Origin: Phycisphaeraceae bacterium
GTDB lineage: Bacteria; Planctomycetota; Phycisphaerae; Phycisphaerales; Phycisphaeraceae
NCBI GenBank assembly: GCA_029260715.1
Contig: JAJDCS010000034.1
Location: forward strand, 62,001-126,000
DNA: 64,000 nt
Direction: 5' to 3'
Of the stretch, positions 1 through 64,000 are shown piece after piece; the first letter of the stretch is position 1; every line of letters starts with the position of its first letter. The notes under the pieces were generated by a model that saw only the letters and a program-made list of their open reading frames with translations, was not told the DNA's origin and ran no database searches. A program made the position numbers and the translations under genes.

Positions 1-1
1 C

Positions 2-271
2 TTCTACAGGCTCCAACAAACCACCGTCGGCGACTGGGGCCTCATCGAACGCCAAGACCCCAGCCGGTCGCTGCTCTTGCAGTACGGGTTGGAAACCACC
101 CACGCCGCCACGCCACACCCACAAGTCAAAGGCTGGCGGCCCCATTTCAGAGACAAGAACGACGCCTACTACCAGCTGATCATGGGCTGGATACAGCAAC
201 TATGGACCCCCACGCCCGATTACGGCGTACAAGCCCCCACACCCGACCCGCAACCCGACACCCCAAACTAG
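2..271 (+). CDS. C-terminal end of an unknown protein (5' end outside window)
   Basis: The reading frame is open from the first full codon at position 2 to a TAG at 269-271, giving about 89 residues. The start lies outside the window. The fragment contains PSRSLLLQYGL, a GWRPHF motif and a YYQLIMGWIQQL segment, followed by a Pro/Thr-rich tail. Pieces of this kind occur at the ends of large planctomycete proteins, but I cannot name a family. Its third codon positions are C-rich, like the genes that follow, which supports real coding. Confidence 0.6.
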   Translation, partial: FYRLQQTTVGDWGLIERQDPSRSLLLQYGLETTHAATPHPQVKGWRPHFRDKNDAYYQLIMGWIQQLWTPTPDYGVQAPTPDPQPDTPN

Positions 272-280
272 AAGCTATCA

Positions 281-396
281 CAAAACCCCTGATGAGGTTG
301 AATTGTGTGCCACTGGCTGCTTGCCAGCCAGTGTAAATGGCGGAGGTTTGCATCGGTCCGACCGTTGCCGGTGATCTGCCGTTTGGGGTTTTGGGA
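281..396 (+). repeat. Dispersed repeat E, copy 1
   Basis: This 116-base block recurs inverted at 27494-27609 with only scattered substitutions. It contains a stem-loop around the GCTTGCC loop (near 310-330) flanked by GTGCCACTGG. It sits between the stop of the upstream gene and repeat A copy 1. No protein can be supported in the 272-710 gap. Confidence 0.75.
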
Positions 397-401
397 GGGC
401 T

Positions 402-530
402 TCTATAGCACGTTGCATTTATAAATTTGATTGACTGGGTGGCACGGCTTGCTTGCAAGCCGTGAAATGCGGGTTCGCCATGTCAACGACCACCGAACAT
501 CCATCAAAGATAATCACGCCAGGTGCTCTA
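402..530 (+). repeat. Dispersed repeat A, copy 1 (about 128 bp)
   Basis: It matches 15464-15592 almost base for base, and the reverse complement of 33774-33900. The ends are TATAGCAC and GTGCTCTA, imperfect terminal inverted repeats (TATAGCAC against TAGAGCAC). Near the middle is a strong hairpin, CACGGCTTGC / GCAAGCCGTG. There is no internal gene. The form is that of a small non-autonomous or REP-like element. Confidence 0.8.
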
Positions 531-710
531 ACCACCTTCCCACGCCCACACACCCGCCGCACCGCTCCCCGATCGGCACCGCCCGCATTGGCGAGAACAC
601 ACAGATGCGTTATCCTAAACACAGCCCGCCATACCGGGCTTAGGCGTTCGATGGATGCCTAAAATCCATACCCTAGAACCTTGGTACACACCGCTTTACC
701 AAATCAAACC

Positions 711-2162
711 ATGCCTAGCACCATAAAAAAACTTGGGGCATACACCCGGCATTTCTCAATACTCGCCCTGGTCGTAGCCGCCGCCGCGTGCATCGGCTGC
801 ACCGACCAAGAAACAGCCAAGCAACGCGCCGCCAGACACCGATTCGAGCAAGCCATGACCCTCATGGCCCACGCCGAGCGCGGCGTCGTCCCCAAAGGCG
901 GTGAGATACAGAGCAAAGTCGAAGTAGACGGCCAAACCGCCACCGAAACAAAAGCGGACCTCCAAGCCTACCGACAAGCCACGCTCGACCAAGCCGTCAG
1001 CGAGTTGCAAGCCATCCTGGACATGGGCACCATCACCCAACAAACCGCCACGCGACGCGTCTTGTCGGACATCTACGCCTCACAAGTCCGACACACCACA
1101 CGCCAAGCCATGCTCCAATGGGCCACTCTCGCCGACAAAGACGCCACACTCATCAGCTACCTCGCCACCGTCGACCGCGCCCAAGCTCGCGTCACCATGT
1201 TCGATACCGACGAAACACAACTAATAGAACAACTCAACGAAGACCGCTCCGCGACACACCAGCGCCTCGCACAAGCCAAGGAAACCGCACAAAACCTCGC
1301 GCAAGAAGCCGCCAAATACCAACAGAAAATTCAGCAGCTAACCACCACCGCCGACGCCACCACCGACCGCGCCAGGCAGCTCCAAAGCCAAGCACTACAA
1401 GCCACCAACAACACCAAGCAGTACGACCTCTACGACAAAGCCGCCACCGCCGACCGCCGCTCGAACATAGCCATGGCCGAAGCCCAACGCCTCGATGTCA
1501 CTAAGGAAATTTTGGCCAGCGAGCTGAAGATCGCTCAAGCACAGGCACGCATCGCACAGCAAGCCATACAAACCATCGACCAACAGATCGCCGACGCCCA
1601 GCAAAGGCAGAAGCGCCCCCTCTACAAACAAGCCGTCGCCTCCGCCAACACCGCCGCCGACGAGATGGCCAAACAATTCAACCAAGTCAAAGACGAATAC
1701 GAACAAACCGTCGAGTCGCCCCTCGACCAAGCCAACGAAAAAATTGACGAGGCCATCGACCTGCTCGCCGTCATCGCCAGTGAATCAGCCGGCAACAACA
1801 AAGGGCTGCTCGAACTCGAACGGCTCGCACGCATGGTCGACAAAGCACACGTGCTCACAAACCACATCACCGCCGCCGGCGGCCACGGCGGTGTGCTAAA
1901 TGCCATGGACCAACAAACCCACAGGCTCATCCCCGACAACGCAAAGCTATTCAACACCGAAGCCAACCGCGTCTACAACAAGCAGCAAAAGCTCATCGAG
2001 CAAGCCAAGCAGACCATCAGCCAAGCCACCACACTCTCCACAACAGTCACTAAAAACCTCAAAGACGAATCGATGGCAGAGATCGCCAAAGGCCTAGCCA
2101 AACGCCTCGAAGACTACCGCAAAAACATCGACAAACTACGCCTAACCGCACCACGCCCATAA
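711..2162 (+). CDS. Coiled-coil lipoprotein of unknown function
   Basis: About 483 residues. An in-frame TTG at 681 is possible, but the ATG at 711 places a lysine-containing N-terminus directly before a hydrophobic stretch (LALVVAAAACIGC). That stretch ends in a cysteine suited to lipidation, although the -3 residue is not a classic lipobox residue. The rest is almost entirely helical, with many Ala, Gln, Lys and Glu residues in heptad-like spacing and no recognised enzyme motif. Export and membrane anchoring are inferred from the N-terminus. The role may be structural in the cell envelope, but the family is not recognised. Coding is well supported by the consistent third-position C bias. 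Confidence 0.75.
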   Translation: MPSTIKKLGAYTRHFSILALVVAAAACIGCTDQETAKQRAARHRFEQAMTLMAHAERGVVPKGGEIQSKVEVDGQTATETKADLQAYRQATLDQAVSELQAILDMGTITQQTATRRVLSDIYASQVRHTTRQAMLQWATLADKDATLISYLATVDRAQARVTMFDTDETQLIEQLNEDRSATHQRLAQAKETAQNLAQEAAKYQQKIQQLTTTADATTDRARQLQSQALQATNNTKQYDLYDKAATADRRSNIAMAEAQRLDVTKEILASELKIAQAQARIAQQAIQTIDQQIADAQQRQKRPLYKQAVASANTAADEMAKQFNQVKDEYEQTVESPLDQANEKIDEAIDLLAVIASESAGNNKGLLELERLARMVDKAHVLTNHITAAGGHGGVLNAMDQQTHRLIPDNAKLFNTEANRVYNKQQKLIEQAKQTISQATTLSTTVTKNLKDESMAEIAKGLAKRLEDYRKNIDKLRLTAPRP

Positions 2163-2186
2163 ACGCCCACACAACTCACCCCACCG

Positions 2187-2221
2187 GGGTGCCACTACAC
2201 AGTCTCCTGTGTAGTGCGATT
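2187..2221 (+). repeat. Hairpin repeat C, copy 1
   Basis: GGGTGCCACTACACAG, a short loop, then CTGTGTAGTGCGAT forms a stem of about 13 pairs just after the lipoprotein gene. The same pattern recurs at 2318, 8224, 8269, 15258, 27634 and 28785. Its place at a gene end suggests a transcript 3' end or REP-like role. Confidence 0.7.
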
Positions 2222-2317
2222 TGAAAAAGATGTACCAACACCCCGGAGGTCCGTGTGCTGGATGCCACACTTTGTCCCGAAGGGCAAAGTGTGTTTCCAC
2301 GCTGGTGCACAGGCGCC

Positions 2318-2352
2318 GGGTGCCACGACACAGTCCGCTGTGTAGTGCGATC
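2318..2352 (+). repeat. Hairpin repeat C, copy 2
   Basis: GGGTGCCACGACACAG pairs with CTGTGTAGTGCGATC. It lies between the convergent ends of the lipoprotein and repressor genes. A related hairpin with a CACACTTTG / CAAAGTGTG stem is at about 2266-2292. Confidence 0.7.
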
Positions 2353-2380
2353 AACAAAGCGGATACCAACTCGCCACACC

Positions 2381-3127
2381 TCACCCCGCCTTCCCCGCCC
2401 GCCGTTTTTTGCGAGGCGCCCCGTTCCCGTCCGCCGCGTCAGGCGAAGACCCCTTCACCGCCACAAACACCTTATCCGCCGCCGCCAACCCGATCGCCAC
2501 AGGCCCGTGGCTCTCCGTCTCAACCGTCACCACATCAGCCAAATCATCCTGCGACAGCACCCGGATCGTGGTCCCCGGCACCAGCCCGTGCTTCTTAAGG
2601 AATCGCAAAAACTTCGGAGCGTGGTCGTGGATACGCGCGATCTGCGCCCGCCCCTGCGGGCAACGCGACAACGGACGCAACCGCCGGTGCGCGATCTTGC
2701 CCGACGCCGCCGGGATCGGGTCGCCGTGCGGGTCGAGCGTCGGGTGCCCAAGCATCCGGTCGATACGGTCAAGCAGCCTCTCCGAGATAGCGTGTTCGAG
2801 AACCTCCGCGTCCTCGTGTACCTCGCTCCAGTCAAACCCCAAAACCTCCACGAGGAACAGCTCGATCAGCCGGTGCCGCCGCAGCACGTCCAACGCCAGC
2901 TTCTGCCCCTTCTTCGTCAGGCACGCCCCCCGGCGAGCCTCATAAGACACAAACCCGCCCTCCGCCAAACCCTTGACCATCACCGTCACCGTCCCCGGGG
3001 TCACACCCACCGCCTCGGCAAGCTTGCCCAGCGGCACCAAACCGCCGTCATCGCCTTGTTGGAGCATATACAAGGCTTTAAGGTAATTTTCCGTCGTGCT
3101 CGTGGGTGTGGCGGATGGGGATTTCAT
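2381..3127 (-). CDS. DtxR/MntR-family metal-dependent transcriptional repressor
   Basis: 248 residues. Residues 1-75 form the winged helix (VTPGTVTVMVKGLAEGG is the recognition region). Residues 76-150 form the metal-binding and dimerisation domain: HRLIELFL and EDAEVLEH correspond to the His and E-x-x-E-H ligands of MntR-type proteins, followed by GHPTLDPHG. Residues about 165-230 form a FeoA/SH3-like domain, so this is the long DtxR/IdeR-like form, not the short Bacillus MntR form. It is divergent from the metal ABC transporter genes and is the likely regulator of the shared 3128-3369 region. Manganese or iron is the probable co-repressor; the sequence does not decide which. The ATG at 3127 is followed directly by the helical N-terminus. 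Confidence 0.9.
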   Translation of the reverse strand: MKSPSATPTSTTENYLKALYMLQQGDDGGLVPLGKLAEAVGVTPGTVTVMVKGLAEGGFVSYEARRGACLTKKGQKLALDVLRRHRLIELFLVEVLGFDWSEVHEDAEVLEHAISERLLDRIDRMLGHPTLDPHGDPIPAASGKIAHRRLRPLSRCPQGRAQIARIHDHAPKFLRFLKKHGLVPGTTIRVLSQDDLADVVTVETESHGPVAIGLAAADKVFVAVKGSSPDAADGNGAPRKKRRAGKAG

Positions 3128-3185
3128 GGCGTTATGTTAAACGTAAGGCACGGCCGCACAAGGCCGATCCTGGGTACACACATAC

Positions 3186-3212
3186 AATAGTATACCATAT
3201 GCTTTGACTATT
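3186..3212. promoter_or_regulatory. Candidate metal-repressor operator
   Basis: A perfect AATAGT / ACTATT inverted repeat with 15 bases between the arms overlaps the -35 box of the transporter promoter, in the gap between the divergent repressor and transporter genes. The AT-rich two-arm layout suits a DtxR-type dimer. Assignment is by position and symmetry only. Confidence 0.4.
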
Positions 3213-3231
3213 CAAAATAACAATGTATAAT
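3204..3231 (+). promoter_or_regulatory. Promoter of the metal ABC transporter operon
   Basis: TTGACT (3204-3209), a 16-base spacer, then TATAAT (3226-3231) is close to the sigma-70 consensus. It lies in the most AT-rich stretch of the area, about 140 bases upstream of the binding-protein ATG. Transcription would start near 3238. Confidence 0.65.
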
Positions 3232-3369
3232 TAATCAAATTTCAAGCGGGGCGGCGGGGGCTCATGCCAAGCGGTGTCTCTCAATCAGATTCCCACCACG
3301 CGCCACGCCCATCAGGATACGGGCTCATCTCCGGATACCCCCCAACACACTAAAAAAGGACACCATCCG

Positions 3370-4491
3370 ATGACAAACACACTAAGAGTCTCTAACCAAC
3401 CGGGCACCGCACACCACGCCCCGTCCCGCCGCGCGCCAAGCGCAACCGCACAGCAAACCCCAACGCCCCGCGCGCCCACTTGGCTCGGGGCGCTGCGTGC
3501 ATTACTCAACCGCGCCGCCCAGCCCATCACCGCCGCCGCGGTCGCCATCACCATCGCCGCCGCCACCCCGCAACACGCCCGCGCCGACGGGCCCGCTGAA
3601 TACCCCTACAGCGTCGTCGCCACAACCGGCATGGTCGCCGACATCGTCAAGCAAGTCGTCGGCGACAAGGCAAACGTCCAAGCACTAATGGGCCAAGGCG
3701 TCGACCCACACCTATACAAACCCACACGCGGAGACGTGGCCGCCATCTTGCAAGCAGACGTCGTCTTCTACAGCGGCCTCATGCTCGAAGGACGAATGAC
3801 GGACACCTTCGTCAAAGCCGCCAGACGCGGAAAACCCGTCTACCCCGTTACCGAACTCGTCGACGAGTCCTTCCTGCTGGAGCCCAAGGGCTTCGCCGGG
3901 CACTGGGACCCGCACGTCTGGATGGACGTCCAAGCCTGGAGCCGCTGCGTGCAGGCCGTCGCCGTCGCCGTCGCCCAGTTCGACCCCAGCCACGCGGAAC
4001 ATTACCAAGCCAACGCCGCCGCCTACCGCCGGCAACTCGAAACGCTCGACGCATACGCCAAGCGAGCCATCGCCTCCATCCCACAAGAACAACGCGTCCT
4101 CGTCACCGCACACGACGCGTTCAACTACTTCGCACGCGCCTACAACATCCAGGTCCTGGGCATCCAAGGCATTTCCACCGAGTCCGAAGCCGGCCTGGCC
4201 GACATCCGGAAACTCGTTGACTTCATCGTGCAAACAAAGGTCAAAGCCGTCTTCGTTGAGAGCAGCGTCTCAGACAAAAACGTCAAAGCCCTCATCGAAG
4301 GCGCCAAGCACAGCGAACACAACGTCACCATCGGCGGCGAGCTATTCTCCGACGCCATGGGCCCCGCCGATTCCTACGAGGGAACCTACATCGGCATGAT
4401 CGACCACAACGTCACCACCATCACCCGCGCCCTAGGCGGCGAAGCACCTCCGCAAGGCATGCAAGGCAAACTCAAGGCCAACCACCCATGA
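3370..4491 (+). CDS. Metal ABC transporter substrate-binding protein (TroA/ZnuA/MntA type)
   Basis: 373 residues, cluster A-I solute-binding family for Mn, Zn or Fe. The ATG at 3370 has a GGA-type ribosome site; an upstream GTG at 3274 would only add an unusual leader. The N-terminus is long (about 50 residues) before a hydrophobic export segment (about 52-68) ending near QHARAD. Mature motifs: [13 protein letters not shown] (His114), DPHVWMD (His182), [23 protein letters not shown] and a C-terminal GELFSDAMG. These supply the His/His/Glu/Asp metal site of the family. No His-rich loop is seen, which argues mildly against a zinc-specific ZnuA. The stop overlaps the ATPase start as ATGA. Confidence 0.92.
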
Positions 4492-5342
4492 AAAACGCCC
4501 CAGCCGCTGAACAACCAAACCCCACGCCCGCCGGCGCCACCCCCGTCCAACCCGCCACGGGCCACGAGCACCCACCAGACTCGCCACTGTCGATACACGA
4601 CATGACCGTCGCCTACCAGCGAAAGCCCGTCCTCTGGGACGTCGACCTGGACATACCCGAGGGCAAGCTCATCGGCATCGTAGGCCCAAACGGTGCCGGG
4701 AAAAGCACGCTCATCAAAGCATGCCTCGACCTCATCCCAAAAGCATCAGGGCTCGTCAGCGTCTACGGCAAGCCATACCGACGCCAGCGAAAACTCGTCG
4801 GCTATGTCCCACAACGTGAAAGCGTCGACTGGGACTTCCCCGTCAGCGCACTGGACGTCGTCACCATGGGCAGATACGGAAAAATCGGCTGGTGCATGCC
4901 CGTCACACGCGCACACAAACAAGCCGCCATGACCGCCCTCGACCGCGTCGGCATCGCCGACCTCGCCTCACGCCAGATCAGCCAACTCTCAGGCGGACAA
5001 CAGCAACGCGTTTTCCTCGCCCGCGCCCTGGCCCAAGACGCCCGGCTCTACTTCATGGACGAACCCTTCGCCGCCGTCGACGCCGCCACCGAAAAAGCCA
5101 TCGTCGCCATCCTCCAACAGCTAAAAACCTCCGGGAAAACCGCCCTCGTCGTACACCACGACCTACACACCGTCCCCGAATACTTCGACTGGGTCATCTT
5201 CCTAAACATGCGCGTCGTCGCCTTCGGCCCAACACGCGAGGTGTTCACCCAAGAAAACCTCCACAAAACCTATGGCGGAAAGCTCACACTGCTCGACCAA
5301 GCCGCCCAAGCACTCGTCATCGCCGAGCGGGGCGGCTCATGA
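4488..5342 (+). CDS. Metal ABC transporter ATP-binding protein
   Basis: 284 residues. Walker [10 protein letters not shown] is at about 66-74, followed by a Q-loop region ([13 protein letters not shown]), signature LSGGQQQR, Walker B LYFMDEPF and a switch His in VVHHDLH. The [13 protein letters not shown] segment is typical of the Mn/Zn/Fe importer ATPases. About 35 Pro/Ala-rich residues precede the domain. It overlaps the genes on both sides by ATGA, indicating translational coupling. The 18 bases CAAGGCCAACCACCCATG ending in its start codon are identical to those ending in the start of the second permease. Confidence 0.93.
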
Positions 5343-6823
5343 AAAAAGCACACGCAATAAACAGAAGGGGGGGGGCACACCGCTTGGGCGCCTGCGCCCT
5401 CGCCGCCGCAGCCCTCTTCACCGCCCCCACACCCGCCTGGGCCCGCACCACGCAATCCATCACCGACACACGCGTCGCCTGGCCAACACTCAGCGACCTC
5501 ATCAGCGTCATTACCCTCCAAGGCTACAACACACGCCTCGTCGTGCTCAGCACCGCAATGCTAGGCTTAGCCGCCGGCGTCATCGGATCGTTCCTCCTAC
5601 TACGCAAACGCTCACTCATGGGCGACGTACTCAGCCACGCAACCCTGCCCGGCATCGCCGCCGCCTTTATGGTCATGGTCGCTTGGGGTGGGGGGGGTAA
5701 GTCCCTGCCCGGCCTGCTCGCCGGCGCCACCGTTTTCGCCCTGCTTGGCGTCGGCTGCGTACAACTCATGGACCGACACACCCGACTCAAAGACGACACC
5801 GCCATGGGCATCGTCCTAAGCGTCTACTTCGGCCTGGGCATCGCGCTCATGGGCATCGTCCAGAGCATGCCGGGCGGAAACAAAGCCGGGCTAGAGTCCT
5901 TCATCTACGGCAAAACCGCCTCAATGGTCTTCAACGACTTCGTCTTAATCGCCGGCGTCGCCTGCGCGTGCTCCGCCGTCTGCCTCACATTCTTCAAAGA
6001 GTTCAAGCTCCTGTGCTTCGACGACGGCTTCGCCCAGAGCCAGGGGTGGCCCGTACACACCCTCGACCTACTCATGCTCATCCTCGTCACCTGCGTCACG
6101 GTCATCGGCCTACAAGCCGTGGGTTTGATACTCGTCATCGCGCTACTCATCACACCCCCCGCCGCCGCACGGTTCTGGACCGAAGACCTCCGAAAGCTCA
6201 TGGCCGTCTCCGCGGTGGTGGGGGCCCTGAGCGGGTGGCTCGGCGCCTCCGTCAGCGCGCTGGTACCCAGAATGCCCGCCGGCGCCATCATCGTCATCGT
6301 CGCCGCAGCGCTGTTCGTCTTGAGCATGGTCTTCGGCACCGCCCGCGGCGTGCTCGTCCGCGCCCGGCGGCGCCGCCGCCTAGACCGCCGTATCGCCAGG
6401 CAGCACCTCCTACGCGCCATGTTCGAGTTAAACGAGCAAGCCCCCGCATCGCACACCGGCCAAACAACCACGCAACGCGACGCCAGCGTCACGTTCCGCC
6501 AACTCCTCGCCGCCCGATCCTGGAACACCCGCGCACTCAAACGCCTATTAAACCGCGCCCGCCGCGCCGAATTAATCCAACCCACCCCCGCCGGCGCATA
6601 CACGCTCACCGAACAAGGCGCCGCAGAAGCAGCGCGCCACGTCCGCAACCACCGACTCTGGGAGATCTACCTCATCACACGCGCCGACATCGCCCCCAAC
6701 CACGTCGACCGCGACGCCGACGAAGTCGAGCACGTCCTGGGCACCGACATGGTCGCCCAACTCGAGCAACTCGTGAAATTACCACTACCCAAACGCGCCG
6801 TGCCCGCAAGCCCACACGGATAA
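5339..6823 (+). CDS. Metal ABC transporter permease with DtxR-like C-terminal domain (first copy)
   Basis: 494 residues. Residues about 50-335 are an ABC-3 family permease with eight or nine hydrophobic segments and the family motif [16 protein letters not shown] basic linker ([11 protein letters not shown], about 341-351) leads to a cytosolic domain. Residues about 383-435 look like a winged helix ending in [15 protein letters not shown]. Residues about 437-470 carry NHRLWEIYL and DADEVEHVL, matching the His and E-H metal ligands of the neighbouring repressor. A hydrophobic N-terminal segment ends at AWA (about 36). The start ATG overlaps the ATPase stop. The architecture parallels chlamydial YtgCR, in which the repressor domain is released by proteolysis. 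Whether that occurs here is unknown; metal-sensing gating is the alternative. Confidence 0.88.
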
Positions 6824-6842
6824 ACACCAAGGCCAACCACCC

Positions 6843-8174
6843 ATGCAGTGGACACACGAAATAGATACCTGGATCGTCGTCATAGGCGTGCTGTGCTCAC
6901 TCTCCTGCGCACTGCTGGGCAACTTCCTGGTCCTGCAACGCATGAGCATGATGGGCGACGCCATCAGCCACGCCGTCCTGCCAGGCCTAGCCGTCGCCTT
7001 CCTGATCACCGGCAGCCGCTCCAGCGTCGCCATGCTCACAGGCGCCGTCATCGCGGGACTGCTCACCACCCTATTCACGCAATGGGTCCAAGGCTTCGGC
7101 AAGGTCGACCGCGGCGCCGCCATGGGCGTCGTCTTCACGTCCCTCTTCGCCATCGGCCTGGTGCTCATCGTACAAGCCGCCGACAGCATCGACCTCGACC
7201 CAAACTGCGTGCTATACGGCGCCATCGAGCTCGCACCGCTCGACGACACGCTATTCTTCGGTAGCCGCGTCCCCCGCGCCGTCCCGCTCCTGGCCCTCGT
7301 CTTGCTGGTGAACGCAGCCGTGGTCGCGCTCTTCTACAAAGAGCTCAAAATCAGCTCCTTCGACCCCGCCCTCGCCACCGCGCTTGGCATCAACGCCAAC
7401 GCCATGCACTACCTGCTCATGGTCCTCGTCGCCGTCACCGCCGTCGCCTCGTTTGAGATGATCGGGAGCATCCTCGTCATCGCCATGCTCATCGTCCCCG
7501 CCGCCGCCGCCCACCTGCTCACAGACCGCCTGGGCGCCATGATCGCCGTCAGCCTCGTCTTCGGCGCCGCAAGCGCCGCACTGGGCCACCTCGCCGCCAT
7601 CACCGTCCCGCCCCTGCTCTTCACAGGCGTACAAGACACCACCACCTCCGGCATGATGGTCGTCGTCGCCGGCGTCCTCTTCGGCACCACCGTCCTGCTC
7701 GCCCCCCGCCACGGCGCTATAAGCAAAGCCTGGCACCGCTGGGCGTTCAGCCTACGCATGCTCAAAGAAGACGCGCTGGGGCTGCTCTACCGCTTCGAAG
7801 AACTGCCCTCACCCCCCGGGCCCGTGTCCATCGTCACCATGCTCTGCCACGCCAAACGCACAGGCCCGCTCCTGGCACGCCTGGCCGTCATAAGACTACT
7901 CGCCGAGGGGAAACTACAGCGGCAACGCAACGGGTACACACTCACCGCCGCCGGGCGCGACCAAGCCGCGGGCCTCATCCGCGCACACAGGCTCTGGGAA
8001 AGCTACCTCGTCGACCGCATCGCGCTGCCCGCCGACCACGTACACCGCACCGCCGAAGGCCTGGAGCACATCACCACCGAATCACTAGCCCAAGCCCTCT
8101 ACGAACGAACCGGGCACCCCGCCACAGACCCGCACGGCAAGGCAATCCCCAACCCAGATCACAAACAAAACTAA
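6843..8174 (+). CDS. Metal ABC transporter permease with DtxR-like C-terminal domain (second copy)
   Basis: 443 residues. Residues 1-285 are an ABC-3 permease (RMSMMGDAISHAVLPG motif; helices to about 283). The cytosolic tail from about 300 contains a helix-turn-helix-like stretch ending in YTLTAAGRDQAAGLI, then AHRLWESYLVDR, HRTAEGLEHITTE and GHPATDPHGKAIP. The last three blocks are very like the free repressor of this locus (EDAEVLEH; GHPTLDPHGDPIP), so this tail keeps more of the sensor domain than the first permease does. It follows the first permease after 19 bases and closes the operon. Two paralogous permeases normally form a heterodimer in this transporter class. Confidence 0.88.
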   Translation: MQWTHEIDTWIVVIGVLCSLSCALLGNFLVLQRMSMMGDAISHAVLPGLAVAFLITGSRSSVAMLTGAVIAGLLTTLFTQWVQGFGKVDRGAAMGVVFTSLFAIGLVLIVQAADSIDLDPNCVLYGAIELAPLDDTLFFGSRVPRAVPLLALVLLVNAAVVALFYKELKISSFDPALATALGINANAMHYLLMVLVAVTAVASFEMIGSILVIAMLIVPAAAAHLLTDRLGAMIAVSLVFGAASAALGHLAAITVPPLLFTGVQDTTTSGMMVVVAGVLFGTTVLLAPRHGAISKAWHRWAFSLRMLKEDALGLLYRFEELPSPPGPVSIVTMLCHAKRTGPLLARLAVIRLLAEGKLQRQRNGYTLTAAGRDQAAGLIRAHRLWESYLVDRIALPADHVHRTAEGLEHITTESLAQALYERTGHPATDPHGKAIPNPDHKQN

Positions 8175-8186
8175 TCAGTAACCGCC

Positions 8187-8223
8187 CGCCACGAGCCGTC
8201 CGCCTCAGGCGGATCAGGGAGCC
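8187..8223 (-). repeat. Hairpin repeat D, TCCGCCTGAGGCGGA variant
   Basis: Reverse complement of the sequences at 48577 and 53648: an ACGAGCC end and a near-perfect GTCCGCCTCAGGCGGATC palindrome. It lies directly after the permease stop, joined to repeat C copy 3. Confidence 0.65.
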
Positions 8224-8258
8224 GGGTGCCACGACACAGTCTGCTGTGTAGTGCGATC
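8224..8258 (+). repeat. Hairpin repeat C, copy 3
   Basis: GGGTGCCACGACACAG pairs with CTGTGTAGTGCGATC, in the 165-base gap between the converging permease and subtilase genes. It could act as a two-way transcript 3' end. Confidence 0.7.
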
Positions 8259-8268
8259 TAAAAACTGT

Positions 8269-8305
8269 CGGGTGCCACGACACAGTTCTGACTGTGTAGT
8301 GCGAT
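8269..8305 (+). repeat. Hairpin repeat C, copy 4
   Basis: A tandem neighbour of copy 3 with the same stem (GCCACGACACAG / CTGTGTAGTGC) and an A-run right after it. Confidence 0.7.
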
Positions 8306-8339
8306 AAAAAAAACGACTACCAACGCGCCACAACCAACC

Positions 8340-11300
8340 CTAAACCCGCTCAATAAACACCGCGTCCGCCATCACCGTGTTATTCGCGTCGTTCGATAGC
8401 TCAACCACAAGCGTGCTGCCCGTGATCGTGACCGTGTCGATGTCTTCCCAGTTGCTGTTTGACACCGTCCGGTCGTTCGGCGCTTGCGTCATATCAATAT
8501 CAACCGTGGTCAGCGGCGCCGCGCCGTCCTTGATGGTGAACGGCGCATCCGTCGCGCCGTTGCTCGCAGGCGGGTAAGTCGTTGACACCCGGTACTGACC
8601 CGCCGCCAGCCCCGTAAACGTCCACGTCGCCACCCGGCTGCCGTTGCCTTTCGCCGTCGGGCGGTAGCTGCCCCCGCGACCCGTGTGCGTCGCCGTGTTC
8701 CACGCGCCAACCACACCAAAACCCGCGTCGGTGTTGTCGATAATATATTGCGAGCCCACCGTACCCGACACCGTGAAGTTAAAAGTACCTTCGTCCGCGT
8801 CGTTGTTCGTGAAAGACACCGTCCCGCTTGGCGTGCCCGGCGCCGAACCGTCGAGCTGCACCACAAACGTCGTCGACGCGCCCAACGCCAAGCTCGTCGA
8901 ACCAAAATTCGACGACAAGCTAAACCCGCTGGGCAAGCTGAACGACCCGCTGCTAAGCGTCAAAGTGCTGCCGCCCACGTTGATCACCGTAAACGCCCGC
9001 GTCACCGGCGTGCCCAGGCCCGTCGAACCGAAGGCAACGCTCCCCGAACCGTCCGCCAACACCGCACCGTCGGCACGCAGCACCTCGATCTCCGCGCCCG
9101 CCGGGATGTCACCGACCCGCTCGATCATCACCGCGTCGGCCATCACCGCGTTGTTCGCGTCGTTCGATAGCTCAACCACCAGCGAAGTGCCCGTGATCGT
9201 AACCGTCGTGATGTCCTCCCAGTTGCTGTTCGACACCGTCCGGTCATTGGGCGCCTGGGTCATGTCCATATCCACCGTCGTGATCGTGGTCGCACCGTCC
9301 TTAATCGTGAACGGCGCGTCCGTCGCGCCGTTGCCCGCAGCCGGCCACGTGCCCGACACCAGGTACTGACCCGCCGACAGGTTGTTGAACGTCCACGTCG
9401 CCACCCGGCTGCCGTCGCCTTTGGCCGTCGGGCGGAAGCTGCCCCCGCGACCCGTGTGAGTCGCCGTGTTCCACGCGCCCACCACCCCAAAACCCGCGTC
9501 GGAGTTGTCGATAATAAGCTGAGCGCCGACCGTCCCCGACACCGTAAAGTTAAAAGTACCCTCGTCCGCGTCGTTGTTCGTGAAAGACACCGTCCCGCTG
9601 GGCGACCCCGGCGAAGACCCGTCGAGTTGCACCTCAAACGTCGTCGACTCGCCCAACGCCAGGCTCGTCGAACCAAAGTTCGACGACAAGCTAAACCCGC
9701 TGGGCAAGCTGAACGACCCGCTGCTAAGCGTCAGCGAGCTGCCGCCCACGTTCGTCACGGTAAACGTCTGTGTCACCGGCGTCGCCAAGTCCGTTGACCC
9801 GAAGTCCACGCTCCCCGACCCGTCCGCCACCACCGTGCCGTCCGCCAGCATCACCTCGATCTCAGAACCCGCCGGGATGTCACCGATCCGCTCGATCATC
9901 ACCGCGTCAGCCATCACCGTGTTGTTCGCGTCGTTGGAAAGCTCAACCACCATCGTGGTCCCGGTCAGCGTCACCGTGGCGATGTCCTCCCAGTTGCTAT
10001 CGGACACCGTCCGGTCGTCGGGCGCCTGGGTCATGTCCATATCCACCGTCGTGATCGTGGCCGCACCGTCCTTAATCGTAAACGGCGCGTCCGTCGCCCC
10101 GTTGCCAGCCGGCGGGTAAGTCGTCGACACCCGGTACTGACCAGCCGTCAGGTCGCTGAACGTCCACGTCGCAACACGGCTGCCGTCGCCCTTGGCCGTC
10201 GGGCGGAAGCCGCCGTCGTGGCCCGTGTGCGTCGCCGTGCCCCACACGCCGACCACACCAAAGCCCGCGTCCGTGTTGTCCACGATGAGCTGAGCGCTCA
10301 CCACGCCCGACACCGTGAAGTTAAAAGTACCTTCGTCCGCGTCGTTGTTCGTGAAAGACACCGTCCCGCTGGGCGACCCCGGCGAAGAACCGTCGAGTTG
10401 CACCACAAACGTCGTCGACTCACCCAACGCCAAGCTCGTCGAACCAAAGTTCGACGACAAGCTAAACCCGCTGGGCAAGCTGAACGACCCGCTGCTAAGC
10501 GTCAGCGAGCTGCTACCCACGTTCGTCACGGTAAAACTCTGTGTCACCGGCGTCGCCAGGTCGGTCGAGCCGAAGTCCACGCTGCCCGACCCGTCCGCCA
10601 CGTCGGTGCCGTCAGCCAGAGATACCTCGATCTCAGAACCCGCCGGGATATCGCCGATCCGCTCAATCATCACCGCGTCAGCCATCACCGCGTTGTTCGC
10701 ATCATTCGAAAGCTCAACCACCATCGTGGTCCCGGTCAGCGTGACCGTGGCGATATCCTCCCAGTTGCTATCCGACACCACCCGGTCGTCGGGCGTCTGC
10801 GTCATGTTCATATCAACGGTGACAATCGCGGTCGCACCGTCCTTGATCGTAAACGGCGCGTCCGTCGCCCCGTTACTCGCAGGCGGGTAAGTCGTCGACA
10901 CCCGGTACTGACCCGCCGTCAGGTCGCTGAACGTCCACGTCGCAACACGGCTGCCGTTGCCCTTGGCTGTCGGGCGGTAGCTACCCCCCCGGCCCGTGTG
11001 CGTCGCCGTGTTCCAAGTACCCACCACCCCGAAGCCCGCGTCCGCGTTGTCCACAATCACCTGAGCGGTCACCGTGCCCGATATCGTGAAGTTGTACGTG
11101 CTCTCGTTCGCGTCATTGTTGGTAAACGACAGCGTCCCGCTGGGCGTGCCCGCTGAGGACGCGTCCAACTGAACCGTGAACGTGGTCGACGCGTTCGCCG
11201 CCAGCGTCGTCGACCCGAAGTTCGACGACAAGCTAAAACCCGACGGCACGCTGAAAGACCCGCTGTCGAGCGTCAGCTCGCTAGCGCCCGTGTTCGTCAC

Positions 11301-12905
11301 GGTAAACGTGTGGGTGACCGCCTCACCCACGATCGTCGACCCGAAGTCCACGCTCCCCGACCCGTCCGCCACTTCCACACCCTGATCATCCGTAACCTTT
11401 ATCTCCGGCGCGTCGGGTGCCATCGCCAATATCCCCTCAGCAAGGGCCACCACGTCGATCCTGCTGAAATCCAACCCCGTGTTCGTCACGTTGTCGTTTT
11501 CGTCGTCACCGTCGTTGACGGTCACACCCGTGTCGTCCAGAAGCGTTCGAAACTCCGCCAGCGTCAGCCGCCTGCCGATCTCCTGCACCGCCAACTGCTG
11601 CGCCAGCACCGCCACCCCCGCCACGTGCGGAGACGCCTGGCTCGTGCCGTGCATCGTCACAAGGCCCGCCCCGGGGCCCGCGCCGGTAATCGGTGCGCCC
11701 GGCGCGAACGTATCCACGAGCGTCGCGTGACGCTGCGAAAACGGCGTGATGTGGTCGGCCCCGGTCGTGAACGCCTTCGCGCCGCTGGCATACGTCCACG
11801 TGCCGCCCACGTTCGAGTCGTACACCGCGCCGACCGTCAGCGTGTTCGCGTCCGCAGCCGGGTAGCTCACACCCGGAACGCTGCTGTGTGTGAAAAAATC
11901 ATTCCCCGCAGCCGCCACCACCAACACGTCCATCGCCGCCAGCGCCGCGAACTCGTCCGACACCCCGTACAGCGCCTTGGTCGTGCCGAAGTTGCCGTCG
12001 TCCCCCAGCGAAAGATTCACACTCGCGATGTTGTAAGTCACCGCGTTGTTCACCACCCACTGCAACGCGCTCTCCAGCCACCCGAAGCTACCGCTCCCGT
12101 TATCGCCCAGCACCTTCAGGTGGATAATGTCCGCGCCCGGGGCCATGCCCGTGTACGTCGAGTCGGAAGACGCCACAATGCTCGAAACGTTCGACCCATG
12201 TCCCTGCACGTCCCCGGCCCCGCCGCTGCCCGTAAAATCTTGCGTGTAAACGATCCGGTCCGAAACGCCGTCGCTGTTCGCGTCCGCGCCGAAAAACGGG
12301 TCGTCCAAGTCGATGCCCGTGTCCATGATCACCGTCGCGAACCCGCTGCCGTCGATCCCCGTAAATCGGTTGTCAACCCTGAAGTCGTCGATGCGGATAA
12401 GCGGCCCCGACACATTGCTCTGAATGCCGATCTCGCCCGCCGGGATGACCATATCCGTCGGCGCGTAGATTGGGATATCGGAATTGGTGGTCGTCACCTG
12501 CTCCGCCAGCAGCGTCGCCAGTTCGGTGTTGTTAAACCCCACTGCCCCGTCGCTGATACCGACGAACCGGAACCCGCCGCCGCCGTCGGACGCCGACTCA
12601 CCGCCCGCCCCGCCCCGCGCCACCTTCAACTGGCGTGGCTGCGCAACCGCGGGCGAAGACGAACCCGCTACACCCTGTTCAACAAAAACACCCACCGCCG
12701 CGCCGCCCAACACCGCGTCAAACGGGTCCGTGTCAAGAAGCGGCGCACCGCTGAGCAGCGTCCGCTGCTCCAAAGCCTCCAACCCTTCATGGGTGTACAC
12801 ACCCCCACGCCGCGCGCCACAAGCCAACCCCCCGCGAGTCCGCCGATTGACGCTGCGCGTATGCCTGGCTCGGCGGAAACCGAACCGCTTAAACCACTGG
12901 ATCAT
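8340..12905 (-). CDS. Secreted subtilisin-family protease with four choice-of-anchor-D / golvesin-like repeat units
   Basis: About 1,521 residues from the ATG at 12905, which has AAGGAGTGGAGG just upstream; the frame stays open to 13079 but lacks such a site. The basic N-terminus ends in LEALEQRTLLSG (about 42-53), a LEPR-XLL-type export signal. The S8 catalytic triad is seen as MDTGIDL (Asp near 194), QGHGSNVSS (His near 235) and HGTSQASPH (Ser near 421). The C-terminal two thirds hold four consecutive units of about 740-770 bp (roughly 11390-8343). Each unit has an Ig-like choice-of-anchor-D part (VTNTGASELTL; SFTNNDANE) and a golvesin-like part (DNADAGFGVVG; MADAVMIERI). It is likely an exported or surface protease with adhesive tandem domains. 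Confidence 0.88.
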   Translation of the reverse strand: MIQWFKRFGFRRARHTRSVNRRTRGGLACGARRGGVYTHEGLEALEQRTLLSGAPLLDTDPFDAVLGGAAVGVFVEQGVAGSSSPAVAQPRQLKVARGGAGGESASDGGGGFRFVGISDGAVGFNNTELATLLAEQVTTTNSDIPIYAPTDMVIPAGEIGIQSNVSGPLIRIDDFRVDNRFTGIDGSGFATVIMDTGIDLDDPFFGADANSDGVSDRIVYTQDFTGSGGAGDVQGHGSNVSSIVASSDSTYTGMAPGADIIHLKVLGDNGSGSFGWLESALQWVVNNAVTYNIASVNLSLGDDGNFGTTKALYGVSDEFAALAAMDVLVVAAAGNDFFTHSSVPGVSYPAADANTLTVGAVYDSNVGGTWTYASGAKAFTTGADHITPFSQRHATLVDTFAPGAPITGAGPGAGLVTMHGTSQASPHVAGVAVLAQQLAVQEIGRRLTLAEFRTLLDDTGVTVNDGDDENDNVTNTGLDFSRIDVVALAEGILAMAPDAPEIKVTDDQGVEVADGSGSVDFGSTIVGEAVTHTFTVTNTGASELTLDSGSFSVPSGFSLSSNFGSTTLAANASTTFTVQLDASSAGTPSGTLSFTNNDANESTYNFTISGTVTAQVIVDNADAGFGVVGTWNTATHTGRGGSYRPTAKGNGSRVATWTFSDLTAGQYRVSTTYPPASNGATDAPFTIKDGATAIVTVDMNMTQTPDDRVVSDSNWEDIATVTLTGTTMVVELSNDANNAVMADAVMIERIGDIPAGSEIEVSLADGTDVADGSGSVDFGSTDLATPVTQSFTVTNVGSSSLTLSSGSFSLPSGFSLSSNFGSTSLALGESTTFVVQLDGSSPGSPSGTVSFTNNDADEGTFNFTVSGVVSAQLIVDNTDAGFGVVGVWGTATHTGHDGGFRPTAKGDGSRVATWTFSDLTAGQYRVSTTYPPAGNGATDAPFTIKDGAATITTVDMDMTQAPDDRTVSDSNWEDIATVTLTGTTMVVELSNDANNTVMADAVMIERIGDIPAGSEIEVMLADGTVVADGSGSVDFGSTDLATPVTQTFTVTNVGGSSLTLSSGSFSLPSGFSLSSNFGSTSLALGESTTFEVQLDGSSPGSPSGTVSFTNNDADEGTFNFTVSGTVGAQLIIDNSDAGFGVVGAWNTATHTGRGGSFRPTAKGDGSRVATWTFNNLSAGQYLVSGTWPAAGNGATDAPFTIKDGATTITTVDMDMTQAPNDRTVSNSNWEDITTVTITGTSLVVELSNDANNAVMADAVMIERVGDIPAGAEIEVLRADGAVLADGSGSVAFGSTGLGTPVTRAFTVINVGGSTLTLSSGSFSLPSGFSLSSNFGSTSLALGASTTFVVQLDGSAPGTPSGTVSFTNNDADEGTFNFTVSGTVGSQYIIDNTDAGFGVVGAWNTATHTGRGGSYRPTAKGNGSRVATWTFTGLAAGQYRVSTTYPPASNGATDAPFTIKDGAAPLTTVDIDMTQAPNDRTVSNSNWEDIDTVTITGSTLVVELSNDANNTVMADAVFIERV

Positions 12906-12982
12906 CTGCCTCCACTCCTTAGGTACGCCCCTCAACCCGGACATGCCCGCAAGACCGCGGGGACGGGTTATCGAACTCTGCT

Positions 12983-13000
12983 TGCCCGCCGAAGCGGGCA
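12983..13000 (-). other. Stem-loop in the 5' leader of the subtilase gene
   Basis: TGCCCGC and GCGGGCA form a 7-pair stem with a TTCG tetraloop on the minus strand, about 80 bases before the subtilase start. It may affect mRNA stability. Nothing else is recognised in the 12906-13306 gap apart from the ribosome site. Confidence 0.5.
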
Positions 13001-13306
13001 GACCCCCAAACCCTGGATCGCCTCGAAACACAATCCGCCCAGCGGAATTTCGGCACGTTGCGTAAGCCGATGTGGGCAATCAAGCCCGGCTAGGTGGGAT
13101 TAGCGCAATACGGGTGGCACAACCGCGCACAGCGTTAAATACCGCAAAGTTGATCAATGAAACCAACCGCCGGAAGCGGGGCGGGTTAGCCCCACGCAAA
13201 ACCCGTGATGGCCCGCTCTCTCCCCACCCCCACGCGCCCGCGAAGAACACCCGTCCGGTAAGCTCCAACCCCCCGGCAATCGCGGAACCCCGCCTCCCCC
13301 GCGCCG

Positions 13307-14056
13307 CTACGGCAGGGTGCTGATCATATGCCCATCAGCGTCGTATACCGCCACCACAGACCCCGTGTGCGGACCGCTCACCTGAATCCCCGCGCTGTCT
13401 GGCGAAGGCTTTAGTTGAACGCGAGACTCACCGTCCGTATCACGCAGCAGCAAATAAGAGCCCTGCGCCCCCGTGCCAAAACGCGTGTAGGCGCCCGTCT
13501 CTTCTACGCCCATCGTCAGCCTGCTATACCCCTCCATACCCCCGACACACGACAGCGTTAAACCGTGTTTATGGACCTCCGTGTGGTCTTGATCGCCCGC
13601 GCCTTGCGCATCGGTCCCCAGCGCCAAGCCGCTCCGCGCCCCGGTCACCCCCAGCCGAGCTCGCTCAAATTTATCAGCCGTGTACAGACGCAACGCCGTG
13701 CCCTTCTCGTCCAGCTCCAGCCGGGCACGCTCCGTGTTGTTGTCACCGAACAACGCCAAGCCCGCGTGGCCGTCCTTCACATAAACCGCCGCGCTCCGCT
13801 TGCCCGCCCGGTCGTACAAGTACAAACCCACGCGCCCGTCTTCCTCTTCGTCCGCGCCCAGAAACGCGCGGAGCTTGCTGTCACCGTCAAACAGCAGCAC
13901 CCGACGCCCACGCAGCGTCTGCGTGCGGGGGTCTTCCGCCGCGCCGCTCAGCCAAGGCCAAGCCACACCAGCCACCGCGATCAACAGAAACACACGCACC
14001 CACCGGTTCTGCCGTTCCAATTTATCCACACGCAATGCCCAGGTATCAATGTCCAA
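13307..14056 (-). CDS. Membrane-anchored unknown protein with repeated beta-strand segments
   Basis: About 249 residues from a TTG at 14056 with GGGAG seven bases upstream; a GTG at 14122 is an alternative start. An N-terminal amphipathic helix (TWALRVDKLERQN) and one membrane segment (about 21-36, FLLIAVAGVAWPWL) precede an external part. That part is made of short repeating strands such as GLALFGDNNTERARLEL and GTALRLYTADKFERARLGV, in the manner of bacterial beta-solenoid-like proteins with the theme RxxLxLDxxG. No enzyme motif is seen. A perfect DnaA-box match (TTATCCACA, 14022-14030) lies inside the gene and is probably chance. Confidence 0.65.
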   Translation of the reverse strand: MDIDTWALRVDKLERQNRWVRVFLLIAVAGVAWPWLSGAAEDPRTQTLRGRRVLLFDGDSKLRAFLGADEEEDGRVGLYLYDRAGKRSAAVYVKDGHAGLALFGDNNTERARLELDEKGTALRLYTADKFERARLGVTGARSGLALGTDAQGAGDQDHTEVHKHGLTLSCVGGMEGYSRLTMGVEETGAYTRFGTGAQGSYLLLRDTDGESRVQLKPSPDSAGIQVSGPHTGSVVAVYDADGHMISTLP

Positions 14057-14298
14057 TGTCAAGCTCCCTGAATAATGACGGGGCGGTAAGCACCCATGCA
14101 GCCAACCATACGAACCAAGCACGGGTCGCGGTCGCCCAGCCCCGGATGGCCGCCCGCAAAATAAAGCTTATAGGATCATAAACGATTGCCGTGCCGCATC
14201 AACACCCCAGCCCAAACGCCCCGCGAGCCCAAACACCCACCGCGGCACAGACCGCCCACACAACCCGAAAACGACGCACACCAACTGCCCAACAACCC

Positions 14299-14353
14299 CC
14301 CGGAACCACCCCGGAACCACCCCGGAACCATCCCGGAACCATCCCGGAACACC
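14299..14353. repeat. Tandem repeat, five copies of an 11-base unit
   Basis: The unit CCCGGAACCAC/T is repeated five times in the gap before the PilZ gene, followed by a short CA-rich run. No gene is supported in 14057-14453. Confidence 0.8.
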
Positions 14354-14453
14354 CACACACACACGTTCTGAGTCAAGCAGCCGCACAGCCTGTCCGAAAA
14401 CACATAAAGGCTGTGCCGCCGCACCGATAACAAAACCGCCCCGCGGACGAACC

Positions 14454-15236
14454 ATGGGCATACCCGATCACATGAACCTACCCATCGAGCACGGCCTACC
14501 CCTGCTCGAATCCGCCGCCGACCGCAACCTCTCCGTCGAGCTGCACGTGTTCAACCGCACCGGCGAGTTCTTCGCCGCCAAGGCACGCGTCCTAGCCATT
14601 GACGACAAACTCATCTACCTCGAACAGCCACAGTGCGTCGACCCCACCGCACGCCTCAGCCCAGGACGCGACGTGGAGGTCTACGTCCTCGCGCAGGACA
14701 AAATATTCACCTTCCAGTCAAAAATCGTGGAGACAGGCCACACCGTCAAGCTCAACGATCAGACGGATATTGAAGGGATCAGCATCGCCAAGCCCGTCGC
14801 CGTCAGGGAAGGGCAACGCCGACACGACTACCGCGTGTCGCTCGCCGCCATCGACCCCATCACCGTCCACGTCGCCGAGGCCGCCGACGATACCACCACC
14901 GCGCTCCCACAAGAGCACAACCGGCTCACCGCCCGGCTGACCAACCTTTCCAGGAGCGGCTGCGGCGTGCTGATCCAATCCAAGCCCCACGAGTGGCTAA
15001 AAGTCGGCCGCTCCGTGGCGCTGGTCTTCCAACTACCCGGAGAGCCCCAAGACTCAGCCTTCCAAGCCGAGCTATGCCAACTCCACCGCGTCCTAGACGG
15101 ACAAGCCACCCGCCTAGGCCTGCGGTTCTTAGATTGGCCAAGCAAAGCCGCCCTAACCCAGTCGCTCCGACCCGTCGAACGATTCATCGCGCAACGACAA
15201 CGCCAAGTCGCCAAACGCCGATCAAACGTCGCCTAA
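14454..15236 (+). CDS. PilZ-domain cyclic-di-GMP receptor (YcgR-like)
   Basis: 260 residues. Residues about 20-110 form an all-beta N-terminal domain of the YcgR type. The C-terminal PilZ domain begins with the c-di-GMP-binding RxxxR motif (Arg123 and Arg127 in QRRHDYR) and has NLSRSG (164-169), matching the (D/N)xSxxG loop. Both binding motifs are intact. YcgR-like proteins slow or redirect motility or surface behaviour when c-di-GMP rises. No flagellar gene is nearby, so the target is unknown. ATG 14454 and ATG 14472 are both possible starts. Confidence 0.88.
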   Translation: MGIPDHMNLPIEHGLPLLESAADRNLSVELHVFNRTGEFFAAKARVLAIDDKLIYLEQPQCVDPTARLSPGRDVEVYVLAQDKIFTFQSKIVETGHTVKLNDQTDIEGISIAKPVAVREGQRRHDYRVSLAAIDPITVHVAEAADDTTTALPQEHNRLTARLTNLSRSGCGVLIQSKPHEWLKVGRSVALVFQLPGEPQDSAFQAELCQLHRVLDGQATRLGLRFLDWPSKAALTQSLRPVERFIAQRQRQVAKRRSNVA

Positions 15237-15257
15237 CACCACACCAAACCAGCGTCG

Positions 15258-15292
15258 GCTGCCACGACACAGCCCGCTGTGTCGTGCGATCC
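15258..15292 (+). repeat. Hairpin repeat C, copy 5
   Basis: GGCTGCCACGACACAG and CTGTGTCGTGCGATC form a stem 20 bases after the PilZ stop codon, the usual gene-end position for this family. Confidence 0.7.
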
Positions 15293-15370
15293 ACAATTTG
15301 ATACAGACAAAACAAACCCCCGTCGGTCGCCACCCGCTCTAACCATCAAAGCCAACAAAAAAAAACGACC

Positions 15371-15467
15371 GGCCGGGTGGCACGGCTTGCTTGCAAGCCG
15401 TGAAATGTGGCTCCGCCATGACACCTGTCACCAAATAGCATGGCGGATAATGACGCCAGTTGCTCTA
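15371..15467 (+). repeat. Dispersed repeat B, copy 1
   Basis: It shares the CACGGCTTGC / GCAAGCCGTG hairpin with repeat A but has a different right half (CTCCGCCATGACACCTGTCA). It matches the reverse complement of 33608-33705. Its last bases (GCTCTA) are shared with the first bases of repeat A copy 2. Confidence 0.7.
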
Positions 15468-15592
15468 TAGCACGTTGCATTTATAAATTTGATTGACTGG
15501 GTGGCACGGCTTGCTTGCAAGCCGTGAAATGCGGGTTCGCCATGTCAACGACCACCGAACATCCATCAAAGATAATCACGACAGGTGCTCTA
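15464..15592 (+). repeat. Dispersed repeat A, copy 2
   Basis: A 129-base near-identical copy of 402-530, directly joined to repeat B copy 1. Confidence 0.8.
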
Positions 15593-15607
15593 GCCATCAA
15601 AGCCAAC

Positions 15608-15639
15608 AAAAAAACCGACCGGCGATAAGCCGGTCGGTT
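15608..15639 (-). terminator. Rho-independent terminator of the porin gene
   Basis: AACCGACCGGC and GCCGGTCGGTT form an 11-pair stem with a 5-base loop. On the minus strand it is followed by seven T residues. It lies about 50 bases after the porin stop. Confidence 0.88.
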
Positions 15640-15690
15640 TGATCCCGTCTATTAACCCGCGGTTTTCCGTAAGAAAACCCGGTTCTTATT

Positions 15691-17082
15691 TTAGAACAGC
15701 AACTGGAACTGCGTCCGCAGTGCGAACTGGTCGTCCGCAGCCGCGGCGTCCGTCAGCAAGCCGAGCCCGCTGCTGCCGCCCACGTTGCTTAGCGAGTTCA
15801 ACGCCCACACCAAGTCGGTCGTGAACTTCGCCGCGTGCTTCTTGATGTAGTAGTTCGCACCGACCGTGACCAAGTTCACCTGGTGCGTGGCGTCTGGGTC
15901 GATCAGCTCCCAACGCACGAAAGGCTCGAGCTTGTCGGGGATGATCATATAACCACCCTGGATCACCATGCCATACGCGTCGATGTCGCTACCGCCGCCC
16001 ACCACATTGAAGTGAGCGCCCATTACCGCGGCGTACAGGTTCATGCCGTCAGATTCAATCGACCCATCAAGGGTCCAAGCCAAAAACTCGTCATACCCAA
16101 CCGCGGCACCCGGGTTGAAGGGTGAGCCGGCCGCCAGCACGCCGGACGCCTGGCTGTCACCGGTCTCAGCGATCTCATAGTGAACCGCCGCACCAATGAA
16201 CACCGCCTGCTGCTCGCCAGACCAAGCGCTGAAGTCTTTCATCTGGCTCCACTCGCCGGCCAGCTTCATGTCCATCCTGCCGCCAAACGCAATGTCCGAC
16301 GCGTCGTTTTGGAAGTCCGACACAGCCCCGACCTCGCCGTTATTCGCGCCGTCGTTGATGGTGACGGTAAAGATCGTGCTGTCGTCAGCCTCGATCTTGG
16401 CCCACACACCCTGGATACGACCGCCCGTGAACAACTCGTTTACCAGCGAACGCTCAACCGTCAACTGCTTGGAGCTGCTCGTCCCCTCTTCACGCAGGAA
16501 CGGGCCCTTGCTCTGGCCGGCATAAACCGTCACGTTGTCCATCCACTGATAACCAACCCACGCATAGTCCAAGTCGATGTTCTGCGTGTTCCGGTTGGTC
16601 TGGATGCCAACGCCGTATTTGATCTTGGGCGAACCGACGTGACCCTTGAAGCTCAGCTTCGCGCGGCGGAACTGAAAACCGCCCTCGTCCTCATCAGCGC
16701 CGGGCGCCCGGTCTGTTGAGTTGTAAATGTAGCGGAACTGGAGATGACCACCGACATTTAAAACAAAGCTGCCGTCCTCCGACGCCAGGAAGAACGACTT
16801 CCCGTCGTGGCCAGCCACCGCGCCGCTAGCCATCAGGCTCGCACGCGTGTCCGCGTCGGACAACACCTCGCGGATCAAACCCTTGACTTCCTCGGCACGC
16901 CTATCGTTCAGCCACGTGTCGCTCTGCTTCGCTTCAAGCTCCGACAAGCGGGCCTTGAGTGTCTGAAGCTCAGACCGCAGTGCCGATTCACTCGACCCGC
17001 CCGTGGTCTCGCCACTGGCCAGGCTAGCCAACCCCAACGTTAAGCCGACACCCACAGCGAAAAATTGCGAGCTACTGTTCAT
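15691..17082 (-). CDS. Outer-membrane porin (phosphate-selective OprO/OprP-like)
   Basis: 463 residues. The ATG at 17082 has AAAGGAGA nine bases upstream. A signal peptide (about 1-24, cleavage near ASG-ET) is followed by a coiled coil (SALRSELQTLKARLSELEAKQ region, about 30-52). A beta-barrel follows with alternating aromatic strands: LNVGGHLQFRYIYN, FQFRRAKLSFKGHV and KIKYGVGIQTN are typical of OprO/OprP-like porins in this phylum. The C-terminus ends in FQLLF with a terminal Phe, as expected for outer-membrane insertion. Substrate is not predictable from sequence. A strong terminator lies downstream, so it is a single-gene unit. Confidence 0.87.
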   Translation of the reverse strand: MNSSSQFFAVGVGLTLGLASLASGETTGGSSESALRSELQTLKARLSELEAKQSDTWLNDRRAEEVKGLIREVLSDADTRASLMASGAVAGHDGKSFFLASEDGSFVLNVGGHLQFRYIYNSTDRAPGADEDEGGFQFRRAKLSFKGHVGSPKIKYGVGIQTNRNTQNIDLDYAWVGYQWMDNVTVYAGQSKGPFLREEGTSSSKQLTVERSLVNELFTGGRIQGVWAKIEADDSTIFTVTINDGANNGEVGAVSDFQNDASDIAFGGRMDMKLAGEWSQMKDFSAWSGEQQAVFIGAAVHYEIAETGDSQASGVLAAGSPFNPGAAVGYDEFLAWTLDGSIESDGMNLYAAVMGAHFNVVGGGSDIDAYGMVIQGGYMIIPDKLEPFVRWELIDPDATHQVNLVTVGANYYIKKHAAKFTTDLVWALNSLSNVGGSSGLGLLTDAAAADDQFALRTQFQLLF

Positions 17083-17485
17083 AGGACCAAGTCTCCTTTT
17101 ATGATTGAAACCGTACGACAGACGTTACCATTAGTTTAGTGATTGTGATACAGCGTTATAAACGAATTAATGAGTTTGATCTCCGTTCGCTGTCTAGCAA
17201 CGCCCGCGACAATATCACAACCAACTTAAAATGCAACCCAAGCACGACGCCCACCAAGCCGTGCACAACGCCTTCCAACACAACCCCACCACCGTGAACA
17301 CGCAGGCACGCAGCGCCACCAGCCGACCCGACCACCAAACAACACCGACCATATTCCACCAACGACCTAACTACATCAAGCGCCCGCCCAACGGCGGCAC
17401 AACCACAGCCGCCAAAGAAAACGACAGTTATTTCACCGCCACTCCACACAAAACCAACACCCACCAGCCGACCCGACGCCCCAAC

Positions 17486-17513
17486 TTGACATCCGATTGG
17501 AAAGCCGTACCAT
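17486..17513 (+). promoter_or_regulatory. Candidate 16S rRNA promoter
   Basis: TTGACA (17486-17491), 16 bases, TACCAT (17508-17513). It lies upstream of the left arm of the processing stem, which a promoter for the precursor must do. The A/C-rich stretch 17083-17485 between porin and promoter shows no supportable gene. Confidence 0.55.
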
Positions 17514-17572
17514 TGCTCTATTGGGCCTAGGGCTCACCGGGTGCTATCAATCGCCCCGGATCAGCCGATCTT

Positions 17573-17594
17573 TGACAAGTAAACAGTTGGAAAA
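17573..17594 (+). other. Left arm of the 16S precursor processing stem
   Basis: These 22 bases are perfectly complementary to 19608-19629 on the far side of the 16S gene, with a few more pairs beyond (GATC outside, CGCT inside). Such leader-trailer stems are RNase III substrates in rRNA maturation. Confidence 0.85.
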
Positions 17595-17753
17595 CGCTAC
17601 AAGGATGTGCCCCCAACGCGGGATCAAAGCCGCGATGTGGGGGAACAATGTCCCCAATTCTTTGTCCGTATGCCTACCCGATATAAAGCGTAAAACACTT
17701 TTTTCGGAGGGTATACGGTCGTGCTTATCCGGCAGGTGTGCCGGTTAAGTATT

Positions 17754-17780
17754 GAGTTTAGCTATTTATTAGCTAAACTC
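17754..17780 (+). other. Stem-loop in the 16S leader
   Basis: GAGTTTAGCT and AGCTAAACTC form a perfect 10-pair stem with a 7-base loop. There is no T-run, so it is not a classical terminator. A second G/C hairpin with CCGCCCC / GGGGCGG arms follows at about 17795-17816. These probably belong to leader folding or antitermination. Confidence 0.6.
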
Positions 17781-17897
17781 GCGACCCGTCTCACCGCCCC
17801 CCTTAAAAAGGGGCGGTATAGGACGACAGGTCTAACTCAAATCGACGCTTAAGCGTCAGCGGAGGCTTCGGCCACCACTGACGTGTGCGACGAATTT

Positions 17898-19416
<1,519 letters not shown>

Positions 19417-19607
19417 GATAATTTAGGCGTGAGACATGGTTGGTATCGGGGACGCCGCCAACCATTACCCCTGGAGTTTGTGCTTGGAGTTTTCTGAGTG
19501 CGGCTTTAGGGGGGCAGGGAAACCTGCCTTACGAACGTCAACACAGCCTTGTCTTGGAGCCGAGAGGTTTTGGGATAGTGACACGGTGACGTGTCGCCAA
19601 CAGCGGA

Positions 19608-19629
19608 TTTTCCAACTGTTTACTTGTCA
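19608..19629 (+). other. Right arm of the 16S precursor processing stem
   Basis: Exact 22-base complement of 17573-17594. Folding the two arms together loops out the whole 16S gene and shows where the precursor ends. Confidence 0.85.
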
Positions 19630-19646
19630 GGGATCGACTCTTTATG

Positions 19647-19675
19647 AACCCGCCGATTTCGGCGGGTTTTTGTTT
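19647..19675 (+). terminator. Terminator of the 16S transcript
   Basis: AACCCGCCGA and TCGGCGGGTT form a tight stem followed by a T-rich run. It lies 17 bases after the processing stem, so the transcript contains 16S only. Further hairpins (19690-19712) and one copy of GGGGCACGCTTCGCTTAGCC (19785-19804) fill the gap to 19866. Confidence 0.82.
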
Positions 19676-19866
19676 GGGGTGAAGGGGGAGCCCACGGGTG
19701 GAATCCGTGGGCTTCGTTGTTGATGGGACGCACGGCGGACTCGCTACTCTCGCTGGCGGTCTCACCCGGCGGTCCACTGTTCCTGGGGCACGCTTCGCTT
19801 AGCCCCAGCCACCCGTGGGTTTTTTATTTGGGGTTGAATATGACGCCTGGTACTGTATCAGTGTAA

Positions 19867-20530
19867 GTGTTTGAGAAAACAGAAAGACCGGAGTTACCAA
19901 GCGAGCCCTCACCTGATGGGGTGTGGACAAAAGTTCGCCTTGAGCTTCGCAGGTGGTTTGAGAGCGAAGCTCCCTCACTACTTCTTCTTTACGAGGGAGC
20001 AGTGTTACTGTTGCATGAGAAACAGGTTCCTGGACGGCACCATTTCATCAGCCATGCTGCCCGTGACATTCTAAATATTCTACCTCGCATTATTGATCCA
20101 AGCAGCACCGGCCCCAGATTGGATTACTACAAGCATCTCAAAAAAATTGACTCGCATTGGCCTAGGAATGAACTTGTGGAATCAAACTCAAAGGCGAATA
20201 CTGCAAACACTGATTCTGTCTCGATCGCACGACAAGCGTTTGTTCACGTAGACCAACTTGTCCAAGAACACCGTAATCATCCAACACAACGAAAACGAAG
20301 CGAGATATTAATCCGGGCGTTATTTCGACTAGCAGGTATCCCGGCGTTTGAGGTAGATCGGATAGCGGGCGAAGTCTTTGCCGAACAGAAATGGTTTATG
20401 AGGCACACCCATGGTCGAAAGAAAGTAGCTGACGCACTCAATGATGATGAGCTAAAAAAACACTTCTTAAACGTAGAGCATGCCCTGCATAGTATTGTCG
20501 GGCATTATTTTACAGGTACTGAGCCAATCG

Positions 20531-20559
<29 letters not shown>
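19867..20559 (+). CDS. Unrecognised helical protein, first gene of a two-gene locus
   Basis: 230 residues from a GTG directly preceded in frame by a TAA. An ATG at 19840 in the same frame encodes eight residues before that TAA, so the start has probably been altered, or a short leader peptide exists. The protein is predicted mostly helical. Notable segments: ESEAPSLLLLYEGAVLLLH, HHFISHAARDILNILP, RKRSEILIRALFRLAG and VEHALHSIVGHYFTGTEPID. The R/H-rich helices recall HEPN-like folds, but no diagnostic motif was identified. DNA is clearly poorer in GC than the flanks, and codon use differs, suggesting acquisition. Its last 29 bases overlap the next gene. Confidence 0.7.
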
Positions 20560-23416
<2,857 letters not shown>

Positions 23417-23429
23417 GGCGGGGTTGAGG

Positions 23430-23520
23430 GGGGTCGGCAGGGGGCACGCTTCGCTTAGCCATCAGGCACACTGATCCAAGTACGCAGAGCATCACACAGT
23501 ATGACTGTGTGATGGCACCC
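23430..23520 (+). repeat. 91-base direct repeat, copy 1
   Basis: Differs from 24075-24165 at four positions by eye. It starts with GGGGTCGGCAG, contains GGGGCACGCTTCGCTTAGCC and ends in an ATCACACAG / CTGTGTGAT hairpin followed by GGCACCC. Confidence 0.85.
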
Positions 23521-23565
23521 AGGCTCGTGGCGGGCGGGTGTGTGGGTTTGTTTGAATCTTTTCCG

Positions 23566-23603
23566 TATCGCACTACGCAGCCTGCGGCTGGGTCGTGGAA
23601 CCC
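23566..23603 (-). repeat. Hairpin repeat C-like, CTACGCAG variant
   Basis: TATCGCACTACGCAG and CTGCGGCTGGGTCGTGG, with the GTGGTTCCACG-type end, in the repeat-filled gap. It is preceded by GGGTTTGTTTGAATC, which recurs at 23702 and 23917. Confidence 0.55.
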
Positions 23604-23720
23604 GACCAAGCTGTCCGGGCGGGGGTGGGCTTACGGGAGGCGGCGGACGATTAAGAAGAAGATCGCTCCCTTGCGGTTGCGGCTCGTGGTGGGCGGGTGT
23701 GGGTTTGTTTGAATCTTTTC

Positions 23721-23760
23721 CGTATCGCACTACGCAGCTTGCGGCTGGGTCGTGGCACCC
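23721..23760 (-). repeat. Hairpin repeat C-like, second CTACGCAG variant
   Basis: Nearly the same as 23566-23603, including the preceding GGGTTTGTTTGAATC stretch, so a block of about 70 bases is duplicated. Confidence 0.6.
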
Positions 23761-23875
23761 AATCTTGGGTGAGTTGTTGACGGCCTGACCTTCCCCCCTT
23801 AGCGGGCGGGCATGATTCCCGACACTGACAACGGGGTTGTCAGTGCCACCCAATCCCACGGAAATGGAGGGAAGA

Positions 23876-23902
23876 AACCGCTTCCTGACGGTCGCGGCTC
23901 GT
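23876..23902 (+). repeat. Hairpin repeat D, copy 1
   Basis: ACCGCTTCCTGACGGTCGCGG and CTCGT: GACGGTCGCGGCTCG is the conserved core of this family, also at 24331, 24522, 29424, 30491 and 57487. Confidence 0.6.
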
Positions 23903-24074
23903 GGCGGGTGGGTGTGGGTTTGTTTGAATCTATTCCGTGACCTTCCCCACGTTTGGTGGGCGCGGGTGGGTCGTGGCACCCAAAGTTATGCGAGATGGTG
24001 GGTTTCGCTTCCCCCGGAAGCTCTACCCGCCCTACGGGTAAGCTGTCGGGGCGGGTATGGGCCAGGGGCTGTGG

Positions 24075-24165
24075 GGGGTCGGCAGGGGGCACGCTTCGCT
24101 TAGCCATCAGGCACACTGATCGAAGTACAAAGAGCATCACACAGTAAGACTGTGTGATGGCACCC
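24075..24165 (+). repeat. 91-base direct repeat, copy 2
   Basis: See copy 1 at 23430. Together the two copies bracket 550 bases of other repeats. No coding sequence is supported anywhere in 23417-24786. Confidence 0.85.
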
Positions 24166-24480
24166 GGCGCCAGCGGCGGAGGTGGGCGGTGATCACCCTA
24201 CGGCTGCTACTGCTGCGGCCAAGACGTTCGGGCGGGGGCGGACGTACTTGCTGACGGACATTATGCATAGTGGCGATTAGGTGCTGAAGTGCCGGCATGT
24301 TGGACGTTAATCTGTTTGCGTCTGGGTCCGGAGACCGCTCCTTTTCAGTCGCGGCTCGTAACGGGCGTTTTTCTATGCCGGGTGCCACGGCTTCAGGCGT
24401 AGCCTAAGCCGTGTTGGGGTGGAGTATAGGAGAATTGCTTACGCGCTGGGCTGGTGTGGGGTTTGGGAGAAACACTTCTT

Positions 24481-24584
24481 ATACGGATTCGGAAAAGTTC
24501 ACGGTCGATGTAAAATCAAGGGAAAACCGCTCCCTGACGGTCGCGGCTCGTCGCGGACGGCTGCGAATTAATCCGAACCCGTAT
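24481..24584. mobile_element. 104-bp palindromic MITE-like element, copy 1
   Basis: Starts ATACGGATTCGG and ends CCGAACCCGTAT (terminal inverted repeats). The centre is a repeat D core (CCGCTCCCTGACGGTCGCGG). A second element of exactly the same length and layout is at 57445-57548. There is no internal gene, so any movement would need an enzyme encoded elsewhere. Confidence 0.65.
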
Positions 24585-24786
24585 TATCCGTCTGGGTCGG
24601 GTGAAGCGGTGGCGCCCGAGTTGGATACGGATTCGAACGGGGGTTGAGTTTCGGTAGGGTTGGGTGTTTTCGCACTGCTTACTCGCCGGGTGAGTGAAGC
24701 AGTGGCACCCATGCTTCAGGCGTAGCCTAAGCTGTGTTGGGGGTTGGGAGGGGGATTTGAGCCAAGCTGTCCGGGCAGGCCCGGAC

Positions 24787-25542
24787 CTACTTTTTAAGTT
24801 TTGATTTTTTTCGTTTTGCTTCGCCGTAGCGTAGGTTTAGGCAGTGGCGGCATTGGAGTTGGCGTGGTGGGAAGAGGGGTGCGTAGCGGTTTAGTAGGTT
24901 GAGGGCGGTTTGGCGGGTGGGGGATTGGGGTGGTGGTGTGCGGTGTGAGGGGTGGCGGGTGTAGGGGGCGTGTGCGTTTAGCCAATGGTGGGCGGTGGGC
25001 GCGTCGCGCAGCTCGTCGGGGGTGGCGAGGACGAGGAATAGCTTAAGGAATTTCTTTTTGCAGCGTGGGCAGATGAGGAAGTGCTGAGCGAGTTTTTTGT
25101 GGAGGCGCCAGCGCTCGATGGTGATTTCTTGTGACCAGTTGTTGGTTAGGCCTAGCTGTTTGGTGCGTGAGGCGCCGCGGTTTGGGTTTGGGGTGAGTTG
25201 GTGGTCTGGCCCGCGGGCGTTGTTTGTTTGGCCTTGGGATGGGTGGCGGTGTGGGTGGTCTGGTGCGGGTTTCATGGCGTTTGATTTAGCGGTTCGGTAG
25301 TCGCCGACGAGTGGGCGGGGCGGGCGTTGGTCGTGTAGTGTTGCGAGTGTGTGTGCGGTGAGTGTGGTTGTGGCGGCGGCTTCCCGGCCTGCGAAGGTGG
25401 GGGCGGGTTTGAGGGTGGTTGTTGGCCAGAGGTCGGAGGCGCGGACCTCGACGCATGCGGAGCGGTCGAATCGGCCTGCGCGGTTGGTCCATGAGGGCTT
25501 GTGGCGGAGCGTGGGCAGTTGCGGTGGGTGGGGGGCGGTCAC
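24787..25542 (-). CDS. Zinc-ribbon unknown protein
   Basis: 251 residues from a GTG. The first 125 residues are Pro/Thr/Arg-rich and low in structure. The C-terminal half has CPRCKKKFLKLFLV and QCRHCLNLRYGEAK, two CxxC knuckles of a zinc ribbon spaced by about 75 residues, and ends in a Lys-rich tail. Short proteins with this CPxC...CRHC pattern are common as uncharacterised genes in many bacteria, where they may bind nucleic acid. The frame is free of stops and has coding-type bias. A G/C hairpin (GTCCGGGCAGGCCCGGAC) with T-run lies at about 24767-24795, overlapping its 3' end. Confidence 0.65.
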   Translation of the reverse strand: MTAPHPPQLPTLRHKPSWTNRAGRFDRSACVEVRASDLWPTTTLKPAPTFAGREAAATTTLTAHTLATLHDQRPPRPLVGDYRTAKSNAMKPAPDHPHRHPSQGQTNNARGPDHQLTPNPNRGASRTKQLGLTNNWSQEITIERWRLHKKLAQHFLICPRCKKKFLKLFLVLATPDELRDAPTAHHWLNAHAPYTRHPSHRTPPPQSPTRQTALNLLNRYAPLFPPRQLQCRHCLNLRYGEAKRKKSKLKK

Positions 25543-25589
25543 GGTGAAGTAATTTTATCGGGAGGGGTCGGGGCGTGGGGAGGGTTAGG

Positions 25590-26744
25590 TCACACCTTGT
25601 CCGCCTGAAGGGGATCAAGGTGTGGCACGCGATATGCGGTTTTTGGTGTCTGCACGGCCGACTCGCTTTGCTCGCCGGCCGCGGCAGCCGCCTGTGTGGG
25701 TGGTGTTTTTGGGTTGCGGGTGATGCGGACGTGGTTGCGGGTGATTTCTAGTTGTGCGTTGTTGGTTAGGTTGAAGGAGCGTTGGTTGCCTTTTTGGTCG
25801 GTGGCGGCGCGTGCGATGGCTTGGAGGGTTTTGGCGCCGAGGCGGTCGTGGTTGGCGCCGGCGTTGATTATTAGGCGGCGGAGGAGGGCTTGTAGTACGG
25901 CGGCGGGTAGATGGCGGGCGGCGTTGCGGGAGAGGGATGCGGTTGGTCCTTTGTGTGTGACGTGGGTCTGGGCTTGGTCGGTTTGGCGTTCGATGGCGAG
26001 GTGTGTGTGTCGGAGGTGGTCGGCGAGTGTGACGGCTTTTTGCGAGGCGTGAGGGTGGGCGTTGCGTAGGCGTGGCAGGACGTCGCGGCGCAGTGCGGCT
26101 CGTAGTCGGGAAGGGTCGGTGTTTGTGTGGTCTTGCCGCCAGGGCTGGTCGAGGTTGGTAAGGAATTGGAGCACGGCGTTGCGGTCGACGGCGAGTAGCG
26201 GGCGGATGAGTTTGTAAGGGGTGTGTGGTAGGAGGCGGCGTTTCCAGGCCATACCGCTTAGCCCGCGTACGGAGGCGCCTCGGAGCAGTCGCATGAGGAG
26301 TGTTTCGAGTTGGTCGTCGCTGTGGTGGCCTGTGGCGACGTAGTGTGCGTTGAATGCTTGGGCGAGTGATGCGAGGGCTTGGTAGCGTGCGCGTCGAGCG
26401 TTTGCTTCGAGGTTGCCGGGTTGTTTTTTGAGGTTGAGGTCTGCGCGGAAGTGTGGGAGTTTTAGCTGTTGTGCGAGTTTTGCGACGAAGGCGGCGTCTG
26501 TTTCGGCGTCATTTCGGAGGTGGTGCTGTACGTGGGCGACGGCGAGTTGTAGCGGCCAGCGGCGGCGTTGGGCCAGGGCGGCCAGCACACGGAGGATGGC
26601 GACGGAGTCTGGGCCGCCGCTGACGGCGACGAGGACGCGAGCGGTTTGGTTTGGTTTTGCGCAGACCCCGCAGCGTTGTCGCAGTGCGGCTGCGACCGCT
26701 TTGACGAACGGGTGCTGGTGGAGGATCATGCGGGGCGTGTCCAT
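25590..26744 (-). CDS. tilS: tRNA(Ile)-lysidine synthetase
   Basis: About 384 residues from the ATG at 26744. The PP-loop motif SGGPDS is at 42-47. Typical TilS features follow: VAHVQHHLR, ARYQAL, VATGHHSDDQLET, RGLSGM and RPLL. TilS modifies C34 of the CAU-anticodon tRNA to lysidine so that it reads AUA. The final 45 residues or so are low-complexity (TQAAAAAGEQSES onward), and the DNA beneath them matches the dispersed hairpin repeat CACACCTTGTCCGCC / GGATCAAGGTGTGGCAC, so the original C-terminus was probably extended or replaced by a repeat. It is divergent from the next gene. Confidence 0.92.
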   Translation of the reverse strand: MDTPRMILHQHPFVKAVAAALRQRCGVCAKPNQTARVLVAVSGGPDSVAILRVLAALAQRRRWPLQLAVAHVQHHLRNDAETDAAFVAKLAQQLKLPHFRADLNLKKQPGNLEANARRARYQALASLAQAFNAHYVATGHHSDDQLETLLMRLLRGASVRGLSGMAWKRRLLPHTPYKLIRPLLAVDRNAVLQFLTNLDQPWRQDHTNTDPSRLRAALRRDVLPRLRNAHPHASQKAVTLADHLRHTHLAIERQTDQAQTHVTHKGPTASLSRNAARHLPAAVLQALLRRLIINAGANHDRLGAKTLQAIARAATDQKGNQRSFNLTNNAQLEITRNHVRITRNPKTPPTQAAAAAGEQSESAVQTPKTAYRVPHLDPLQADKV

Positions 26745-26850
26745 GTTTTGATCATACCGCTGTGGGGGCGGCTTGGCATCGCGGCTGTTTTGACCGGTGG
26801 CAGTGCGGCGTCTTGCAATGGTGCGAATCGGGCGTGTCGAGACCCAGGCC

Positions 26851-27420
26851 ATGACACCACACCTGTCACAGGCACTTGATTTTTTAAGCGGCAACGACAC
26901 CGTGACCCATGCGTTATTGGTGCTGGGCGTGGCGTTGATTACGACGTCGCTTCTGATGCGTTACCGCAAGCGTCGCACGAAGAGCCGTGTTGCGGACTCG
27001 GTGACGCCTCAGGAGCAGATCGAGCGGGTCCGCCAGCAGCGTGGTATGCGAGGCGATCTGGAGGACCTGATGGTTGAGATTGAGCAGTTGGCCAAGCGAT
27101 TTTCGGCGCAGCTGGACGCGAAGTCGATGGAGCTTGAGCGGCTGCTTGAGCATGCGGACCGTAGCATCGCGCGGTTGGAGCGTCTGAGGGGTGATGAGGC
27201 GGGCGATAGCCGAATGGGCGGTGGCGGCGGGCAGGCCGACGGGTATGGCGGGGTTCCGCAGGCGGGCGTGGGTGTGGGTGAGGCTGGTGGTGGGAATGAT
27301 GCGTTGGCGAGGTCGGTGTACACGCTGGCGGACCAGGGGCTTGGGCCTGGTGAGATCGCTGAGAAACTGGGCGAGTTGGTGGGCAAGATTGAGTTGATAT
27401 TGGCGCTTCGTAGCGCTTGA
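26851..27420 (+). CDS. Membrane-anchored coiled-coil protein with DUF2802-like C-terminus
   Basis: About 189 residues from the ATG at 26851. One membrane segment (about 17-36, HALLVLGVALITTSLLM) is followed by a basic stop-transfer RYRKRRTK. A coiled coil follows (about 50-110, LEDLMVEIEQLAKRF; LERLLEHADRSIARL), then a Gly-rich linker and a C-terminal helix pair SVYTLADQGLGPGEIAEKLG with VGKIELILAL. That ending resembles DUF2802, found near flagellar or membrane proteins elsewhere. Function unknown. It shares a 106-base divergent promoter region with tilS. Confidence 0.7.
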   Translation: MTPHLSQALDFLSGNDTVTHALLVLGVALITTSLLMRYRKRRTKSRVADSVTPQEQIERVRQQRGMRGDLEDLMVEIEQLAKRFSAQLDAKSMELERLLEHADRSIARLERLRGDEAGDSRMGGGGGQADGYGGVPQAGVGVGEAGGGNDALARSVYTLADQGLGPGEIAEKLGELVGKIELILALRSA

Positions 27421-27493
27421 TGGGCGGGTGGTCGGTGTTGTGACGGGGCAGGGTGTGTCAAGGCTGGCACGGGTTTGTTTTTATGTGAAGCCG

Positions 27494-27609
27494 TCCCAAA
27501 ACCCTAAACGGTAGATCGCCGGCAACGTTCTGACCGTTGCAAACCTCCGCCGTTTGCACTGGCTGACAAGCAACCAGTGGCACACAATTCAACCTCATCA
27601 GGGGTTTTG
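27494..27609 (-). repeat. Dispersed repeat E, copy 2
   Basis: Reverse complement of 281-396 with scattered changes. It lies between the DUF2802-like gene and dapA, next to repeat C copy 6. Nothing coding is seen in 27421-27831. Confidence 0.75.
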
Positions 27610-27633
27610 GTATGGCTTCGTGTATTAAATTGT

Positions 27634-27669
27634 GGATCGCACGACACAGCGGACTGTGTCGTGGCACCC
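27634..27669 (-). repeat. Hairpin repeat C, copy 6
   Basis: GGATCGCACGACACAG and CTGTGTCGTGGCACCC, inverted relative to the copies at 2-8 kb. Confidence 0.7.
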
Positions 27670-27831
27670 GAGATGCCCGGCAGGAGTGCCGGGCCTACAC
27701 GGTTTTGTCGTGGCACCCGATATGCCTACCGGGAGCGATTGTGGCGGGCTGATGTCGTAGAATATGGTGGCTGGGGTGTGATTGGGCGGTCGGTGTTGGA
27801 TCGGTACAGTTCAACTGTGGGAATGATTTAA

Positions 27832-28731
27832 ATGATCCAAGGTCTCTTTACAGCGATGGTGACGCCGTTCAAGGGTGGTCGGGTTGATTACGACCGGCTG
27901 TCTGTGAACGTGAGCGATCAGGTTGAGGCTGGCGTTGACGGTTTGGTGCCTGTGGGTACGACGGGCGAGTCGCCGACGCTTAGCCACGAGGAGCACCGGC
28001 GGGTGATCGAGCAGGTGGTGAAGGCTGCGAGCGAGCAGCCCCGGAAGGTTCCGGTGGTCGCGGGTACGGGCTCGAACTCGACGGAGGAGGCGACGGCTCT
28101 GACGCGTCACGCGAAGCAGGTTGGCGCGGTTGCGGCGCTGATGGTGAATCCTTATTACAACAAGCCTACGCAGGAGGGTTTGTACCGTCACTTCATGGCG
28201 GTGGCTGACGCGGTTGACCTGCCTATTGTGCTGTACAACATCCCGGGTCGCACGGGGGTGACGATGACTCCGCAGACGGTGGCGCGGCTGGCGGGGCACC
28301 CCCACATTGTCGCGATTAAGGAGGCGACGGGGTCTTTGGATATGGCGTCGGAGATCGCGTCATTGTGTGATATTGCGATCGTGTCGGGCGACGACTCGCT
28401 GACGCTGCCTTTGATGAGCGTGGGGGCGAAGGGCGTGATCAGTGTGTTGAGCAACCTGATCCCTCGGCGGGTGAAGGCGTTGGTGGACGCGGCGCGTTCG
28501 GGGGACGGCGACACGGCGAGACGTCTGCACCTGGAGCTGTTCCCGTTGTTTAAGATTATGTTCATCGAGACGAACCCGATCCCGATCAAGACGGCGATGT
28601 GTATGTGCGGTCTTGACAGCGGTGAGCTTCGGTTGCCGCTGTGCGAGATGTCCGACGCGAACCAGGCGGCGCTGAAGCGGGCGTTGTCGCAGCACGGGGT
28701 GCTGGGTCGCAGCGGTGTGGCGGTGTCTTGA
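27832..28731 (+). CDS. dapA: 4-hydroxy-tetrahydrodipicolinate synthase
   Basis: 299 residues, the usual DapA length. It condenses pyruvate with aspartate semialdehyde in the lysine and diaminopimelate pathway. Seen: GTTGES (42-47), PYYNKP (Tyr108/109), LYNIPGRTG (Tyr135) and the Schiff-base lysine Lys163 in AIKEATGS; also SGDDSL and a C-terminal NPIPIKTAM. All catalytic residues are present. Diaminopimelate synthesis fits a cell with peptidoglycan. Start is an ATG after TTTAA without an obvious ribosome site. Confidence 0.96.
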   Translation: MIQGLFTAMVTPFKGGRVDYDRLSVNVSDQVEAGVDGLVPVGTTGESPTLSHEEHRRVIEQVVKAASEQPRKVPVVAGTGSNSTEEATALTRHAKQVGAVAALMVNPYYNKPTQEGLYRHFMAVADAVDLPIVLYNIPGRTGVTMTPQTVARLAGHPHIVAIKEATGSLDMASEIASLCDIAIVSGDDSLTLPLMSVGAKGVISVLSNLIPRRVKALVDAARSGDGDTARRLHLELFPLFKIMFIETNPIPIKTAMCMCGLDSGELRLPLCEMSDANQAALKRALSQHGVLGRSGVAVS

Positions 28732-28784
28732 GGGGGCGCGGTTTGGCGGCGGGCGTGGGTTTGTTTTATCTGTATTAAATTTTA

Positions 28785-28819
28785 GATCGCACTACACAGC
28801 GGGCTGTGTCGTGGCACCC
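28785..28819 (-). repeat. Hairpin repeat C, copy 7
   Basis: GATCGCACTACACAG and CTGTGTCGTGGCACCC, between the converging dapA and pyrE genes. Confidence 0.7.
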
Positions 28820-28837
28820 GAGTACCCGGGGGGGTGG

Positions 28838-29368
28838 TCAGTTTTCGATGCCGAGGTCTGTTTTGGTGAATAGGCTGTGGAAGGTTAGGGAGGCTGCTTC
28901 GATATTTTCTCTGCCGCCTTCGAGGCGGTCGATGACGGCGACGACGGCGGTGACTTTTGCGCCGTTGTCTCTTAGGACACGTGCGGCTTCGATGATCTGT
29001 CCGCCTGTGGTGACGATGTCTTCGACAAGCAGGACGCGGTCTCCGGCTTTGAGTCGTCCTTCGAGTTGCTTGGCGGTGCCGTAGTCTTTTTTGCTGTTGC
29101 GTATGAGTACGGATGGCTTGTCGCAGGCCATGGCGGCGGCGGTGACGAGTGGGATGCCGCCCAATTCGGCGCCGGCGAGTCTGTCGGCGTCAGTGGCGTG
29201 TGTGGCGAGTCGCTGGCCTAGTGCGGTGAGGATGTCGGGCTGTGTCTCGAAGAGGTATTTGTCGAGGTAGTACTTGCTTTTTCTGCCGCTGCGTAGGGTG
29301 AAGTCTCCGTGGAGCAGTGCGGTTTCGCGGATGCGGTCGATGAGTTGTTGGTCGGTCATGGTTAGCAT
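28838..29368 (-). CDS. pyrE: Orotate phosphoribosyltransferase
   Basis: About 176 residues from the ATG at 29368 (a second ATG lies at 29359). It converts orotate plus PRPP to OMP in pyrimidine synthesis. Seen: HGDFTLRSGRKSKYYLDK, GAELGGIPLVTA and the PRPP loop VLLVEDIVTTGGQ. The frame runs further upstream, but those codons fall in repeat D copy 4 and are not expected to be translated. It belongs to the shorter PyrE group. Confidence 0.93.
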   Translation of the reverse strand: MLTMTDQQLIDRIRETALLHGDFTLRSGRKSKYYLDKYLFETQPDILTALGQRLATHATDADRLAGAELGGIPLVTAAAMACDKPSVLIRNSKKDYGTAKQLEGRLKAGDRVLLVEDIVTTGGQIIEAARVLRDNGAKVTAVVAVIDRLEGGRENIEAASLTFHSLFTKTDLGIEN

Positions 29369-29423
29369 TTTTTCTAGAGGTGTGTACGACCAGACGGTTG
29401 CGCGATCCAAATCTGTCTCATGC

Positions 29424-29453
29424 CGGGACCGCTCCCTGACGGTCGCGGCTCGT
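29424..29453 (+). repeat. Hairpin repeat D, copy 4
   Basis: GGGACCGCTCCCTGACGGTC and GCGGCTCGT, in the short gap between the divergent pyrE and dehydrogenase genes. Confidence 0.65.
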
Positions 29454-29568
29454 TGTGTAGCGGTACACCGGATCAAAAAGCACTGGGGAGTATAAGGCTT
29501 TTTGGGGTGTTGTTCCGGTTTATTTACGGCATGACTGGTGGGTGGGGTTTGGGTACACTCGCGTGGTA

Positions 29569-30384
29569 GTGCCCCATGACCTTCACAACCGGTTGATCGT
29601 GATTACGGGCGCCAGCTCCGGGATTGGTGCGGCGACGGCGGTTGCTTGCGCTCAGGCGGGTATGGACGTGGTGCTGGCTGCTCGTCGGCTGGACCGGTTG
29701 GAGGGGGTGGCGGAGTTGGTTCGCGGGCACGGGCGGCGGGCGCTTGCGGTGGCTTGCGACGTGTGCAGCGACGACGACGTGGCGCGTTTGTTCGAGCGTA
29801 CGGAGGCGGAGTTCGGTGGGCTTTACAGCGTTTTTGCCAACGCGGGGGTGGGGCTTGCGGCGGCGGTGCTTGACACCACGGACCGGCAGATGCGTGATAT
29901 TTTCGAGGCTAATTTTTTTGGGACGCTTCGTTGCGTGCGTGAGGCGGTGCCGCTGATGCGTGGCGGCGACGGGGGTGGGCTTAAGGGGCATGTGCTGATC
30001 TGTTCTAGCTGTGTTAGTGAGATCGGCCTGCCCAAGCACGGTGCGTATTGCGCTACCAAGGCTGCGCAGGACTGCATTGCGCAGTCGCTGCGGGCGGAGC
30101 TTGGGCGGAGCGGGGTTTATGTTAGCAGTGTCCACCCGATCACCACGGACACGGAGTTTTTTAAGAAGACGGTGGAGCGTTCGCCCGGTGACCGGTCGAG
30201 GATCAAGTCTCACAAGGTTGTTACGCAGACGGCTCAGCACGTGGCGCGGGGCGTGGTGAATTGCTTGCGCAAGCCTGTGCCGGAGGTTTGGCCGCATATG
30301 GCGACGCGGTTTGGGTTGGCGGTTTGCACGGCTTTTCCTCGTGTGACGGCTTGGGCGATGCGCGAGGCGATGCGGCGCGGGTGA
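29569..30384 (+). CDS. Short-chain dehydrogenase/reductase
   Basis: About 271 residues from the GTG at 29569; GTGs at 29542 and 29563 are alternatives. A Rossmann NAD(P) motif TGASSGIG is near residues 13-20, then NAG in FANAGVG, catalytic Ser in ICSSCVS and the YCATK motif (YxxxK). ARRLDRLE after the second strand suggests NADP preference. The C-terminus has a hydrophobic helix region. Substrate cannot be deduced, and the gene has no operon partner. Confidence 0.87.
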   Translation: MPHDLHNRLIVITGASSGIGAATAVACAQAGMDVVLAARRLDRLEGVAELVRGHGRRALAVACDVCSDDDVARLFERTEAEFGGLYSVFANAGVGLAAAVLDTTDRQMRDIFEANFFGTLRCVREAVPLMRGGDGGGLKGHVLICSSCVSEIGLPKHGAYCATKAAQDCIAQSLRAELGRSGVYVSSVHPITTDTEFFKKTVERSPGDRSRIKSHKVVTQTAQHVARGVVNCLRKPVPEVWPHMATRFGLAVCTAFPRVTAWAMREAMRRG

Positions 30385-30490
30385 GTGAGGGGGGGCAGAT
30401 CGTGTTCGCACACAGCAGCCCGCCTGAGGCGGATCTATGACCTTCGGCATGCTGTGTGGTATCCGGCGAGATCGATCCTTTGCCTCATGC

Positions 30491-30519
30491 GGGACCGCTC
30501 CCTCACGGTCGCGGCTCGT
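30491..30519 (+). repeat. Hairpin repeat D, copy 5
   Basis: GGGACCGCTCCCTCACGGTC and GCGGCTCGT, next to CGCCTGAGGCGGATC (about 30421) in the 165-base gap between converging genes. Confidence 0.65.
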
Positions 30520-30549
30520 CTTGGAACCGTACGCCAAATCAAAAACGCG

Positions 30550-31953
30550 CTAGGTGAGGTCTATGGTTTGTTCGTAGTCGGGGACTGTGACTTTCAGGCC
30601 TAGTTTTTCTTTGATGGTTGCGGCTAGCGCTGTGGCGGCGTCTTCTTCGCCGTGTGTTAGGAATAGTTGTTTTGGGGGTTGCTTTGCGGCGGTGAGCCAG
30701 TGTAGGAGGTCGTCGCGGTCGCCGTGTGCGCTCATTCCGAAGATCTGTGCGATTTTAGCTTTGACGGGCCAGTGTCGGCCGTGGATGCGGACCTCGGGGT
30801 CGCCGTTGACGATCTGCCTGCCGAGTGTGCCTTGGGCTTGGTAGCCGACGAAGAGGATGGTGGCGTTTGGGTTTGTGATGTCGCGTCTTAGGTGGTGCTT
30901 GATCCGTCCGCCGGTGCACATGCCCGAGGAGGAGAGGATGATGTTGGTGCCTTTGATGTTGTTGATGGCGATGGATTCTTTTGCGGTTCTGGCGAGTCGT
31001 AGAGAAGGGAACTTCAGGTCGGGTGTTTGTCGCTGCTCGAAGTTGCAGCGGCTTTCTTCGTTGAGGTATCGGCAGTAGCGGTGGAAGAGTTCTGTGACGT
31101 TGATAGCCATGGGGCTGTCGAGGTAGACGGGCAGGGTTGGGATGCGTTGGGATTCGATGAGTTTGCCCATGTAGTAGATTAGCTCTTGTGCGCGTTCGAC
31201 GGCGAAGGTGGGTATGACGACGTTTCCTCCGCGCTGGGTGGTGTCGGTGATGATGTTTGCAAGTTGTTCTTCGATGGTGCCTGCGTCTTTGTGGCTGCGG
31301 TCGCCGTAGGTTGATTCCATGACGACGCAGTCGGCGGTGTCGAGTGGTGTGGGGTCGTTGATTAGGGGTGTGCTCCACTGGCCGAGGTCTCCGGAGAAGA
31401 CGATGCGGCGGGTGGCGTTGTTTTGCTTTACGGCGATTTCGAGGAATGCTGAGCCGAGGATGTGTCCGGCTTCGCGGAAGGTGACGGTTACTTGGTCGTT
31501 GAGCTGTACGGGTTCGCGGAATTTTACGCCTCGGAACAGTGGGAGGGCTTTTTTGGCGTCGTTGACGGTGTATAGCGGGCTGGCGGTGTGTTTTGGTCGT
31601 CGGCCTTCTTTTTGGTGGCGTTTGGCTTTGTACTGTGCGTCTTCTTCTTGTATGCGTGCGGCGTCGAGCATGACGATTTCGGCGAGGTCTACGGAGGGCT
31701 CGACGGTGATGATGGGCTTATTGAAACCTTGGCTGACGAGGCGGGGTACGAGGCCGACGTGGTCGAGGTGTGCGTGTGTGAGCAGTAAGAAGTCGATGGA
31801 TTCGGGCGGGAATGGGGGGTCGTTCCAGTTTCGTTTGAGGAAGGGTCGTTCTTGGAACATTCCGCAGTCGATGAGGATGTTTAGGCCCGCGGCTTCTAGG
31901 CGGTAGCGTGAGCCGGTGACTTGCTTGTTGGCGCCTAGGAAGTGTAAACGCAC
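30550..31953 (-). CDS. Metallo-beta-lactamase / beta-CASP RNA-processing nuclease
   Basis: 467 residues. Residues about 1-200 form the metallo-beta-lactamase fold with THAHLDHVG (His60, His62, Asp64, His65) and AGHILGSA, SGDLG. Beta-CASP motifs follow: ESTYGDR, PTFAVERAQEL, SSSGMCTGGRI, and a final FGMSAHGDRDDLL and THGEE. The layout matches the YsH1/CPSF73-like bacterial enzymes of the YgiT/Ysh1 group, which cut RNA. No KH domain is seen at the ends, so it is not the archaeal type. It probably acts in cytosolic RNA maturation or decay. Confidence 0.9.
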   Translation of the reverse strand: MRLHFLGANKQVTGSRYRLEAAGLNILIDCGMFQERPFLKRNWNDPPFPPESIDFLLLTHAHLDHVGLVPRLVSQGFNKPIITVEPSVDLAEIVMLDAARIQEEDAQYKAKRHQKEGRRPKHTASPLYTVNDAKKALPLFRGVKFREPVQLNDQVTVTFREAGHILGSAFLEIAVKQNNATRRIVFSGDLGQWSTPLINDPTPLDTADCVVMESTYGDRSHKDAGTIEEQLANIITDTTQRGGNVVIPTFAVERAQELIYYMGKLIESQRIPTLPVYLDSPMAINVTELFHRYCRYLNEESRCNFEQRQTPDLKFPSLRLARTAKESIAINNIKGTNIILSSSGMCTGGRIKHHLRRDITNPNATILFVGYQAQGTLGRQIVNGDPEVRIHGRHWPVKAKIAQIFGMSAHGDRDDLLHWLTAAKQPPKQLFLTHGEEDAATALAATIKEKLGLKVTVPDYEQTIDLT

Positions 31954-32085
31954 GTGATTTCCCCTTGTTTGGCGGTGCGGTTTGTTTTGCGGTGAGGGGC
32001 TATCGTAACCGAGTTGGCGGGTTTGGGCGCGGGGGGCGGTGTGTTTGCGAGCGTGTTGGTCGATCTGTGTTTATACTGATCGGTC

Positions 32086-33600
32086 GTGGTTGAACCTAAG
32101 AGCGTCATCCTGACGAAGATTGTGGCGACGGTGGGTCCGGCGTGTAGCGATGAGGCGGTGCTGGTCCGGCTGATCGAGGAGGGCGCGCGCGTTTTCCGTA
32201 TTAATTTTTCGCACGGGGGGTTCGAGGGTTTTGAGCGTTCGCTGGCGGCGGTGCGTGGCGCGGCGGAGGCGTCGGGTGTGCATGTTGGGGTGGTTGGCGA
32301 TTTGTCTGGGCCGAAGCTGCGTGTGGGTAAGGTGTGTGACGGTGGTGTGGTGCTGCTGGCGGGTGAGTGTGTTGAGTTTCAGCGGCAGGCGGTGGTGGCG
32401 GGCGAGCAAGGCGTGGTGGCGGGTCGGGCGGTTGTTTTTTCCGCGACGGATTCTTCTTTTATTGATGATGTTGAGCCTGGGCACCGTGTTCTGCTCGACG
32501 ACGGCGCTGTGCGCATGCTGGTGGTAGATAAGACGGGTGAGGGTGAGGGCAGGCGGTTGGTGTGCAGCGTGACGGTGGGCGGTCGGGTGACGAGCGCGAA
32601 GGGTATCAACCTGCCTGACACGGATGTGTCGGTGCCGTCGCTGACGGGTTATGACTGGCGTTGCGTTGATTGGGCGGTCGAGCACGGCGTTGATTTTTTG
32701 GCGTTGAGTTTTGTGCGTCGTGCTGAGGACGTGCGCGCGCTGAAGGGGCGTTTGTCGGAGTTGGTTGGTGGTGGTTCGCAGGCGATCCCGGTGATCGCGA
32801 AGATTGAGAAGCCCCAGGCGTTGGACGACCTTGAGGCGATTGTGCGAGAGGCGGACGCGCTGATGGTGGCGCGGGGTGATTTGGGTGTGGAGATGGACCT
32901 GACGATGGTGCCGGTGATTCAGAAGCAGATCATTGCGCAGGCCCATGATTACGGTAAGCCTGTGATTGTGGCGACGCAGATGCTCCAGAGCATGATCGAG
33001 TCACCGACGCCATCGCGTGCGGAGGCGAGCGACGTGGCGAACGCGATCTACGACGGGGCGGACGCGGTGATGCTTAGCGGTGAGACGGCGGTGGGCCAGT
33101 ACCCTGTGCAGGCGGTGCGCATCATGGGGATGATCGCCAAGACGGTTCAGCGGGCGATGGCGGAGGCGGTTGACGTTCAGAGCCGGCCGCCGATCCGTTT
33201 GCAGGAGAGCCGGTACCGTACGGCGGCGTTGGCGCACGGAGTGAACGTTGTGGTGCGTGACTTGGGCGCGAAGCTGATGGGTGTTTGGTCTCAGCGTGGT
33301 GGTGGCGCGCGTTATTTGTCTCAGAATCGGCCTTCGATCCCGATCATCGCGGCGAGTTCGGACCCTGTTGTGCTTCGTCGAATGAGCTTGCTGTTCGCGG
33401 TGGAGCCCGTGTTGATGGAGCAGCCCGCGGACCTTGGGGCGTTCGCGGACGAGCTTGAGCGGCTGATACTTGATAAGGGCTTGGCGCGAGAGGGTGACCA
33501 GGTGGTTCTTTTGGCGGGTGAGCCGATCGGCACGCCGGGCGTGACCAACACGCTTTTGATCCGTGAGTTGGACGGTACGGCGAAGCGGGGCTCGAATTAA
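32086..33600 (+). CDS. pyk: Pyruvate kinase
   Basis: 504 residues from a GTG. It makes pyruvate and ATP from phosphoenolpyruvate and ADP. Seen: KIVATVGPAC, RINFSHG, GDLSGPKLRVG, a B-domain, the active-site stretch IPVIAKIEKPQAL, VARGDLGVEMD, PVIVATQMLQSM and SRAEASDVANAI with GADAVMLSGETAVG. The C-domain from about residue 365 is intact and ends in GTPGVTNTLLI. Confidence 0.95.
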   Translation: MVEPKSVILTKIVATVGPACSDEAVLVRLIEEGARVFRINFSHGGFEGFERSLAAVRGAAEASGVHVGVVGDLSGPKLRVGKVCDGGVVLLAGECVEFQRQAVVAGEQGVVAGRAVVFSATDSSFIDDVEPGHRVLLDDGAVRMLVVDKTGEGEGRRLVCSVTVGGRVTSAKGINLPDTDVSVPSLTGYDWRCVDWAVEHGVDFLALSFVRRAEDVRALKGRLSELVGGGSQAIPVIAKIEKPQALDDLEAIVREADALMVARGDLGVEMDLTMVPVIQKQIIAQAHDYGKPVIVATQMLQSMIESPTPSRAEASDVANAIYDGADAVMLSGETAVGQYPVQAVRIMGMIAKTVQRAMAEAVDVQSRPPIRLQESRYRTAALAHGVNVVVRDLGAKLMGVWSQRGGGARYLSQNRPSIPIIAASSDPVVLRRMSLLFAVEPVLMEQPADLGAFADELERLILDKGLAREGDQVVLLAGEPIGTPGVTNTLLIRELDGTAKRGSN

Positions 33601-33607
33601 ATTGGCT

Positions 33608-33705
33608 TAGAGCACCTGGCGTGATTATCCGCCATCCTATTCTGTGACAGGTGTCATGGCGGAGCCGCATTTCACGGCTTGCAAGCAAGCCGTGCCACCC
33701 GGCCG
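33608..33705 (-). repeat. Dispersed repeat B, copy 2
   Basis: Reverse complement of 15371-15467 (hairpin GGCTTGCAAGCAAGCC and GACAGGTGTCATGGCGGAGCC). It is followed 70 bases on by repeat A copy 3. The A and B elements sit side by side in both loci. Confidence 0.7.
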
Positions 33706-33773
33706 CCCGCTTCTGGTTGACCGGTGGGTCGCCGGTGATGGCCGCCTTTTGGCTGCGCCAAAACGCTGTTAAT

Positions 33774-33900
33774 TAGAGCACCTGTCGTGATTATCTTTGA
33801 TGGATGTTCGGTGGTCGTTGACATGGCGAACCCGCATTTCACGGCTTGCAAGCAAGCCGTGCCACCCAGTCAATCAAATTTATAAATGCAACGTGCTATA
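33774..33900 (-). repeat. Dispersed repeat A, copy 3
   Basis: Inverted, near-identical copy of 402-530, between pyruvate kinase and the EAL-HDOD gene. No gene is supported in 33601-34009. Confidence 0.8.
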
Positions 33901-34009
33901 ACGTGTTTATGCGGTCGCATGGGTTAAGCCGTCGTATGCGCGGTGTCGATATTGCACCTATGGGGCGTCTGTTTGGCGCGCGCGTTTTGTGTTGAAATTG
34001 GCTACAGGC

Positions 34010-35254
34010 ATGAGCCAGATTACACCAAGCATCCCGTCGGTGACGTCGGCGTTTGTCGGGCGGCAGCCGATCTTCGAGCCCTCGCTCAGTGTTTTGGGCT
34101 ATGAGCTTCTGTTCCGCTCGGGGACCGATAACGCCAACAACGCGGGTCAGGGTGACGAGGTTTCTTCGACGCTGATGAACAACAGCCTGAGTGTTATCGG
34201 TCTGGACACGCTGACGGCGGGTAAGAAGGCTTTTTTCAATATTACCCGTCAGCTACTCGTTAGCGGCGATTACAGTATTTTGCCCAACGAGGTTTCTGTG
34301 ATCGAGTTGTTGGAGACGGTGAAGCCCGACGCGGAGGTGATCCGGGCTTGCGAAGGCCTTAAGTCGGCTGGCTACACCTTGGCGTTGGACGATATGGTGA
34401 GCGTTGATGGTTTTGAGCCGTTGTTGGAGCTTGCGGACATTGCGAAGGTCGATTTTATCGGCACGGCCGCGGATCAGCGTGAGTCGCTGACGCGTCGGCT
34501 GCAGGGGTACGGCGTTCGGCTGCTTGCTGAGAAGGTTGAGAGTCTCGAAGAATTCTCGCAAGCGAAAGACCTGGGCTACCACTACTTCCAGGGGTACTTT
34601 TTTTGTAGGCCTCAGATTATCCAGGGGCAGGACATCACCGGCGTACACACCAACTACCTGCGGTTGTTGGCTCAGGTGAGCCGCCCGGACGTGGATTTTG
34701 ACGAGCTTGAGCGGATCGTGAAGTCGGATGTGTCGCTGTCGTCGAAGCTGCTTCGTTACCTGAACTCGGCGAAGTTCGGTGTGCGTCACAAGATTGATTC
34801 GATCAAGCAGGCGTTGGTGCTGCTGGGCTTGCAGCCGCTCAAGAAGTGGGTTTCTTTGATTACGATGTCTTACATCGGGAAGGACAAGCCCGACGAGTTG
34901 ATGATTGATTCGCTGGTTCGTGGTCGATTTTGCGAGCAGATGGCCGATGCCGTTGGTCTTAAGGGTCGTCAGTTTGACTTGTTCATGATGGGCTTGCTGT
35001 CGCTGCTGGACGTGTTGATGTCCCGCCCGATTGAGGAGTTGCTCGCGGAGATGCCGCTTGCGGAGGATGTCAAGGCGACGTTGACGGGTCAGGCCACGCC
35101 GCTGAGCGGCATTTACGGGATGGCGATTGGTTGTGAGCGTGTTGACCGTGAGACGACGTACGCGTTGGCTCAGCAGTTGGGTATTGACGATCATCGCGTG
35201 GACAGCACGTATCGCGAATCACTTCTTTGGGCGGACCAGCTTTTGGCTGCGTGA
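34010..35254 (+). CDS. EAL-HDOD signalling protein
   Basis: About 414 residues from the ATG at 34010. Residues about 15-210 are an EAL-type domain: YELLFRSG replaces the EAL box, and the metal or substrate positions are partly kept (FFNITR, VIELLE, LALDDM, AKVDFIG, LLAEKVES, YFQGYFFCRP). Loop 6, normally DDFGTG, is replaced by DDMVSVDGF, so phosphodiesterase activity is doubtful. Residues about 215-400 form an HDOD domain (LLRYLNSAKFGVRHKIDSI; ALVLLGLQPLKKW). YuxH/CdgJ-type proteins like this act in motility or c-di-GMP signalling. A terminator follows at 35435. Confidence 0.88.
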   Translation: MSQITPSIPSVTSAFVGRQPIFEPSLSVLGYELLFRSGTDNANNAGQGDEVSSTLMNNSLSVIGLDTLTAGKKAFFNITRQLLVSGDYSILPNEVSVIELLETVKPDAEVIRACEGLKSAGYTLALDDMVSVDGFEPLLELADIAKVDFIGTAADQRESLTRRLQGYGVRLLAEKVESLEEFSQAKDLGYHYFQGYFFCRPQIIQGQDITGVHTNYLRLLAQVSRPDVDFDELERIVKSDVSLSSKLLRYLNSAKFGVRHKIDSIKQALVLLGLQPLKKWVSLITMSYIGKDKPDELMIDSLVRGRFCEQMADAVGLKGRQFDLFMMGLLSLLDVLMSRPIEELLAEMPLAEDVKATLTGQATPLSGIYGMAIGCERVDRETTYALAQQLGIDDHRVDSTYRESLLWADQLLAA

Positions 35255-35434
35255 GGCGTGCCGGGGAGCGGGCGCGTTGTGGGCGATAGTTGGTGCTTGT
35301 GAGCCATTGTGTCTGGTCGGGCCCGGACCTACGGAACTGATCAGCTATTAGCTGCGTGAGGCTTGCGGGGCGGGCTTGGGCTGTCATCTACTCCGATAAC
35401 CGTTCCTGTCATTTTGTTTGCGTGTTTTTGTCTT

Positions 35435-35463
35435 GCGGCCGATAAAAGGCCGCTTTTTTTATA
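35435..35463 (+). terminator. Rho-independent terminator after the EAL-HDOD gene
   Basis: GCGGCC and GGCCGC with a 7-base loop and a run of seven T residues. The rest of the 35255-35731 gap holds a leader region with no other supported feature except the AAGGAG site for the next gene. Confidence 0.85.
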
Positions 35464-35731
35464 TCGCATCGCTTGGTTATCCGGACCCTTTTCGCTCTTG
35501 GTTGTGAGGGTTTGTGGAGCCTTGCGATCCGTCTATCCCCTTCATTCGTCCTCTTTTAATGCCGATTCAATACAGGAGATACAAGCGGAACGACCGTTAC
35601 AGACCGCGCCAAAAAACGTTTGATTGATAAGCATTGTTGCTCATCGACAAACGGGGCGTGGGGTGTGGCGGTTGTGCCGCATGGTTGTCGTAGCGTGCGC
35701 GCGGTTTGCGCGCGATAAGGAGACACAGGCC

Positions 35732-38700
35732 GTGAGTGACGGTCTGCTCGCACAAGCTTTGGACGTCTGGCTGACGCAGCTGGCAAGACGCCGCATGCGC
35801 CAGCAGTGCAGGGCGCGTGCGCTTGAGTCGCAACGCATGCGTCCGCTGTTCGAGCAGTTGGAGCCGCGTGTGTTGTACAGCACGGTGACGGTTGATAGCA
35901 CTACTGATGTGGATGACGGTGACACGTCTTCGATTGCCGCATTGATTGCTACGCCTGGTGCGGACGGGTTTATCTCTCTTCGTGAGGCGATTGAGGCGGC
36001 GAACAACGACAGCGGTGTTACCGACACGATTAACTTCAATATCCCCGGTGCGGGGCCGCACACGATCTCGCTGGGGTCGGGGTTCGACAACATCGATGAC
36101 CCGGTGATCATCGATGGGACGACCGAACCCGATTACGCCGGCACGCCGGTGATTGAACTGGACGGTTCGGGCGCCGGTGGGGCTGACGGGTTTCACTTTC
36201 ATGGCGGCAGTGATGGCAGCATCATACGAGGCTTAGTGATCAACCGGTTTAGCGGTGACGGTATTGAGATTCACGGCGCAATCGACAACGTGATCATTGA
36301 GGGCAACTATATCGGGCTGGACACGACGGGGACAGTGGATCTCGGTAACTCGGGCGAAGGTATTTATGCCCAAGGCGGCGGCAACAACCTCACCATAGGC
36401 GGCAGCACGGCTGCGCAGCGCAACGTGATTTCGGGCAACACAGCGTCCGGTATCGAGATCGATGGCGGTAGCGGTCATGTGGTTCAAGGCAACTATATCG
36501 GTGTAGCAGCGGATGGCACGACGGCTTTGGGGAACAGCGCTTGGGGCATCGAGGTCAAAGGCAGTGCGACGAGCACCACTATCGGTGGAACGGCGGCTGG
36601 TGAGGGGAACATTGTCGCCAACAACGGCAATGACGGGATAGCGATTACGGGTGCCGCGACAACCGGCATCACAATGCTACGTAACGCGATCTTTGACAAT
36701 GGAAGCATAGGGATTGATCTGCGAAATGACGGCGTGACCAACAATGACGCGAATGATGGTGACGGGGATGCGAACAATCGCCAGAACTTCCCATTGCTGA
36801 GCAGGGGTGTAACCGATGGTGCGGGCAATATCACAATTCACGGCACGCTGGATACGGATGGGCTGACGCAGGACTACCGGGTCGAGTTTTACAAGAACTC
36901 GATCGCGACCGGTCAGGATAGCTTGATCCACGGTGAGGGTGAGACCTACCTCGGGTTTGCGACGGTGACGACCGACGGGTCTGGCGACGCGACGTTCAGC
37001 GTGCCATTCGCGGTGACCGTGGCGGTGGGTGAATTCATCACGGCGACGGTGACGGTGGACAACGGGGGCGGGAGCTACGGCGATACATCTGAGTTCAGCA
37101 AGAACATCGAGGCAACGGCGAGCACGGGGGCGGTCGTGACGGTGGATACGACCAACGATACGGTGGACGGTGATACGTCGTCCATCGGTGCATTGCTGGC
37201 AGACAAGGGGGCGGACGGGTTTGTGTCGCTTCGTGAAGCGATCACGGCGGCGAACAACACGACGAACAACACGAACCCGGACACGATTCAGTTCAACATC
37301 GCCGGTGCTGGGCCGCACGTGATCTCGCCCACGTCGGCGTTGCCCGCCATTACCGACGCGGTCATTATTGACGGGACGACGGAGCCGGACTTTGCGGGCA
37401 CGCCTGTTGTCCGGGTCGACGGGAACAGCGCGGGTGGGGGTGCTGACGGCTTCGACATCACCGCGGGCGGTAGCACGGTGCGCGGGTTGATGATCACCCG
37501 GTTCAGCGATGACGGGATCGACCTGCAGGGCGGCGGCGACGGGAACACGATCGAGGGGAACTACATCGGCACGGATGGCGTTAGCGACCTGGGCAACGGG
37601 AGCAACGGCATCGACATCGACGGAGGCTCAGACAACAACACGATCGGTGGGACGACGGCTGCTCAGCGCAACTTGATCGCGGGTAACGCCGGTCATGGGA
37701 TTGATATTGACGGCGTTGACGGGACGACGGTCGAGGGGAACTACATCGGTTTGGCTGCCGACGGGACGACCGTTCGGGCCAACGACGGGACGGGTGTTTT
37801 TATCCAGGGTGGCGCGACGAACACAACGGTGGGTGGGACGACCAGCAGCTCACGGAACGTCATTTCGGGCAACGCCGTATCCGGTATTGAGATCAACGCG
37901 AGCGACGGCGTTGTTGTGAAGGGCAACTACATCGGCCTGGACGCCACGGGCGCGACGGACACGGGCAACACGTCTGACGGTGTGCGGATTACCAACGGCT
38001 CGGACAATACCGTCGTCGGGGGTACGACGGCGGGCGAGCGGAATGTGATCTCAGGCAACAACCGGTACGGGGTGTACATCAACGGCGGCGACGGGAACAC
38101 GGTGCAGGGCAGCTACATCGGCACCGACCAGGGCGGTACCGTCGACCGGGGCAACTCGAACCACGGCGTGCTGATCGACAACGGCGCCACGAACACGACG
38201 ATCGGTGGGACGGTGGCTGGGTCGGGGAACCTGATCTCGGGGAACAACGGCAGCGGCATTGAATTCAACGCGGCCGGTGCAGTGGGCAACGTGGTTAAGG
38301 GGAACTACATCGGCACCGATTTCAACGGCACGGCTGATCTGGGCAACACCGTTGATGGCATCGAAGTCTTTAGCTCTCTCAACCTTACTATTGGCGGCAC
38401 CACTGCGCTTGAACGCAATATTTTATCCGGCAACGACGATGACGGTTTGGAGTTTAATCCAGGCAGCGACGGGTACATTGTCATAGGCAACTACGTCGGT
38501 ATCGGCGCGGACGGCACGACCGTGTTAGCCAACGACGAGGACGGCCTGCTGCTTCAGTCCGGATCACCTAACGGGACAGTCGGCGGTACTACGGCGGGTG
38601 AACGCAATGTCATCTCGGGCAACACGATCAACGGCATAAGGCTTGAGGACGATTCGATAACCATTCAGGGTAATTACATCGGCGTCGCGGCCGACGGTGT

Positions 38701-41700
38701 CACCGCGCGTGGCAACACCAGCCACGGGATTTATATCGACAGCGGCGCGGACAACAACACGATCGGCGGCACGGCGGCGGGTGCGGGGAACCTGATCGCC
38801 AACAACGGCGGTGACGGGATTACGCTGATCAGCACGAACGCAGGCAACGCGATCCTGGGCAATTCGATGTTCGCCAATACCGGGCTAGGGATCGACCTGG
38901 CCAACAACGGCGTGACCAACAACGACGGGAATGACGGGGACAGCGGCGCAAACGGGCTGCAGAACTTCCCGGTGATTACGTCGGCGGTGACGACGGGGAC
39001 GCAGATCACTTTCGGCGGGACGTTCGACACCAACTTGGCTACGCAGGATTACCGGGTCGAGTTTTTCTGGAACCCGACGGGTGACGCGTCGGGCAACGGC
39101 GAAGGCGTGGGCTTTATCGGCGCGACGACGGTGACGACGAACGGGTCGGGCGACGGGACGTTCGCGGGTGTGATGTTCACCGTGCCGATCGCGGCTGGGG
39201 TTGTGGTGACGGCGACGGCGACGGTGGACAACGGGGCGGGCAGTTACGGGAACTCTTCGGAGTTCGGGGCGAACTTTGCGGTGACGGGCGGGACGGTGCT
39301 GGTGGTGGATACGACCAGTGACGTGATCGACGGGACGACGACGTCGATCGCGGCGCTGCTGGCGGCGCGGGGCGCGGATGGGGTGATATCGCTCCGCGAG
39401 GCGATTACGGCGGCGAACAACACGGCTGGGACGGACACGATTTATTTCAATATCCCCGATCCGTTGGTGGGCGGGGCGCACACGATCGTGTTGGGCTCGG
39501 CGTTACCGAGCATTACCGAGGCGGTTGTGATCGACGCGTCGACGGAGCCGGATTATGGGGGTACGCCTGTTATTGAGCTGGACGGGAGCGGCGCGGGCGC
39601 GGTGGACGGGTTGACACTGGCGGCGGGCAGCGGGGGCAGCACGGTCCGGGGGCTGATCATTAACCAGTTCAACGGCAACGGGATCGTGATCGCCAGCGGG
39701 TCGAACGGGAACACGATCGCGGGGAACTACATCGGGACGGACGTGGCCGGGACGGGGGCCAGCGCAAACAGCGGTGACGGGATCAACATCGCCAGCAACA
39801 CGAACACGATCGGCGGGACGACGGCTGCGGATCGGAATGTTATTTCGGGCAACACGGGCGATGGGATCGATGTTGCCGGCGATAGCAACGTTATCGAGGG
39901 GAACTACATCGGCACGGATGCCGCGGGCACGGGGGCGGTGGCCAACACGAACGGTATTCACCTGAGCGGTGGTGCTGATTCCAATCAGATCGGCGGTACG
40001 ACGGCTGGTGAGCGGAACGTGATCTCCGGCAACAGCAACGACGGTGTCCGCATCGACGGGGCCACGACGACCACCATCGAAGGCAACTACATCGGCACGA
40101 ACGCGGCGGGGACGGCGGCGGTCGCCAATACGCAGGAAGGTGTGAGCTTGCTGAACACGACGACGAACACCACCATCGGCGGTGCGGTGGCGGGTGCGGG
40201 GAATGTCATTTCCGGCAACAGCGGCAACGGTGTGGAGATCGCGGGGACGTCCACGGGCACGGTTGTCCGGGGCAACACCATCGGCTTGAACGCGGCGGGG
40301 AACGCCGACGTGGGCAACACGGGGCATGGTGTGCTGATCTCAACGAACGGGATTGTTGTGGGCGGCACGACGGCTGCGGAGCGGAACGTGATATCGGGTA
40401 ACGACAGCAACGGCGTACACATTACGGGCGACAGCAACACGGTGGAGGGCAACTACATCGGGCTGGACGCGACGGGCGCGACCGATCTGGGTAATACGGG
40501 TGATGGGATCGAGATTAACGGCGGTGCGAGCAACACGATCGGTGGGACGACGGCGGCGGAGCGGAACGTGATCTCGGGCAATGACGTCAGTGGTATTCAC
40601 ATTACCGGCGCCGGGGCCACGGGGAACACGGTTGAGGGTAATTACATTGGCTTGGACCAGGGCGGGACGCTGGACCGGGGTAACACGTCTCGCGGTGTGC
40701 AAGTCGACGGTGGTAGCGCCAGCAACACGATCGGCGGGGCGGCGGCTGGCGCGGGGAATGTGGTGTCGGGCAACGCGATCGGTATTTATTTTAGCTCGGC
40801 GGGCACGGGCCACGTCGTTAGCGGTAACTACGTCGGCACCAACGCCGCGGGGGGGGCGGCGGTAGGGAACAGCAATGACGGTATTGAGGTTACTAACACA
40901 GACAACGTCACAATCGGCGGGACCACCGCCAACGAGCGCAATGTTATTTCCGGCAACGGCGACGACGGGATTAATGTCGACAACAGCACCGGGGTGGTTA
41001 TCCAGGGCAACTACATCGGCCTCGGCGCCGACGGGTCGACCGTGGTCGCCAATGCGGGTGACGGTGTATTGTTTGAGCTTTCAGCAGACGGCAATACCGT
41101 CGGTGGCACGGCTGCGGCTGAGCGTAATGTTATCGCGGGGAATGGTAATCATGGGGTCCATGTTAATAACAGCGACTCGAATACGATTCAAGGCAACTAC
41201 ATCGGCGTTGCCTCCGACGGCACGACCGCGCGGGGCAACACGGCTCACGGCGTGTTTGTCGCTAATGGGTCGCTTAATAATGCTGTAGGCGGCGTCGCGG
41301 CGGGTGCGGGCAATATTATTGCGAACAATACGCTGGATGGGATCGCGGTGACCGGGGCCAGCACCGGTAACGCCTTGCTGAGTAATGTTATTTACGGCAA
41401 CACCGGCTTGGGGATTGACCTGGTCAACGACGGTGTTACCGCCAACGACGGCGATGACCCCGACGCCGGTGCGAACAACCTGCAAAACTTCCCGGTGTTG
41501 ACGGAGGTGGATATTGATTCGCCAACCCAGATCACCGTTGCGGGCACGCTCGACACTGATGGTTTGACACAGGACTACCGGATCGAGTTTTACAGAAACA
41601 CGATCGCTACCGGGGAAGACCCCACCAGCCAAGGGGAGGGCGAGGATTTCTTAGGCTTCATTACGGTTACCACCGATGGGGCGGGCGATGCGACGTTTAG

Positions 41701-44700
41701 CACGACTATTTCGGTGGCTGTGGCTGCGGGCGAATTCATCACCGCTACGGCAACGGTAGACAACGGCGGCGGGAATTACGCGGACACCTCTGAATTTGCG
41801 CTGAATGTAGTGGCTGCGGCGGTGAATGATGCGCCGGTGCTGGACAACGCGGGTGCGATGGTGCTGACGGATATCGCTGAGGACGACTTGACGAGTGCGG
41901 GTGACACGGTGGCTGCGATTGTGGCGTCGGCGGGTGGTGACCGTATCACGGACGTTGACGCGGGTGCTGTTGAGGGTATCGCGGTGATCGGGGTGGATGA
42001 TACGAACGGTCAGTGGCAGTACGACGACGGGGGTGGGTTCGCTGCTTTTGGTGCGGTTGCGGGTAATTCGGCGGTGCTGTTGGACGCGACGTCTCTGATC
42101 CGGTTCGTGCCGAACGCGGACTATGTGGGGAGTGCTGGGAATATTACGTTCCGCGCTTGGGACGTGACGGCGGGTGCTGACGGTGACGTGGGTGTTGACG
42201 TGACGACGAACGGCGGGACGACGCCTTATAGCACGGCGACGGAGACGGCGACGCTGAGTGTGACGGCGGTGAATGATGCGCCGGTTAATAGTGTGCCTGG
42301 TGTTCAGTTAACGAATGAAGACACGGCTCTGGTGCTGTCCACGGGTAACGGGAATTTGATTTCGATTAGCGACGTTGATGCGGGCGGCGCCACGGTGCAG
42401 GTGACGCTGACGGGGACGAACGGGACGCTGACGCTGGCGGGGACGGGGGGGCTGGTGTTTGGTGTGGGTGACGGCACGGCTGACGCGACGATGACGTTTA
42501 CGGGGACGATCGCGGACATTAACACGGCGTTGGACGGTTTGAGCTTTGACCCCACGCCCGCATTTAACGGGGCGGCGGGTATACAGATTGTGACGGACGA
42601 CCTGGGGAACACCGGTGCGGGCGGTGCGCAGAGCGACACGGACACGGTGAATATTACGGTTGGTGCGGTGAATGATCCGCCTGTGAATAGTGTGCCCGGG
42701 ACACAGGCGACGGATCAGAACACGGCGCTGACGTTCTCGGTGGGTAACGGGAATTTGGTTTCGATCAGTGATGTTGACGCTGGGGCTGGTGCGGTTGAGG
42801 TGACGCTGACGGCGACGAACGGGACGCTGACGCTGTCGGGGACGGCGGGGCTTGCGTTTGGTGTGGGTGACGGCACGGCTGACGCGACGATGACGTTTAC
42901 GGGAACGGTGGGGGACATCAACACGGCGTTGGACGGTTTGGTTTATGACCCGACGCCAGCGTACTTCGGGCCTGCGAGTTTGCAGATTGTGACGGACGAC
43001 CAAGGGAACACGGGCCTGGGCGGTGCTCAGACCGACAACGACACGGTTGTTATTCAGGTGCTTCCGCCGTTCGCGATCAGCGGGAGGGTTTATGAGGACG
43101 TGAACGGCAACGCGGACGTGCTTGACGACGGCGCGTTCGCTGGGGCGGTGACGGTGTCGCTGTACCAAGACGACGGGGACGGTGTGCCCGACGCGGGCGA
43201 TGCGTTTTTGAGCAACACGGCGACCGACGTGACGGGGTTCTACGCGTTTGTGAATCTTTTCCCGGACACGTACTGGGTTGTGATTGATTCGAAGACGGTG
43301 GCTCCGACGGCTGGGTTCAACGCGACGTTTGGGCAGGGTGACGTTTGGGCGGAGCAGACGTACGGGCCTACGGGGTCGGTTTCTTTCAATGGTGCGTTTG
43401 GTTTCAGCGGCGGTGACGGTGCGTTTTATGGGGGTATGCGGGGAGAGGTTTCTGACGACGCGGCGGCGTTGGCGACGTCGGAGCACGTGACGCGGGTGGT
43501 AATTGTCGCGTCGAGTATGCCCAATATGGATTACGGGTTTAGCTTCAACGCGGTGACACGCACGGGCGACGGGGACGACGACGGTGGCAACAACCGGACG
43601 GTGCAGGGTAGCTTGCGTCAGTTCATCCAGAACAGCAATGCGGTGGTGGGTGTGAACAGCAGTCAATTTGCGATTGCGACGACGGACTCGAATTTTAATG
43701 GTTCGGGCAACGGCGAGTTCACGATCAGCCCGGTGTCGGCGTTGCCGGTGATGACGGACGCGGTGGTGATCGACGGCACGACGCAGGCGGGATACGGGGG
43801 GACGCCGATTATCGAGCTGGACGGCACGGGCGCGGGTGGCGGCGTGGACGGGTTGAGCGTTAGCGCGGGGGGCAGCACGGTGCGTGGGCTGGTGGTGAAT
43901 AACTTTGGCGGGGCGGGTATTCGGCTGAGCACCAACGGCGGGAACGTGGTGGAGCGTAACTATATAGGTACGGGCGTGACCGGCGCGGTTGCGGCTGGGA
44001 ACGGGCGGGGTGTGCTGATCGAGCTGGGGTCCGGTAATAACGTGATCGGCGGCGTCGGGGTGGGCAACTTGATCGCGTTTAACGGTGCGCAGGGGGTGGC
44101 GGTGACGGGGGCGGGCTCGACGGGCAACGCGGTTCTGGGCAACGCGATCCACACGAACGGTGGGCTTGGCATTGATCTTGGGGCGGACGGTGTGACGGGC
44201 AACGACGCGGGGGACGGCGACGGGGGCGCGAACAACCTTCAGAACTTCCCGCTGCTGGTGACGGCGGTGACGACGGGCGCGTTGATCACGATTGACGGGA
44301 CGCTTAACAGCGCGGCGAGCACGACGTACCGGCTGGAGTTTTTCGTGAACAGCGCGGCTGACGGCAGCGGCCACGGTGAGGGGCAGACGCTGCTTGGTGT
44401 GGCGACGGTGACGACGGACGGCGCGGGCAACGCGGTGTTTAGCGAGTCATTCGCGGCGGCGATCGCCATTGGCCAGGCAGTGACGGTGACGGCGACGGTC
44501 GATCTGGGCGGCGGCAGCTACGGGGACACGTCTGAGTTCGCGTTGAACGCTTCGGCGATCAACCCGAACGCGGCGCCGGTGAACAGCGTGCCCGGCGACC
44601 AATCGATGAACGAGGGCACGTCGCTGGAGTTTTCGACGGTTGCGGGTAACGCGATTTCGATCAGCGACGCGGACGCCGGGGCGAACCCGGTGCAGGTGAC

Positions 44701-45793
44701 GCTGACGGCGACGGACGGGACGGTGACGCTGTTTGGCACGGCGGGGCTGGTGTTCGGTGTGGGTGACGGCACGGACGACGCGGTGATGACGTTTACGGGG
44801 ACGGTGGCGGCCATCAACACGGCGTTGGACGGGCTGGTGTTTGACCCGACGGCTGGTTTTTCGGGGACGGCGGTGCTGACGATTTTGACGGATGATTTGG
44901 GTAACACGGGCGCGGGCGGTGCGATGACTGACACGGATGCGATCAATATTGTTGTGATCGCGATCCCGACGCCACCGGGCGGCGGCGGCGGTCCACCCCC
45001 ACCGCCCCCTCCACCGCCGCCGCCGCCACCGCCTCCTCCGCCGCCACCACCCCCGCCGCCCCCTCCGCCTCCGGGGGGAGGGGGTCCAGAGCCGCCGCCA
45101 ACCGATCCACCCCCCCCCGCGGGGGGCGGTGGTGGCGGTGATCCGGGTGGCGACCCTGGCGGCGATTCGGGTGGCGACGGCGGCCCGGAAGACGGTGGCG
45201 ATGCCGGCCAAGAAGACGGCGGGGAGGAGGCCGGTCAGGACGACGGCGGCGGTGACGATGGGCCTTTGGATCAGGACACGGGTGATAGCGGGACAACGGA
45301 TTCGGGCACTGGCGACGGTGGTGTGAGCGGGCCTGGTTCGCTGTCTGGTCAGAGCGGTATGGATTTCGGTGGTATGGCTCCGCCTCCGAGCGTGGGCCCG
45401 TCGGGCCCGGGTGATGGGGTTGGCCCTGAGGGCCCTGCGATGGCGTTGGCGCCGACTGGGATTGAGGGTTTGTCTGAGGAGACGGCCCAGGAATTGGTGA
45501 ACCAGTTGAACGAGATCAAGAAAGAAGTTGAAGAGTCGAGCACGATGGCGGACGTTGCGGTGAGCACGACGCTTGGCGTTTCGTCGACGCTCTCGATGAC
45601 GTACGTGGTTTACGTGCTCCGCGGCACGTCGCTGCTGGCGTCGGTGCTGTCGAACATGCCCGCATGGCGGATGTTCGACCCGCTGCCCATTCTCGACACG
45701 TGGGAGGGCGACGGGACCGCGGGCGGCGCGGGATCGGATGATGATGAAAAGGATGACGACGCCGAGAAGCGGCTGCGAGACATGATGAAGTAA
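35732..45793 (+). CDS. Giant LEPR-XLL surface protein with beta-helix repeats
   Basis: About 3,353 residues from the GTG at 35732, which has AAGGAG nine bases upstream; the frame extends to 35624. The LEPRVLYS signal is at 43-50. CSLREA-like blocks (SLREAIEAANN, SLREAITAANN) occur near 55-105, 470-530 and 1190-1255, with a related one near 2610. Long arrays of right-handed beta-helix turns follow each: GNYIGxD, TIGGTTAxERNVISGN. Near 2030-2445 are Ig/cadherin-like domains; near 2448-2607 an SdrD-B-like domain (ISGRVYEDVNGN). Then come a poly-Pro run (about 3087-3113), an acidic Gly/Asp-rich linker and a C-terminal segment (GVSSTLSMTYVVYVLRG; MPAWRMFDPLPIL) of the kind ending giant LEPR-XLL proteins. 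Cell-surface adhesion is likely. Confidence 0.88.
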   Translation: MSDGLLAQALDVWLTQLARRRMRQQCRARALESQRMRPLFEQLEPRVLYSTVTVDSTTDVDDGDTSSIAALIATPGADGFISLREAIEAANNDSGVTDTINFNIPGAGPHTISLGSGFDNIDDPVIIDGTTEPDYAGTPVIELDGSGAGGADGFHFHGGSDGSIIRGLVINRFSGDGIEIHGAIDNVIIEGNYIGLDTTGTVDLGNSGEGIYAQGGGNNLTIGGSTAAQRNVISGNTASGIEIDGGSGHVVQGNYIGVAADGTTALGNSAWGIEVKGSATSTTIGGTAAGEGNIVANNGNDGIAITGAATTGITMLRNAIFDNGSIGIDLRNDGVTNNDANDGDGDANNRQNFPLLSRGVTDGAGNITIHGTLDTDGLTQDYRVEFYKNSIATGQDSLIHGEGETYLGFATVTTDGSGDATFSVPFAVTVAVGEFITATVTVDNGGGSYGDTSEFSKNIEATASTGAVVTVDTTNDTVDGDTSSIGALLADKGADGFVSLREAITAANNTTNNTNPDTIQFNIAGAGPHVISPTSALPAITDAVIIDGTTEPDFAGTPVVRVDGNSAGGGADGFDITAGGSTVRGLMITRFSDDGIDLQGGGDGNTIEGNYIGTDGVSDLGNGSNGIDIDGGSDNNTIGGTTAAQRNLIAGNAGHGIDIDGVDGTTVEGNYIGLAADGTTVRANDGTGVFIQGGATNTTVGGTTSSSRNVISGNAVSGIEINASDGVVVKGNYIGLDATGATDTGNTSDGVRITNGSDNTVVGGTTAGERNVISGNNRYGVYINGGDGNTVQGSYIGTDQGGTVDRGNSNHGVLIDNGATNTTIGGTVAGSGNLISGNNGSGIEFNAAGAVGNVVKGNYIGTDFNGTADLGNTVDGIEVFSSLNLTIGGTTALERNILSGNDDDGLEFNPGSDGYIVIGNYVGIGADGTTVLANDEDGLLLQSGSPNGTVGGTTAGERNVISGNTINGIRLEDDSITIQGNYIGVAADGVTARGNTSHGIYIDSGADNNTIGGTAAGAGNLIANNGGDGITLISTNAGNAILGNSMFANTGLGIDLANNGVTNNDGNDGDSGANGLQNFPVITSAVTTGTQITFGGTFDTNLATQDYRVEFFWNPTGDASGNGEGVGFIGATTVTTNGSGDGTFAGVMFTVPIAAGVVVTATATVDNGAGSYGNSSEFGANFAVTGGTVLVVDTTSDVIDGTTTSIAALLAARGADGVISLREAITAANNTAGTDTIYFNIPDPLVGGAHTIVLGSALPSITEAVVIDASTEPDYGGTPVIELDGSGAGAVDGLTLAAGSGGSTVRGLIINQFNGNGIVIASGSNGNTIAGNYIGTDVAGTGASANSGDGINIASNTNTIGGTTAADRNVISGNTGDGIDVAGDSNVIEGNYIGTDAAGTGAVANTNGIHLSGGADSNQIGGTTAGERNVISGNSNDGVRIDGATTTTIEGNYIGTNAAGTAAVANTQEGVSLLNTTTNTTIGGAVAGAGNVISGNSGNGVEIAGTSTGTVVRGNTIGLNAAGNADVGNTGHGVLISTNGIVVGGTTAAERNVISGNDSNGVHITGDSNTVEGNYIGLDATGATDLGNTGDGIEINGGASNTIGGTTAAERNVISGNDVSGIHITGAGATGNTVEGNYIGLDQGGTLDRGNTSRGVQVDGGSASNTIGGAAAGAGNVVSGNAIGIYFSSAGTGHVVSGNYVGTNAAGGAAVGNSNDGIEVTNTDNVTIGGTTANERNVISGNGDDGINVDNSTGVVIQGNYIGLGADGSTVVANAGDGVLFELSADGNTVGGTAAAERNVIAGNGNHGVHVNNSDSNTIQGNYIGVASDGTTARGNTAHGVFVANGSLNNAVGGVAAGAGNIIANNTLDGIAVTGASTGNALLSNVIYGNTGLGIDLVNDGVTANDGDDPDAGANNLQNFPVLTEVDIDSPTQITVAGTLDTDGLTQDYRIEFYRNTIATGEDPTSQGEGEDFLGFITVTTDGAGDATFSTTISVAVAAGEFITATATVDNGGGNYADTSEFALNVVAAAVNDAPVLDNAGAMVLTDIAEDDLTSAGDTVAAIVASAGGDRITDVDAGAVEGIAVIGVDDTNGQWQYDDGGGFAAFGAVAGNSAVLLDATSLIRFVPNADYVGSAGNITFRAWDVTAGADGDVGVDVTTNGGTTPYSTATETATLSVTAVNDAPVNSVPGVQLTNEDTALVLSTGNGNLISISDVDAGGATVQVTLTGTNGTLTLAGTGGLVFGVGDGTADATMTFTGTIADINTALDGLSFDPTPAFNGAAGIQIVTDDLGNTGAGGAQSDTDTVNITVGAVNDPPVNSVPGTQATDQNTALTFSVGNGNLVSISDVDAGAGAVEVTLTATNGTLTLSGTAGLAFGVGDGTADATMTFTGTVGDINTALDGLVYDPTPAYFGPASLQIVTDDQGNTGLGGAQTDNDTVVIQVLPPFAISGRVYEDVNGNADVLDDGAFAGAVTVSLYQDDGDGVPDAGDAFLSNTATDVTGFYAFVNLFPDTYWVVIDSKTVAPTAGFNATFGQGDVWAEQTYGPTGSVSFNGAFGFSGGDGAFYGGMRGEVSDDAAALATSEHVTRVVIVASSMPNMDYGFSFNAVTRTGDGDDDGGNNRTVQGSLRQFIQNSNAVVGVNSSQFAIATTDSNFNGSGNGEFTISPVSALPVMTDAVVIDGTTQAGYGGTPIIELDGTGAGGGVDGLSVSAGGSTVRGLVVNNFGGAGIRLSTNGGNVVERNYIGTGVTGAVAAGNGRGVLIELGSGNNVIGGVGVGNLIAFNGAQGVAVTGAGSTGNAVLGNAIHTNGGLGIDLGADGVTGNDAGDGDGGANNLQNFPLLVTAVTTGALITIDGTLNSAASTTYRLEFFVNSAADGSGHGEGQTLLGVATVTTDGAGNAVFSESFAAAIAIGQAVTVTATVDLGGGSYGDTSEFALNASAINPNAAPVNSVPGDQSMNEGTSLEFSTVAGNAISISDADAGANPVQVTLTATDGTVTLFGTAGLVFGVGDGTDDAVMTFTGTVAAINTALDGLVFDPTAGFSGTAVLTILTDDLGNTGAGGAMTDTDAINIVVIAIPTPPGGGGGPPPPPPPPPPPPPPPPPPPPPPPPPPPGGGGPEPPPTDPPPPAGGGGGGDPGGDPGGDSGGDGGPEDGGDAGQEDGGEEAGQDDGGGDDGPLDQDTGDSGTTDSGTGDGGVSGPGSLSGQSGMDFGGMAPPPSVGPSGPGDGVGPEGPAMALAPTGIEGLSEETAQELVNQLNEIKKEVEESSTMADVAVSTTLGVSSTLSMTYVVYVLRGTSLLASVLSNMPAWRMFDPLPILDTWEGDGTAGGAGSDDDEKDDDAEKRLRDMMK

Positions 45794-45852
45794 TCCGCCC
45801 GCGCGGCCCGTGTGGGCTGAGCGCGGGGCAGGATTGGGGACGGTGTATTAAG

Positions 45853-48384
45853 TTGCGTAAGTATTTACGTATATCGACGACCACCCGCCTGAGTCTGGGC
45901 TTGATCGCCCTGACGCTGAGCGTTTTGTCGATGGCGCAGGTGATCGGGATTTATCCCGATCCGACGAAGGCGATCATCGAAGGGCGTTTGGAGCTGTGCG
46001 AGACGGTGGGTGTTCACTGCGCGTCGGCGGTGCGCGACACGATCGACGTGGACAGTATCAAGGCGACGATTTCGGCGCTGGTGGCGAGGAACGAGCAGGT
46101 GCTGTCGGCGGCGCTGCGTAAGCAAGACGGTGAGCTGTTGGCGAAGTCGGGCGACCACGATAAGCACTGGCAGGGCGCCGACCCCGAGACGTCGACGCCG
46201 ATGCACATGCGCATCCCGATTGTGCGTGGTTCGGAGCGTTGGGGGACGGTTGAGATCGCGTTTACGGACTTGTACGGCGAGGGTTTCTGGGCGTGGCTGA
46301 GTCACCCGATCGTGAGCGTGATGGCGTTTGTGGGTATCAGCGGGTTCGTGGCGTTTGTGTTCTACCTGAAACGGACGCTCAAGCAGCTCAACCCGCAGTC
46401 GGTGATCCCCGAGCGTATCCAGGCGATGCTCAACACGCTGGCTGAGGGGTTGGTGGTGTTGGACAAGAATGAGTACATCGTGATGGTCAACGAGACGTTC
46501 GCGCAGTACATGGGTCAGGCGTCGGAGAAGCTGCAGGGGCGCAAGCTTTCGTCGCTGAAGTGGACGCGTGTTGAGGCGGCGGCGGAGGGTGAGGAGGCGT
46601 TGCCGTGGCTTCAGACGCTCAAGGACGGCAGCCGGCACGTGGGTGTGGCGATGCGGTCGCCCAATATTGATGAGAAGGTGAGCACGCTGACGGTGAACAC
46701 GGCGCCCGTGCTTGGCGGCGACGGCAAGACGCGGGGCGTGTTGGCGACCTTTGACGACGTGACGGCGGTGGAGCAGAAGAACGTGCAGTTGAACGACATG
46801 ATCTCGATGCTCAAGAAGTCGCGTGACCAGATCACGAAGCAGAACGAGGAGTTGCAGCGTCTGGCCACGCGCGACGTCCTGACGGGGTGCCTGAACCGGC
46901 GTTCGCTGTTCGACCAGTTTGATGCGATGTGGAAGATGGCTGAGGAGCAGGGGACGGACATCGGTTGCATTATGTTGGACGTAGATAAGTTCAAGTCTGT
47001 GAACGACACGCACGGCCACTCCAAGGGCGACGACGTGTTGCGTGAGGTGGCCAAGACGCTGCTGGATTTGGCGGACGAGATGCACCTGGTGTGCCGTTAC
47101 GGTGGCGAGGAGTTTACGATTTTGATGCCGCACAGCAACGTGGACGAGGCGGGCGAGATGGCGGAGAAGTTCCGTGCGGAGATCGAGGTTCGTCACTGCG
47201 GCGGTCTGGATATCACGTCGAGCTTCGGTGTGTCGGCGAAGTCTCTGGGTGCCGCTTCGCCGCAGGATATGCTCGACCAGGCGGACAAGTCGCTTTACGC
47301 GGCGAAGCGTGGCGGGCGTAACAAAGTGGTGCAGTGGAACACGCTGCCGGCGGATGCGCCGTCCGGTGAGCACGAGTCGCCCGCTGCCGAAGCGGAGCCC
47401 GAGGAGAAGGTCGCCCAGCAGGAGCAAGACGACGGCTCTTTCATCCCGTTCCAGGCGGTGACGGGGTTGTTGGCGGCGTTGTCGCAGCGTGACCCGGCGA
47501 CAGCCCAGCACAGCAGGCGCGTGGCGGACCTGTGCGTGATGGTGGCGAAGGAGACGATGTCGGCGAGGGATTGCTTTGTGCTTGAGACGGCGGCGCTGAT
47601 GCACGACATCGGTAAGCTTGGTATCCCCGAGTCGATTTTGCAGAAGCCCGGCCCGCTGACGGAGGAGGAGCAGCACGTGATGCGTCTGCACGACGAGATG
47701 GGGGTGGCGATTGTGAACGCGACGTTCGCGTCGCGTGAATTGACGGAGATTATCGAGACGCACCACTCGTGGTACTGCGGCCACCCCACGCGTCCCGGCT
47801 TGCCTTTGGGCGAGGACATTCCTTTGAAGGCGAGGATGTTGTCGATCGCGGACGCGTTCGATGCGATGGTTTCGGATCGGCCGTACCGCGATGGGATGCC
47901 CAACGAGGACGCGTTTAAGGAGTTGCGTCGTTGTTCGGGGACGCAGTTCGACGCGGGGCTTGCCGAGCGGTTTATTGAGGTGGTGACGGCGCGGTTCGAG
48001 GCTGGTTACGACTACCACGGCAGCGCGATGGGTAATCTGGACTCGATCACGCCTCGGTTGACGTGGCAGCTGGATCAGGCGATCGACAAGCTATCGCAGG
48101 CGTACCAGGCGAAAGATTTTACTTCGCTGTCGCTTCTGGCTGGTCAGCTGAAGCTTGCCGCGGGGCACATGGGGCTTGGGAAGATTGTTGAGTTGGCGCA
48201 GGACGTTGAGCGGTCGGTGTCTACCGAGGCTGATCTTGAGAAGGTCTCACGTTTGGCGGGCGAGTTGCTTGGTATGTGCCAGACGGGGTCTCCGGAGGAG
48301 GGCGGTGCGATCGAGGAAGCCGCGGCGGGTTCCGAGTCGGCCGACGGGGTCGTGCGGCAGGAGGGGGATGGGGATACGCCGTAG
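45853..48384 (+). CDS. PAS-GGDEF-HD-GYP-Hpt-like c-di-GMP enzyme
   Basis: 843 residues from a TTG 59 bases after the giant gene. Two membrane segments (about 10-30 and 152-172) enclose a periplasmic sensor region. A PAS domain (about 185-310) and a short coiled coil lead to a GGDEF domain with active RYGGEEF (417-421) and TRDVLTGCLNRR, so it is a likely diguanylate cyclase. The HD-GYP domain (about 530-700) keeps HDIGKLGIP (584-585), but the GYP motif reads HHSWYCGHPTRPGLP instead of HHExxDGxGYP, so phosphodiesterase activity is uncertain. The C-terminal 100 residues are helical and Hpt-like, lacking a clear phospho-His motif. Confidence 0.88.
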   Translation: MRKYLRISTTTRLSLGLIALTLSVLSMAQVIGIYPDPTKAIIEGRLELCETVGVHCASAVRDTIDVDSIKATISALVARNEQVLSAALRKQDGELLAKSGDHDKHWQGADPETSTPMHMRIPIVRGSERWGTVEIAFTDLYGEGFWAWLSHPIVSVMAFVGISGFVAFVFYLKRTLKQLNPQSVIPERIQAMLNTLAEGLVVLDKNEYIVMVNETFAQYMGQASEKLQGRKLSSLKWTRVEAAAEGEEALPWLQTLKDGSRHVGVAMRSPNIDEKVSTLTVNTAPVLGGDGKTRGVLATFDDVTAVEQKNVQLNDMISMLKKSRDQITKQNEELQRLATRDVLTGCLNRRSLFDQFDAMWKMAEEQGTDIGCIMLDVDKFKSVNDTHGHSKGDDVLREVAKTLLDLADEMHLVCRYGGEEFTILMPHSNVDEAGEMAEKFRAEIEVRHCGGLDITSSFGVSAKSLGAASPQDMLDQADKSLYAAKRGGRNKVVQWNTLPADAPSGEHESPAAEAEPEEKVAQQEQDDGSFIPFQAVTGLLAALSQRDPATAQHSRRVADLCVMVAKETMSARDCFVLETAALMHDIGKLGIPESILQKPGPLTEEEQHVMRLHDEMGVAIVNATFASRELTEIIETHHSWYCGHPTRPGLPLGEDIPLKARMLSIADAFDAMVSDRPYRDGMPNEDAFKELRRCSGTQFDAGLAERFIEVVTARFEAGYDYHGSAMGNLDSITPRLTWQLDQAIDKLSQAYQAKDFTSLSLLAGQLKLAAGHMGLGKIVELAQDVERSVSTEADLEKVSRLAGELLGMCQTGSPEEGGAIEEAAAGSESADGVVRQEGDGDTP

Positions 48385-48576
48385 TGGGGGGCTGGGGCAC
48401 GCTTTGCTTAGCCCGATGCACGCGGCGGAGGACATGGTCCAGCGGGCTGGTCTATCGACCTGCGACCGGTGCAGCGAGCATGAGAGAGCACACTTTGTCC
48501 GCTTTAGGCGGATCAAGGTGTGTCACCCGGCATACCCTCCGCCGACCAATTCCAAGATCGAACGATCTCGCCATAT

Positions 48577-48614
48577 GGACCGCTTCCTGATCCGCCTGAG
48601 GCGGACGGCTCGTG
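48577..48614 (+). repeat. Hairpin repeat D, TCCGCCTGAGGCGGA variant
   Basis: TGGACCGCTTCCTGATCCGC and CTGAGGCGGACGGCTCGT. Within the same 280-base gap are a CACACTTTGTCC / GGATCAAGGTGTG hairpin (about 48489-48520) and GGGGCACGCTTTGCTTAGCC (48394-48413). Confidence 0.65.
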
Positions 48615-48665
48615 GCGGATGGTTAAAGATTAATCCGTGTGTGTTATGCATCTAGCAGGGTTACA

Positions 48666-49232
48666 ATGCTATTTATGCCCACCGTGCGTCTTAGCTTGCA
48701 GCATACGGCTGTGCTGATGGTTGATATGCAGGAGAAGCTCCTGGGTCATATGCACAACGCCGAGGCGTTGACGGGTCGTGTGGGTGTGCTTTTGGGCGCT
48801 GCGAAGGCGCTGGCGTTGCCGCTGTTGGTAACGGAGCAGTACCCGAAGGGTCTTGGCGGGACGGTGGCGGGGTTGGCGGGTTATTTGGGTGGTGCGGTTT
48901 GTAGGCAGGAGAAGGTAAAATTCTCGGCATGCGTTGAGCCGGTGCGTGACGCGTTGGTGCGTCACGGTGTGCGGTGTGTGGTGGTGTGTGGGATTGAGGC
49001 GCATGTTTGTATTTTGCAAACGTGCTTGGACCTTGCGGACAGCGGGTTTCTGGTGGGGGTGGCTGTTGACGCGATCGGTTCTCGGAAGCGTGTGGATCAG
49101 GACGCGGCGGTGCTGCGGATGACGCAATCGGGTGTTGTGGCGACGACTGTGGAGTCGGCGATATTGGAGATCGTTCACGAAGCGGGCGGCTCGCGGTTCA
49201 AAGCGGTGTTGCCGTTGATTAAGAGTCCCTAA
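48666..49232 (+). CDS. Isochorismatase-family cysteine hydrolase
   Basis: About 188 residues from ATG 48666 (ATG 48675 is also possible). Catalytic triad positions are present: Asp20 in MVDMQEK, Lys in CRQEKVKFSA and Cys in GIEAHVCILQT, with the cis-peptide VVCGIEAHVC typical of the family. ISOC1/YcaC-like members hydrolyse amides or carbamates. Specificity cannot be predicted. The gap 49233-49470 holds a GCAGCCTTCGGCATGCTGTG hairpin but no gene. Confidence 0.85.
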   Translation: MLFMPTVRLSLQHTAVLMVDMQEKLLGHMHNAEALTGRVGVLLGAAKALALPLLVTEQYPKGLGGTVAGLAGYLGGAVCRQEKVKFSACVEPVRDALVRHGVRCVVVCGIEAHVCILQTCLDLADSGFLVGVAVDAIGSRKRVDQDAAVLRMTQSGVVATTVESAILEIVHEAGGSRFKAVLPLIKSP

Positions 49233-49470
49233 ACAAAATGGACGTCTACCAATTTTTATATTGATGGACTCATTGCTCTCCGCAGACAGCAGCCTTCGGC
49301 ATGCTGTGTGGCACCCATTTTGTTAAGTGCTCTAAAGTAGCCTGGGGTGGTTGGGGGTGCGGCTTGGTGGGTTAGCCGTTGCGTATCGGTGTGATGCTGG
49401 CTAGGCTACAAAATTCCAGTTTGGTATTAATACTGCTTAACCGTGCGAAGCACGCGGGAGTGACGAACAG

Positions 49471-49659
49471 ATGCTAGAAACTTATGAGCAACTCAAAGAG
49501 CTGGTGGTGTCGATCGAGGACGACGTTCGCAAGGCGGCCGGCGGTAACAAGGCCGCTGGGACGCGTGTGCGTAAGCTGTTGCAGGACGTGAAGAACCGGG
49601 CCCAGGCGTTGCGTGTTGAGGTTTTGGAAAACCGGAGCACGCCGTCGGGCGACGCTTAG
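49471..49659 (+). CDS. Histone H1-like (Hc1-type) DNA-binding protein
   Basis: 62 residues, ATG with GGGAG upstream. A helical N-terminal part (YEQLKELVVSIEDDVRKA) and a GNKAAGTRVRKLLQDVK core match the small Hc1-like histone proteins of planctomycetes and chlamydiae. The usual Lys-rich C-terminal tail is missing; it ends STPSGDA. Likely a nucleoid-associated protein, though basic tail-dependent DNA compaction may be weak. Confidence 0.8.
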   Translation: MLETYEQLKELVVSIEDDVRKAAGGNKAAGTRVRKLLQDVKNRAQALRVEVLENRSTPSGDA

Positions 49660-49793
49660 TCGTATGTTTGGCGTCGGGTGTTGCCGGCGTGCCTTGGTGG
49701 TTGGCATAAGCTGTTTGTTAAAAATGGTTTAGATGCGTTTTGCTTGGTTGTTTCGCTTGGTGATAGGGGGGGTGGTTCCCGCGAGTGCCGCCT

Positions 49794-50276
49794 ATGGTTC
49801 CGCCGCTGATTTTTGATATCTCAAGTATTGACATGGGTCGTGTGCAGCATGACACGGCTAGTGTTGAGTCGGTGAATCCGCACCGTGGTGATATGCGGAT
49901 GCTCGACGGTGTGGTGCATATCAACGACGAATGCAACGAGGCGGTGGCTTTTAAGGTTGTTGGTGCGGAAGAGTTCTGGGTTGCGGGTCATATCCCGGGT
50001 CGGCCGCTGCTGCCCGGTGTGTTGATGCTTGAAGCGGCGGCGCAGCTGGCGAGCTATATGACGATCCGGCGCTTGGGTGGTGAGGTGGAGAACCCCTTTT
50101 TGGGTTTTGTGGGGGCAGAGGGTGTGAAGTTTCGCTCTCAGGTTCAGCCTGGCAGCCGTTTATTTATCTTGGGTAAACTCACGAAGTGGCGTCGGCGTCA
50201 GAGCACGTACATGACTCAAGGGTTGGTTGATGGGAACCTTGTGTTTGAGGCGACGATCCAGGGGATGCTCATTTAA
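49794..50276 (+). CDS. FabZ-like 3-hydroxyacyl-ACP dehydratase
   Basis: About 160 residues. The hot-dog active-site motif GHIPGRPLLPGVLMLEAAAQ carries His66 and Glu80 in the FabZ arrangement. NPHRGDMRMLDGV at the N-terminus is the FabZ entrance motif in altered form. It acts in fatty-acid elongation or in a related acyl pathway. An upstream GTG at 49785 is possible. No other fab genes are nearby. Confidence 0.85.
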   Translation: MVPPLIFDISSIDMGRVQHDTASVESVNPHRGDMRMLDGVVHINDECNEAVAFKVVGAEEFWVAGHIPGRPLLPGVLMLEAAAQLASYMTIRRLGGEVENPFLGFVGAEGVKFRSQVQPGSRLFILGKLTKWRRRQSTYMTQGLVDGNLVFEATIQGMLI

Positions 50277-50397
50277 TCGCCTGTTGGTCGCGTGTTGGTT
50301 GAATTCGTATCTCCGGGCTTGTTGACCGCTGGTTTGGTGGTCGGTATTCTTGGGGCCGTATTTGATTATTCGATCAAGACTAACGGGGTCTTACGCG

Positions 50398-50916
50398 GTG
50401 CCGACCCATCAAATAGCTCCTTTTATGTTCTACGGGTTAGCTTTGCTGACGTGCTTGAGCGCGTGGGCGATCGTTCTGAGCCAGAACATTATCCGGATGA
50501 GCGTGTACTTGCTGCTGACGCTTGGGGGCGTGGCGGGGATGTACATGATGCTCAACGCGGAGCTGTTGGCGGCGGTGCAGTTGATAGTTTACGTGGGTGG
50601 GATTCTGATTTTGATCGTGTTTGGGATCATGCTCACGAGCAAGAACCCTTATATGCAGTTGCGAGCGGATGCTTGGGAGATGATGCTGGGTGTTGCGATC
50701 GCGGTTTCGATCGCGGGTTTGCTGATCCTGTCGATGGTGCACAGCCCGATTAGTACGGTTAGCCAACCGGGCGGTTTGGGGGGTGGTTACGACCACGTGG
50801 CGGCGGTTGGCAGGGCGCTTCTGTCGGCGTATGTGATCCCGTTTGAGGTCGCGGCGGTGTTGCTTCTGGTCGTGATGATCGGCGCGGCGTTCATGGCCCG
50901 GCAGCGTGCCAAGTGA
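50398..50916 (+). CDS. nuoJ: NADH-quinone oxidoreductase subunit J
   Basis: About 172 residues from a GTG; an ATG at 50425 is also possible. Five membrane helices with the NuoJ pattern: SQNIIRMSVYLLLTLGGVAGMYMML, AELLAAVQLIVYVGGILILIVFGIMLTS, and a last helix before ARQRAK. It starts the membrane-arm cluster nuoJKLMN. Confidence 0.88.
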   Translation: MPTHQIAPFMFYGLALLTCLSAWAIVLSQNIIRMSVYLLLTLGGVAGMYMMLNAELLAAVQLIVYVGGILILIVFGIMLTSKNPYMQLRADAWEMMLGVAIAVSIAGLLILSMVHSPISTVSQPGGLGGGYDHVAAVGRALLSAYVIPFEVAAVLLLVVMIGAAFMARQRAK

Positions 50917-51064
50917 TGTGCTTTAATTGAGCCGGTTGGTTTTTGTGCTTAGACGACCGGCTTAGGGGGTAAGTTTACGTTAGCGGGAGGGCGGAAGAAC
51001 ACCTGGGCCCGCCTCGGTGTCGCGGGCGGTTGGGTCGTACAGTGAAGGTTATTTGAGTTTTTAG

Positions 51065-51406
51065 ATGCATCAAGTATTTAACGTTAGCCTGACGCATTTT
51101 TTGCTGGTGTCGATCGTGCTTGTATCGGCTGGTGTTGCGACGATCCTGACGAAGCGAAACGCGATCGGAATTTTGATCGGTGTTGAGTTGATCCTGAACG
51201 CTGCGGGCGTGAACTTTGTGGCGTTCAACCATTACGCGTGGCCGGCGGCGTATCCGGTGGGCGAGGCGAACGACGGTGTGCTATTCACGCTGTTTATTAT
51301 TGTTTTAGCCGCTGCTGAGGCGGCGTTGGCGTTGGCGATATTTTTGAATTTTTATAACAATTTCAACACCGTCGACGTGGACAAGGCCAGCGAGTTACGA
51401 GGCTAA
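51065..51406 (+). CDS. nuoK: NADH-quinone oxidoreductase subunit K
   Basis: 113 residues, three membrane helices. Conserved glutamates sit in GILIGVELILNAAGVNFVAF and LAAAEAALALAIFLN. An antiporter-like proton-path subunit, next to nuoL. Confidence 0.93.
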   Translation: MHQVFNVSLTHFLLVSIVLVSAGVATILTKRNAIGILIGVELILNAAGVNFVAFNHYAWPAAYPVGEANDGVLFTLFIIVLAAAEAALALAIFLNFYNNFNTVDVDKASELRG

Positions 51407-51479
51407 GCCCGGCGGCGCGTCCGGCGGTGCCGCCGGCTGTGGGGTCCATCGCCGCGGGTGGGCACAGAGGCAACCGACT

Positions 51480-53582
51480 ATGAACGTCCCTCACGTGATC
51501 ACAGCACTGTTGGTGGCGGCGACCCTCATGCCGCTGGTCAGCAGTTTGTTGATCGTTTTTTTCGGCACTCGGGTGATGAAGGCGGCGAGCGGTTGGTTCG
51601 CTACGGGTGTGATGGCTGGTGGGTTCGGGTGTTCGGTGTACGCGTTGGTGCTGTGGCTGGGGCATCGGCCTGACACGATTTGCAATGTTCTGCCTTGGAT
51701 CCCGCTGCCGGGTAATGATCCGGGTTGGCTGTACCTGGGTGCGATGATCGACGGGCTGACCGTGGCGATGATGGTGATGGTCACGGGCATCTCGACGCTG
51801 GTACACCTGTACAGCATTGGGTACATGGCGGGTGATAAGCGGTTCGAGCGGTTCTTTGCTTACCTGTCGCTGTTCACGTTTTCCATGCTGGGGATTGTGA
51901 TCAGCAATTCGATCATGCAGTTGTTTGTGTTCTGGGAGTTGGTGGGGTTGACGAGTTATTTGCTGATCGGGTTCTGGTTCGAGAAGCGTGGCCCGCAACT
52001 GGCGTGTAAGAAGGCATTTGTGATGAACCGGGTGGGGGACATGGGTTTCCTGATCGGTTTTGGGATTTTGTTTTACAAGCTTGGCGGGGTTGTGCTGCTG
52101 CCCGCGGTGGAGGGCGGTATTTTTGACTCGGTGCGTGACCTGCTGGCTGCGGAGGGTTACTCGATTACGAACCCGCCGATGTGGCTGACGGCGGCGGGGA
52201 TTAGTTTGTTTTTCGGGGCGATCGGCAAGAGCGCACAGTTCCCGCTGCACACGTGGCTGCCCGACGCGATGGAGGGGCCTACGCCTGTGTCGTCGATCGT
52301 GCACTCGGCGACAATGGTGGCTGCGGGAGTGTACCTGACGGGCAGGATTTACCCGATCCTGACGCCTGGGGCGCACCTGTTCATCGCGACGATCGGGCTG
52401 GTGACGCTGGTGTTGGCGGCGTGCATGGCGTTGGTGATGACGGACATTAAGAAGGTGCTGGCTTACTCGACGCTGTCGCAGCTTGGTTACATGATCCTGG
52501 GCTTGGGCACGGGTTCTTACGTTTTCGCGTTGTACCACCTGATTACGCACGCTTTTTTTAAGTGCTGCCTGTTCCAGTGCGCCGGTTCGGTGATCCACTC
52601 GGCCCACCACCAGCAGGACATGCGTTACTACGGCGGGCTTAAGAGCAAGATGCCGATCACGGCGTTGTGCTACTTCGTTTGCACGCTGGCGATATCGGGC
52701 GCGTCGATCCCCTACACGGCGACGGGTATCAGCGGGTTTTACTCGAAGGACGGAATTATCGCGGGCGCGGCGAACTATTCGGTGGCGATGAGCGCGGGCG
52801 GCTGGCTGGGCGGGCTGTTCATGTGGGGGCCGCTGTTGGTGGCTTACTTGACGGTTTTCTACATGGCTCGCAGTTTCGCGTTGACGTTCTTGGGTCAGCC
52901 GCGTGACAAGCACCTGCACGACCACGCGCATGAGGTGCCTTGGACGATGTGGCTGCCGCAGGTTTGCCTGGCGGCGATGGCGGTGCTGACGGCGCCGATG
53001 ATTATGGGTTTTTGGCAGGGCCTGATCGTTGAGACGAACGAGACGATGATCGCGCGGGGGGTTTACTGGGTGCAGAGTGTGGCGGATATTCACCACGGCG
53101 AACACATGATCCACGGGCCGCTGCTGCACGGGTTTGGTTGGATCGTGGCGTTGTCGGCTGGGCTTCTGATGTACAGGGGGGGCATGGGGATCAGCTCCAA
53201 GGTGGTTGCGATCCCGGGTGTGAACTTGCTGTACACGTGGGCGCACAACAAGTTTTATTTTGATGCGTTGTATGACGTGTTCACGGTGGGGCTCGGCAAG
53301 ACGGTGGCTTATATTGTTTCGGCGATCGACCGGTACCTGGTGGACGGTGCGGTGAACCTGGCGGGGTGGGTGGCGAAGCTGTGTGCGGCGTTGATCGGTG
53401 TGATCGACAGCCGCGTGGTGGACGGCGCGGTGAACGGCGCCGCCTCGGCGGCGGCCAGCGGCGGCCGGTTGCTGAGCACGACCCAGGCGGGTCGGGTTCG
53501 TCTGTATGTATTGATGCTGTTAACTTCGGCGACGGTGGTGACGCTGATCGTTGTCACGGTGACGCTGGTCAGCGCGGGGTGA
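51480..53582 (+). CDS. nuoL: NADH-quinone oxidoreductase subunit L
   Basis: 700 residues, the large antiporter-like subunit with the long lateral helix near its C-terminus. Seen: FWELVGLTSYLLIGFW, HTWLPDAMEGPTPVSSIVH, SATMVAAGVYLTGR, VLAYSTLSQLGYMILGLG and HAFFKCCLF. The key Lys and Glu positions of the proton channel are in place. A repeat D hairpin separates it from nuoM. Confidence 0.95.
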   Translation: MNVPHVITALLVAATLMPLVSSLLIVFFGTRVMKAASGWFATGVMAGGFGCSVYALVLWLGHRPDTICNVLPWIPLPGNDPGWLYLGAMIDGLTVAMMVMVTGISTLVHLYSIGYMAGDKRFERFFAYLSLFTFSMLGIVISNSIMQLFVFWELVGLTSYLLIGFWFEKRGPQLACKKAFVMNRVGDMGFLIGFGILFYKLGGVVLLPAVEGGIFDSVRDLLAAEGYSITNPPMWLTAAGISLFFGAIGKSAQFPLHTWLPDAMEGPTPVSSIVHSATMVAAGVYLTGRIYPILTPGAHLFIATIGLVTLVLAACMALVMTDIKKVLAYSTLSQLGYMILGLGTGSYVFALYHLITHAFFKCCLFQCAGSVIHSAHHQQDMRYYGGLKSKMPITALCYFVCTLAISGASIPYTATGISGFYSKDGIIAGAANYSVAMSAGGWLGGLFMWGPLLVAYLTVFYMARSFALTFLGQPRDKHLHDHAHEVPWTMWLPQVCLAAMAVLTAPMIMGFWQGLIVETNETMIARGVYWVQSVADIHHGEHMIHGPLLHGFGWIVALSAGLLMYRGGMGISSKVVAIPGVNLLYTWAHNKFYFDALYDVFTVGLGKTVAYIVSAIDRYLVDGAVNLAGWVAKLCAALIGVIDSRVVDGAVNGAASAAASGGRLLSTTQAGRVRLYVLMLLTSATVVTLIVVTVTLVSAG

Positions 53583-53647
53583 CGGTTTTAGTAAAAGGCA
53601 CATGCCATCGGTAAATGTTTGATCGAGATCGTGCGTTGGTGCCATTC

Positions 53648-53684
53648 GGGCCGCTCCTTGATCCGCCTGAGGCGGACGGCTCGT
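53648..53684 (+). repeat. Hairpin repeat D inside the nuoL-nuoM gap
   Basis: GGGCCGCTCCTTGATCCGCC and TGAGGCGGACGGCTCGT. This is the only dispersed repeat located inside an apparent operon in the window. Confidence 0.65.
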
Positions 53685-53754
53685 GGTGGCGCATTATTTT
53701 ATGCTGCACGATAGATTGGCCGCATCGAGCCATTGCTAACAGGAAAGACCGCTC

Positions 53755-55329
53755 ATGGATGCTCAACTGCTTAACTGGATGATCTTCGCACCGACGATCG
53801 GCGCGGCGTTGTGCTTGCTGCCGGGGGTGTCGGATCAGGCGTCGAAAAAGATCGCGTTGCTGGCATCGCTCGTCACGCTTGGTCTTAGCGTGTGGATCGC
53901 CTGGGACTACTACGGGGGCGGGCTTGAGGGTGTGCAGTTTGAGACGGCCTGCGAGTGGATCGGCGCGATTAACGCCTACTACCGGGTGGGGATCGATGGG
54001 TTGTCGCTGCCGCTTGTGCTGCTGACGACGTCGCTGAGCGTGTTGGTGGTGCTGGCGTCATGGAACATCGACAAGGCGACGAAGGCGTTCATGGCGTTGT
54101 ACCTGTTTCTGTACACGGGGATGCTGGGCGTGTTCCTGTCGCTGGACATGTTTTTGTTCTACGTGTTCTTCGAGATCTCGCTGCTGCCGATGTATTTTTT
54201 GATCGGCGTGTGGGGCGGTCCCCGCAAGGAGTACGCGGCGATCAAGTTTTTCCTGTACACGCTGGCGGGTTCGATCTGCTTGTTGGTGGTGATGCTTGGG
54301 CTGTACTTCTTGACGCCGTTCGCATCGCCGGACAACACGACGAACACGTGGATCATGGCCACGTCCGACCCGGGGGCGGTGACGCTCCAGTCGCAGACGC
54401 TTCGCAGCCTGTTCTCCGAGGGGGGTGTTTACTGGTGGTTCGCGAAGACGGCTTTTTGGCTGACGTTTATCGCTTTTGCGATCAAGCTGCCTTTGGCGCC
54501 GCTGCACACGTGGTTGCCCGACGCGCACGTGGAGGCGCCGACGCCGATCTCGATGATCCTGGCGGGTGTGCTGTTGAAGATGGGCGGTTACGCGTTGATG
54601 CGGATCACTTACCCGTTTTTCCCGGACGCGGCGAAGTATTACTGGGCGGCGGTGGGTGTGATCGCGGTGTTCGGGATCATCTACGGCGCGTTGTGCGCGA
54701 TGGCGCAGACGGACTGGAAGAAGCTGGTGGCTTACTCGTCGGTGAGCCACATGGGGTACGTGGCGTTGGGTTTGGCGGTGATGACGCGGACGGCGTTTGA
54801 CGGTGCTTATTACCAGATGATCGCCCACGGGATCTCCAGCGCGATGATGTTCTTCCTGGTGGGCGTGGTTTATGAGCGTGCGCACCACCGCGATTTGTCA
54901 CGTTTCGGCGGTATGTGGCTGAAGTGGCCTGGTTATGGCGGGTGGTCGCTGGTGGGTTTTTTCGCGGGGATGGGGCTGCCTGGTCTGTGCGGGTTTATAG
55001 GTGAGATTATGGTGCTGCTTGGTACGTTCCAGGCGGCGTCGCCCGGCGCGGTGGGCGAGAACAACGTGGCCATGGTGTACACGCTGGGTATCTTGAGCGC
55101 CTCGGCGGTGGTGCTGACGGCGGGGTATATTTTGTGGATGTTCCAGCGGGTGTACTTGGGTCTTGAGCGTCCCGAGTACAAGGAGTACGCCCCGGTGACG
55201 GGTCGCGAGTATTTTGTGATGGCTACGCTGGGTGTCGCCGCGGTGGTGTTCGGTTTGGCGCCTGTTTTGGTATTCACCCTGACCGACAAGACATTTACAT
55301 CGATCATGGCCAGCCTGGGCGTGAGTTGA
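53755..55329 (+). CDS. nuoM: NADH-quinone oxidoreductase subunit M
   Basis: 524 residues, 13-14 helices. Seen: FEISLLPMYFLIGVWGG, KLPLAPLHTWLPDAHVEAPT, ISMILAGVLLKMGGYALMRI, LVAYSSVSHMGYVALG. It carries the conserved Glu and Lys of the antiporter-like subunits. A GGAAAGACC sequence precedes the ATG. Confidence 0.95.
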   Translation: MDAQLLNWMIFAPTIGAALCLLPGVSDQASKKIALLASLVTLGLSVWIAWDYYGGGLEGVQFETACEWIGAINAYYRVGIDGLSLPLVLLTTSLSVLVVLASWNIDKATKAFMALYLFLYTGMLGVFLSLDMFLFYVFFEISLLPMYFLIGVWGGPRKEYAAIKFFLYTLAGSICLLVVMLGLYFLTPFASPDNTTNTWIMATSDPGAVTLQSQTLRSLFSEGGVYWWFAKTAFWLTFIAFAIKLPLAPLHTWLPDAHVEAPTPISMILAGVLLKMGGYALMRITYPFFPDAAKYYWAAVGVIAVFGIIYGALCAMAQTDWKKLVAYSSVSHMGYVALGLAVMTRTAFDGAYYQMIAHGISSAMMFFLVGVVYERAHHRDLSRFGGMWLKWPGYGGWSLVGFFAGMGLPGLCGFIGEIMVLLGTFQAASPGAVGENNVAMVYTLGILSASAVVLTAGYILWMFQRVYLGLERPEYKEYAPVTGREYFVMATLGVAAVVFGLAPVLVFTLTDKTFTSIMASLGVS

Positions 55330-55368
55330 TCCGCCGGCCGGCCCGCCGTCAAACAGGACGCACGCCTT

Positions 55369-56967
55369 ATGATCCCACAACTTCCCGACCCCGACGAACT
55401 GCGGCTGCTGCTGCCGGAGATAAGCCTGATCACTGCGATGTGCGCGGTGCTGTTGGTGCCGTTTATCCAGCGCAAGAGTGTGGCGTTGCCGGTGGTGGCG
55501 GCGTTGGGCGGGTTGCTGTTGGCGACGCTGGCGACGGTGGCGAACCTTGGTGATTACCGGATGATTTTTTCCGGGTCGCTTGCGATCGACCACTTCAGTC
55601 AATTTTTCAAGATCCTGTTGCTGCTGTTTAGCGTGTTGGTGGTTGTGCTGTGGGGGATCACGTCTCGGAAGCAGACGCACGCTTACGACGTGCCAGATTT
55701 TTTGTGCCTTCTTTTGGGTGCGGTGTTCGGGATGTCGCTGATGGCCTCGGCGACGAGCCTGATTATGATTTTTGTGGCGATCGAGTCGGCGTCGCTGCCT
55801 AGCTACGCGTTGGCGGGTTTCCGCAAGCACGAGCGTGTGGGGTCGGAGGGTTCGCTGAAGTACATCATTTTTGGTTCGGCCAGCAGCGCTTTGATGGTGT
55901 ATGGCATGTCGCTGATTTACGGCTCCGCGGGGACGCTGGACCTGTTCGGCGTTGCCGGCGCGGTGACGACGGGTGGGCTGACGCCGTTGATGGCAGTGGG
56001 TTTGGCGGGTCTGTTCGTGGGGCTGTCGTTTAAGCTCTCGGCGGTTCCGCTTCACTTCTGGTGCCCGGACGTGTTCCAGGCGGCGCCGATCGAGGTGACG
56101 ACGTTTCTGTCGGTGGCGTCGAAGGGTGCGGCGGTGTGCCTGCTGGTGCGGGTGTTGCATGTGTTTGGTGTGGCGTCGATGGGTGATCTTGGCGCCGCGG
56201 GTTTGGGTGGGCTGAGCGTGGGTGTGGCGATTGTCGGCGCGATTACCGCCACGTGGGGGAACCTGCTGGCGTTGCGGCAGACGAACCTTAAGCGGCTGCT
56301 TGCGTGCAGCTCGATCTCGCACGCGGGTTATATGATTATGGCTGCGAGCCTGATCATCAGCCCCGGTCGGGGCAGCGCGCAGAGCGTGGCGGGCGCGATA
56401 CTCTTTTACCTGTTGATCTACCTGTTCATGAACCTGGGCGCGTTTACGGCGGCGGCGATCATTGACCAGGAGACCGGCCAAGACGATATCCGCGGGTACA
56501 CGGGTTTGGCGCGTCGGTGCCCGACGCTGGCGGTGCTGATGTCGCTGTTTTTGCTTAGCCTGTTCGGCATGCCGGGGCTGGGCGGGTTCATGGGCAAGAT
56601 TTATCTGATGGAGTCGATGACCAAGGCGGAGAACACCGGGTTTGTGCTGATCACGGTTCTGCTTCTGAACACGCTTCTGAGCTTGTATTACTACATGCGT
56701 CCGGTTTACTACATGGTTTTGGTGGCGGGCGACGAGCGTCGTCCCGTTTTCTTCCCGCGTGGTATTGGTTTGGCGATGCTGCTGGGTTGTGCCGCGGTGT
56801 TGCTGTGGACGGGTCTGAGCCCCTCGGCGGCGGGGGGCATGACGCAGGACTATGCGCGGATGTTCTCATTTACGCGTAACGTGGTGGACGTGACGGACTC
56901 GCTGGCGGCGTCGCAAGACGCGGGCGTGTTGGTGATTCCGCCGCTCCACGAGACCCCAGGCCGATGA
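55369..56967 (+). CDS. nuoN: NADH-quinone oxidoreductase subunit N
   Basis: 532 residues. Seen: IFVAIESASLPSYALAGF, GLSFKLSAVPLHFWCPDVFQ, RLLACSSISHAGYMIM and MPGLGGFMGKIYL. It completes the membrane arm. The next gene follows after 28 bases. Confidence 0.94.
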   Translation: MIPQLPDPDELRLLLPEISLITAMCAVLLVPFIQRKSVALPVVAALGGLLLATLATVANLGDYRMIFSGSLAIDHFSQFFKILLLLFSVLVVVLWGITSRKQTHAYDVPDFLCLLLGAVFGMSLMASATSLIMIFVAIESASLPSYALAGFRKHERVGSEGSLKYIIFGSASSALMVYGMSLIYGSAGTLDLFGVAGAVTTGGLTPLMAVGLAGLFVGLSFKLSAVPLHFWCPDVFQAAPIEVTTFLSVASKGAAVCLLVRVLHVFGVASMGDLGAAGLGGLSVGVAIVGAITATWGNLLALRQTNLKRLLACSSISHAGYMIMAASLIISPGRGSAQSVAGAILFYLLIYLFMNLGAFTAAAIIDQETGQDDIRGYTGLARRCPTLAVLMSLFLLSLFGMPGLGGFMGKIYLMESMTKAENTGFVLITVLLLNTLLSLYYYMRPVYYMVLVAGDERRPVFFPRGIGLAMLLGCAAVLLWTGLSPSAAGGMTQDYARMFSFTRNVVDVTDSLAASQDAGVLVIPPLHETPGR

Positions 56968-56995
56968 GGCCGCAGTACGAGATTTGTTTAGCACG

Positions 56996-57445
56996 ATGTC
57001 TTCCACAATCGCTACGACAATAGACCGGGCCGCACTGGCGGAGGCGCTTAATCAGATCCTCGCGGCGGAGACGCACAGCTTGGCGCGTCACCTCGAGGAG
57101 CAAGCCACGCCGTACTTGACGCCGGAGAGTTACGCCGCCTGGCAGCGCGTCAAGGGGGCTGCGCACCTTAGCCACGATCACGAAAAGCGGCTGTCGGGTC
57201 TGATCGAGTCGCTTGATTTACCGCCGCACCCTGGTGTGTACCCCTCGGCTGTGGCTAATTATCATTTCGCGGACTTGGCTTGCCTGCTGCCCCAGCTTAT
57301 CGAGGAGAAGCAATCGCAAATCGCTGTGTACCAGCGGGCGTTGCGGCTTGTTCGGGGGGACGCGGGCGCTACCGAAACACTCCAATCGCTGATGGCTGAG
57401 CTCGAATCGCAGGTGCGGGGCTTGGTATCTTTCACGCAGAAATAA
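56996..57445 (+). CDS. Helical-bundle unknown protein (ferritin-like fold possible)
   Basis: 149 residues from the ATG at 56996. Four helices are suggested: ALAEALNQILAAETHSLARHL; YAAWQRVKGAAHLSHDHEKRLSGLIE; YHFADLACLLPQLIEEKQSQIAVYQRAL; and LQSLMAELESQVRGLVSF. Pairs such as E-T-H, S-H-D-H-E and EEK resemble the helix-borne Glu/His ligands of ferritin-like proteins, but a full di-iron set is not certain. It may be cotranscribed with nuoN. Its TAA stop coincides with the first base of a 104-bp palindromic element. Confidence 0.65.
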   Translation: MSSTIATTIDRAALAEALNQILAAETHSLARHLEEQATPYLTPESYAAWQRVKGAAHLSHDHEKRLSGLIESLDLPPHPGVYPSAVANYHFADLACLLPQLIEEKQSQIAVYQRALRLVRGDAGATETLQSLMAELESQVRGLVSFTQK

Positions 57446-57548
57446 TACGGATTCGGATTAATTTTGAGTCGATTCAAGACTATAAAGGGACCACTCCCTG
57501 ACGGTCGCGGCTCGTTGTGGGCGACTCATTATTAATCTTGATCCGTAT
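57445..57548. mobile_element. 104-bp palindromic MITE-like element, copy 2
   Basis: Left end ATACGGATTCGGATTAAT and right end ATTAATCTTGATCCGTAT are imperfect inverted repeats (three mismatches in 18). The repeat D core is in the centre. Same length as the 24481-24584 copy. Confidence 0.7.
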
Positions 57549-57611
57549 AACAGCAGCCGCCGGGTGGCGGTTGCTGTGTGTGTTGTTGTTGGTCTTAGCG
57601 GGCCGGCGGCG

Positions 57612-60600
57612 CTATTGCCGCGGGGTGTCGTCGTTTGCTTCCAAGAGCTTCATGAGGTCTAGGGGCAAGTGGTTGTTGGGTGTGCGGCTCCGCTTGGCGC
57701 GGTGGTCTTGAATGGCATCGATCGATGCGCTGGACAACACCTCAAGGGAGGGGTTGTCCGCTGCCGAGGCCGCTGCGGGTGGTGCTGTTTCCGTTGGGGT
57801 CTGTGCGCGTGAGCGGCTTCGGCGTATGGGCGGGTTGGATGTCTGTGTGTCGTCTTCGCCCGTCAGGGGCGCGCTTTGCGAGGGGTCGGTGATCAGGTCC
57901 ATCTCAAGGGTATCAAACAGGTTCGCCTGCCAACTGAGCAGGTCCAGGCCGTTGACCAATTGGTTTTTATCGAAGTCGGGGCGGAGGTTGTCTCCGGTGT
58001 TGAACAGTTCGCTTTGCCATGCGAGCAGGTCTAGGCCGTTGGTGCGTCCGTCGCCCGTGGCGTCGGCGATGAGGTTGCCGAAGTAGAAAATGTCGTCCGT
58101 GGGTATGCCTGTATTTTCGGCTTTGACGGTGACCTGTAGCCACTTGTTGGTGATCGCGGCGTCGTCCCAGATGACGGTGACACGGTCGGAGCCGTTTTCC
58201 CCTTCGCCGCGTCGGAGTGTGATCTGTCGTGGCTCGGGCGCCTCGTCCCAGGTGGACGGGTCTTGTGTGTTGCCCACGCGGAACTCGAAGGCGTCTTGCA
58301 GATTAATGTTTCTGCCGGGTAGGCCGTCGATGTCGATCATGATGCCGTTGGTCCCACGGCTGTAGTTGGTGAGGTTTTCGGCGGATGGTGTTTCGCCGGG
58401 CAGTAGTGCTTCTTTGTCGGTTGCGATGGCGTCGTCGTCTCGGGGGTCTGCTTTTGAGTTGTTGCCGTCGTGGCTTGAGTTGTTGTAGAAGACGTGTCGG
58501 TCGACGACGCGGTGGGCCTGCTTGAACACTATGCGCATCGAATCGGAGTTGTTGTATTCGTTGAGTTCGAGGACTTTGTCGTGTAGGTCGACGATGACGA
58601 GTATGACCGTGTCTCCGAGTAGCTCGGACGTGTCGATGGGGATGTCCACGCTGATGGTAGTCCGCGGTAGCAGTTCGGTGATTGTGGTTGTGCCGACGCG
58701 ACGGATACCGACGTTGAGGTTGAGCGCGAATACATCGACTTTGAAGTCACGGGCTGGGAGTATGCCTTCGTTTGAGACCTCTGTGCGGATGGTCAGCGGG
58801 TCGCCCTTTATCGCCATGGGGTCGCTCGATCCGCTGTCGGGGTCGATGCCGAGGATTTCGACCGTGAGGTCTGACAAGCCCTGTAGGATGAGGGAGGTGT
58901 CTTCGACGTTGTTTGACCAGTTGCCGTCGATCTGGTGCATGTTGGGGTCGACGACGACGCGGTAGTTGTTGATGCCGGCGAATCCGTCGCCGACGCCGGT
59001 GATTTGGATCGTCTGTCCGGGCATGATTGTGGGGATGGTCTGTGTGTCGAAGGTCTGGTAGGTCAGTGTTGGGTCGTCGAGCGGTGTGAAGAGGTCGTCG
59101 TAAGTGGACATGAAGGCGATTTCAAGGTTGTTGATCGTGGCTCGGCCGCGGTTGGTGATGGTTGCGGTGACTTCCACGTTGTCTATGCCGGAGTAGTTCA
59201 GCTCTTGCGCCACGACGCCGACGGCGGCGGCGTCTGGGCGGATGACGGCGACGTTGGACTGTCCTTTGTTGTTGTTGTCGGTGACCTCGTCGATGATTTC
59301 GCCGGAGTCGGCTATGGCGGTGAGGACGAAGTTGCCACCGCCGGTGGGGACGGTCCACTGGAAGTTGAAAGATTCGGTGTCGAACGAGCCCAGGGCGTTG
59401 AGGGTGTGGGTTCCTAGGCTCATGAAGCTGGTCGGGGCAAAGGTGAAGTCGGGGTCGCCCTGGAAGTATTCGATGTCGAAGGGCGTGGTGATTTTCTGCC
59501 TGCTGCGGTTGGTGACATCGACGGTGACGGTGACGGTTTCGCCCTCGACGGGGTTGGGGTTTGAGAGCGTGACGTCAGAAATGATGATATCCGGCACGCC
59601 AGAGATGGTGGTGGTGGTGACGTTGTCCGCTGTGCCGACGACCTCCGCGCCTCCTAGGGCGGTGAGGCGGATGGAGTACTGGGTGTCACCGGGTTGAATC
59701 TGAAACAGGTGGTTGACGTCGTAGCGGCTTCCGGGGCCTAGGAAGATGGTCTCGGATTCAACGTCCGTGGGTGACATCAGGTCGCCGATGATGTACTCGA
59801 CTAATACCTCGTCGCCGACGGGGCCGCGGTTGATGATCTGCGCGTCCGCGGCGACGAGCGCGCCGCCGGGAGCTTTGTCGGCCCCTGGGAAGTTGATTCT
59901 GCGTGAGAAGCTGAACTCTGGGAGCATTGCGGTGCTGCTTGTTCCCACGTTTCCGGCTGTGGGTACACCGACGGAGGGTGCGCCGGCTGGTGCGTTGGCT
60001 TCGGGCGCTGGGGACGGGTTGCCGCCGACGAAGGCCTGCTCTTCGTAGACCAGTTGGTATGTGCCGTCGGTGTCGATGGCCAAGGAGGGGGTGACCTCTA
60101 CTTCGCCGTCGGTGAGGCGGAAGGGTCGGCTCCAGGTCGAGGTGGTGGCGTCGAACTGTGAGGCGAACACGTCGATGGTGACGCCGTCGCTCTGCTGCCA
60201 GTAGGTGACCATGGATCCGTCTGGTGCTTTGATGGTTTTTAGCCTGGCGAAGTTGGCGTCTTGAGCGATGAGTTCGGGGGCTGTGGGGGCGGCGAACCCT
60301 GCGATGGTGGTGGGCAGGTTGTAGAGTCGTGACTCGGCGCTCAAGTCCGGGTTTTCGGTGACGTGTGCGAACTGGACGTCTACGCGTCCGGGCGCTTCGC
60401 TGCCGATGGCTAGGCCTGTGAACTTGCCGGCGCTGATGCCGTTGATGGGTAGCACGGCTGGGTTGGACCAGCCGCTGCCGGAGTTGGTGCTCTGCATGAT
60501 CTGGTTGCCGGTGGCGGTGTCTCGTAGCCACAGGGCGTAGAGCGTGCCGTCTTCGCCGGCGAAGACGGTGGGCTTGCTGTCGGAGACGTTGTTGGTGGTG

Positions 60601-63600
60601 AGTATGGTTGTGGGGCCCCACGTGTGTGTGGTGTCGTTCCAGGTGGAGACGTGTATTTCGTTGGCGTCTCGGGCCATTTCGCCTGGCATGGGCGCGTTGG
60701 AGTCGGCCAGGGGTGTGGCGCTGGTGTTGTGTACCCAAGCGAGTACGCCGTTGCCGGCGCTGTTGAAGGAGACGGCGTGGTCGGTGTCGTACTGCGAATC
60801 CACGGTGACGGCGAGTTCGGGGCCCCAGTTGGTGCCGTCGAAGTATCGGTATCGGATGTCTTGTCCGGTGAGGAAGTCGTTTCGCGAGAGCGCTTCGACG
60901 TTTCCGGATTCGTCGATGGCTTGGTAGACGACGACGGCCGGCGCGTCGGTGTCGTCGTTGGTCAGTGCGAGCACGGGGTTGGAGATGTGCTTGCCCAGCT
61001 CAATGCCGCCGGCGACGTTGGTCAAGGACGATGACCATACGCCTCCCGTCCGTTGGGCGAACACTAGGTTGTTGCGTGTGCTGCCGGCGCTGAGGTCGGT
61101 GTCCACAAGTTGGACGTACATGGCTTGGCCGGTGACGGGGTCGATGACGATATTGGGTACGGGGTCGATGACGATTTGCCCGACTGGCGTGTCGCCGCCG
61201 TGGAAGACGGTGACGCCGTCGAAGTCCGATGGCGCGGCCAGCGGTCCTACAAATGGGGTGGCCGGCAGGGGCGAGCTCATGACGACGGTGCAGGCTGGGT
61301 TGAAGTTGAAGTTTGCGGACGGCAGGTCGAAGCTGAAGACCTCGAAGCCTAGGACCTCGGCGGAGATCTCGCCGTGGAGTTCACCGGTGGCGCCGAGGCA
61401 GGCGACGGTGAAGAAGTCCTGGAAGGGGATGAGTTGGTTCTGGACCTGCTGAGGGAATCCCAGGGCGGGGGTGAACCCGAAGAAGATTGATCCTGAGATC
61501 GATGCGAGGTCGAAGCCGAGGATTTCAATTTCGCCGCCGATCTCGATGCCGGGGGTGATGGTCGGCGCGACGAAGGTCGGTGTGGTTAGGCCTAGGATTT
61601 CGGGCACCTGTAGCGGGTTCTGGAGCAGGGCGGGGTCGATTGCGATGGTGACGCCGGCGCTGAGCATGGCGTCGACGATGAATTGGAGGTATGCGTTGAT
61701 GCTGGCGACGTTTGGCACGCCGTATGAGAAGAGTGTGATCTCGGGCGACTCCCAATGGAAGAGGGGGTAGTCTTCGAGGAGGAAGGACACGGACAGCCAG
61801 TCGGTGGATAGGGATTGGCTGTTGATCTGTAGGTTCGTGGCGATGGAGAAGTGGTCTGTGGCCTGTGCTTGGCCGGTCCATGTTTCGTTGATGACGTCTT
61901 CGCCCAGTATTCGCACGAGTGCTCTGGCGGTCACGGGCACAACGATGGCGGTGTTTGGGTTGAGGCCGGCGGTGGCTACGGCTTTGATCTCGGCGAGGAC
62001 CTGGTTTTCCTTGTCGCCGATGAATGGGACGGTGAAGCCGACTAGCTGTGACACGGTTTGTGGGCCCCAATCGACCAGCGCGTTGCGGAATGAGATGTTG
62101 TACTTATGCGTAGTTGGGTCGAACGTTAGCTCGCTGTCTTCGTTGTCGAGCCAGCCTGGGAATTGTTCGACCTGTGCGGTGACGACGGTCTCGTCGCTGA
62201 GCAGGCCGAACGCGTCGCGGGCGCGCATCTTGAACCTGTTGGGGTTCTGCGGGCTGGTGAACTCGAACTTGCCGAAGTCTACGAAGTTGATGTTGGACGT
62301 ATCGTTCGAGCCGGAGACGCTGGCGGAGTAGAACTGCCCGTCTTGGGACGGGAAGCCGCTGAGGAACGGGTGGCGGCCGACGGTTTGGTAGAGGTCGCCG
62401 TCGGGGTCGTTGGCGGTGATGATGACGTTTGTCGATGCGCCTGTAACGCCGGTGATGTACCTGCCCCAGATGTTGGCGGCTGTGTTGCCGTCCATGAGTG
62501 GGTCTTGCAGGGATAGTGACACGGTGGGTCTTGTGGGGTCGACGACGTAGAGGAACTGGCCGGCGTCGTTGTTGAGCTCGTCTGACTCGGTGATGAGGTT
62601 GGTGAAGTCTGCGAAGTATTCAACGGAGTCTTCTGGGCGTACGGGGACCCAGTCGTAGACGAAGCTACGCGAGCCTAGCGGGCCGATGGGCAGCTCTTGT
62701 TTATCGCTGATGGTGGTGTGGTCTGGGTTCTTGGAGGTGTCGGTGAATTGGTAGCGTCGGTCGAAGAAGAGCGCGGGCGCGAAGCCGAGGTTTCGCACGG
62801 TGATGTCGACGCGTGTTTCGCCGTTGTTTGGGCTGAACTGGGGCGTCTCGGTGGCCAGGTCGGGGTCACCGGAGAATGGGACGATGAACAGCGCGCCCAG
62901 TCCGATTTTGGTGTCTAGGCCGGCGCGGTGCAGGCCGATCCAGAAGGTTTGGCCTGGCTTGGCGTCGACGTCGCTCATGGCGTTGCCGATGGAGTGGTTT
63001 GGCGGGTCGACGGCGTTGATGTTCAGGGGGTCGCCGGTCTTGGGGTCGCCGTCTCTGTTGAAGAAGCCAGAGTCGTTTTGATACCAGATGTGGACGCGAG
63101 CTTCGCGGTTGAGCGATGGGGACCCGTTGAAATTAAGGGGGAGGTTGACGCCCGATGCGAGCATGGCCGCTTGGCTTCCGGGGGGGGCGGTCATCTTGTA
63201 GTAGCTCGTGCGGAAGCCTGGCAGCATGTGGTCGAATTTAGGGGTGAAGTGGTTGCCGAAGCCGTCGGTGGTGCCTTCGTGGGTTGTTTCCCAGTACTGG
63301 GGCAGCAGGCTCATGCCGAAGTTGGGGTCTAGGATTGTTTCGGGGGCTTCGTAGTCTTCGAGGTTGACGAAGATGGAACCGCCGGTGCTGATGAAGTCGC
63401 TATCTTCGCGGCTTTCGCCGAGGATGACGTAGAAGCCGGGCTCGACGTTGGTTTGGAATCGGTAGAAGTCGCCGCTGGGTAGGCTGTCGACGTTGTGGTG
63501 GTTGGTGTAGTCGACGAGGTTCAGCTCGTAGTCGATCTCGTCGAAGGGGAACTCCCCGGACCCTGTCCAGGCCACTTTGTATAGGGCCACGTAGAGCAGG

Positions 63601-64000
63601 TCGAGCAAGGAATCCCCGCCGTTGATCTTGCCGGAGAATTGTGCCAGCCCCGCTTCGTTGACCCAGAATCCGGAGGCGAAGACGAGGTTGGGATTTTCCG
63701 AATCCCAGAGGCTTCCGAAGGCGATGTTGCCGACGCCTTCTTCGGGTGTGAGGATCATGCGGTGCAGGCGTATATCGAAGAGGTCACGGGTGGCTGGAGG
63801 CTTGCCTGGGAAGAAGGCTTTGGGCATGTACGCGCTGGCTTTGAGGTTCATCGTGACTGGGGTGTTGAACACGTAGCTGGCGCGCATGTAGTAGCTGTTG
63901 CCGGGCAGCGTGCCTTCGAGGTCGGTAAAGGTGACCGTGGGGGGGATGGAGCCCGGCACGGTGGATTTGGTGGTGGACGACAGCAGGTTGCCTTCTAGGT
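57612..64000 (-). CDS. Giant secreted protein with CARDB-like and dockerin-like domains (N-terminus outside window)
   Basis: At least 2,129 residues; the frame is open to the window edge, so the 5' end is missing. The N-terminal part seen here has long extended sequences and hinge-like segments resembling pre-peptidase and beta-sandwich domains. The middle has an Ig-like and sensor-like stretch. The last 600 residues hold CARDB-like domains (VTVDVTNRSRQ; LTIRTEVSNEG; VTATITNRGRA). The C-terminus has two dockerin-like calcium loops (DATGDGRTNGLDLLAWQ and DFDKNQLVNGLDLLSWQ; nt about 57900-58080), then a Pro/Thr-rich tail ending in an Arg/Lys cluster. The loops suggest attachment to a partner, although planctomycete dockerins act mostly as sorting or anchoring tags. 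Confidence 0.85.
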   Translation of the reverse strand, partial: LEGNLLSSTTKSTVPGSIPPTVTFTDLEGTLPGNSYYMRASYVFNTPVTMNLKASAYMPKAFFPGKPPATRDLFDIRLHRMILTPEEGVGNIAFGSLWDSENPNLVFASGFWVNEAGLAQFSGKINGGDSLLDLLYVALYKVAWTGSGEFPFDEIDYELNLVDYTNHHNVDSLPSGDFYRFQTNVEPGFYVILGESREDSDFISTGGSIFVNLEDYEAPETILDPNFGMSLLPQYWETTHEGTTDGFGNHFTPKFDHMLPGFRTSYYKMTAPPGSQAAMLASGVNLPLNFNGSPSLNREARVHIWYQNDSGFFNRDGDPKTGDPLNINAVDPPNHSIGNAMSDVDAKPGQTFWIGLHRAGLDTKIGLGALFIVPFSGDPDLATETPQFSPNNGETRVDITVRNLGFAPALFFDRRYQFTDTSKNPDHTTISDKQELPIGPLGSRSFVYDWVPVRPEDSVEYFADFTNLITESDELNNDAGQFLYVVDPTRPTVSLSLQDPLMDGNTAANIWGRYITGVTGASTNVIITANDPDGDLYQTVGRHPFLSGFPSQDGQFYSASVSGSNDTSNINFVDFGKFEFTSPQNPNRFKMRARDAFGLLSDETVVTAQVEQFPGWLDNEDSELTFDPTTHKYNISFRNALVDWGPQTVSQLVGFTVPFIGDKENQVLAEIKAVATAGLNPNTAIVVPVTARALVRILGEDVINETWTGQAQATDHFSIATNLQINSQSLSTDWLSVSFLLEDYPLFHWESPEITLFSYGVPNVASINAYLQFIVDAMLSAGVTIAIDPALLQNPLQVPEILGLTTPTFVAPTITPGIEIGGEIEILGFDLASISGSIFFGFTPALGFPQQVQNQLIPFQDFFTVACLGATGELHGEISAEVLGFEVFSFDLPSANFNFNPACTVVMSSPLPATPFVGPLAAPSDFDGVTVFHGGDTPVGQIVIDPVPNIVIDPVTGQAMYVQLVDTDLSAGSTRNNLVFAQRTGGVWSSSLTNVAGGIELGKHISNPVLALTNDDTDAPAVVVYQAIDESGNVEALSRNDFLTGQDIRYRYFDGTNWGPELAVTVDSQYDTDHAVSFNSAGNGVLAWVHNTSATPLADSNAPMPGEMARDANEIHVSTWNDTTHTWGPTTILTTNNVSDSKPTVFAGEDGTLYALWLRDTATGNQIMQSTNSGSGWSNPAVLPINGISAGKFTGLAIGSEAPGRVDVQFAHVTENPDLSAESRLYNLPTTIAGFAAPTAPELIAQDANFARLKTIKAPDGSMVTYWQQSDGVTIDVFASQFDATTSTWSRPFRLTDGEVEVTPSLAIDTDGTYQLVYEEQAFVGGNPSPAPEANAPAGAPSVGVPTAGNVGTSSTAMLPEFSFSRRINFPGADKAPGGALVAADAQIINRGPVGDEVLVEYIIGDLMSPTDVESETIFLGPGSRYDVNHLFQIQPGDTQYSIRLTALGGAEVVGTADNVTTTTISGVPDIIISDVTLSNPNPVEGETVTVTVDVTNRSRQKITTPFDIEYFQGDPDFTFAPTSFMSLGTHTLNALGSFDTESFNFQWTVPTGGGNFVLTAIADSGEIIDEVTDNNNKGQSNVAVIRPDAAAVGVVAQELNYSGIDNVEVTATITNRGRATINNLEIAFMSTYDDLFTPLDDPTLTYQTFDTQTIPTIMPGQTIQITGVGDGFAGINNYRVVVDPNMHQIDGNWSNNVEDTSLILQGLSDLTVEILGIDPDSGSSDPMAIKGDPLTIRTEVSNEGILPARDFKVDVFALNLNVGIRRVGTTTITELLPRTTISVDIPIDTSELLGDTVILVIVDLHDKVLELNEYNNSDSMRIVFKQAHRVVDRHVFYNNSSHDGNNSKADPRDDDAIATDKEALLPGETPSAENLTNYSRGTNGIMIDIDGLPGRNINLQDAFEFRVGNTQDPSTWDEAPEPRQITLRRGEGENGSDRVTVIWDDAAITNKWLQVTVKAENTGIPTDDIFYFGNLIADATGDGRTNGLDLLAWQSELFNTGDNLRPDFDKNQLVNGLDLLSWQANLFDTLEMDLITDPSQSAPLTGEDDTQTSNPPIRRSRSRAQTPTETAPPAAASAADNPSLEVLSSASIDAIQDHRAKRSRTPNNHLPLDLMKLLEANDDTPRQ

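Follow-up and report, generated by a model that had tools for sequence, protein, structure and literature searches.

In Chlamydia trachomatis, the ytgABCRD operon encodes YtgCR, a permease fused to a DtxR-type part that is cleaved off and represses (PMC5599777, PMC7755916), and a review reports orthologous permease-repressor fusions in 11 phyla (PMC5599777), so permease-DtxR fusions as such are already known. Beyond the Chlamydia papers, we found no published permease-DtxR fusion of the architecture described below in the open-licence PMC literature. A second precedent is provided by MetNI and ModBC, which are described as transinhibited ABC importers with a regulatory domain fused to the ATPase subunit (PMC10710835).

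We analyzed 64,000 nucleotides of a Phycisphaeraceae bacterium (contig JAJDCS010000034.1), hereafter the window. ABC-3 permeases, an ABC ATPase, and a ZnuA/TroA-type binding protein lie together in one operon, the composition of an ABC-3 family importer of the Tro/Psa/Mnt type, and the two permease ORFs occupy exactly 5339-8174 (Table 1). A separate repressor gene, already noted in the original prediction and present in the same locus, diverges from the operon with a conserved palindrome between them. The closest solved relative of the binding protein is TroA (1toa; E = 7.2e-76), the 284-residue ATPase has a single ABC_tran match in Pfam (residues 51-195), and neither the binding protein nor the ATPase nor the repressor reached an NCBIfam cut-off. 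The operon probably encodes a divalent transition-metal importer of the TroA/PsaBC kind, with Mn, Fe, or Zn as candidates. It resembles Treponema TroABCD/TroR and PsaBCA/MntABC in its TroA-nearest binding protein, PsaC-like permease models, and dedicated DtxR-type repressor. Unlike the permeases here, the matching solved PsaC chains (258-290 residues) are without a DtxR tail, and the TroC and TroD permeases are not known to carry such tails.

Table 1. Features of the metal importer locus in window coordinates
Feature	Position	Strand	Basis or remarks
Free DtxR/MntR-type repressor, 248 aa	2381..3127	-	PF01325 winged helix, PF02742 metal domain, PF04023 FeoA
Palindrome TTTGACTATTCAAA in the intergenic region of the divergent gene pair; probable operator for the free repressor	3203..3216	.	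Candidate; motif search, genome match, window scan
ZnuA/TroA-type metal-binding protein; start GTG 3274 or in-frame ATG 3370	3274..4491	+	Pfam, PDB match
ABC ATPase; 4-bp overlap with each neighbor	4488..5342	+	Pfam
Permease 1 (P0001), 494 aa; ABC-3 residues 67-332, DtxR-like tail residues 338-494	5339..6823	+	Pfam, model
Permease 1 linker helix, residues 338-356	6350..6406	+	19 residues after G337, the last being the D7-equivalent H356
Permease 1 tail, winged-helix part, residues 357-423, divergent	6407..6607	+	Alignment, model
Permease 1 tail, Fe_dep_repr_C, residues 424-481	6608..6781	+	Predicted metal residues H438, E442, D461, E464, H465
Permease 2 (P0002), 443 aa; ABC-3 residues 10-280, DtxR-like tail residues 292-443	6843..8174	+	Pfam, model
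Permease 2 linker helix, residues 292-310	7716..7772	+	19 residues after G291, the last being D310
Permease 2 tail, winged-helix part, residues 311-367, divergent	7773..7943	+	Alignment, model
Permease 2 tail, Fe_dep_repr_C, residues 368-437	7944..8153	+	Predicted metal residues H382, E386, H401, E405, E408, H409, D429

By the review's description, YtgCR shares with these proteins an ABC-3/TroC-like permease, a DtxR-type domain at the C-terminus that contains metal residues, and an ABCD metal-import operon, in line with the parallel drawn at the outset. As published, the Chlamydia fusion involves a single permease (YtgC), and its repressor is cleaved off and binds DNA, whereas in the operon described here the fusion affects both permeases, the tails have a relaxed helix-turn-helix (HTH), and the locus also encodes a separate repressor.

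Both permeases contain an ABC-3 permease and a DtxR-type metal domain within one ORF, with PF02742 (Fe_dep_repr_C) matching well above its Pfam cut-off of 27 bits in permease 1 (45.9 bits) and permease 2 (80.2 bits). No row for the N-terminal DtxR model PF01325 was obtained at E ≤ 1 for either permease, whereas the free repressor (P0003) has one, indicating that divergence in the tails lies in their DNA-binding half. Searched alone against the PDB, both tails matched DtxR-family chains, with a best E of 6.7e-07 for tail 1 (SloR, 5cvi) and 4.5e-14 for tail 2 (5zr4). In AlphaFold models built from 10-row alignments (mean pLDDT 80.7 and 78.7), each protein is predicted by Foldseek to consist of a PsaC-like permease (TMt 0.85 and 0.88 to 7kyp) and a winged-helix/metal domain, the latter resembling DtxR-type chain 2it0_C in permease 1 (TMt 0.73, E = 5.9e-03) and 8pvt_B in permease 2 (TMt 0.78, E = 4.2e-05); the alpha-5 region holding the metal residues in model 1 is predicted at low confidence, with block means of 56 and 67. 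The profile matches and the winged helix and metal domain of the models thus agree with the original prediction of DtxR-like domains on both permeases.

The motifs that had been thought common to the tails and the free repressor are only partly so. Permease 1 contains HRLWEIYL and DEVEH, and permease 2 contains HRLWESYL, EGLEH, and GHPATDPHGKAIP. GHPxxDPHGxxIP is shared between permease 2 and the repressor, but the repressor has HRLIELFL rather than HRLWExxL. For this and all counts of linker, ligand, and HTH features, we used tails longer than 120 residues (n = 96; 44 from permease 1, 39 from permease 2, and 13 from single permeases), counting near-copies (L118/L155 and several loci of one genus) singly; this set omits the L129-L134 and L151-L153 tails, which have a wHTH only, as well as permease 2 of L135, whose frame is broken. 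A tryptophan before the E80-equivalent glutamate was present in 96/96 tails and 1/31 free repressors, and so marks the tails instead of being common to the repressor.

The core metal positions (H76, E80, E/D99, E102, and H103 in SloR numbering) are all occupied in both window tails, and all five are intact in 79/96 tails (40/44 permease-1, 30/39 permease-2, and 9/13 single-permease tails), with at least one missing from 9/39 permease-2 and 4/13 single-permease tails. The D7-type ligand is predicted to be H356 in permease 1 and D310 in permease 2, and among the 44 permease-1 tails, 15 have N, R, or Q at this position. The two predicted sites are unlike, comprising H/H/E/D/D/E/H in permease 1 and D/H/E/H/E/E/H/D in permease 2. 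Exactly 19 residues ahead of the D7 equivalent, every one of the 96 tails has a glycine, and the models place the linker within one unbroken helix (residues 338-367 in permease 1 and 292-320 in permease 2). The same membrane-to-sensor length in all tails favors rigid coupling. No conserved protease-site sequence, which the original prediction proposed looking for in the basic linker, was seen among the 96 tails; apart from the invariant glycine, the frequency of any one residue at linker positions -18 to -2 did not exceed 70% in permease 1, 69% in permease 2, and 92% (arginine) in single permeases.

A fixed helical linker would also suit tails that hold the permeases together or tune their stability, with the bound metal being structural. 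PF02742 is a dimerization domain found on both partners, and the tails of L125-L127 persist although core metal residues are lost from both of them. We nonetheless regard an assembly function as rather unlikely, as the core metal residues retained in most tails would be needless for a metal-independent clamp, and both PsaC-type permeases and the untailed pairs in this set assemble without tails.

The HTH of the tails is relaxed, and the metal domain is retained. Mean conservation of the HTH and metal domain was 0.59 and 0.63 in 31 free repressors (selected by a score >120 bits against a profile that was itself made from repressors of this kind, so that their conservation may be inflated), 0.37 and 0.55 in permease-1 tails, 0.28 and 0.51 in permease-2 tails, and 0.44 and 0.61 in single permeases. 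The gap persisted with 47 non-permease rows that include short divergent repressors and two sequences, L148_5269 and L135_2778, that may be pieces of permease tails. In a same-locus control, HTH pairwise identity was 0.455 for repressors versus 0.238 for permease 1 (21 loci) and 0.470 versus 0.183 for permease 2 (14 loci); the drop in the metal domain was smaller (0.543 to 0.475 and 0.522 to 0.400, respectively). For pairs with a metal-domain identity of 0.35-0.50, HTH identity was 0.361 in repressors (47 rows) and 0.198, 0.171, and 0.166 in permease-1, permease-2, and single tails, giving HTH/metal ratios of 0.89 versus 0.49, 0.42, and 0.40. An HTH of 22 residues or fewer was found in 13/39 permease-2 tails versus 0/31 repressors, and permease-1 tails alone have a full-length but changed wHTH. 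In this respect, the tails depart from a YtgCR-type fusion with a retained DNA-reading HTH. The recognition-helix segment is still basic (mean net charge +3.05 in permease 1, +1.87 in permease 2, +3.15 in single permeases, and +1.10 in repressors), so the tails may bind nucleic acid. Compared with DtxR, MntR, SloR, and IdeR, the tails share the two-domain fold and core metal residues but differ in residing on a transporter, in a diverged DNA-reading helix, in the tryptophan of HRLWE, and, for permeases 1 and 2, in being without the third FeoA/SH3 domain.

In free repressors, by contrast, the recognition helix is strongly conserved. A non-permease PF02742 protein was also present in 16/16 double-tailed relatives. 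A search for palindromic motifs across 18 repressor/neighbor intergenic regions, with L081 dropped for overlapping genes, supports the palindrome at 3203-3216 as conserved. TTTGAYTANTCAAA matched its own genome exactly only at the palindrome upstream of the operon. Sites with one mismatch to the palindrome numbered two, at L160 and L161. Judging from sequence, the free repressor probably binds this conserved operator, and together they would account for transcription.

One or both tails might still repress transcription, either cleaved or membrane bound, and the free repressor would then add a further layer of control. The domain order is that of Chlamydia YtgCR, and permease-1 tails keep the wHTH length, an arginine-rich recognition helix, and a recurring R-S-W motif. 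However, the relaxed HTH in all three tail classes, the separate repressor with its conserved helix and palindrome, and a fixed-length linker without a cleavage-like motif all make repression by the tails quite unlikely. Competition for the operator would also predict a repressor-like recognition helix, and the VTPGT of repressors was absent among the permease tails listed. We therefore set aside the double membrane-tethered repressor, one of two functions in the original prediction, together with its cleaved form, as the main reading and keep both as a rival.

The other proposed function, metal-gated transport, is consistent with a relaxed HTH beside a kept metal domain. We suggest that a DtxR domain was recruited as an intracellular metal sensor controlling the importer rather than as a gene switch, and we assign this explanation as a whole, including the type of importer, a probability of about 60%. 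Each of the two unlike permeases ends in a two-domain DtxR-type module, which would still bind metal and dimerize but would have lost most of its ability to read specific DNA. At high cytoplasmic metal, both tails would bind the metal and pair beside the ATPases. Since the D7-type ligand is predicted to lie on a helix unbroken from the last membrane helix, metal binding would pull on the membrane domain, and this pull may hold the transporter in a non-cycling state, inhibiting rather than activating it as a feedback brake. Transcription would be left to the free repressor at its palindrome. As described for MetNI and ModBC, a fused cytoplasmic domain would sense the imported substrate and stop cycling; in those importers the regulatory domain has an unrelated fold and is on the ATPase subunit, whereas here it is on the permeases.

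Alternatively, the tails might act like metallochaperones, taking the ion at the channel exit and handing it on. Their metal residues lie near the cytoplasmic face of the membrane, and single-permease forms can also carry a FeoA match (weak and below cut-off in L145), but we consider this role improbable, since no characterized DtxR fold is known to serve as anything other than a sensor. Highly improbable is a new partner (ATPase, RNA, or membrane lipid) bound through the changed HTH with metal switching the contact, for although permease-1 tails have kept wHTH length, gained charge, and hold HADIAPSHVDRDAD nearly invariant beyond the metal residues, no partner is known, and an ATPase partner would merge this idea with the sensor brake.

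Among 20 related genomes with this permease pair, both tails were present in 16, only that of permease 2 in 2, only that of permease 1 in 1, and neither in 1. Random absence, which would have spoken against the original prediction, was thus not observed, and random or decaying tails are set aside on this distribution and the retained metal residues. The four exceptions show that tails are dispensable and count against the sensor explanation, as do the L125-L127 tails and six loci (L129-L134) where, in reverse of the general trend, the permease-2 tail is wHTH-like (88-101 residues) without a metal domain. L151-L153, which have a wHTH-like permease-2 tail and no permease-1 tail, weigh in the same direction, along with the tails missing a core metal position, the substitutions at the D7 position, the basic recognition-helix segment, and the low-confidence alpha-5 region of model 1. 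Across the phylum, 39 of 149 genomes have a tailed permease, 23 of them two. In a tree of 126 rows and 132 kept columns, with many forks flagged as unresolvable and L155 and L125-L127 omitted, free repressors occupied one side of a branch that separates them from the tails with support of 100/96. On this branching, we reject the idea that the repressor of the same locus was captured recently.

A related design occurs in L077, L156, and L157, where a membrane-anchored DtxR-FeoA-FeoA protein has a single membrane helix followed by PxxG, 19 residues, and the DtxR module seen in the tails, but differs in having no permease, two added FeoA domains, and a position beside FeoB. As one joint claim, which we advance tentatively and at somewhat less than even odds, Planctomycetota-like bacteria and Kiritimatiellia would have doubled an ancestral permease-DtxR fusion, yielding an obligate permease pair with two unlike sites that rigid helices join directly to the last membrane helices, as a two-input metal brake; the same helix-plus-sensor unit would have been reused without a permease, with two FeoA domains, beside FeoB, and DtxR domains would be general feedback modules of metal importers whose DNA-reading role was lost in this branch.

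What is new here is the doubled fusion, a DNA reader that has decayed next to a metal site that was kept, and the membrane-anchored DtxR-FeoA relative beside FeoB. For YtgCR-like fusions, a permease-borne DtxR tail need not be a repressor. Natural lineages in which one of the tails, one of the metal domains, or the set of metal residues is missing are ready test material. If our explanation is true, a transition-metal ABC importer would be under protein-level feedback by a metallo-repressor fold, and the DtxR fold would have been caught between gene switch and transporter valve.

The C-terminal tails of both permeases were recognized in a Pfam search as the Fe_dep_repr_C metal/dimerisation domain (PF02742), with 45.9 bits for permease 1 and 80.2 bits for permease 2 at a cut-off of 27 bits. 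AlphaFold2 models built on 10-row alignments (mean pLDDT of 78.7 for permease 1 and 80.7 for permease 2) both contained an ABC-3 membrane domain, then a continuous helix leaving the membrane (residues 338-367 of permease 1 and 292-320 of permease 2), two short helices, a wing of two strands, and three further helices. In Foldseek searches, the membrane parts aligned with PsaC (7kyp; TMt of 0.88 for permease 1 and 0.85 for permease 2), and the permease 2 tail clearly matched the DtxR-family chain 8pvt_B (E 4.2e-05, TMt 0.78). Weaker matches to DtxR-family chains were found for the permease 1 tail (5cvi_A, E 2.5e-03; 2it0_C, TMt 0.73). The domain scores and the structural matches confirm the original observation of DtxR-like domains on both permeases.

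The minus-strand repressor gene is followed, on the plus strand, by genes for a binding protein of the ZnuA/TroA type, an ABC ATPase, and permeases 1 and 2, with a 4-bp overlap between the ATPase and permease 1 genes. Among solved structures, Treponema TroA (1toa, E 7.2e-76) comes closest to the binding protein, and alignment with 1toa revealed GVDPHLY, DPHVW, TAHDAF, and FSDAMG in both proteins, motifs that contain the metal ligands of TroA. Downstream, inspection of the translation by eye revealed a 1579-aa ORF (8340-13079, minus strand) with four similar repeat blocks after a subtilase-like region (GTS-ASPHVAGVA), a candidate secreted protease or adhesin-like protein.

Features of the importer locus in the window and of membrane-anchored DtxR proteins at other loci
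Feature	Location	Strand	Remark
DtxR/MntR-type repressor gene	2381-3127	-	divergent from importer genes
Palindrome copy	3203-3216		
Permease 1 gene	5339-6823	+	
Permease 2 gene	6843-8174	+	
Membrane-anchored DtxR-FeoA-FeoA protein	L077:4601-5689		by FeoB
Membrane-anchored DtxR-FeoA-FeoA protein	L156:3743-5431	-	by FeoB
Membrane-anchored DtxR-FeoA-FeoA protein	L157:4175-5305		by FeoB

We aligned 44 permease 1 tails, 39 permease 2 tails, and 13 tails of the one-permease type to SloR, from which residues are numbered; the positions compared are metal ligands in the DtxR family. All five core metal positions were kept in 40/44, 30/39, and 9/13 tails, respectively. Position D7 was Asp in 33 of the 39 permease 2 tails, as was position C123 in 35; permease 1 tails had His (26), Asn (12), Asp (3), Arg (2), or Gln (1) at D7. 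Mean conservation of the helix-turn-helix (HTH) and metal domain was 0.59 and 0.63 in free repressors (n=31), against 0.37 and 0.55 in permease 1, 0.28 and 0.51 in permease 2, and 0.44 and 0.61 in single-permease tails. Within the same loci, HTH identity was 0.455 for repressors versus 0.238 for permease 1 (210 pairs, 21 loci) and 0.470 versus 0.183 for permease 2 (91 pairs, 14 loci), and metal-domain identity was 0.543 versus 0.475 and 0.522 versus 0.400. The permease HTH deficit exceeded that of the repressor in 179/210 and 79/91 pairs, although not in every pair. With metal-domain identity matched at 0.35-0.50, HTH identity was 0.361 in 47 repressor rows versus 0.198 for permease 1, 0.171 for permease 2, and 0.166 for single permeases. 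Furthermore, the HTH stretch spanned at most 22 residues in 13/39 permease 2 tails, which leaves no room for a pair of helices joined by a turn. These sequence comparisons indicate that the tail HTH has diverged, in contrast to the metal positions.

In 96/96 tails, the D7 equivalent comes exactly 19 residues after the glycine that ends the last membrane helix, a spacing common to both paralogues and the single-permease type, and in both AlphaFold2 models a helix begins directly after this glycine. Linker residues vary, with a basic share of a quarter to a third. A flexible, cleaved linker could vary in length and a mechanical one could not, so the fixed length would fit mechanical coupling rather than cleavage. 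Of the two functions originally proposed, a pair of membrane-tethered repressors is unlikely given the diverged HTH, the separate repressor, and the fixed linker, and metal-gated transport is favored: most likely, both permeases have a built-in metal sensor controlling transport.

When 18 intergenic regions adjoining this type of free repressor were searched for palindromes of width 18, a single motif emerged, about AnTTTGAyTAnTCAAAnT, scoring 469.8 versus 163-185 in three shuffled sets (40 restarts for the real set versus 15 for shuffled sets). One region had a different site (L128), and L084 matched weakly. Since four motif regions (L097, L077, L069, and L068) precede untailed Mnt or DtxR-FeoA genes, the palindrome follows the repressor and not the tails. 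This 3.32-Mb genome contains a single exact match to the pattern; two further places at one mismatch (L160, G000:C3:12737-12750; L161, G000:C43:132732-132745) are possible candidate repressor targets.

Profile searches with PF02742 and PF00950 covered this genome and 40 relatives, after which loci were fetched and ORFs scored. Among 20 genomes with the permease 1/permease 2 type, 16 had both tails, two only that of permease 2 (G014 and G035), one only that of permease 1 (G020), and one neither (G026), in loci picked mainly for PF02742 matches, so that untailed permeases are under-sampled. The 16 include G023, with tails on separate contigs, and G024, with permease 2 split between two contig ends; all 16 also encode a non-permease PF02742 protein. 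Untailed adjacent pairs at G002:C102 (the one adjacent pair outside the fetched loci, checked in locus L033), L096, and L097 are of another, MntCD-like type. Both tails were present in 4/4 named relatives (two Kiritimatiellia MAGs, one Phycisphaerales MAG, and one 'bacterium' MAG). By hand count, 39/149 genomes of the phylum sample encoded one or more full-length permease-tail proteins (defined by a match that starts no later than position 20 and extends to position 390 of 424) and 23/149 encoded two. Permeases 1 and 2 are encoded far apart, with both tails kept, in three genomes (G063, G124, and G141; loci L136-L141). In L135 (3302-8437, minus strand; G121), permease 2 is apparently frame-broken, with the tail in another frame (L135_3358_3927, L135_2778_3584).

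One tree group (100/93) comprised ten long DtxR proteins (L065-L069, L072, L077, L083, L156, and L157), with PF02742 and FeoA in 3/3 scanned by Pfam (L068, L083, and L077). Three of the ten (L077, L156, and L157) start with a single membrane helix followed by PxxG and the 19-residue spacing of the permease tails; PxxG with this spacing was absent from the other seven. The adjoining large ORF was FeoB, the known partner of FeoA, in 6/6 tested by Pfam (L065, L067, L068, L069, L072, and L077), and in L077 the DtxR-FeoA and FeoB genes overlap by 4 bp. Thus, the same sensor adjoins two unrelated importers.

Permease-DtxR fusions are reported from 11 phyla in a review (PMC5599777), so the architecture as such was already known, and the tail pair is a variation on it. 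A literature search of open-licence PMC found no publication on a double fusion or loss of DNA reading.

Several families depart from the common pattern. In L129-L134, the permease 1 tail is full and the permease 2 tail is a wHTH-like stretch of 88-101 aa that lacks the metal domain, contrary to what is generally seen; L151-L153 have a similar permease 2 tail and no permease 1 tail. The single-permease type of L142-L147 has tails of 226-255 aa, with a weak, below-cut-off FeoA match in L145. In one family (L125-L127), core metal residues are lost though both tails remain, providing a natural negative control. These exceptions indicate that tails are usually retained yet trimmed variously, and any mechanism for the tails has to accommodate them.
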